A stretch of DNA of 64,000 nt from Agelas oroides (lineage: Eukaryota; Porifera; Demospongiae; Agelasida; Agelasidae), in NCBI GenBank assembly GCA_949130485.1, contig OX422185.1, forward strand, positions 12,595,967 through 12,659,966. Direction: 5' to 3'. Below are positions 1 through 64,000 of the stretch, one piece after another. Both the position numbers and the translations under genes were made by a program. The notes under the pieces are model-generated. The model was not told the DNA's origin and searched no databases. It saw nothing but the letters and a program-made list of their open reading frames with translations. Every line of letters begins with the position of its first letter. Positions within the stretch are counted from its first letter, which is position 1.

Positions 1-186
1 ACTCAGTACATTACTGGGGGTCTTGTTGTGGGTGTGGGAACGAGATTATATGCGCCTCAGTATTATAGGCCACCTGGTCTGGTGATTATACTTGTGTTGC
101 ATGGTATAGCCATGTTTATGAAGGAGTCACATAATCCATAAGCAGTACATCTATAATTTCTTCTTTGTTCTTCTTTTTCTCCTCAG

Positions 187-5381
<5,195 letters not shown>

Positions 5382-5436
5382 ATCTTTGCATTATTGTACC
5401 AAGTGCTGAGCACCAGTACAGCAATAGAAGATCTTG

Positions 5437-5995
5437 AGAGTTTATTGTGGTTGTATTTCTGTGTAGATCTCCCCTTCAAAATTGTCGTTTCTGTGATATC
5501 GTGGGTTGACAAAATATTCATTCCATATTGGAAATCTCTCTGGGTATCTCTCTGGGTACAAGAGTAAGCTAGGCTATTTATACAAAACCCAAAACAATAC
5601 AGAATGTTCTAGAAGTAACAGGCATATTTACACGCAATATTTACTACTAACACATTTACATCTAAAGGTGAATATTACTAACACATTTACATCTAAAGGT
5701 GAATACAGATGTTACTTCCAACTAAGGGTAAACAGTCTGGTTTCAGATTACCACAGTTTCTTGTCACCTTTTGAGATACAACCTGTCAACAATCTACTTT
5801 AGGAATTGGATCAGAGGAAGCAGTCAGGGTTGGCAATTTGGCATGGAGAAAACTGATGAAGTGGCTTTGTAGCCTCAAATACTCTCAAACTCTCATACCC
5901 CAGATTCCATTTCACTTGTAAATGTACTGCAAGCAACAAACTCTGGGCGCAGGGTGTGAGAGGCGCTGTGAACAATTGAGGCTCTGTTCCTGTCC
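5437..5995. repeat. Dispersed repeat, copy 1 (copy 2 at 35355-36048)
   Basis: Blocks shared with 35355-36048 in the same order are TTTATTGTGGTTGTATTTCT, TTGAGATACAACCTGTCAAC, GGCAATNTGGCATGGAGA and AGCCTCAAATACTCTCA. Copy 1 has a local duplication (ACACATTTACATCTAAAGGT twice near 5650 and 5690). It lies between the HECT stop and the SAM/RNF213-like gene. It has no ORF of note. Confidence 0.8.
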
Positions 5996-5999
5996 CATA

Positions 6000-6198
6000 C
6001 ATGTCCCTGTCTCTCAGTCCCTGTCACTGTCCTTTGTCCATATTCCTGTCCCCACTTTACCTGTCCCTCTGTCCCTCTGTCCCTATCACTCTGTCTCTGT
6101 CCCTCTCCCCATCTTGCCCCTGTCCCTGTCACTATATCCCCTTCCCTCTCTCCACCTCTGTCCATGTCCCTTTGTCCTTGTCCTCGTCCCTGTAAGCT
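6000..6198. repeat. Pyrimidine-rich low-complexity tract, (CTGTCCC)n-like
   Basis: Irregular repeats of CTGTCCCTGTC and CTCTGTCCCT run for about 190 bases. Open frames across it are artefacts of composition. Confidence 0.85.
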
Positions 6199-6427
6199 CT
6201 GTTCTCAGCCTACCATGTCAAAGTTGCAAATTGAGCAAACAGGCTCTCACTCATGGTTTTTATATTCTAATCGAGTGGTGGAGTAGGTTGAGCAGAAGCC
6301 TGGGGACAAGACTTGATCTTGGTCTACAATGAGGCTGGTAGTGGCCTAGGGAAAAGGCTGGGCGATGTACTAGAAGGAAGGCTGGACTCTTCTCTCCTTA
6401 ATAGACAATGTACCATTAAGTTTTGTT

Positions 6428-6514
6428 TGCCATTGGTGACTCCCAGTTCTTCCAGCATTTCCTCTGTGGCTCCCAGCAATAGCTATATCGCCACTGATTT
6501 TCCCCTCTTTGAAT
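6428..6514 (-). pseudogene. Duplicated fragment of the first SAM exon
   Basis: GGTGACTCCCAGTTCTTCCA and the following bases up to the CCCTCTTTGAA motif closely repeat 7031-7110, the core of the first SAM exon of the minus-strand gene. The copy has an inserted AGCT-like change and no splice sites or flanking exon parts. It lies downstream of the gene's stop codon, so it is a local exon-fragment duplication and not a third functional SAM. Confidence 0.75.
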
Positions 6515-6688
6515 GTAGTAATACGCATGGTCATACTCTCAATCAATAAACCAACTACAACTAAGAATCTAGCAGCTATACATTAATCTACTATTGTAAG
6601 ACAAGTTGTTGTTCTGTACTAATAACTAAGATCTTGTGCAGAAACAATCTCTTAAAACACTACATCTAATATCACTAGCTACAGCAAG

Positions 6689-7202
6689 TTAACTTTTCAC
6701 AAATTTTTTGTACTTGGCCTTGATCTTGACACGGTCTAGTGCAGACTTCACACCTAGCTCCTTCAGCACACTGTCATCAGCCTGCAGAAGGAGATCCCCA
6801 TCCATGCCTGATTCTTCAAAAATGGCACAGTGGTTGTCCAGTTTGTACTGCTTCAGGAAGTCTAGCACTGTCTGCAGGGAATGCTGCACCACACCACCCT
6901 GTAGAGTGCGCTGGAATAGTACCTAGTTGGTAATATGGAGCATCAAGCATGAAGTCATTGTTTTTGAAGTTAGCTGCTCATACCCCATCATATTCTCTTG
7001 TATACCTTGATCTTAAGTTTATCAAATGCTTTGGTGACTCCCAGTTCTTCCAGCATTTCCTCTGTGGCTTCCAGCAATATATCACCACTGATTTCCCCCT
7101 CTTTGAAGGAAGCCACATGGTGGGCCAGATTAATCTCCATCAGAAACTGGCCCACATGCTCAGGAGTGTAGTCTTGCGCCCTCTGTTCCAAGGCTTGTTT
7201 GT
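6689..7202 (-). other. Tandem SAM domains at the C-terminus of the RNF213-like protein
   Basis: Exon 7202-7006 encodes a first SAM fold: YTPEHVGQFLMEINLAHHV, then ISGDILLEATEEMLEELGV and FDKLKIK. Exon 6922-6689 encodes a second: LQTVLDFLKQYKLDNHCAIF, then MDGDLLLQADDSVLKELGV and DRVKIKAKYKKF, and ends at a stop. Each has the usual GDxLL and LxELGV signature of the SAM helix bundle. SAM domains mediate protein or RNA binding and often polymerise; that role here is inferred. Phase is kept with the 8168-8100 exon (VETLYREDPEFQKKVHLMAK), so the domains belong to the large gene. Confidence 0.9.
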
Positions 7203-8182
7203 CTGGAAGAAGACATTATAGTGAGTAACAGTTTACTATAAAACAGACTTCCTCAGGAATTACAGTAAAACCTCCGAACAAAGGACACATTGGGGATGGG
7301 CCAGGCCATTTGTCCCTTGTAGAGAGGTTGTCCTCTTCTCGGAGGTTTCCTTTTAAAAGTATTGGGAAGTCCTTAAAGACAAAAAAACTAACACTTAAAG
7401 GCTTTATGTGTGCATATATTTTCATTTTGTTAATTGCAAGATGGCAAGAGCAATACTTGCAAAAAAGGAAAAAGTAGAATGATGCAATTATATTTATACA
7501 GTATAAACTTAAGTTAGCCCTCGTTTGCGAGTATAGTGGAAAGAACCACCGCTGCGTATCCGGAATGCGGAGGTATCCGTTATGGGCATTCGGTATACTT
7601 CCGGTAGGCGTGCGCCTGTTGAACATGATAAGGTCGCATTTTCGGACCTCTCCGTTGCTGTACCATGGCGAGAAAGGCTAGCACGATAAGCAGCAGTGCT
7701 AATATAATGCCCGGTCTTTGAATTCAGCGATGGTGGCGCACAGTCTTACGAAAGCCGTCGATCACTGTCCGTTTTCAGAGGTAATTTTGTATTGGCTAAG
7801 GTACGCCTGGGGCTCATCAGTGTCCGTTGTTTGGAGTTGAGAGGTGTCCGCTTCTCGGAGGTTTGAAATGTATTAGTTCTATAGTAAAATCAATCGGGGG
7901 CAAGTGATCTGTCCGCTGTAGAGAGGTTGTCTGCTTTTCGGAGGGTCCGTTATTAGAGGTTTTACTGTATAAATTTTCATGCTTAAAGAATAGGAAATTC
8001 TACCAAACACCACTTTTAATCATAAGATGGTGTAACAAAAATTTCATGGATTCGGAGCAGCCTATAGCTTTGAATGTCTATCATGACTAGTCTACATACC
8101 TGTATATATCTTGGCCATTAAGTGGACTTTTTTCTGAAACTCTGGATCCTCTCGATATAGAGTTTCCACTGTATGTGTGTAT

Positions 8183-8214
<32 letters not shown>

Positions 8215-9865
8215 AACAGAGGAGAGAGTATTATTAGTATAACAAGACTACATAATTGAATAAAACTCACCTTTATCCTCCTCCCGGGACTCATGAGGGT
8301 GCCCTACCCCATCTTCCTCCTCCTTTCTACTGGACTCCAATGATGGCTGCTGATCATCTGTGAAGGATTCTTCTACATCCCCATTGGAGGCGTAGTCCTC
8401 TCTGTCCGGGTCATACATGAGGTCTTTCATTAGTTCCTCTTCACTGTCAAACTCTGAACCCTCCTGGAACCCATATCGCCCAGTGTGTGGGTCATATACA
8501 AATACTCCATCATTGTAGACCTCTTCTCGAAGGTAGGGCAGCTGGTTTTCCCACAAGTCCTCCACAACCTCATTCCACTGCTCTTTTTCCACATTTCCTG
8601 CCTCTGCCTCCGCTTGTTGCTGTACTGTCAGTGCCAATCTATAAGAAAGGAATGGAGAAGAACTTTTAATTCTAATCAGTGGAACCCAGTGATGCAGAGC
8701 CTACAACCATTCATTGGTTCCTATAGTTGCTACCTTTACTGGTACTTACTTCCTGAGGGCTATTCTGAAGGAGACATAGTGCTGGATGCAAATGGAGGTA
8801 GGAATGTATCTGGGAAGATGTTCTTCCTCCCCAAAGTGGTGAATTTCCATAAGGTAGTGCTTAATTGGCTTTTAGAGGGAAAAAAAAGAGGATACAATGA
8901 GCATTGTAGTAATCTTGTTATCTTGTAGTGTCCCCTTACATGTGTTGACTCATTAGCTGTCTTTGTGATGTGAGCTTCCGAGTGCTTGAGCACCTTATTA
9001 ATCTGCTTAATCTCCTTTAGGAGGCCACCACGGCTCCCTTAGTGGTGGTGTGTGCATGCATAGTGATAATATTCAGCATGTTTGAAATCCTACCAAGACC
9101 CCCTTCCAAGTCTGCCTCCTTCCTTCTTGATTCCCCTACCGTGCCCTCTCCCTACCTGTCCACTGGAGGGGAATGTGCTGGATTGAATGCAGGTCCTGGT
9201 CAGATATTTGGGTCTTCAGTCCAAATGGAAGTGTAGCAAAGTCATACACACCATCTCTGACCCAGCTGACAAACAGCTGCAGGCAGCTGAAGAGGGAGGG
9301 CAAGGGCAGCTCTACAAGGCATTCCAGCTGTGAGACAGAAGTGGAGCGAACACCGATCTCCTCCAACACTTTGCCACTCTGACTGAGGTGGTCATACAGC
9401 ATCAACATGAACTTGGAAACTGTCTGCTTCTCCAGACCTTCACTGCTCTGCTCAATAAGGGCCTTACATGAGTGAAGAGGGGACTATATTATGAGTACTG
9501 ACGTAAAAAAAAAAAAAGGCACAGACTATGTGAAGTAATTGTGATAACTGGTGGTACCTTGATAAGGTGTCCAGCTGCGGTCCTGAGAGCAATCACAACT
9601 TCCACCATGGTGTGGTAGCTGGCCGAGTGGAACTCATACTCTAGATGCTTCTGAAGGGTCTCATTCATGGGGACCTACATTGTATGTATAAGTGCAGAAG
9701 GGAGTAATGTTCAGTCTGCATCTATGTATTGGTACACAGTGAAAGAGTTCAGCCCACCTTGAATGTTTCAGGAAGTTTCTCAGTGATATCATCCATGTCC
9801 AGGATTGATCCAACGACACTGTATTGAATACTGATTGACTCAATGACAATGTATGCACATGCATG

Positions 9866-9911
<46 letters not shown>

Positions 9912-12900
9912 GTGTGAAAAATTCATTGAAGATCTGGTTTGTTAGCTCTGTCATACTGTCCCTGCTAACTAGTTGTTCCTACTAGTGTAGTAGCTATTTT
10001 TGTGAGTAGATCTGCTCTAGTAGTAGTTCTCCAGCTACTTGGAAAGTTTGGGAACAGTTGCTCTGCTGAAACCTTGAATAATCCACTTGGAAGTTTTTTC
10101 ACACCAAGACTGATGGCAGAACAGATGGTTGCAAGAAGTTCAGAGGGAATGCCCCTTCTGTGGGCAGTTCTTTCAAGGGCTTGGGAACCATCTCCAACAC
10201 TGCAAGGACAGGCAAGGAAGAAATTACTCCCAGTACCTCTCCAAGAAGACTCTGCAGAAGAAGACTAGAAAGAGAAAAGAACTTTGCCCAAAGTGCCAGA
10301 AATCTTTTCTTCGTTTGGACACCCACCTGAAGAACAGTGCCTCCTGCAGGAGTATATCTCCCCCAGCTATCAATTGTGAAACTCTAGAACCTGACAGCTC
10401 TGGTCCAACTAGGTCAGAGAACCCTCCAAACCAACCAGATGATGATTTTTCACACTTCCATGATACAATGCCTCAGCACTTACACAATGCTGCCCCCATC
10501 TCTGCCATGCCAGGTAGCAGCAGTGACCCACCTCAGTGCAAGGCACCACTAAAGCTCCCATCTTCCAGAGAAGATTGGCAGAAAGCCAATGCCTTCTTCA
10601 AGGAGAACTTAGTTCCAACTGTTCTCCAAGCTACCTCAGCTGAAGAGAAAAACTACATCTTGGCTGATGGTATCTACTCCTATTTTTCCAGTCACTATGG
10701 GATCAAGCAGAGCTCAACAACTTCCAAGAGGAAAACACCCAGGCATGAGAAACATGACAGAGCTTTGAAGAAGGTAAATGAGCTGAAGAACAAAGCAAGG
10801 AAGGACCTCAGACAAGCCAAACGAGAAGGGAAAACAGGGGAAGTCATCCTCTCTCTTGCCAGGAATTTCTTCTCCCTAGTCCGCCAGCAAAGCCAGCTGA
10901 AGAAAAAGTCAAGGAAGTCTAGCGAGGCTAGCTCAGCTGAAAAGACCCGACAACACTGCCACAAGAACTTTTGGAGGTTTGCTCGTGAACTCCTCAATGA
11001 TGATGTAGCCTCCAAGATCAGTCCACAATTCTCAGCAGACGAAGCTTTTCATTTCTTCAGCACTACATACCAGTCAACCCCAGCATCCTTTATGAGACCC
11101 AGCTGGATGCCTACACCTCAGCCACCCACCACAGAGTTTGAGACAGACACGATTGTGGCTGAAGAGATTCAAGCAGTGGTCAAACGCACTAAATCTGGCT
11201 CTTCCCCCTCCCCTTTTGACCAGGTTCCATACCAAGTGTTCAAAAGATGCCCAGATCTCACAGCAGCCCTCATTGACCTCTTCAACTGTTGCTGGGCCAC
11301 TAAGACCATTCCTCTAGCATGGAAGACCGCAGGGATCAAACTGCTTGGGAAGAGTTCAGCCATTGACAACCCATCCACCCCCACCAATTTTAGGCCAATT
11401 GCACTGACATCATGCATTGGTAAGATTTTCACCTCTATCCTGAAGAACAGGTGGCTCAACTATATGCTTGAGAATGGATATCTAGACCCAGGAGTCCAGA
11501 AGGCTTTTATGACAGCTACCCCAGGATGCACAGAACATCATTCGAAACTAGCCTCCATCCTATTCGAAGCCAGAAAGAAACACAAGTCTCTTGCAGTAGC
11601 CTGGCTAGACCTAGCCAACGCCTATGGTAGTGTACACCACTCCCTCATCCAATTTTCCATGAAGCACTATCATGCTCCACCTGAGCTGTGTTCCATCTTA
11701 GATGCTCTCTACTCAGACTTGTCAGCCACCATTCTAACACAAGAGTGGACAACTCCCAGCATTCCCCTGAAGATCGGTGTGTACCAGGGTGATCCACTCT
11801 CAGTAGTGGTGTTCAATACAGTAATCAACTCTCTTCTTGACACCCTACAAACACGAGACGACCTTGGCTATACCCTCTCAGACACCCAAGACAGAATCAA
11901 CCTCCTGCAATATGCTGACGATACCTGCATTGTTGCTGATGGTCCAGCCACCTGCCAACACTTGTTGACCATGGTTGAGAGATGGCTTGCATGGTCAGGG
12001 ATGAAAGCCAAGGTACCAAAGTGCTTCTCCCTTGCTCTACAGGGCTCTACAGGACGTACCTTTGACCCCCAACTTACGCTGGAAGGCCAAACACTCCCAT
12101 TCATGGGAAACCAAACCATCAAGTTTCTTGGTCTCCCCATCAGAATTCCTCATGATCCCACCATGGCCAGAGTCAACCTCAAGGAGTCCCTTGATCGCAT
12201 GCTCAAGTCAGTAGACCAGTGCCCAGTCACACGAAAGCAGAAACTAAAACTGTACAAACTGGGCGTCTGTCCACGACTGAACTGGCCACTAACCATCCAT
12301 GAGCTTCCTCTCACATGGATTGAGCGACAGCTAGAGGCAACTGCTACACGCTACCTTAAAAAGTGGGCCGGTCTAGCCAAACCAGCAAACCCCAACCTCC
12401 TCTATCTCCCGAAAGAGAGTGGAGGCCTCAGTCTGCCATCTCTATCATCCCTCTACAAGCAGCTCCAAATCTCTCGACAGTGCCAGCTTCTCACATCCTC
12501 TGACCCCTGTGTCAGGAGGATAGCTGAGAAAGGTCTTCAGTCTGAGGAACTGGTACAGCGGAAGAAGTTCCGTCCAGCAATCACTGTCCGTAATACCATG
12601 CAACAGGACCCATCTCTCTCTAGGAAGGCACTGAGAGTGGCAGCAAAGAGAAGTGTGACAAAAGAAGATGACCATGCACGACTGTCCCAACTCCAGAGTC
12701 TCCCAAGACAAGGCCACATGGTTCGATCCTTTCCACCTGATATGCCAGCTGTCTGGGCAGAAGCAGTACAGGGACTCCCAGACGAGCAGTTCAAGTTTGC
12801 CCTGAATGCTGCTCATGACACAATTCCCCACAACGCAAACTTGCACCTCTGGAAAAAGAAGGACCATGACACCTGCACCCTCTGTGGGGATGACCACCAA

Positions 12901-15900
12901 AATCTGGTCCACGTCCTCAACTCCTGCAGGGTGGCAAGAGACTTGAGACGATACAATGAGAGACATGATGCAGTGCTGGCCCTTCTCTATGAAGTGGTCA
13001 AAGAACACCTCCCAGACACAACCTCATCAACAGTGGATCTCATCAGCTCAGAGTATTCTTTCCCCTGCCACATTGTAGCCACTGATCTGAGACCAGACAT
13101 CATCTACTGGGATGAGACAACAAAGAAGGCGTCCCTCATTGAACTAACAGTGTGCTTTGACACTCTGTTTGAAGGTGCCATCAAGCGGAAAGAAGACAGG
13201 TACCAGGAACTACTGGATACCATTCAGGACGCCGGATACACAGCAAGCCTGGTGACAATAGAAGTGGGGTCACGAGGAATACCCAATCCCACTGGCTTCC
13301 TCAAGCTGAAAACAAACCTTGGACTCTCCAGAGCCACACTAGTCAATCTCATGGTTACGGCATCGAGACAGGCCATCACTGGGTCTTTCAAGATATGGTG
13401 CATGAGAAACCAAAAGTAGACAACACCTTAAACTCAGTGTTCTAATTATGTTGTATTGTAATCCGTTTGTAATGGTCTATTATTAGTAACAATCTGTATG
13501 TAGCTTTATGACCTCTGTGGATAGAGCCAAGTGATTGTGCAGTGCTTTTTGTAGAACACTCAGACAGTATGACCTTGGACATCTCTACCCCTCATTGTGT
13601 TGTGTATGTATATTACATTGCATTGCAACTCAATGAAGAGTTTTTCACACACGAGAAGGAGAGAAGGAGAGAAGTGTGAAAATTTCATTGAAGTGTAGGT
13701 TTCAAGCTCTGTTCTACTGTCCTTACTTAGTACTAGTTGTTGCTAGCATAGTTGATGCCTGAGTGGCTAAACCTGCTCTAATAGTGGTGCTGCAGCTGCT
13801 GGGAAAGTTTGGAGACAGTTGCTTTGCTGGACTCAAAGATACACAACTCTGAAGATTTTTCACACCTGGATCAATGGCTACCACTCCAGACCAGAGACCA
13901 AGAGGAGCCCTGCAGAACTGTCCCTTCTGTGGAAATGAGTTTAGAGGTCTTGGAAACCATCTCCCCCACTGCAAGGATAGGCAGGGAAGAGACCATTCTA
14001 TATACCTTGCCCAGAAGACCTTAGAGAAGAAGTCCAAGAAGGGTAGTAGGAAGGCTTGTCCCAAATGTCACAAGATGTTTGTCAGACTGGACACTCACCT
14101 GAAGAATAGTGCCATCTGCAAGTCTGTAGCCTCCTCAGATCCTTCTCCTCCCCCTGAACCATCACCACCAGCCATTTCAGATCCCCCTGAACCATCACCA
14201 CCAGCCATTTCAGATCCCTGTATACTGAACAATATCCCAATGCCAGCAAACTCAGCCCACCACCAGAAGCCCGACCTGAGACCCTCCCTAAAGCTCCCCT
14301 CTTCCAAAGAGGACTGGGCAGAGGCAGACCTTCACTTCTGTGAACACCTTGTACCTGCAGTCATAAATGAATCCTCAGCAGATGCCAAAAACAGTGTCCT
14401 TTGTGATGGCATTTATCAGTACTTCTCTGAGAAGTATGGTGTCAGACGGTCCAGTCCTGGCAAGGCTGAGAGGAAGAGGAAAAACCATGACAGGGCTCTT
14501 AAGAGAGTAAAACAATTGAAGAACGCAGCCAGAAAGGAGTTCCAGAGAGCGAAGCATGAAGGCCTTCCACCAGAGAGCATCCGAGTTCTAGCACAAAACT
14601 TCTTCACACTAGTGAGAGAGCACAACCAGCTGAAAAGAGTTTCCCACAATGCCAGCCTGGGAAAGCAAGCCAGAAAAGCGAAGAAGTGCTGCCACCATCA
14701 TTTCTGGCGATATGCCAAAGAACTATTGGATGATGGTGCAGCAAACCAGACCACCCCCCAGCTTGGAGAGGAAGTAGCTGCTGACTACTTCGAGGATGTC
14801 TACCACTCCACCCCCAAGATCTTCAACCGCCCTGACTGGATGCCAACCCCCCAGCCCCCAACTGAAGAATTTTACTGTGAGGAGATAGCTACTGAGGAGG
14901 TGCAGTCTGCCATCAAACACATGAAAATTGCATCCACTCCATCTCCATTTGATCAGGTTTCGTACATGATCTTCAAACGATGTCCATCCCTAAGAATGGC
15001 TCTAGTAGACTTTTTCAACTACTGCTGGGCCCAATCGGAGATACCGTCCCAATGGAAAATTGCAGCTATCAAATTGATTGGGAAGAGCTCTGCTGCAGAT
15101 GACCCCACATCCCCGTCCAACTTTCGCCCCATTGCACTGACATCCTGTGTGGGTAAGCTGTTTACCACCATCCTCAGAAACCGTTGGCTCAGCTATATGA
15201 CCACCAATGGCTACCTGGACAGTTCTGTCCAGAAAGCATTCATGAAGGCCACCCCTGGTTGCACTGAACACCAGAGTAAGTTAGCAGCCATCCTTGCAGA
15301 AGCCAGGAAAACCCACAAGTCATTGGCAGTGTGCTGGCTAGACTTGGCAAATGCTTATGGCAGTGTACACCACTCCCTAATCCAATTCTCAATCCAACTC
15401 TACCATGCTCCGGCTCAGTTCTGCAACATCCTCCAGTCACTCTACTCAGGACTCCTTGGTACAATCATCAGCAGCAGTTGGTCCACTCCCACCATCCCAC
15501 TGGAAGTTGGCGTCTACCAGGGTGACCCCCTATCGGTCATAATTTTCAACACTGTCATCAACAGCCTTGTGGACACCCTACAGACCCGACCAGACTTGGG
15601 ATTCTCAGTCTCCAACTCCCACCAGGTCAACCTCCTCCAATATGCGGATGACACCTGCATCACTGCAAATAGTCCTGCTGCCTGCCAACATCTCCTTGAT
15701 ATGGTGGACTCATGGTTGCAGTGGTCAGGAATGCGAGCAAAGGTCCCCAAATGTCACTGCCTAGCACTGCAAGGCAAGCTGCTCGACCCCCACCTATCAA
15801 TCCAAAACCAAACCATCCCCTTCATTGGTAGTGGATCCATCAAGTTCCTTGGTATGACCATCCAAGTCCCTGCCAATCAGTCAGAAACGAAGAGCGTTCT

Positions 15901-18900
15901 AAAGACCAACCTTGAGCACATGCTGAAAGCAGTTGATGCTGCTCCAGTGACAAGATGCCAGAAACTGCGGCTGTACAAGGCTGGTATATGTCCACGGCTG
16001 ACATGGCTGTTGACTGTCCAAGAACTCCCCATCACTTGGGTGGAGCAGCAGTTAGAAGCAACAGCTACAAGATTTGTGAAGACGTGGGCAGGTCTAGCAA
16101 AGTCAGCCAGTACAGCTCTCCTATACCTCCCCCAGAGAATGAGTGGCCTGAACTTACCCTCCCTGTCTGCCCTTTACAAGCAGCTCCAAGTCTCAAGACA
16201 GTGCCAGCTACTGACATCAGCTGATGCCTGTGTACGACACCTGGCAGAGAAGCACCTACAGAAGGAGGACAGACTATCCAGGAAGAGCTTCACAGTGATA
16301 GTTCGTGATACCCTAGCTGACGATCCAGGCCGTAACAGGAAAGCCCTGTCCCTAGCTGCCAAAAGGAAAGTCAAAGACAGGGAGGCTAGACAGCGACTCT
16401 CCCAGGTACAGCAACTTCCGAAGCAAGGAGAAATGATTCGTGCCACCTCCTCAGAAACAGCAGCTGTATGGGCCAAAGCAGTCCAAGCCCTACCCTCCAA
16501 CACCATGAAGTTCGCTCTCAATGCCGCTCATGACTCTCTCCCACATAATGTCAACCTGCATATGTGGAAGAAGAGAGATAGCCCCACTTGTCCATTGTGT
16601 GGAGAGAGGCAGAGTCTACTGCATATTCTCAACAACTGCAGTGTGGCAAGAGACCTCCGACGCTATAACCACCGTCATGATGCAGTGCTGCGAGAGATCG
16701 TTAAGTTTGTCCAACCGAAACTCCCCCCAGCGACTAACCTGGCCGCCGACATCAATGAGTATGCATTTCCCACGCACATTGTCCCCACAGACCTCCGCCC
16801 AGACATTGTTTGGTGGGATGACCAGCAAAAGTCTCTCATGCTTGTGGAGTTGACCATCAGCTATGAAACTAATTTCGATGATGCAGCTGAGAGAAAGGAA
16901 GTGAAGTATGAAGAACTGATTACTGGAGCTCAAGCCTCTGGCTATGACGCTGAACTCATTACGCTAGAGGTTGGCTCTAGGGGAGTAATCAACCCTGCTG
17001 GCTTCAAGCGTCTCAAACAGACCCTCAATATCTGCTCCACCGATATGTCCGAATTTCTACTGTGCACTTGCAAGCAAGCAATTGAAGGATCATACAGCGT
17101 CTGGTGCAGTAGGAACAGAATAACTTGAATCTGTGTATGTTTACATTATCGTTTGTGCTGTCAGTATTGTTATACGCATACCTTTTAACTACTCTGTGGT
17201 GACCCAGTTAATATGTGCAATGCAATTGTTTAGCATTTAGGCATCTACACTGGAATATGTTACCCCCTTATTGTATTGTACATTGTCTCACAATGCAATG
17301 AAGGAGATTTAATGAAATGAGAGAGAGAGAGAGAGAGAGAGAGGACACCCCACTCACTGTGTTGCACGTCCAGCTTCTGTAACACTGTTGGGAGGCTGCC
17401 AGAACTTGAATGGTATACGAAGAAGGGAGGAGGGTTGAATGCAAATCAGTGGCTTCCCTGCAAAGAAGTAAGCCACAATGTCCTCCTGCAACATACTAAG
17501 CTGGAACTCAGAAGCCTTCACTGTCTGCAGTAGGCTGGATGAGGTGGATGTGTGCTGCTGTAGCTCCATATGAACATTGTCAGAAGATGGGTGATAGCGG
17601 CTACGGACCAGCTGCAGAAAGTCATTGATGCCATGGAGGCTGGTAGGAGGGAATAAATTGATGTGAATTCACTTGTCCATATCTCAGAGGTTACTGCAAA
17701 TGATATGATACATAATGTACTTCAAGGAATAGTTACCAACCTTTCACTATTTCCAACAATGCAGTTTGAGTTGTCATTAAGTTCAGAGGTGTACACCTTT
17801 GCTGGTTCCTCTGGGAGGAAGCGGGTCAGGGGGAATGGTTGCTGTTGCACTTTAGCGGTGGAGTAGACTCCCTCAATGAAGGCATTGTGAGCTGTTATGA
17901 TGTGTTTCGCCACAGTATACAGACAGTCATCTCCCTCACCCTCAGCTACTACATGTGTTAGATAGAAGCTGTGATTAACACAACTACATTAGCACCAACA
18001 TGGTTACTTGCCACCAAGAAGATCCTATCATTAGCACAATTAGACATCTCATACCAGAGAGATAGTTCAGTAGTGGAATATCATCAGCAATGGTATAGAT
18101 TTTAGTTCCTTGTCTCAGTGCTGCATACGCTCTTATACCAATGGCACCACCAATCAGCTCCATGTAGTGGTTGTATTCCTCTGTGCATGTGTGCATATGT
18201 GTACATGCTGCAGTAATCAGGGCCAGTACCCACCATTGTGTGCTGAAAGCAACTGACCTTTGACCCTGTTGTACAGTGTCTGAATGTGCTTGCCTTCTTC
18301 TTTGCTGTACCTACGGACTGCCAGCTCCACTACACGACCAACTGAAATGGTTGCCGCATGCTCCTTTGTAACCAGGTGTGCTAGTGTGTGTGTGAATGTT
18401 CATTATGTATGCTAACTTGACAGCAGCTGAAGCAACATTTAACTTTATGTATGTAGCACAGGCTCACAAAAGGCTGTGTGCAGCCACTGGAGAGTTGTAG
18501 CATGCTCTTTTGTCACCAGATGTGCTAGTGTACACATATTTGTATGTGCATTATGATAACGCTTTGGTCGGTGTCACAGCAGCTTAGTCACTACTACTAC
18601 ATGTATGTAGGACAGGCTCACCAAGGGCTGTGTGCAACCACTGGTAGAACTCCAAGAGATCAGGCAAGAGAAGTCCTCCTGCCTGGAGCTGAGGCCACTC
18701 TTGTGCAAACCGGCCTAGCAGGTAAAGGTCTCCACCCTGGGTATGACTTTGAATGTCCCCAGAATTCAGGACACTGTGGATAAAGTCTTGCTCAGTGGGA
18801 AAGCTGGGGTAGCACAGTCCTAAATGTCTGCAGAGGGACATCAATATGACATCACAAAATCATGTGGCCAGTGTTGGATGTCGGAGTCAATCTACACACC

Positions 18901-21900
18901 TGATACTGATGAAGAGTTTGTTCAACGAGAGCTGAGAATGCTGGGCAAACTGGAGCAATTGAAATGTCAACTCTATAAATTTCTGCTAGAGACAACATAT
19001 ATAGCTACACCAATTCACTAGCATGCCAATGATATTCACTTTTTCCTTGAGTTCACTCCAGGAGGGTTGGTAGATGCAAGTGTGCCACAACTTTTCATAA
19101 TTGTCGAGCTCCTGGGATGTCCTAAAAGTTCCCCGCTGGCAACCTGGAATGACTGTACCGGTGCTGAGGACGTGGAAGTCATATGGCTCACACATCAGCT
19201 GGGAGAAACAACAGATATATACCATATTACTCATTGCAGTATATACTTCCTACAATGTTAGCATTGTGAATGTTACACTGTACCTTGTGCAGTCTGTTGG
19301 TACAGGCCGTGACCAGGAAGGACCGTTCCTCATCTGACAGATGAAGATTGTTCCTCATGTGCATCCACACAGTTCGCAACTGAGAGATGCAGTAGTCCCG
19401 GACAGAGAGCCTCTTAGAGATGATAGGGCCATGGATGTCTGCTTCAGCCTTTGGTTGGGTCAGAAGTGCAATGCAAAAGGCCCCAAAATTGGCCCAGAGC
19501 AGGAGGTAGAGGGAGTGCAGGGTGTAGGTGCCCCGGGTGGCATGTTTCACATAGTCTTGCCGTCCAAACAGCCCCTCAGGTGAGAGTTCCACTCCACAGT
19601 TATAGAGCAGGCCATCCAAGTTAATCTTGGCATTGTACTTAGTTCGGGTTGCAGTGGGGTGAAGTGACAGTGATAATAATGTTTCTGGCACACACATAAC
19701 TATATAATACTGTACACAAATGACACTTGCCACAATCTATGATTCAGTATCCTGACCATACACACTTCTTACCATGAATCCAGTCATGTATGTTTCATGG
19801 AGCTCCCCTGGATTGAAAAGGTGGTACCAAATATGGTTAGAGTGGGTTGGGCAGCCCAAGACCACACCCACCAAGTTGGCTAAGGAGTGGCGGAGGTCAA
19901 TGTCTGATTGGTCTAGTAAGAGAGGAAAGAAGTGGGGAATGGAAGGTGGGGAACATATTAATCAAATGGTAGATGATTTAATGACAATAAAGTAGTAGTC
20001 CAAAGCATCCTGCAAACCAATGTCTTCACCTATCCGCTGATGTTCACTTAGTACAAACAGCTGGTGTATGGGATCAATCTTCTTCTTCGTGGTGGTAATG
20101 GACTCAGGGCAGCAGAGCATCAGCTGAGGATTCAAGAAGCACTGGATCAGCTGGATATAGCCCTCCTCTTGAAGATAAGGAGCAAGTTTGCCTCCCACCA
20201 CATTACATAGTAGCTCGGAGGCCACCTGTGCATGGAGAAAGGTATGTGTAAATGGAGGTGTGGTTCCACTATAGCACTGGTGTACCTTCTTGTCATAGAA
20301 GTCATAGTATGCACACAGCCAGACCATCATGCAGAAGTGGAGTCTCTTATTCGCTGTGTTATTTGTGGTATCTTTCCCATGCATATGATGGTAAGGGGAG
20401 CTGATCAGTTTCACCTGCACTGATTGGGCACTAGAGGGAGGAGCAGAGAGTGTATTAATGTTTGTTCATGTTGGGTGAACTTACATTAACTGTATACACA
20501 TCTTACATATCACAATTCTGGACTAGTGTACAGTTATTGATTTTGATGACATTCGCATTCCTCTAACCACTCCTTCTCTTCCTCTTACCACTCATTAGCA
20601 ATGCGTGTTAAGCTCTCCACCTCCTCCCTACCCTGGTGCACACATCACTCTGCTCACACGCAAGTACAGTGCACCCAACTCTGTCCTCTCTGCACCAGGC
20701 AGCATGAAAGGAAGGAGGTGTGGCTTGGACTCCCAGGGGCCCTACAGGAGGGGCACGTCAGTACATAAGTAGCTGTAGATCAGTACTACATCTCAAGAAT
20801 GATGCTACTTCATTCAAATTACTGCCGGTCATCTCAGCATTTACTTGGTGTTACAAGAGCACAAATCCTTTCATTCAGTTACATCAGAGGCAGTACAGTG
20901 AAAGATGTGAAACTAAGAAATGAAGGCTAGCACCATTTGTATAAGCTAGACACAAAACACATGCACGAGGACAACTATAGGGATGATACTGGTACTGGTA
21001 TCAAGTGAAATATCAAAAAACTCTTTAAGGAACACTAAAGTTTATCATTCATAGATGAATTTATAATACACCTGTACACTCACAGCAATCTGCTCATGGA
21101 AGGGCTTTAGACAGTGTAACCAACGGCAAAGAGAGTCGTATTTCTTGGTCAACAGTTCCGAGAACTTTCGATAGCTCTTCAACTGCTTTACCATGTGTAG
21201 AGCCAGCACCATCCCATGTCCCTGCATGTCCCCCCCTCCCATTTTGACATCATCCAGGAGCCTATTCAAATGAGAAAAGAAAAAATTTCATACAGAGCAA
21301 CAGCTAACATTCTAATGGTTACCTGTTGATGTTCTCTGTGAGGGGATGGACCTCTCTCATACGAGGTTCAAAGGGGTCAAGGTGGGTGGCCAGCTCCTGT
21401 AGAAGCACCTGCAGAACAGCCTGAAGCTCTATCCACAGTAGAACACTCTCCTCCACCTTTGTGGTAGACGATGCAAGCTGCTGAGTGATTTCATTGGCAA
21501 TGCAAATCAGGCCAGACAGCTTGTATTTTTTAGCCTGTAGGTGCTCCAGCAGGATGAGAAAGTAGAGGTGTGCAAGTGGTTGCTGCATGCGTAGGCACTG
21601 GGAGAGAGAGTTCAGGATGCTTAATCAAACTCCAACTACATTAACATATGATGGAGAACAGTGCTCCCGCCCACACACATGCACTAACACACTGACCTCA
21701 CAACTAGCTTTACGGATGGAGGAACACTTCTGGTAGAAGGTCGGGATGTACGGTGCTGGGGAGCCCAAGTCTGGTGTGGCCATCAGCACACTGCCAACCT
21801 GAGACCGTTGCTTGTGGTGGTAGAGCAGTAAGGGTCCAGAGAGGGCCTCCATATGTTGGTCACATGACCCTAAGATACGCCTCAGGTAGAGTTTGAACAT

Positions 21901-24900
21901 ACACATGCTGATGGTTCTTTGAGGAACCTGCAGGGTAGAGATGGGTAACTATGCTTGGAGAGCCCACTTCATAAATCCTGGGTACAACATACAAACCACG
22001 AGCAGGTGTCACACCTCAGTTCCGGTTATTGACTGTTGGCACTGCTGCAACTGATGCTGAGTGCTTTCCAGGGGGTTAGCTCTCCACTGCTCCTGCTCAT
22101 TAGATAGCTTCAAGAACCACTGAACATCTTCACTATTATATCTACATTGATAGGTGGAGAAGAAGTGAGCAAAGAGACTCTCCATGAAGAGCTGGACAGA
22201 GTGGTTGTCGTGGTTATGGAGACTTGGAATGCAGCTGGTCTCCGAGATCACCTCCATTACTACTGAAGTCACTTCTGCTAGGCGGGGACACCGCTCCTTC
22301 AGCTGGAATGGGCCAAAGGGAAGTGCTTACACTTGCACACAGGGATAGCAATATGTTACATTTCTCTATCAAAAATACATTCAACTGAGTCACATAGGTA
22401 CCTCCAGAGTCTCAGTGAAATGCCTGTTCAGGAGTGTCTGGAAAATCTGCTGTCCCTTCAGAAGGATGTCTTCCTCTAGAGTGGGGCTTGTCTGGATTGC
22501 TACAAACACTGCTTGCATCACATTTAGCCGGGCCTCCACAACGTCCATCCCCTTCCCAACCCTTCCTTCTTTACTTTCCAATGCCACATAGACTTGCTGC
22601 TTCACTACTGAAAGATTCATCACATCGCTGTGTGTGTATGTGTGTGTCATGTGTGTGGTATGTGTGTGGTATGTGTGTGAGTATAGGAGAGAGTACAAGT
22701 GTGACTGTGTATAGAGAGTAGGGGTGTACACATATAAAAGGTCGAAGGAGTGTTGGCATGTACCGGTAGGATTATTTAGATGCACATAAAGCCCTGTGCT
22801 AATTATTTGCTGCGCTTATGTGAATGATAGGGAGCCATGCAGCATGGCCCACAAGCAAAGTTAATGTTTTGAATCCCACAGATACAATTTGGTGTCTTCT
22901 GAGACCATTCCAGACCAATGTGAACATACACAGAGTTACAACAACATGCTACATCAATATATTAACATATTTATTTGTATGCTTGCATACGCTTGACTTC
23001 GTATATTACTATGGACTGACAGCTCAGCAGCATAGTATGATTGTAATTTGCTACACATGACTTGTGTAAATGTTGAACAAAAAATGTGAAGCGATAGTTG
23101 CACATGTGTGAGAGATTAGTAAGTAAAAATAACTTAGCGTACCACATTTCTTCGATAAGATGCTGTGGCTACCATTTTTTCATCGCTCACTTTTCTGCAG
23201 CTACTATTCGAGGGTGGCTCATATAAATCCTGCAGACATTTGTACGGGTGATACAGTGAAGCGTTAGATGCTATCAGTAGTATGTGCAGCCTCTCTGTCC
23301 TATAGTTTCAGCCATGGAAACAATTAAGTCGCACAACATGAACAGCCCTGGCGCTAGCTTGGTGACCATCCCCAGCAGTTATTCGCACACGTATGCAGTG
23401 TTTTATTTGTCAGAACTTTTGATTGTATGGCTACTATTTGAGAGTGGCGTCTATTCGAAGTATATAGAAACACACCTGCACTTGCCAGGGTATATGCCTG
23501 AGCCTGAAACTCTCGAAAATATGCCCATGGGTGATGAACTTAAGTGGCTCCTCAAAGAGGGGGGTGGGCATATTTTCAAGAGTTGCCGATATTTCTCTCC
23601 TTTTTTGTCATGTGCTTGCTTATGCAATAACACCAAATGGTGTCTGCCTTCATTTGTTAGTCCCTCCTCTTGCATAGTGCTGCTTCTTTGTTGCACAACA
23701 GCATGTACTGGGGCACAAATAGGTGGACATACTGTCGAGAGAAAAGTATATTTTGCAACAACTTCATTCAAGAAGGGGGGTGGGGTTACTTTCGAGAGTG
23801 GGCCTATTTTCAGTAGATTACGGTACATGTGTGTATGTGTGTGTTTACATGTAGATACCTACCGATATGTCTTAAACCAAACAGTCATCTTTTTAGGCTC
23901 TGTTGTTAAGGAAACATCTGGGCCATAAGTGGCCCCCAATATGACATTGAAGAGTGTGTTCACCACAAAGGCAGCAATGTGTTCAGGAGTGCCAAGAGGG
24001 TTCTGCTGGATCTGTTTGGTGGTGGCACTGACCAGCTGTTGGCATGACTCCTGCTGTGAACCCATTGGGAAAAGAAGGTGGGGCACTGCCCTTGCAGTCT
24101 GAGGATAGGGGAAAGAGGGACATAGTGTTTGTTGCACAAAAGACTAGCCATGTCATGTTTGCAGCGACTTGACGCTCTCAAAGCCAACAACTGAGTAAAA
24201 TTTGACCCTAACAGAAAATTGGGCCAAAGTAGGTGGGTGCTCTTTCAAGCGTGAGACCTCCTTTGCAAGGCTATGGTGTTGCTGTCTTAAAAATAAAATC
24301 TACTTCATCAGCTCTATTTCAAAATGATAGGTTCAACTGTCTAGCAGCACAAATTGAAATAATTATGTTAAACTAGTTATGGAGAACTAATTCTTATCAA
24401 ACATGCAGAAACAACTACGTTCTGACAGAGGGAAACTGTACAGTGAATATAAAGCTTTCTTATTGCTTTGAAGTACTCTAACGTACAAGTCTTCAGATAT
24501 ACGTGTGCATGTAGAGAGGAATTCTTTGTGAAGTGTTCATGATGACGTGTTCAAGTCATGGGTTGTCTCACACACTCACCCCACATAAAGCGGCCATAAA
24601 CAAATTTTTGGTGGTTCTGAGAGGGTTTGGCTGCACTGGTTTTACTCTGCCAGATGTTGTATGAGATCATGGCCATCTGAATGCAGGCTTCCTGTAGCAG
24701 GTAAAACACACTGGTTGGACCCTCACTTTCAAACTGCACTCCAAAGTCACACCTATAGAGTAGCATAACACATGGTCACGGTTAGACATTCATACCAGTG
24801 CAGAAGAGGTAAGTCTACGTGTATGAATACTATCTGGATTCCCTTTGCTAAGTCATGTGCCAATGTTTAAGGCCAATGTGCCACTCTTGCAAGCTAGACT

Positions 24901-25795
24901 CTGTACATTTTATGTTCACCTCTGGAGGAAGCCCAGGAAGGTGGAGGCTACTAGATGAGGTGCTGTGCTCTCCATTTTCTCAATGCAACTCCTGATGAAC
25001 ACACTAAACTCCTCACATTGGTAGATTTTAGGTTTCCTATGCAAAGATCCAGATCCATATGAGGAAGCATGTAAACAAGTTTTTGAAAGCACTACTCTGT
25101 CAGTAACATGTGATCGCTACAGTGAGTAATTGTCTCTCTCACTTGTAAATTGTGTAAGCAAGCACTAGGTAGAAGGGGAAGTCCCGAGTAAAGTTCTGTG
25201 CAAGATGATGGTTGATCTTCCTGAGGGCATCGTTTACATCATTGTGGCTGCTTTCAGGTTTTGCCTGAATATAGGAAAGATGGACCATCAATAGACTGTC
25301 CTAGAGCTAGAACAGGCACTTACATATTTCTCATACTGATAGAAGGTGGATAAGGCCATTGTGAAGGTCCCAGAGTCCTCACAGATGATCATGAGCTCTC
25401 CACTGGGAAAAAGGAGCTTCTTGAGACCTTCCTTGAGGTTGACTAATGGATGATACTTCTCACGAGTTACGAACTGCATCAAACGCTGGCTGTAACCTGG
25501 AAATTATAATTCACAAAAATTGTATGCATGTATAGTCACTGGAATGAAACACAAATGCTCGCTATTACACGCTTCCTTCCACCCTTTCACGACAGTACTT
25601 TGATTCCATAGTGGGAGGTCACAATATTCATGATGCAGAAGAATTGCAGAAATTGCTGGTCATCTACTATGGGAAAACACCAGTGGCTATTGGTAGAGTT
25701 CCCACAGAAGCTGAGATGAGGTAACTCGCATTATCAGTGGCGACAAAACTGCATAAGTTTTTCATGCTGCACATGATGAAAATCTGGTTGGTGGC
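6689..25795 (-). CDS. RNF213 (mysterin)-like C-terminal region protein with C-terminal SAM domains, 5' end unresolved
   Basis: Exons in transcript order: 25795-25726, 25666-25591, 25489-25324, 25264-25143, 25036-24920, 24752-24580, 24098-23863, 22627-22402, 22302-22015, 21927-21697, 21597-21323, 21261-21084, 20430-20286, 20225-about 19986, 19912-19773, 19637-19284, 19198-19040, 18972-18900, 18827-18622, 18380-18258, 18180-18055, 17968-17741, 17639-17358, 9818-9758, 9674-9558, 9462-9156, 9014-8940, 8859-8750, 8638-8271, 8168-8100, 7202-7006, 6922-6689. They total about 1,900 codons; most junctions keep phase, but the one near 19986 does not and is unresolved. LLLPDLLEFYQWLHTALG, CLYTVAKHIITAHNAFIEG and FQLSMLQEDIVAYFFAGKP recall the conserved C-terminal region of RNF213, a giant AAA+/RING E3 ligase of the cytosol and lipid droplets. 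This similarity is from memory and distant. No AAA+ Walker motif, RING or RZ finger is visible. An acidic exon (8638-8271) precedes two SAM domains. Confidence 0.6.
7261..7969. mobile_element. Tc1/mariner-pogo-type MITE
   Basis: Ends TACAGTAAAACCTCCGA and TTAGAGGTTTTACTGTA are inverted copies bounded by TA, as expected for TA-inserting elements. GTCCGCTGTAGAGAGGTTGT-like segments occur near both ends. It contains no transposase ORF. It lies in the intron between the first SAM exon and the 8100 exon. Confidence 0.85.
8186..8214. repeat. Poly(G) run of 29
   Basis: An uninterrupted G tract lies 18 bases from the acceptor of the minus-strand exon 8168-8100, so the pre-mRNA has poly(C) next to its 3' splice region. 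Its length may be unreliable because homopolymers are hard to sequence. Confidence 0.9.
9870..9911. repeat. (AG)n microsatellite at the left flank of retrotransposon copy 1
   Basis: A pure AG tract ends in GGAA immediately before the element start GTGTGAAAAA. It is one of three GA-rich junctions around the two R2-like copies. Confidence 0.9.
9912..10105 (+). promoter_or_regulatory. 5' UTR with long-range pairing (copy 1)
   Basis: The first ten bases, GTGTGAAAAA, are the reverse complement of TTTTTCACAC at about 10095-10104, just before the ORF. The same arrangement occurs in copy 2 (13674 and about 13857). R2 and related LINEs often start with an HDV-like self-cleaving ribozyme whose first helix is made by the 5' end; that identity here is only a hypothesis. 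Confidence 0.45.
10129..13419 (+). CDS. R2-like retrotransposon protein: zinc fingers, reverse transcriptase, restriction-like endonuclease
   Basis: The frame is open from about 10114 to the stop at 13417-13419, about 1,096 codons. The first in-frame ATG-like position is actually TTG at 10129, and the ATG at 10113 is in another frame. Two C2HC-type fingers lie at the N-terminus (CPFC...HLQHC and CPKC...HLKNSASC). The RT has FRPIALTSC, LDLANAYGSVHH (motif A Asp), GVYQGDPLS and YADD (motif C). Near the C-terminus a CCHC knuckle, C-x2-C-x8-H-x4-C (CTLC...HVLNSC), precedes RPDIIYWD...IELT, the PD-(D/E)XK-type nuclease of R2-group elements. Such proteins nick a DNA target and copy their RNA there. 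Start usage is unclear: a frameshift relative to copy 2 or non-AUG initiation, as known in R2, are both possible. Confidence 0.92.
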   Translation: MQEVQRECPFCGQFFQGLGNHLQHCKDRQGRNYSQYLSKKTLQKKTRKRKELCPKCQKSFLRLDTHLKNSASCRSISPPAINCETLEPDSSGPTRSENPPNQPDDDFSHFHDTMPQHLHNAAPISAMPGSSSDPPQCKAPLKLPSSREDWQKANAFFKENLVPTVLQATSAEEKNYILADGIYSYFSSHYGIKQSSTTSKRKTPRHEKHDRALKKVNELKNKARKDLRQAKREGKTGEVILSLARNFFSLVRQQSQLKKKSRKSSEASSAEKTRQHCHKNFWRFARELLNDDVASKISPQFSADEAFHFFSTTYQSTPASFMRPSWMPTPQPPTTEFETDTIVAEEIQAVVKRTKSGSSPSPFDQVPYQVFKRCPDLTAALIDLFNCCWATKTIPLAWKTAGIKLLGKSSAIDNPSTPTNFRPIALTSCIGKIFTSILKNRWLNYMLENGYLDPGVQKAFMTATPGCTEHHSKLASILFEARKKHKSLAVAWLDLANAYGSVHHSLIQFSMKHYHAPPELCSILDALYSDLSATILTQEWTTPSIPLKIGVYQGDPLSVVVFNTVINSLLDTLQTRDDLGYTLSDTQDRINLLQYADDTCIVADGPATCQHLLTMVERWLAWSGMKAKVPKCFSLALQGSTGRTFDPQLTLEGQTLPFMGNQTIKFLGLPIRIPHDPTMARVNLKESLDRMLKSVDQCPVTRKQKLKLYKLGVCPRLNWPLTIHELPLTWIERQLEATATRYLKKWAGLAKPANPNLLYLPKESGGLSLPSLSSLYKQLQISRQCQLLTSSDPCVRRIAEKGLQSEELVQRKKFRPAITVRNTMQQDPSLSRKALRVAAKRSVTKEDDHARLSQLQSLPRQGHMVRSFPPDMPAVWAEAVQGLPDEQFKFALNAAHDTIPHNANLHLWKKKDHDTCTLCGDDHQNLVHVLNSCRVARDLRRYNERHDAVLALLYEVVKEHLPDTTSSTVDLISSEYSFPCHIVATDLRPDIIYWDETTKKASLIELTVCFDTLFEGAIKRKEDRYQELLDTIQDAGYTASLVTIEVGSRGIPNPTGFLKLKTNLGLSRATLVNLMVTASRQAITGSFKIWCMRNQK
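13644..13673. repeat. GA-rich tract between the two R2-like copies
   Basis: Degenerate GAGAAGGAGA repeats separate the 3' end of copy 1 from the 5' end of copy 2, consistent with both copies inserting into one GA microsatellite. Confidence 0.8.
13674..17311 (+). mobile_element. R2-like non-LTR retrotransposon, copy 2
   Basis: It starts GTGTGAAAATTTCATTGAAG, colinear with copy 1, and ends after CAATGCAATGAAGGAG and TTTAATGAAATG. A pure (GA)n tract follows at 17312-17342. It has the same orientation as copy 1, antisense to the host gene. Confidence 0.85.
13874..17128 (+). CDS. R2-like retrotransposon protein, intact ORF
   Basis: ATG at 13874 opens an uninterrupted 1,084-codon frame. The order matches copy 1: finger CPFCGNEFRGLGNHLPHC at residues 16-33, second finger CPKCHKMF...HLKNSAIC, and a Pro-rich linker with a duplicated SPPAISDPPEP unit. 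The RT has LDLANAYGSVHH, GVYQGDPLS and YADD. A CCHC knuckle C-x2-C-x7-H-x4-C (CPLC...HILNNC) and RPDIVWWD...VELT follow. All catalytic motifs are present, so the protein could be active. The clade cannot be fixed without a tree; R2/R4/NeSL-type elements with a restriction-like nuclease are the nearest group. Confidence 0.95.
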   Translation: MATTPDQRPRGALQNCPFCGNEFRGLGNHLPHCKDRQGRDHSIYLAQKTLEKKSKKGSRKACPKCHKMFVRLDTHLKNSAICKSVASSDPSPPPEPSPPAISDPPEPSPPAISDPCILNNIPMPANSAHHQKPDLRPSLKLPSSKEDWAEADLHFCEHLVPAVINESSADAKNSVLCDGIYQYFSEKYGVRRSSPGKAERKRKNHDRALKRVKQLKNAARKEFQRAKHEGLPPESIRVLAQNFFTLVREHNQLKRVSHNASLGKQARKAKKCCHHHFWRYAKELLDDGAANQTTPQLGEEVAADYFEDVYHSTPKIFNRPDWMPTPQPPTEEFYCEEIATEEVQSAIKHMKIASTPSPFDQVSYMIFKRCPSLRMALVDFFNYCWAQSEIPSQWKIAAIKLIGKSSAADDPTSPSNFRPIALTSCVGKLFTTILRNRWLSYMTTNGYLDSSVQKAFMKATPGCTEHQSKLAAILAEARKTHKSLAVCWLDLANAYGSVHHSLIQFSIQLYHAPAQFCNILQSLYSGLLGTIISSSWSTPTIPLEVGVYQGDPLSVIIFNTVINSLVDTLQTRPDLGFSVSNSHQVNLLQYADDTCITANSPAACQHLLDMVDSWLQWSGMRAKVPKCHCLALQGKLLDPHLSIQNQTIPFIGSGSIKFLGMTIQVPANQSETKSVLKTNLEHMLKAVDAAPVTRCQKLRLYKAGICPRLTWLLTVQELPITWVEQQLEATATRFVKTWAGLAKSASTALLYLPQRMSGLNLPSLSALYKQLQVSRQCQLLTSADACVRHLAEKHLQKEDRLSRKSFTVIVRDTLADDPGRNRKALSLAAKRKVKDREARQRLSQVQQLPKQGEMIRATSSETAAVWAKAVQALPSNTMKFALNAAHDSLPHNVNLHMWKKRDSPTCPLCGERQSLLHILNNCSVARDLRRYNHRHDAVLREIVKFVQPKLPPATNLAADINEYAFPTHIVPTDLRPDIVWWDDQQKSLMLVELTISYETNFDDAAERKEVKYEELITGAQASGYDAELITLEVGSRGVINPAGFKRLKQTLNICSTDMSEFLLCTCKQAIEGSYSVWCSRNRIT
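17312..17342. repeat. (GA)n microsatellite at the right flank of copy 2
   Basis: A pure GA tract directly follows the 3' end of copy 2 and precedes the acceptor side of the host exon 17639-17358. Confidence 0.9.
18350..18645 (-). repeat. Tandem duplication across an exon-intron-exon segment
   Basis: About 147 bases are present twice: GCATGCTCCTTTGTAACCAG at 18357 versus GCATGCTCTTTTGTCACCAG at 18503, and ACAGGCTCACAAAAGGCTGT near 18467 versus ACAGGCTCACCAAGGGCTGT near 18613. The outer copies are the real exon ends (18380-18258 and 18827-18622). The inner copies are decayed exon edges inside the intron. Confidence 0.8.
23140..23830. mobile_element. Repeat-derived intronic segment with GATGAA/TGGCTCCTCAA module
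   Basis: ATGCCCATGGGTGATGAACT and GTGGCTCCTCAAAGAG at 23521-23560 recur in diverged form at 54622-54665. GAGAGTGG-type motifs and an AGATTACGGTA end occur as in other intronic repeats here. Open frames across it have no recognisable domain. It fills the intron between exons 24098-23863 and 22627-22402. Confidence 0.5.
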
Positions 25796-25839
25796 CTGTG
25801 AAAAAGGCTAGTGGTTCCATATACATACACATTTAATTA

Positions 25840-26432
25840 TATACCGTAGAATCGGGATATTAAGCACCGGTGCCTACCTTCAAAATTAGCAGCCAGAACA
25901 GGTGCTCATTTTCGAGGGCTGCTTATTTTCATGGGGTGCTATGTAATTTTCTGGTAGCATGCAGTTGTGTGGGAACGGATCGATGGATTAGCTGTGATAT
26001 ATTTTAAGGCCTAGAGGTTCTTTTTCTGCTAATTTTGTCCAATGTTTATAGCTTTTTTTAGAACCAAAGATACAGTCAGCTATCTATCAGTCATTGCTAA
26101 CCCCCGTCCACCAACGTAAAACGCATGGAACTAATGAATCATTAGAGGTTTTAGCTAATTCCTGGATATGTTTTAGCAAGAGGCCTTGCCTAAATTTTGG
26201 TTTGTATCCCGTGTCGATAGCTTGCTTACAATCGGAGATAGATAGTGGCGAAAATTGGCTGAGTCAGCAAACCCACTTCTGTTTGCATGGTAATGGGCGC
26301 CTTTTCATGTGGGGTGCCTATTTTTGCATGGATGCTTATAAACGTGATGTGGTTGTTGTAATCAAAATGGGTGCCTATATTCATGGGGTGCTTATTTTCT
26401 ATGGGTGCCTATTATCCCAATTTTACAGTATA
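25840..26432. mobile_element. MITE with imperfect 29-bp terminal inverted repeats
   Basis: TATACCGTAGAATCGGGATA at the left matches the reverse complement of the right end (TATACTGTAAAATTGGGATA). GGTGCCTA and GTGCTTATTTTC motifs repeat inward on both sides. It starts directly beyond the 5'-most recognised exon of the RNF213-like gene. It has no credible coding content. Confidence 0.8.
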
Positions 26433-26571
26433 CTGCAAAAACGAAGTTGTCATTTTAGCAAAGTATTAGGTTGTGTGACTATCCTTATTATGCGAATACA
26501 GTGCTGGAAAAGAATTCATGCAGTGGGAGGTGACACTTGAATAAAACTTTACCAGCCTCCCACAAAATGTT

Positions 26572-27269
26572 GGGTTACTGGAAAACACGGAATAACGGAA
26601 TAGCGGAATAAGTTACCGCAACAACGGAATAAAAATGCCAGAGTGCGCATGCGCAGAGTATTCCCGTGCACACTAAAGCCACAACCCTTCACTGAACTTC
26701 GCGGTCTACAGTCGGCAGTTGGCACTATTAACTTCGTATCTGTTTGAGGGTTCACAGAGAGAAGCTATACTCACGCCTACTGGTACACTAAAGTTAGACG
26801 CGGCTCTGAAACTTTCGGATCTGAGGCAGGCTTTCAGTAAAAACCTGACTCAGATCCAATGCTGGCGTAAATTTCATGTAGTGACAGGATTCCACCGGTC
26901 TGTTCACTACTATTTACCTGGGTTTGCGGTAATTGTCAAGGGCCTAATAGAACAAGGGTACTAATATTAGAGTGTAGTCGAGTAGTGTAGGCAATTATGT
27001 AGCGAGCTAGATATGCATGAGATGAATTAACATTACATTGGCGTCCTAAAAGCTTGAGGACTTACCTCGATGTGAAATAATGAAGCATAGTTTACTAGTG
27101 AATCCTCCCCAGCAACAATCCGTAGCTCAAAACAGTGTCTACATAGGCTAACCACTGGATATAGGACCAGTCTAGGCAAAGGGGCGTGGCATGCAGACAT
27201 GGCTCATAAGCATTCTTGGAATTTCATTCCGTTCCGCTATTCCATTATTCCACGTTTTCCAGTATCCCC
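26572..27269. mobile_element. hAT-type MITE with 8-bp target duplication
   Basis: Ends GGGTTACTGGAAAACACGGA and the reverse complement of CCACGTTTTCCAGTATCCCC are inverted copies. The TIR continues through GGAATAACGGAATAGCGGAA. AAAATGTT is present at 26564-26571 and again at 27270-27277. Eight-base duplication fits hAT; assignment is inferred from TSD length only. No transposase is encoded. Confidence 0.85.
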
Positions 27270-27288
27270 AAAATGTTTATAAGCACTG

Positions 27289-27470
27289 TGTGGTGTTGTG
27301 ACAAGGTGGGCACGCGTCTTGAACAGCACAGTTTCAAAAGGACACCGTACAGACTGAGCATAGAATATACATGCGTGCAATATATAGAGATGATTACATA
27401 ATCTGACATAAGAAGGAGGAAATAGAAATAATAATCAGAAGTAATGAGTCTAGAGTTCACAGTCACCACA
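27289..27470 (-). repeat. 3' LTR of the Gypsy element
   Basis: 182 bp, with TG...CA ends on either strand reading (TGTGGTG...CACCACA). It matches 31437-31620 except for a GTAC versus AAGTAC difference. Confidence 0.93.
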
Positions 27471-27495
27471 CATCCCCCCTCTCAGGCTTGTGGTA

Positions 27496-28707
27496 TCACA
27501 GTCCATGGCCATATCTCTCCACAGGCCTTTGAGGTCTTGAGGAACGTCTCAGGGTAGGGTGGGATGGCAGCACAGGAGGAACTGATTGAAGTACAGGTGA
27601 TGAGGATGTGTCTGGCAAGTACAATGGATCGACATTGTCACTCTTGTTCTGCTGAACCTTTGCATGTCTCACACGCAGTGAGTCCACATGTCTACGAACA
27701 GTGTGTCCAGACTCCAACTCCGCATGGTAAGACAGAGGTCCTGTAACCTTGACAACAGTGCCTGGTAACCACTTCGGTGATGATCCGGTGAAGTTCTCAG
27801 CATACACTGTATCACCAACACAAAAGGAACGTAAAGGAGCAGCCGAGTCATGAGTTTGCTTCTGCTTCCTCTGTTGACTCTCGACTCTCTGTGAGGTGTC
27901 CGGAAACCATGAATCTAGTCTGCACCTGATGCGACGACCAATGAGAAGCTCGGATGGCGCTACTCCTGTGACTGAATGAGGAGTTAGCCTGTAGTTGAAA
28001 AGGAATTTGGAAACACGTTCTTGAAGAGTGGTGCCAGAAATTCGAGCTATTCCTCTTTTGAGAGTTTGCACTGCTCTCTCTGCTAAGCCATTGCTTGAAG
28101 GGTGATATGGTGCTGACTTGACGTGTACAATTCCGTTCTTCTGCATAAACTCCTGAAACTCGTAACTCGTAAACGTTGGACCATTGTCTGTTACGACTTT
28201 GCGAGGAATCCCATGGTTTGCAAAGATGATACACAGTTTCTCAATCGTTTTCGCTGACGTAATTGAGTGCATGAGATGAACATCCATCCATTTAGAGTGA
28301 GCGTCGACGAGTACAAGGAACATTGATCCCATGTATGGACCTGCAAAATCCAGGTGGATGCGACTCCATGGCTCAGATGGCCATTCCCAGGGATGCAAGG
28401 GAGCGGCAGGAGGAGAAGGTCGGGACTCTTGGCATGTCTGACATTGTTTTACTGTGTCCTCAATGGCTGAGTCCATCTTTGGCCACCAAATGTAGTTCCG
28501 GGCAAGACTCTTCATTCTAGCGCAGCCGGGATGAGTCTCGTGTAACTCTTGTAAAACAAGCTCTCTTCCCTGGGGCGGGATCACCATGCGTGACCCCCAC
28601 AGGATACAACCATCCCAAGCGCTCATCTCAGTCTTCCTGGAGAGGAAGGGCTTGAACTTCTCGTCAGTGATCTGATCCGGCCAACCTGTCTGAATATACC
28701 GCAGCAC
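27496..28707 (-). CDS. Gypsy integrase region of Pol
   Basis: Starting from the minus-strand end of the element, about 403 codons carry the integrase zinc-binding region (HETHPGCARMKSLARNYIWW, then CQTC) and the DDE core: DFAGPY, VDAHSKW, TDNGPTF and a NGLAERAVQTLKRG segment carrying the catalytic Glu. A C-terminal SRPQRP tail and an SH3-like region GDTVYAENF follow. Integrase joins element DNA to the host chromosome. The frame is the same as the upstream gag-pol frame, separated from it by one in-frame TAA. Confidence 0.95.
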   Translation of the reverse strand: MLRYIQTGWPDQITDEKFKPFLSRKTEMSAWDGCILWGSRMVIPPQGRELVLQELHETHPGCARMKSLARNYIWWPKMDSAIEDTVKQCQTCQESRPSPPAAPLHPWEWPSEPWSRIHLDFAGPYMGSMFLVLVDAHSKWMDVHLMHSITSAKTIEKLCIIFANHGIPRKVVTDNGPTFTSYEFQEFMQKNGIVHVKSAPYHPSSNGLAERAVQTLKRGIARISGTTLQERVSKFLFNYRLTPHSVTGVAPSELLIGRRIRCRLDSWFPDTSQRVESQQRKQKQTHDSAAPLRSFCVGDTVYAENFTGSSPKWLPGTVVKVTGPLSYHAELESGHTVRRHVDSLRVRHAKVQQNKSDNVDPLYLPDTSSSPVLQSVPPVLPSHPTLRRSSRPQRPVERYGHGL

Positions 28708-28767
28708 TCGAGAAAGTACTGGGTCTTTGGCAGTCCAGCTTCTGATGACACCAGCATTGATGGATGT

Positions 28768-31404
28768 TTAAGAGAGATGTAGAACCAGTTGGGCCAGCTC
28801 ATCTAGTACACAATCTGAGTTAGTAGTGATCGGGCGGGGTAGTCTGCTTAGAGCATCTGCATTATTCAAGGTTTTGCCCGACTTGTACCTGATATTATAC
28901 TGGTAGGCTGCCAGTGTAAGTGCCCATCTCTGTATTCTCGCTGATGCCATGGCTGGTATGCTTTTAGTCTCATTGAAGAGATGTGAGAGTGGCTGGTGGT
29001 CTGACTCGATGGTAAATTGTCTGCCGTAGAGGTAATTGTGGAACTTTTTCACGCCGAAGACTATGGCCAAGCCTTCTCTCTCAAGTTGAGAGTAGTGACG
29101 CTCGGCGGAATTGAGGGTCCTTGAAGCATAGGCTATGGGCTTCTCTTCACCAGTGTCAAGGATATGCGAGAGGACAGCTCCGATACCGTACTCTGATGCG
29201 TCGCAAGCCAGGAGCAGAGGTTTGGCACTGTCGTAATGTACCAAAACGGAGTCTGCTTGAAGAGCTTCTTTGGCGAGTTTGAAAGCCATGTCGTGTTGTT
29301 CAGTCCAAGTCCAGCGCTTGTTCTTGAGCAGGAGGTTGTACAGAGGTCTCAGCTTGGTGGAAAGATTTGGCAAGAATTTCGAATAGTAATTGATGAGACC
29401 GAGGAATGAGCGAAGTTGAGTGACGTTCTTGGGTGTAGGGGCTTCCTTGAGAGCAGCAATTTTGTCATCTGTTGGGTGTAGTCCATTTTTGTCGATGACG
29501 TGCCCCAAGTACTCGATACGAGGCTTCAAGAATGAGCACTTTGTGTGGTTGAGGCGTAAACCTGCATTTTCAATGCAGCTCAGTGTCGCGTCCAAATTCT
29601 GTAGGTGCTGATCCGTGGAACACCCGGTAACCAGGACATCATCTTGGTAGACGGAAACTCCTCTCAATCCCCTAAGCAATGTCTCCATGGTCCTTTGAAA
29701 TATTGCTGGGGCTGATGACACGCCAAACGGGAGATGATTAAATTGAAACAGCCCTTTGTGGGTGTTGATAGTGACATATGGTTTGGACTCGTCAGACAGT
29801 GGCAACTGTAGGTAGGCATTGGACATGTCCAACTTGGTGAAAAGCTTGCCTCCAGAAAGATCAGCAAAAAGGTCATCGACTCGTGGCAGTGGGTAGGTCT
29901 CAGTGACAGAGGCTTGATTGATGGTGGTCTTGAAACCCCCGCAGATCCTAATGGTACCATCACTCTTTGGAACAGGGACGATGGGGGCTGCCCACTGGGA
30001 ATGCTGCACAGGGGATATAATGCCTAGCTGCTCCAGCCTACTCAGTTCTTTTTCAACCTTCTCTCTCAGAAGGTAAGGGACAGTTCTGGGCTTCAGGAAC
30101 TTGGGTTTAGCAGCTTCATTCACCTGTAAGGTGACCTTGGCATCTTTTAGGCACCCTAGGCTCCCATCAAAGACAGCCTCGTGCTTATCTAACACTTCTT
30201 TGATCTTGTCATGCTCCAGTAGATTCACCTGACCTATGTTGACATTAAGTCTCCCCAGCCAGTCTCTGCCCATTAAGTCAGGTCCCTCCCCAACAACTAC
30301 CTGGGCTGATAATGTAGCCACAATCTCACCATAGTGCACTGTCATGTTGGTTGCCCCGACAACCGGTATAGGTTCATCTGTGTATGTCAGTAGCCGGGTA
30401 GTAGAAGGATGGAGGGTGAGTGTGGCATCATGTTGCTTCAGCCGGTTGAACGTCGCTTGGCTAATGATCGAGAGAGACGCTCCCGTGTCTAACACCATGT
30501 CCACAGGGACGTCGTTCAGGAGGACCTGCATTCGGGTCGGCTCATTCGATTGATCCTCCAGTGTGAACATTTCGTACGTGTGGTCCGTTTCGTCTTGTGT
30601 CAACTCCTCGGTTACGAACATGTTCTTGCGGGTGTTTTGTGATGGCATAGATGTCTCCTGAGCTCTCCTCTTAGCTCTGCAGACGCGGGCTAAATGACCT
30701 TTTTTCCTACAGAAGCCACATTCAGTGTCCTTGTGACGACACACATTTGCAAGGTGGTTGCCTCCACACCTATAGCACGTAATTTCGCCCTTGCTCTTGC
30801 TAGGAGACATCTTCGTAGAAGACTTCCCGCGTTCTTTACTGTGACTGTAGAGAACAGGGTTGCTGTGTGAGCGTTCAGCTTTCAAATTCTTGGTGTCTCG
30901 TTCGGCAACTTTGATAGCAACAGCAACGCTGTACGCCTTGTCAAAGTCGAGTTCTTTCTCGGCTAGTAACTTCTTCTGAATCCCATCGTGATTGACGCCG
31001 CAGACAAGTCTATCTCTAAGCATCTCTGGCAGGGATGTACCGTAGTTGCAGTGTTCGGCTATTTCACGAAGGGCGGCAACGTAAGCAGCTACGGTTTCTC
31101 CAGGCGCACGATTGCGAGTGTTGAACTTGTAACGCTGAACGATCGGCGAGGGCAATGGCTCATGGTACTCCTTGACCAGAGCACACAGCTCAACGAAGGT
31201 CATGGTAGGGAACTTGCTCGGGTCAGCCAAGCTCTTGATCAGCTTGAACGTCGCAGGTCCGCACACGGAAAGTAGTATTGCACGTTTCTGTTCAGCTTCC
31301 GTGACTTTGTTCGCAACGAAGTAGTGACCGAGCCTCTCAGTATAAATACTCCAGCTCTCCTTGCCTCCAGGCTGGAACTCAGACATTGTTCCGTGCATCG
31401 CCAT
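28768..31404 (-). CDS. Gypsy Gag-Pol: Gag, protease, reverse transcriptase, RNase H
   Basis: ATG at 31404 opens 878 codons, ending at TAA 28768-28770. In order there are: a Gag capsid-like region (WSIYTERLGHYFVANKV); two CCHC knuckles (CYRCGGNHLANVC and CGFCRKKGHLARVC); an aspartic protease (VLDTGASLSII); a reverse transcriptase (KLDMSNAYLQLPL, YQDDVLV); and an RNase H (ACDASEYGIGAVLSH, ESDHQPLSHLF). Gag and Pol are in one frame. The stop after LVLHLS separates RNase H from integrase, so either the copy is defective or the codon is read through. Its position in the nested stack and its near-identical LTRs show late arrival. Confidence 0.96.
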   Translation of the reverse strand: MAMHGTMSEFQPGGKESWSIYTERLGHYFVANKVTEAEQKRAILLSVCGPATFKLIKSLADPSKFPTMTFVELCALVKEYHEPLPSPIVQRYKFNTRNRAPGETVAAYVAALREIAEHCNYGTSLPEMLRDRLVCGVNHDGIQKKLLAEKELDFDKAYSVAVAIKVAERDTKNLKAERSHSNPVLYSHSKERGKSSTKMSPSKSKGEITCYRCGGNHLANVCRHKDTECGFCRKKGHLARVCRAKRRAQETSMPSQNTRKNMFVTEELTQDETDHTYEMFTLEDQSNEPTRMQVLLNDVPVDMVLDTGASLSIISQATFNRLKQHDATLTLHPSTTRLLTYTDEPIPVVGATNMTVHYGEIVATLSAQVVVGEGPDLMGRDWLGRLNVNIGQVNLLEHDKIKEVLDKHEAVFDGSLGCLKDAKVTLQVNEAAKPKFLKPRTVPYLLREKVEKELSRLEQLGIISPVQHSQWAAPIVPVPKSDGTIRICGGFKTTINQASVTETYPLPRVDDLFADLSGGKLFTKLDMSNAYLQLPLSDESKPYVTINTHKGLFQFNHLPFGVSSAPAIFQRTMETLLRGLRGVSVYQDDVLVTGCSTDQHLQNLDATLSCIENAGLRLNHTKCSFLKPRIEYLGHVIDKNGLHPTDDKIAALKEAPTPKNVTQLRSFLGLINYYSKFLPNLSTKLRPLYNLLLKNKRWTWTEQHDMAFKLAKEALQADSVLVHYDSAKPLLLACDASEYGIGAVLSHILDTGEEKPIAYASRTLNSAERHYSQLEREGLAIVFGVKKFHNYLYGRQFTIESDHQPLSHLFNETKSIPAMASARIQRWALTLAAYQYNIRYKSGKTLNNADALSRLPRPITTNSDCVLDELAQLVLHLS

Positions 31405-31436
31405 AGCCCCTGAAAAGTTTTATCCTCGTCGCCAAA

Positions 31437-31620
31437 TGTGGTGTTGTGACAAGGTGGGCACGCGTCTTGAACAGCACAGTTTCAAAAGGACACCAAGTAC
31501 AGACTGAGCATAGAATATACATGCGTGCAATATATAGAGATGATTACATAATCTGACATAAGAAGGAGGAAATAGAAATAATAATCAGAAGTAATGAGTC
31601 TAGAGTTCACAGTCACCACA
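31437..31620 (-). repeat. 5' LTR of the Gypsy element
   Basis: 184 bp, adjacent to the primer-binding sequence on its inner side and to CACTG on its outer side. It should contain the element promoter. Confidence 0.93.
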
Positions 31621-31921
31621 CACTGTATTCATTGAATTAGCATGGGAAGGATAGTCATGCAATTGTAGTCACTAAATAATTTGCTAAAACAATGAAAACA
31701 ATAAATGCACAATGAATAAACTACTAAATTTAAATAGACACATAAATTCAATGCCAACCACAGGACATTTAATTACAATGTAAGGACTTGGGGTAAAGAG
31801 TGGGGAGGGCTTTTTGGTGGGTCATTAATGCACAATGCAGCATTCCAATATCAGCAGTCACACTATACATTTCCTACCCTTGATTGCTGCTACACACACT
31901 CCTGCTATATCACACACTTAC

Positions 31922-32699
31922 CTTGTTCTTTTGAAGCTGTCTGATCAGGATTGGTGTAGGCAGGTTTGTTCTCTGCATTTTGCTGCATCCCCTCAGGCCT
32001 TTGCACAGGATCCACAATACTCTCAACACTGATCTTTGCATACACATTCTCCTTATGTAGATCCATTTTGTTCAGTAGTGTCATCCCATCACTTCTTTTC
32101 AACAACAGTAGAGGTAAGGGACTCTCCTCTTTCTTGGTCAAAAATGATGAATCCAGGGAATAATCTTCACTGGTGTTGATCAGCAAAACAGCCACGGCAT
32201 ATGCCTCCTGAAAGGCAGCAATGAGCTCTGGGAGGTTGTCTCCAGTCTGTAGGTTGTGGCAGCGAATGTGTTGGCTCTGTACATCCTCTGTGACTAGCAG
32301 CTTCCAGTCCACGGGTGGTAGCTTGTCTGTCAGCGGGGCGTACGTGAAGGATGCAAAGGGGAGGTGATGATCATCCAACTTCAGTTGCAACCCTAGTGGA
32401 GGAAATAGGGAGGGGTGGTGGGATCACTGCTGAAGGTGGTGCAAAAACAGGTAGCATGTGTCACATGCACCAGCCACATATTTTACAATATACAGTCATG
32501 CTCTCACCATTCAAAACAGAGTAAGGTGCACTCAAACAGGTGTCATGAATGATGTCACCAATATCAATGGAGTCTTCTGGCCCTTGTTGTTCACCATCAT
32601 CTAGTGCATCCTGTCCAGTACAGGGGGGAGAGTGTTGGGAGGCTGTGAGTAGGTCAGCCCCCTCCTCCGCCACTGTTGGCTGCTGGTCAGTCATTGTAC
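31922..32699 (-). CDS. Two exons of an unrecognised protein, N-terminal part
   Basis: Exons 32699-about 32507 and 32392-31922 join in phase. The likely start ATG at about 32694 opens with MTDQQPTVAEEGADLL, followed by an acidic stretch, GEQQGPEDSIDIGDIIHD. The second exon contains YAVAVLLINTSEDYSLDSS and PLPLLLLKRSDGMTLLNK, then a polar tail, and ends at donor GTAAGT. No family is recognised. The same strand and position upstream of the RNF213-like gene suggest its 5' end. However, the exon leaves one base over, while the next recognised exon (25795) starts in phase 0, so an exon is missing between them or these are separate genes. The Gypsy, the MITE and the old repeat occupy the gap. Confidence 0.6.
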
Positions 32700-33033
32700 C
32701 AGCACACAACTGCACGCAGAGAGAGTTGTATTACATCATAGGCAGCAGAATTGGGGAGGGGCAGCTTGAGTTTCCCTCCCCCACAAGTTTGATAGCTCTG
32801 TGATACTACACAAATGCATGTTAATGTAGACTAACTGCACGTCAAGACTTACAGAGTAGCAATTCATACTTAATCAATGAGCAGGTTAAGCATTTCAGTT
32901 TCTAGTAGAGAGCCAGCTCATATATTTGCATGCATGGCTAAATCGTGCAAGGGATTCGTAATGCATGATGTTGACGTGCCAGAATTTTGCCTGCTATACA
33001 CAGCAAAACTACTCAGTTAAAGCAATCTCACAG

Positions 33034-33408
33034 AGTGGTTACTCCAGTTTCAGGGTTCATTGAACTAGTGAGTATATACTATGAGGAGAATTTAAACACT
33101 GTAATCGCCATCCACCATCCCCCTTATAATTCAATCAAGCGTCACTAAGAACCAAACAGCTAGCACAGACAGTAGCTAATGCATATGACAGTCATTTACT
33201 TCTTTATGGTCCACCTACTGGTTATCTGGTTCCATGTATAATAACTATCCATCATTCCCCTTGCAATTCAGACTTTAAGAAACAGAAGGGTACCACAGAC
33301 AAGTGCTCTTCACTTCTTAATGATGAATTGTGAGGGGGATGATGGATGGTGATACATTTGTGAATTCTCTTCATAGTACTCACCAACCCTGAAAGTGTAG
33401 TAACCACT
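33034..33408. mobile_element. MITE with about 95-bp inverted arms
   Basis: AGTGGTTACTCCAGTTTCAG at the left is answered by CTGAAAGTGTAGTAACCACT at the right. Inward, CCATCCACCATCCCCCTTAT pairs with GGGGGATGATGGATGG. It has no ORF and is intergenic. Confidence 0.85.
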
Positions 33409-33774
33409 CAGTGTTAGCCTCGTTCCCAGGCCAGTTTTTGATCGCTTGCAGTATATTTTAACTAAGTAGTTTTACAGTGATATAAGTTGGCAAGTAAAAC
33501 AGAATCTATTGGTATTTTGGCCGCAGAACTAATCTCACATCGTCTATAGGCAAAATAATGATGTTAGATGATGTGAGGGACCATGCTCCCATGCTCTTGC
33601 AGCAGCTGCATGCTTATGCATGCAGTCATCTTTCACAAAACTTCCATATTTATTTGCATGGTGTATCACAACTGTCATGTAAAATTTGCATCACCGTAGC
33701 AACATAAATAGCACTTACTAATATTGTTAGCAACGCCTTTATGCAAAGCTATAGCCAGCTAGCTCACTGTAAAA

Positions 33775-33990
33775 ACAAAGTTTTGCTAAGTATTTGGTTA
33801 CTACAGTTGTGTGACTCCCTTAATATTCAAATTTTATGAATGCAGTGCTGGAAAAGGATTCGTGCATTGGGAGCTGATACTTGAGTAAACTTTACTAGCC
33901 TCCCACAGAATGTCTTACAAGCACCACATTCTTTGAATTAGCATACGAAGGATAGTCAAATAATTGTAGTAACCAAGTAATTGTAGTACA
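33775..33990. repeat. Uninterrupted copy of the old repeat
   Basis: It shares CAGTGCTGGAAAAG, AGCCTCCCACAGAATGT, GAATTAGCAT and AGGATAGTCA in order with the fragments at 26433-26571 and 31627-31700, without the inserted MITE and LTR element. It serves as the empty-site reference. Confidence 0.85.
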
Positions 33991-34565
33991 GCATTTTTGT
34001 TTTTATAGGGTCCATAGGCTAAAATAACCCACAGCTGAAAGGGTTTGAATCTTCTCGTGATTAAATGGAGTTGTTAATTGAGCCCATTAGGGTCATTACA
34101 CTATAGTATATACAAACACAGTATGGATACAAATTAACTCACAAATGAATGCTGCCGTGAAAATTGTGACTACCATGACATTTTTATTGCTGGATTGGGG
34201 GCGAGTGTGCGGGTTCTAGGTTTCTAGGTTATAGTCACACTTTTTCTACTTAACCCTACTGAGGACTAGTTTGTGTTATTTTGCCTACTTTACAAAAATA
34301 AAATGATACAGAATCAAGGTTTCTACAGATTAGTATGTGCAGATTGATTTCTTAAAATTTTGTCAAAGTTAGGTCCTCAGAGTCAAGTTCCATGAGTGGC
34401 AAGAAGTTGTGATGACCATCAGGACTCAATACTTGCATAACTACCACCATAGGTTCGATTTCTAAAATTATTGAGAAGCTACTAGTACCGCAGTTCATGA
34501 TCATGACCGTCGTCAGTGTCGCGTCGCCAGACTCTTGTTGGAGAGAGTCTGGCTATGCGAGACAC

Positions 34566-34940
34566 CAGGGGCGTAGCTAGCAATGAGGCAGAGGAGGCAG
34601 TTGCCTCCTCACTTTTCTGTGTAAGAACGCGCGCACGTATTGGCGATGTTCTATAAATAACTAGCGCATCACAAGTAAATTACATCACTATGACAGGCCT
34701 CACCCGCACTATAAATAGAGATCTCATGGCTGGGAAAAGACCAGCAGCATTGATAACGACTTTCTCTACAAAGCGTGTATGTGGAGTGAAATGCAGTGGA
34801 GACGCACACTATCGCGTAAAATTGTTGGTTAATTAGAATATAGTTAAGTTATGAATAATTAATTAGCAAAATTTTCGCCGCCTGCTACGCGCGCGGTAAG
34901 GTATTGCCTCCTCACTCAATAAATCCTAGCTACGCCCTTG
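34566..34940. mobile_element. MITE with CAGGGGCGTAGCTAG ends
   Basis: CAGGGGCGTAGCTAGCAAT at the left mirrors CCTAGCTACGCCCTTG at the right. TTGCCTCCTCACT occurs near both ends in direct and inverted form. GACAC flanks both sides (34561-34565 and 34941-34945). These ends resemble hAT-type elements common in marine animals, which is knowledge from memory. Confidence 0.8.
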
Positions 34941-35354
34941 GACACGCGTCACAACCGACGGCTGCGGAAATCAAAACAGCTTATGCGGGCCGTAGGAAAA
35001 AAAGAAAAACTTTACACCACACTTTCAACCATGCAAACATGAGGATAGGATACCCTTTCATCCATTATTTGTGTACGAACTTGTGGGAGGGGCTATCATA
35101 GACCTATAACATGCTATGACTACCTCTTGCTCGTTAAATCGTCTTCACAAAGCTTGCAGAACTTGAGTTCGGTTGTACAACACGTCAACTGCAAATGATT
35201 TTATCATTGCGGGGGGCGGTGCCATTCATCAGACCCCACCCAGCTCACGCACGCAAGGTGTCTAAAGCAGACACTCTGCTCCTATAAAAAGAGGACAGTG
35301 GAGTGTAGCCTTGTTCCCAGCCCCCGCCCAGCTTTCCGTACTGCAAGTGATAGA

Positions 35355-36048
35355 TCTTGTTTTATTGTGGTTGTATTTCTGTGTAGCTCAATCTCCCCTT
35401 CAAAATTAAGTGATTTCTTGTCACCTTTTGAGATACAACCTGTCAACACATTATCTACTTTAGGATTTTGGATTAGAGGGAGCCCGTCAGAGTTGGCAAT
35501 CTGGCATGGAGAGAATCACCGTCCAGTTTCTTGTTGCTTATACTGAAAGTCATAAAAAACTGGACGATGAGAAAGCCTAGTCTCATCCCCAGACCCCACC
35601 CTCTCACGAGCTAGGAAAAACAGTCTGATGAACCAAGCAGAATTTCCTGGGCTAGCGCACACTTTTGAGACGGTGTCACCTATAGCAGCGTTCAAAACAT
35701 TTACAACAACCCCGCTCAAAAAAGGTATGGATACTTGAGTAGAGATAACTGTTAGGGATATGCTATTAAATAATTACCAGTCATGCAATCTCATTGGTCC
35801 TTACCACATAAGTCCAAGAAATTCGACTCCACACACGGGTTGGGCACAAGACTAGAGAAGGCCTGGGAACTACATAGGCTATACTTGGGTAACAAGCCTC
35901 TGTGTGTTCCATTGAACTGCACTAGTTTATAGTTGCATGGTCAGCCTCAAATACTCTCAGACTCTCATGCCCCGGATTCCATTTCTTATAAATGTACTGC
36001 AATCAATAAAATCTGGTGTGAGGGTCTATGAACAATTGAGGCTAGTGA
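35355..36048. repeat. Dispersed repeat, copy 2, split by a MITE
   Basis: It matches 5437-5995 in order at its two ends (35355-35515 and 35940-36048). The middle is occupied by the TAGTCTCATCCCCAG element at 35578-35854. Confidence 0.8.
35578..35854. mobile_element. MITE of the TAGTCTCATCCCCAG family, copy 1
   Basis: TAGTCTCATCCCCAG at the left and TTGGGCACAAGACTA at the right are inverted ends. Internally AAAAAGGTATGGATACTTGA matches, inverted, the element at 59577-59884. It has no ORF. Confidence 0.75.
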
Positions 36049-36114
36049 CTTTAATTTGTTTGAGTCAATTTGAGATTGAAAATCCAATGCCATGTACTGG
36101 TCAAAAACTGCAAC

Positions 36115-36437
36115 TACCGTAGCTTGGGAAAGTTTTGCTGTTAAATAATTTTGTGGTCGATCGAGACCAACCGCAAAAATTTGACACGTGAAAAAAAACA
36201 ACTTATGCTGCAATGATCAATGAATAAGCATTTGCACAAGTCCACACCCCCCAAGGTAAATGTCCATTACATGGCTCTCCCAAAATCTGGTAGTAGACTC
36301 AATGCTAGAACTCTCCAGGCACTCGTCCACATTGTAACCGTCAGCCGGTAAAAAATTTTTGCACATCAATGCGAACTAATACCACGAAATTTTTTTATGC
36401 AAATTATTTTAACGTGAAAATTTCCCGAACTACGGTA
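36115..36437. mobile_element. MITE with TACCGTAG...TACGGTA ends
   Basis: TACCGTAGCTTGGGAAAGTT mirrors AATTTCCCGAACTACGGTA; AATTTTTGC-type blocks repeat inverted inside. Intergenic, non-coding. Confidence 0.8.
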
Positions 36438-37982
36438 CATGAGATCTGAGGGCAGAACAATCGAGAATACTTCTTTTGATAGGCCAGCTAGAGAATGAAG
36501 CTGGAGAAATGCATGCATTTAGGCATGCTCTGAAATGGAGGTCACGTACATCCACAATATAATTTTATTGCACAGTCATGTAATAAAATGGAATATCCAT
36601 GCAGTGTAAATTATATCATTGCGGCTATTTGGGTGGTATTTCCTGTTCACTTTTGACAGCTTCTTTGAAGTTGGGTAGTAGTCCTAAAAGGAAGTCATAG
36701 AACATGACAGTGATGAGTTAGCAACCATGGCCAGTCTCATTCCCAGTCTGGGATAAGCTGGAAATGTGACTACAACATTATGGTCAGCCTGAGTGAGCGG
36801 CAGCTTGATAACTTTTCAGCCACTGAAGGACTTCTTTTGTAGTTGGTAGATTTATGATGCTCTATCTCTGATGTTACTGAAAGATAGGCTCTAAATTTAA
36901 GGTGGCAGCGGAAGTCACTCAGCGGAGGTTAACGAAAAGATAAACCTGGGTTACAGTCAGGACCAGTGTTACTCCTAGTTTCAGGTTTTTAGGGCACTCT
37001 TGCTTTGCCTAATTTGGGTTTTAGTAGCTTATTAATATATTCATAATCCAAAATTGCCACTCGATGGACGCATCTACATGCTCACTGTAGGTAGCGTCCT
37101 AACCACCAATGTATCTCAAATCAGTCTGTGCCAGCTTTTGTTCAGAGCTACTCTCAAAGTCAGGCTAGACTCATGTTTGTCACTACTCTTGGAATGGACA
37201 ACTTTGACTGCATCAAAATGAATGCACATTTCAAAAAATTCACAGCTTGTCTATGGGAGGGGCTCATTCACGAGTGGAAGCAAGCATTACTAGCCCCACC
37301 TCTCCCCCTTATGTCGCTAAACAACTCACGGCTCTGTTCCACACACAACCACTCTTCAGCTTTCTTGTGTACTGCAGCGTAGTACCAACGATATATAGCG
37401 CATTCTAGTTAAAGCCTAGCCCGGCACTCAAAGCACCGGGCCACGGTCACCTACTAGGCTTGGCATACGATCGCAAGATCTGGGCCTACCCAATGAGTAC
37501 AGTCTTGGCCACCGTGGCCTTTCTGCTGCTTATAGACACAAGCTTGCTTTCACAAGCAGGCATTACGCACTACTCACAGCTACTGACACTACAGCACTCT
37601 ACTAAACTCCTTTTTTTTTTTTAAGTCGATCTAAGCTTATCTTCAAAGTTCCGACCACCATATGAGGGGTTCTGCCAGGCCACATCTTAACTAACTTAAT
37701 TATAAACTGATTATTGGATGCCAATGCCGACAGGAAATGGGGAAAATAATTTTACGGACAGTGAACGGTTTAATACTCCCAAAACTGACTGTGCGCTAAA
37801 AGTTTAAGAGGACAAAGAATTCCATCAGCTTGGATTCCAGGTTTGTCGACCTTGAAAATACAGGAGTCTCTGCCACCTTAAATGTAAACATCCCAATGGT
37901 CTTATTGCATGGAAGGGAGGGGTCAACTGGAAAGAGTCCACACTGTATTGCATACATATGGGTACGCTTGATTTTACAGCAC
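36438..37982. other. Intergenic stretch without recognised genes
   Basis: Short open frames only. GCCCGGCACTCAAAGCACCGGGC near 37423 forms a small hairpin next to a (T)12 run at 37612-37623, possibly a SINE remnant, but no Pol III boxes could be placed with confidence. Confidence 0.5.
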
Positions 37983-38549
37983 AGCTTATACCAAGAGCGC
38001 ATGATGACATCATTTATTATTGCGGAGGGAAGAGGAAGAGTGTGTAACTGCCAAAAATTCGAAACAGGCAGAATCTCCCACGTGTACTAAAAATAGAACA
38101 CACCTTCCCACAAATTCGCAGTTCCACGATCTACGACCTCACAACGCAGTGTTACCCTCGTAGTCAATAAGATGTGAATGCTCCAAGCTTACCTGGCAAG
38201 TTCTAACTACACAGGAATGGTTGTCGGCCCTTCCTGACATGAGGAACTTTGTGTTATGATACTATCCACGCCTGACAGTCGAAGAGGGCCGCGTAGCCTT
38301 TCTGTCAAACTCTTGAGCTTCTCCTTGGGTAACGCGCGGTCCTTATCCAACCGATAAGCCTCTAACTCGATTGTTTTGCTGCTACTTCTACTCACGCTTC
38401 ACCCGCACACTAGCTACATCTCGACCGGATGTGCTATTTATAGTACACACGAAAGATTCCACTTTTACCACGGCCAGAATAGGAAGTTACACGCTCTTCC
38501 TCCTCCCTCCGCAATAACAAATGATGTCATAATCCGCTCTTGCTTATAC
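37983..38549. mobile_element. MITE with about 65-bp TIRs and an internal ORF
   Basis: AGCTTATACCAAGAGCGCAT, ATGACATCATTTATTATTGC and GGAGGGAAGAGGAAGAGTGT at the left are mirrored at 38455-38549. A minus-strand frame at 38207-38395 starts MSRSSSKTIELEAYRLDKD and has a charged, helix-like composition unlike the AT-rich flanks. It may be captured host exon sequence, but there is no recognised family. Confidence 0.75.
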
Positions 38550-39045
38550 ATGTAGATAGTATAGCGCTATAGTTTGCTTCATTTCTTACACAAACATGTA
38601 GCCATTGAGCTAAGCGACTTCAAGACAACCTACTTACGAGGACAGCAAGGACAGTTTCGATCTAGACCAGCTGCCACATTGCAAGCAACACAGAATGAAT
38701 ACGCCTATGAGTCCCAATCCGGATATGGACCTGCCTCATCGCGTGCCCGGACAATTTGCCACTCAAAATGACTAATTCTGTCCCATCCAGTTATGAGATT
38801 TACCAATGAGATTTAGAACCCTGCTACTGACCAATAAGATTACTTGATTTCTTACAGCTATACTCTAAATGTACATATGTAGCTAACTATACAATTATTC
38901 TAACATTACAGTGCACAGTGTGCAAGCATAGCTTACCCATTTTTCTTGAGTGCCGTATTGCTTTGGCAATTTTCCTTTGCATCTTTGGACAGATACCTAG
39001 GTACATATAAAATACACCAGTATGTACACTTCGCCTGGACAATTG

Positions 39046-39297
39046 TGTGGCAGTCCCGTGTAGAAATCGAAGGTTATTCCGTCGCGTATTTCGATCGCAT
39101 CGGTGCCTTGAAAGTGCTGTATCGCTGAACTTCCATTAAGGGCGGGCTCATGCGTGCTTTGTAGATGCTTAATGAATCTACGAAGCGCATATGAGCCCCG
39201 CCCTTAACGGAAGTTCAGCGATACAGCACTTTCAAGGCACCGATGCGATCGAAATACGCGACGGAATAACCTTCGATTTCTACACGGGACTGCCACA
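39046..39297. mobile_element. Nearly perfect 252-bp palindrome
   Basis: TGTGGCAGTCCCGTGTAGAA at the left is the exact reverse complement of the right end. Both arms, about 107 bp, are identical through GATCGCATCGGTGCCTTGAA to AAGTTCAGCGATACAG. The centre (AAGGGCGGGCTCATGCGTGC and its partner) is a less perfect continuation. The lack of divergence implies a recent origin or ongoing arm-to-arm conversion. Confidence 0.9.
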
Positions 39298-40204
39298 TGT
39301 AGATATGAAATGCACAAGGAAAATGTAAGGGCTTTTTGTAGGAAATGTTATACAATGCAATGTATTCATGAAACCTTATATAGCAGAGGTGTGTGAGACA
39401 AAAGTGATACTGTGCACATGCTTGCAGGGTAGCAAGTTTCCATAGCTTGTACCTGTCTTTCTCCTTCCTATGATGTAACCGTCTGGTGTGAGGAACTGTC
39501 TCAGTAGCAACACATCTCTGTACCCAAACTTGTCCAGCCCATTTCTGCACAGTGGACACCCTACACCAATCGGGGGCTATGTAGTAGCAGAAAAACACCT
39601 GAATACCATACCTGGTCAGCACATCCTTCTTAGAACCTGTGCCTTATAACAGTATGTCTGGAGATATACAGCAGGTCTACATAGTATATACTGTAGTACA
39701 AAACCAATGCATGGTGGTAAGTTTAAAAGTTTTCCAATTTGTCGACTAGTCATGTGTGTTAACAACCAACTAGTTGATTGCTGAGAACCATGGTGCCGTG
39801 GGATAATAGAGGGTGTGGATTTACGTCATTGTATTGTTGCAACCATTGCTATGCTGCCATCTTGATAGGCAAAATGGACATTTTTTAATGGGACGTACAT
39901 ACTAGCGCCTCGAACTCCCTGCACTAACAACGATTCTACAAGCAGCATTCCTGTAATTCTTGCAAAGGTATGCTAACTGTCATTATTAGCTCTCTGCAAA
40001 ATTGATTATACATATCTGGTACTTGTTAGGACCCTTCCACATAACACACTGTAGACTTACATTGTGAGGAAGATTCTGTACGTCGAGTCACTACCTGCAT
40101 ATTTCCTCACCTTTGAAGGTTTTCTGTTTACGAGTGGTGAATCAGTCTTAGCATGTGTGACTGCAACTAGATGAGGAAGTGATGCACATTAATATTTGAA
40201 AAAA

Positions 40205-41562
40205 TAACTAATGAAGCAGCTTACAGATAAGCTGGTGGGTTCTATCATGGTGGATTTGAGTAAGGCGTTCGATATGGTTAGCCATACCATTCTACTCAAG
40301 AAGTTGGCAAGCTATGGTGTAAGGGCTGGTGAGTTAAGATGGTTTGATAACTATTTGAATGGGAGGAGACAGAGGGTGTGTATCAATGGAGTTCAGTCAT
40401 GTTGGACAGATATTTTGAGAGGAGTTCCACAAGGATCAATTTTAGGACCCTTGTTGTTTACAATATATGTAAATGACTTGCCACAATCTGTAGTCCATGG
40501 GAAGATCAAACAGTATGCAGACGACACAACCTTATATACTGTCAGTGACAACATTACAGATCTGTCGAATAGTTTGAGTATGGATCTTGCAGGAGTGACT
40601 GAGTGGGTGGAACGGAATGGGCTGCAGTTAAATCAAGCAAAGACCCAGATGATTCTGCTGAGCAGGAAGAAGAGGTCCAAAGAGTTGGAGAATGTGGTTG
40701 TTAAATTAAAGGGACAAGAAGTGGCTCGAAGTAGAAAGGTGAAGTATCTCGGAGTATGGGTGGATGAAGGTTTGACTTGGGTGGACCATGTGGAGGCAGT
40801 TCGAAGGAAGTGTTTGGGAGGCTTGGCAAAGCTGAGAAGGCTAAGAGATACTCTGCCTGCAGCCCTGAAGAAAAACATCTACAATGCACTAGTGTTGCCA
40901 CATCTGGACTATTGCTGTGTACTCTGGCAAGAATGCGGAATTCAGCTTCAAAAAAGAGTGGAGAGGATACAGAACTATGCAATGAGGCTTATTTGTTCAA
41001 AACCACCAAGGACACCTAGTGAAGAACTGAGGAGTGATATGAACTGGATGCCCCTGTCGAAAAGACGGGAGTTGTTCAGGTTGGTACTAGTCCACCGGTG
41101 TGTGCATGGGCGAGCACCTGCCTACCTGGCAGAGTGTTATGAGACTAACAAACAGTATGGACATTGTGTTACACGGGGAGCCAATAAATTGCATTTAAAG
41201 TCAGTGAACACAGAGTTTGGCAGGAGAGCTACCATGTTTAAAGGTGCACAAGAGTGGAACAAGTTACCGGCAGATCTGAGAAATGTGCAGAACATTAACA
41301 CATTTAGAAAACTCTTAAAAACTCAATACATTTGTGGCATTAGTACCTGAGTGTATTTTTACCTGTTTTCTTTAATTTTTGCTACTTCCTGCATGTTTGC
41401 AGTATTGTATTTAACCTTTTGCTTGTATGGTTTCCTTTCTTGTTTTGTTCTTTGGTGTTGTATGTATATACAGGACTCCCTGGTGGACCAGCCACTGGCT
41501 GAAGGGACATTTCCTGCTTGAAATTAAAATTAATCAATCAATCAATCAATCAATCAATCTTA
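40205..41562 (+). mobile_element. 5'-truncated CR1/L2-like LINE
   Basis: A partial reverse-transcriptase ORF is followed by a 3' UTR that ends in (AATC)n at 41527-41559. Head-truncation and a short-repeat tail are typical of target-primed LINE insertion. It is intergenic, upstream of the RASSF promoter. Confidence 0.85.
40211..41350 (+). CDS. Partial LINE reverse transcriptase
   Basis: 379 codons begin within the RT domain: VDLSKAFDMVSHTILLKKL (motif A), GVPQGSILGPLLFTIYVNDL (motif B) and YADDTTLY (motif C). The thumb and a C-terminal LGVWVDEGLTWVDHV...LPHLDYC region follow. This signature is that of the APE-type Jockey/CR1/L2 superfamily. The endonuclease and N-terminal ORF are missing, so the copy cannot be autonomous. 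The RT part itself has no stop, so the insertion is fairly young. Confidence 0.93.
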   Translation: MKQLTDKLVGSIMVDLSKAFDMVSHTILLKKLASYGVRAGELRWFDNYLNGRRQRVCINGVQSCWTDILRGVPQGSILGPLLFTIYVNDLPQSVVHGKIKQYADDTTLYTVSDNITDLSNSLSMDLAGVTEWVERNGLQLNQAKTQMILLSRKKRSKELENVVVKLKGQEVARSRKVKYLGVWVDEGLTWVDHVEAVRRKCLGGLAKLRRLRDTLPAALKKNIYNALVLPHLDYCCVLWQECGIQLQKRVERIQNYAMRLICSKPPRTPSEELRSDMNWMPLSKRRELFRLVLVHRCVHGRAPAYLAECYETNKQYGHCVTRGANKLHLKSVNTEFGRRATMFKGAQEWNKLPADLRNVQNINTFRKLLKTQYICGIST

Positions 41563-41724
41563 CGCACGTAAATCTCACCGTTAGTAGAGTAGATACTTCT
41601 CCTCAGCAGCGAAAACTGCACACAAGAGCTTCGCAATGCCAAGAAAACGGACATCCTCATGATACCATGCATGCTTCTGGATTTCAAATTTTATGGAGCT
41701 GATGTGTTTGTCCGGTTTATTAGA

Positions 41725-41863
41725 TCACACCCGGAAGGTCACGTGATTAAAAACATTAATATCGCGACCGAGTCGAGTGTGCAAAAGGGCAGCCATCTGT
41801 GATCACCACACGAGAAGCAGGAAGCAGAGGCTGACCTGGCCATTTCTGAAGTGAGCGTCCGCC
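41725..41863 (+). promoter_or_regulatory. Probable RASSF promoter/5' UTR with E-box and ETS-like site
   Basis: About 110-130 bases before the ATG lie CCCGGAAGGT (ETS-like core GGAA) and TCACGTGA (E-box CACGTG). No TATA box stands out. Assignment rests on position and core motifs only. Confidence 0.4.
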
Positions 41864-61265
<19,402 letters not shown>

Positions 61266-61744
61266 TCTCACCCACCTCTTTGCTACTCTAATGTATTGTA
61301 CCTTTCCCCGCTCACAAGCACAACATAAGCACAACAGCACAACATGTGCACTCTTTGTATGCATTCTTGCATATCTTATTTCTTTCCTTCTATCCACATT
61401 CTCGAAATGAACATGCAAAGTTATCGTTATACAGTATGGACTGGTATGTTATAATGTATAGTGAATCAGAATTTTCACATACAATTTTGTATCTTTTATT
61501 AAAATACTTTGTGTGTTTACAAAAATGATATTGTGGTGCTACATTGTCATTTGTCAGTAGATTCTCCAACTGAATCACTCTCAAGATATGTCTCTGTGTC
61601 TAGCAGACAGCTGAGGTGATCCTGGACCTGCTTTGAAAACAAGCCACCAGAACAAGAGTAATTCAGGAGTTGTATGTCGAGCACCAACACCACTGGCACA
61701 TCGATGTTCAAAATTTCACACATACATAAAGTGTGAAGTTAAAA
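61266..61744. other. RASSF 3' UTR and downstream spacer
   Basis: An AT-rich stretch follows the stop at 61265. ATTAAA at about 61498 is a possible polyadenylation signal. No further ORF or RNA gene was recognised. Confidence 0.5.
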
Positions 61745-61925
61745 CATAAAGGGAGATGGGGATGGGGCATTTATGGCTTAGATGGATGGGGCATTTTATG
61801 GCTTAAATGGGTGGGGCATTTATGGCTTAAATGGGTGGGGCATTTTATGGCTTAAATGGGTGTGGCATTTATGACTTAAATGGGTGGGGGCATTTATGGC
61901 TCAAATGGATGGGGCGGTTAGTTAC
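61745..61925. repeat. Tandem repeat, unit about 24-26 bp
   Basis: GGGTGGGGCATTTATGGCTT and AAAT repeat about seven times with one- or two-base length changes (TTT/TTTT). A related inverted fragment is at 55428-55470 (CCCCACCCATTTAAGCCATG). Confidence 0.9.
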
Positions 61926-62302
61926 TGTTTTTGGGAGATATGCTCAAAAAATACTGGTTTTCAGGGGAGTACCCTTTCCGGTCCTCGCATGACCACGGGT
62001 TTCGGTCCCTTTGAACTCCCAACCCGTGGCCTACTACAGAAAGGGTGGGACCACTCCCCGCCTAAGGTTTGCTTTGAGGAGCCCAGCTTTTGGTTGGCAC
62101 ATAGTGCTATGGGCATTCACAGTGCTATAAATACAAGACTTAAAAAACATTAAAAATGTAAAAAGATGTAGGGATGGCATGCCAAAAAGTATGCAAACAA
62201 GGTAGGGATAATGCAGGAAAGCAAAGGTCAACATATTGGCAAAGCCCCATCCCTACATCTTTTTCACACTACAGCTGATGCAATGCTGCTAGATCATATT
62301 TA

Positions 62303-62359
62303 TAGCCTCGTTCCTGAGCCGGCATGTGGGAGAAGGAAAGTGGCCTGGGGACGAGGCTA
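62303..62359. mobile_element. 57-bp mini-palindrome, TAGCCTCG ends
   Basis: TAGCCTCGTTCCTGAGCC mirrors GGCCTGGGGACGAGGCTA. It looks like the two ends of a larger TAGCCTCGTTCCCAG element fused after internal loss. Confidence 0.8.
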
Positions 62360-62476
62360 AAACCATGCCATGTACTTTAACGACACTTATATCATAAATC
62401 TGCAGTCTACTCTAACTCACTGATTAAAGTTGTTGAAGAGGTTCCGTATAACATAATGCTACCAATAGGGTCATAC

Positions 62477-62529
62477 TAGCCTTGTTCCCAGGCCACGTGG
62501 GAGAAGGAAGTGGCCTGAGAACAAGGCTA
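62477..62529. mobile_element. 53-bp mini-palindrome, TAGCCTTG ends
   Basis: TAGCCTTGTTCCCAGGCCAC mirrors GTGGCCTGAGAACAAGGCTA. It shares GTGGGAGAAGGAA with the previous copy, so the two are the same mini-element inserted 117 bases apart. Confidence 0.8.
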
Positions 62530-63246
62530 CAGCCATGAACTGCCAGTAAAGGTTGTGAACATTTTAAGAAGACCCCCATGCACTGTCTAACTGTAGTGTG
62601 AAAAAGATGTAGGGATGGGGCTTTGCCAATATGTTGACCTTTGCTTTCCTGCATTATCCCTACCTTGTTTGCATACTTTTTGGCATGCCATCCCTACATC
62701 TTTTTACATTTTTAATGTTTTTTAAGTCTTGTTTCTGTAATTTTTTGATGTTAATCTCAGTTACAGTTAGACCTAAGCCAAAGAAGAATATTTCACCGAG
62801 TGTAACCACAACACCAGAACTTGGAACGGCGTTGACAGTTTTAATAGTAGTGGTTACAGGCATGTAATAATATAGCCAGCTAGAACCTGCTGAAGGGCCA
62901 ACCACTCTCCGTACCAAACTTTGTGAAACCAATTTCATGATTCAATAATTTGTCAATCACATGACGACTGACCAGCTGCAGCACAGAAAACTATCATACT
63001 GACAACTGACCATCCTAGCTTTACAGTTCACTAAAGCTGTGAGTAGGCAGCTGAATGCAGCGCCTTACCTACGTGGTGTTCATAAGCCTTGCCCAATGTC
63101 GCGGGGGGAAAAGACCGTGCCAGTCATCATGCCCGCTCGCTTGTGTACTCTCGCTTCCAGACCAATAACCGTGGTCTTTGGTCTGGGAACGAGACTTCGT
63201 GTGCGCAAAATTAGAAAATGGCGTCCTAAGCCTCAGAGTGTTGTGA

Positions 63247-63345
63247 ATGGCTTTTGTTGACCAGGGTGAATTTGAAGCTATGAAGACGCTGAGTGGTTGG
63301 GAAGCTGAGCGCTGTGATGAGCATCCGTTTCGTGCTAAAATCAAG
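63247..63345 (+). CDS. First coding exon of an unidentified gene
   Basis: ATG at 63247 opens 33 codons (MAFVDQGEFEAMKTLSGW, then EAERCDEHPFRAKIK) that end exactly at donor GTGAGT (63346). No family is recognised. The rest of the gene is beyond the window. The intron begins inside a long palindrome, so the donor lies on its left boundary. Confidence 0.6.
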
Positions 63346-63346
63346 G

Positions 63347-64000
63347 TGAGTACTTGAGCCGTTTTCGAGTTATCATAATTTACAAAGTGGTCGGAACAAA
63401 GAAAGAAAGAAGAATACGAAAAATGACACTTTTGCTATCGCACACTTTTGAGTTTAGCTGTCTTCCGCGTGGCTTGTGGCCACTTATATGAGTCTTGCTG
63501 ATCACAAAGGCACTCAAAGAGGAGGCCTGGGCGCTTAAATAAGCTTTTTGCGTGTTTGTGGTGAAGTTATATGGCTTTTGCTTAAGTATTGCATATATTG
63601 CGCGTCGGCGCCATCCCTACATAGAGAGTCTACCGACTCTCTGATTCAAATTACTAAACAAATTGGGGGTGGGGCTCAATGGGTGGAGTTATTATATTAA
63701 CTTATCAGAGAGTCGGTAGACTCTCTATGTAGGGATGGCGCCGACGCGCAATATATGCAATACTTAAGCAAAAGCCGTATAACTTCACCACAACACGCTA
63801 AAAGCTTATTTAAGAGCCCAGACATCCTCTTTGAGTGCCTTTGTGATCAGCAAGACTCATATAAGTGGCCAAAAGCCACGTGGAAGACAGCTAAACGCAA
63901 AAGTGTGCGGTAGCAAAAGTACCATTTTTCGTATTCTTTCTTCTTTCTTTGTTCAGACCACTTGTCAAACGACGATAACTCGAAAACGGCTCAAGTACTC
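63347..64000. repeat. 650-bp palindrome running off the window end
   Basis: GAGTACTTGAGCCGTTTTCG at 63348 is reverse-complemented by the last bases of the window. Arms of about 295 bases match throughout (GCGCGTCGGCGCCATCCCTA, AGAGAGTCTACCGACTCTCT) around a 55-base spacer at about 63645-63703. Scattered mismatches show that the arms are old. Confidence 0.9.

Follow-up and report, generated by a model that had tools for sequence, protein, structure and literature searches.

Two full-length non-LTR retrotransposons of 3.6-3.7 kb, arranged head to tail in a 64 kb stretch of DNA from the sponge Agelas oroides (the window, to which all positions refer), very probably represent a clade of single-ORF elements with a restriction-like endonuclease (RLE) that targets purine-rich simple repeats. 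Both copies comprise N-terminal fingers, a reverse transcriptase (RT), a CCHC motif and the RLE, and all coordinates given here are on the + strand. As delimited by end probes, copy 1 (subfamily F5; locus L014) extends from its 5' box to the 3' end TTTTTCA at 9912..13647, and copy 2 (subfamily F1) covers 13674..17315. Copy 1 is preceded by a target tract at 9871..9911 ((AG)19 at 9871-9908, then GAA; TRF and reading of the junction), a purine tract at 13653..13673 serves both as 3' junction of copy 1 and as 5' junction of copy 2, and a (GA)12.5 tract at 17319..17343 (TRF) follows copy 2. A previous reading from the sequence only had described a shared 5' start and GA-rich DNA at all three junctions. 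Both copies indeed open with GTGTGAAAA, and all three junctions are purine tracts; GA, however, holds for the outer two, while the middle junction, GAGAAGGAGAGAAGGAGAGAA, consists of purines only with an imperfect GA pattern. That reading was also right in proposing separate insertions of diverged copies into one target, since the two ORFs are just 56% identical, which excludes a recent duplication. Copy 1 has sisters (L012, L013, L015, L016, L025) with ∼99.3-99.6% identity over their alignments, and a partial relative of copy 2 (L026) is 98% identical over 1606 columns; identities of 98-99% among elements suggest recent activity. In the surroundings of the pair, Pfam at its cut-off assigned none of ten minus-strand ORFs to a family that could reveal a host gene, one nearby minus-strand ORF had no match in the PDB, and searches of a genome-contig set and a viral-contig set yielded no relatives of the elements.

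Across the genome, a purine run of at least 15 nt within 50 nt was present at 23/26 5' ends and 37/44 3' ends, with the purines always on the sense strand of the element at tract junctions; pyrimidine runs were found at none of the same ends (0/26 and 0/44). These counts derive from 42 copies taken by score from 2938 candidates and thus describe the best matches rather than a full census, they exclude truncated 5' junctions (which were read by eye), and they are not fully independent because trains of elements share tracts and copies share descent. By comparison, such purine runs occur in 1.4% of random 50-nt windows (64 kb window minus elements) and in 3.3% of distal flanks, and all-purine 25-mers account for 0.26% of strand positions. 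Perfect (GA)10 gives 6033 overlapping matches on both strands of 259 Mb, and the listed ones correspond, once merged by eye, to 15 tracts over the first 6 Mb of contig C1. Hence, given this rarity and the low background, the purine tracts at the element ends are not due to chance. Prospectively chosen loci behaved alike: 6/6 3' ends (L044-L049, with one duplicated pair among them) have a purine run, and eleven fetched matches to the leader pattern comprised three chance hits and eight true leaders, of which five pass the threshold and a sixth (L037) has a 14-nt run. One 5' end and two 3' ends added later all lie at purine tracts, as judged by eye.

Seven of the 44 3' ends and three of the 26 5' ends fall below the threshold. 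The 3' end of L015 lies in GT-rich DNA, the 3' side of L022 in a non-purine minisatellite, and L011 has a short GA stretch only; L003, L004 and one end of L006 have purine runs of 12, and the 3' end of L025 is separated from an adjoining truncated copy of F3 by 9 nt that contain no purine. L042, a diverged copy, is located beside (GATT)n, L043 beside a weaker purine stretch, and the truncated 5' ends of L005 and L026 are devoid of a tract.

The target is broader than the GA microsatellite initially suggested. Strict (GA)6 is found at just 13/24 clade-assigned 5' ends and 24/44 3' ends, that is, at about half of the ends and absent from the others, whereas purine runs are found at most, so that the target is best described as a purine-rich repeat. 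In an RT tree with R2 and L1 sequences as outgroup, the elements located on mixed, G-rich purine repeats form a monophyletic clade (support 100/100), while their relatives reside mainly on (GA)n. Consistently, (GA)6 is present at 12/14 5' ends of the GA-using subfamilies versus 1/10 of the G-rich clade (Fisher, 5e-4), and at 20/31 versus 4/13 3' ends (p 0.053). One group of subfamilies thus prefers (GA)n, and a supported clade prefers G-rich purine repeats. The 3' tails vary: those of F6 are poly(A) stretches of different lengths, those of F7 are (TA)n, and F3 has tails of an ATG type.

That tracts flank most copies on both sides, and that perfect (GA)10 is rare genome-wide, could also be expected if the GA belonged to the elements, either as ends of their RNA or as an addition made at insertion, without any choice of site. 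The previous reading had itself listed this as an outcome that would refute it. We consider this highly improbable, because near-identical F6 copies are embedded in different repeats, namely (GA)n (L018), (GGGA)n (L019, L028), a GGAAGAGAGGGAGG-type repeat (L021), a GGGGAGAG-type repeat on the 5' side of L022, and (GGGAGGGAGA)n (L058/L044), with the same repeat type on both sides in 5/6 of these loci (the exception being L022). Moreover, L024 is located within a purine minisatellite, of which 19 nt of the repeat unit resume beyond the element, and L003 and L004 lie within a long GACAGAGGGA-type satellite. For the eight F6/F7/L020 copies with intact 5' ends, side-to-side agreement of the tracts was equalled or exceeded in 361/40320 permutations, and in 5/5040 when L022, whose 3' side has no purine repeat, was omitted; the best match lies on the diagonal in only 4/8 rows. 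Tract type is thus set by the locus and not by the element, which identifies the tracts as target, and comparison among loci of this one assembly indicates that most copies are flanked by a simple repeat that pre-existed. Random insertion followed by selection, which would spare only copies in harmless purine repeats, might contribute, as simple repeats are mostly harmless; as the explanation of the pattern it is extremely unlikely, since the ends meet purine runs far more often than expected from the frequencies of all-purine 25-mers and of runs in distal flanks, and selection would neither set a single orientation nor divide GA from G-rich repeats along the phylogeny.

Stacked neighbours are co-oriented in 16/17 cases, and a train on C9 reads GA-F5 fragment-GA-F3-GA-F4 fragment-GA-F5-GA. 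Simple repeats are capable of recombining, and unequal exchange or gene conversion between GA tracts could in principle have spread and stacked the copies without repeated targeted insertion; an apparent duplicated segment on C8 (L047, L048) and the two of 16 co-oriented pairs that join members of one subfamily (L006, F3-F3; L010, F4-F4) would fit such a history. Yet 14/16 pairs join different subfamilies, and individual copies either reach to the 5' box or have lost part of their 5' region, and their 3' tails are simple and variable, as predicted for target-primed reverse transcription, so that recombination appears very unlikely as the principal cause. For targeted insertion into purine repeats, we propose that the RLE would nick the pyrimidine strand within the tract and that the 3' end thus generated would serve as primer for reverse transcription of the element RNA beginning at its 3' end, i.e., target-primed reverse transcription as in R2. 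Specificity might come from the N-terminal fingers, or else from base-pairing between the pyrimidine primer and purines located at the 3' terminus of the RNA or past it. Insertion would then split the tract without consuming it and leave two usable targets, which would account for the trains.

The proteins bear out the earlier assignment to elements with a restriction-like nuclease. The ORF of copy 1 (10129..13419; 1096 aa, opening with TTG) encodes two N-terminal CCHC-pattern fingers, RT, CCHC and RLE, and that of copy 2 (13874..17128) opens with ATG and encodes 1084 aa. In copy 2, the two fingers (13919..14119; C16-x2-C19-x9-H29-x3-C33 and C62-x2-C65-x9-H75-x6-C82) occupy conserved alignment columns and both match C-x2-C-x9-H-x3/6-C; L024 is without finger cysteine C19. 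The RT domain (PF00078, 15113..15862, E 7.9e-26) contains a YADD motif that is invariant across the family alignment, and the CCHC knuckle and PD-(D/E)xK endonuclease follow at 16589..17113 (P976-D977, E992, K1008). An RT followed by CCHC and RLE within one ORF, with PD, E and K conserved, is a feature of the R2 clade. The structure model of the whole protein is poor (mean pLDDT 48), with block values of 64-89 for residues 931-1080 in the endonuclease region and ∼51-53 for the CCHC knuckle; it places two long predicted helices (145-164 and 169-188) between fingers and RT.

The designation as R2-like is supported in part. The best solved match of the elements is vertebrate R2, for which the family profile (i) scores 187-206 bits, through the endonuclease, as compared with 109-114 bits for L1, and (ii) matches R2Tg with positions 268-1073. 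However, silkworm R2 (R2Bm) scores 93-98 bits, over the RT only and below L1. All four 28S R2 sites, located by a pattern that we take to be the R2 site, were found uninterrupted in an assembly of a kind that may collapse rDNA, and a separate 3' half-site was not detected. Pfam detected no Myb domain at E <= 10 in five N-termini, a search in which HMMER filters drop most weak matches. As R2 and L1 were the only sequences compared, these findings together leave membership of the R2 clade unproven. It is quite possible, if somewhat short of probable, that the elements belong to a non-R2 lineage (HERO, Togen/NeSL, Utopia or R4), which would be compatible with purine targeting. The low score of silkworm R2 (98 bits versus 109 for L1) favors such a placement, and two reports add that RLE elements specialized on microsatellites exist (Togen on (TG)n and some HERO; PMC4640811) and that sponge relatives without Myb, a domain that we likewise did not find, are put under Utopia (PMC13188248). 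The high scores of vertebrate R2 point the other way, as does a Foldseek search in which all seven hits at E <= 0.001 are R2, though with TM-scores of 0.12-0.18 and a poor query model.

Like R2 of zebra finch (R2Tg), the turtle Platysternon and silkworm (R2Bm), the elements have one ORF with fingers, RT, CCHC knuckle and PD-(D/E)xK endonuclease; unlike R2 in 28S rDNA, they occupy purine repeats, show no detectable Myb and, in F6, end in poly(A). Other elements with microsatellite targets are Dong, an R4-clade element on (TAA)n, and Kibi and Koshi, which belong to the R1 clade and, in contrast to the elements described here, possess an APE-type endonuclease. According to the parts of PMC13188248 available to us, turtle R2 has both CCHH and CCHC fingers, so that the finger pattern neither includes nor excludes R2, and R2-homologous sponge elements outside 28S, some without Myb, have 'variable flanking sequences', the Myb-bearing ones being classed as non-site-specific; these parts contain no mention of purine repeats. 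The fingers of one of them, E. muelleri-1, are all CCHH, whereas those found here are CCHC by pattern (PMC13188248). The variable flanks could be differing purine repeats seen locus by locus. As described in PMC4640811, Togen is likewise an RLE element on a dinucleotide microsatellite, although on TG repeats and in fish, and its placement near NeSL and HERO was left unsettled; Utopia shares N-terminal fingers, RT, a finger plus RLE and occasional tandem insertions, but targets U2 snRNA genes, whereas the elements here are found at purine repeats (PMC4640811). Rfam detected no U2 gene in the window, where the junctions are purine repeats.

Purine repeats appear to be a target type new to this class of elements, as a limited literature search, covering sources in part and thus not establishing absence from print, revealed no report of RLE elements targeting them. 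Oriented purine repeats would add a target class for RLE retrotransposons and provide a case of an insertion that multiplies its own target, and the difference in preference within the clade can be used for finding the determinant of specificity. A more far-reaching reading, which we regard as rather unlikely in its entirety, would be that target choice proceeds mainly via nucleic-acid pairing and less via reading of sequence by the protein. Any purine-rich strand would then be usable if the opposite pyrimidine primer could base-pair with purine-rich RNA located at the 3' end of the element or immediately past it; one clade would then differ from its relatives by its use of G-rich purine repeats in place of (GA)n, each insertion would double the targets, some of the sponge R2 relatives classed as non-site-specific would be specialized on purine repeats, and purine targeting might represent a state that preceded 28S specificity. 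Such a reading of the R2 relatives is testable and bears on the origin of 28S specificity.

In the leaders of copy 1 (9912..10104) and copy 2 (13674..13865), GTGTGA at the very 5' end (9912-9917; 13674-13679) has a possible pairing partner in TCACAC (10099-10104, immediately preceding the ATG region; 13860-13865). Alifold predicts this stem from an alignment of 11 leaders, without support from covariation because both motifs are nearly invariant, and single-sequence folds of the F6, F7 and L020 leaders lack it. With Rfam likewise returning no match for the leader, an HDV-like ribozyme at the 5' end was rejected as a candidate. In copy 1, the ATG from which the sister copies start lies upstream of the TTG and in a different frame from the long ORF, a problem that the earlier reading had overlooked; judged from its reading frame, this copy may not be translated normally.

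The two elements of the window stand head to tail on the plus strand, copy 1 (subfamily F5) at 9912-13647 with an ORF of 1096 aa and copy 2 (subfamily F1) at 13674-17315 with one of 1084 aa, and both ORFs contain a reverse transcriptase (RT) domain together with a sub-threshold zf-RVT match (Pfam). Near the start (10090-10160) copy 1 differs from its sister copies, such that their ATG is not in frame with its long ORF, which the ORF tool opened at TTG. With copy 2 as a single query against the PDB, vertebrate R2 proteins ranked top (138-144 bits), followed by silkworm R2 (83-87 bits) and L1 (76-78 bits). With the family profile, vertebrate R2 scored 187-206 bits across RT, linker, CCHC and endonuclease, compared with 109 bits for L1 and 114 for 8c8j, which we take to be L1, and silkworm R2 fell below L1 (93-98 bits). 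Judged by sequence, the conserved YADD fits an active RT, and the conserved P976-D977, E992 and K1008 fit a PD-(D/E)xK nuclease. Taken as a whole, the AlphaFold model is of low quality (mean pLDDT 48), residues 931-1080 (the endonuclease) being more ordered, and a fold search with this model returned R2 in 7 of 7 matches at E ≤ 0.001, at TM-scores of only 0.12-0.18.

In the source genome (259 Mb, 141 contigs), a protein search gave 52 matches and 30 loci, with the best 42 of 2938 candidates scored, and the loci sort into subfamilies F1-F7 plus singles. Probing the collected loci for element ends located 38 on the 3' side and 18 intact ones on the 5' side; matches reaching the C-terminus, added separately, gave six 3' ends (loci L044-L049), all at purine tracts, L047 and L048 resembling a duplicated segment. 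The pattern for the shared 5' box matched 102 times, against 70 for a reversed control, and among 11 matches fetched the element leader was present in 8 and absent from 3.

When all routes are pooled, a purine run of at least 15 on the element sense strand lies within 50 nt of 23/26 5' ends and 37/44 3' ends, while pyrimidine runs of at least 15 occur within that distance at none of the 26 and none of the 44. Random 50-nt windows contain a purine run in 1.4% (window) or 3.3% (flanks distant from the match) of cases, and the binomial tails, all <1e-30, are nominal inasmuch as train ends share tracts and copies share descent. The sequence-only reading, which placed an R2-like pair at GA microsatellites, thus extends to other copies as regards purine runs, but GA in the strict sense proved too narrow. 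Perfect (GA)10 is found within 60 nt of 12 of the 26 5' ends and 19 of the 44 3' ends. Three last-fetched ends (one 5', two 3'), read by eye, also lie at purine repeats. The 3' ends below threshold comprise L003, L004 and one end of L006 (purine-rich, with runs of 12), L011 (short GA), L015 (a GT repeat), L022 (another minisatellite) and L025, where a truncated F3 copy abuts; the 5' ends comprise L037 (purine run of 14) and, among diverged copies, L042 and L043 (run of 10). No tract stands on the 5' side of L005 and L026, both of them truncated. At the 5' end of L042 stands (GATT)n without a purine repeat, another possible target.

Might the tracts instead belong to the element, which would deprive them of any meaning as targets? 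The F6 copies, and likewise those of F7, are ∼98-99% identical within their subfamily, yet lie in differing purine repeats, which speaks against this. Furthermore, the repeat type tends to match on the left and right sides: over eight loci an equally good match is reached by 361 of 40320 permutations (5 of 5040 without L022), the diagonal being best in 4/8 single rows. The F6 copy on contig C14 (L058, L044) has (GGGAGGGAGA)n on each side, L024 lies within a purine minisatellite with many units ahead and 19 nt of repeat resuming behind, and L003 and L004 lie within a long purine-rich satellite. Given the differing repeats around near-identical copies, the matching sides and the settings of L024, L003 and L004, the tracts are best read as targets present before insertion. 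Perfect (GA)10 is rare, with 6033 overlapping matches genome-wide, and all-purine 25-mers occupy 0.26% of strand positions.

Same-orientation adjacent copies occur at 11 loci, and 16/17 neighbour pairs share one orientation (54 sources in one of the counts), the exceptional pair at L052 looking like an inverted internal segment. Different subfamilies are joined in 14 of the 16 same-orientation pairs. If the purine strand is required as sense strand, stacked copies will share their orientation. On contig C9 the train runs F5 (fragment), F3 (full), F4 (fragment), F5 (full), with GA between them and at both bounds; its elements occupy what was formerly one tract, and the pair in the window is a small-scale version of it. 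Inverted leader-region segments inside or beside a copy (L052 226-749, also L041) are perhaps 5' inversions during insertion. At L010, about C2:23503790-23503810, two TTAGGG telomere-type units separate a truncated F4 copy from a GA tract. Three related copies lie on contig C8 at 6.646, 6.713 and 6.779 Mb (L060, L048, L047), two of them in an apparent duplicated segment with differing GA lengths.

In an RT tree of 31 copies, F6, F7, L020, L027 and L052 form one clade (support 100/100) found mostly at G-rich purine repeats, the rest being mostly at (GA)n (target labels by eye). At 5' ends, (GA)6 occurs in 12/14 cases outside the clade versus 1/10 within it (Fisher 5e-4, with two diverged copies excluded), and at 3' ends in 20/31 versus 4/13 (p 0.053). 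Rooted by distant outgroups and with several deep forks open, the tree gives no direction for the change in preference.

Simple 3' tails vary, F6 poly(A) differs in length and 5' truncations occur; variable tails and truncations fit target-primed reverse transcription. AATAAA plus an A-run of differing length at F6 3' ends (L018, L019, L021, L022, L028, L044, L045) suggests a polyadenylated transcript. Purines on the sense strand mean, by geometry, that the pyrimidine strand provides the primer. The nuclease would nick that strand, and specificity may lie in the fingers or in annealing between primer and RNA. Leaders start with GTGTGA, and TCACAC (TGACAC in F4) stands just ahead of the start codon, a putative pairing near invariant among 11 aligned leaders (F1, F3-F7, L020).

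As for kinship, the reference comparison covered R2 and L1 sequences, so that R4, NeSL, HERO, Utopia and CRE stand beside R2 as candidate clades. Four 28S R2 target sites were located and none is interrupted (three on contig C5 at 8.56-8.75 Mb, spread over almost 190 kb and over the two strands, and one on C88), and hence the assembly, in which rDNA may be collapsed, shows no canonical R2 insertion in 28S. A Myb domain was not detected in five N-termini (Pfam, E ≤ 10, with filters that drop most weak matches), and the N-terminal fingers are CCHC by pattern. PMC13188248 reports CCHC fingers in turtle R2 too, so that finger type does not decide R2 membership; it also describes Myb-less sponge relatives as Utopia, and those sponge R2 relatives whose flanks vary as non-site-specific. 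If the host is a sponge, the latter label would need revising for at least the lineage seen here. Other papers mention non-specific R2 families from one planarian and one fluke (PMC5035012), (TG)n-specific Togen, and microsatellite-specific families within HERO (both PMC4640811). Purine-repeat targeting by RLE elements was absent from the literature matches listed, which were open-licence papers.

The window also contains a separate LINE-like RT ORF (40211-41350, plus), next to which Tandem Repeats Finder listed no purine array. An LTR-type retrotransposon lies at 27496-31404 on the minus strand; its ORF at 28768-31404 has protease, RT and RNase H domains, and a neighbouring ORF reads by eye like an integrase.
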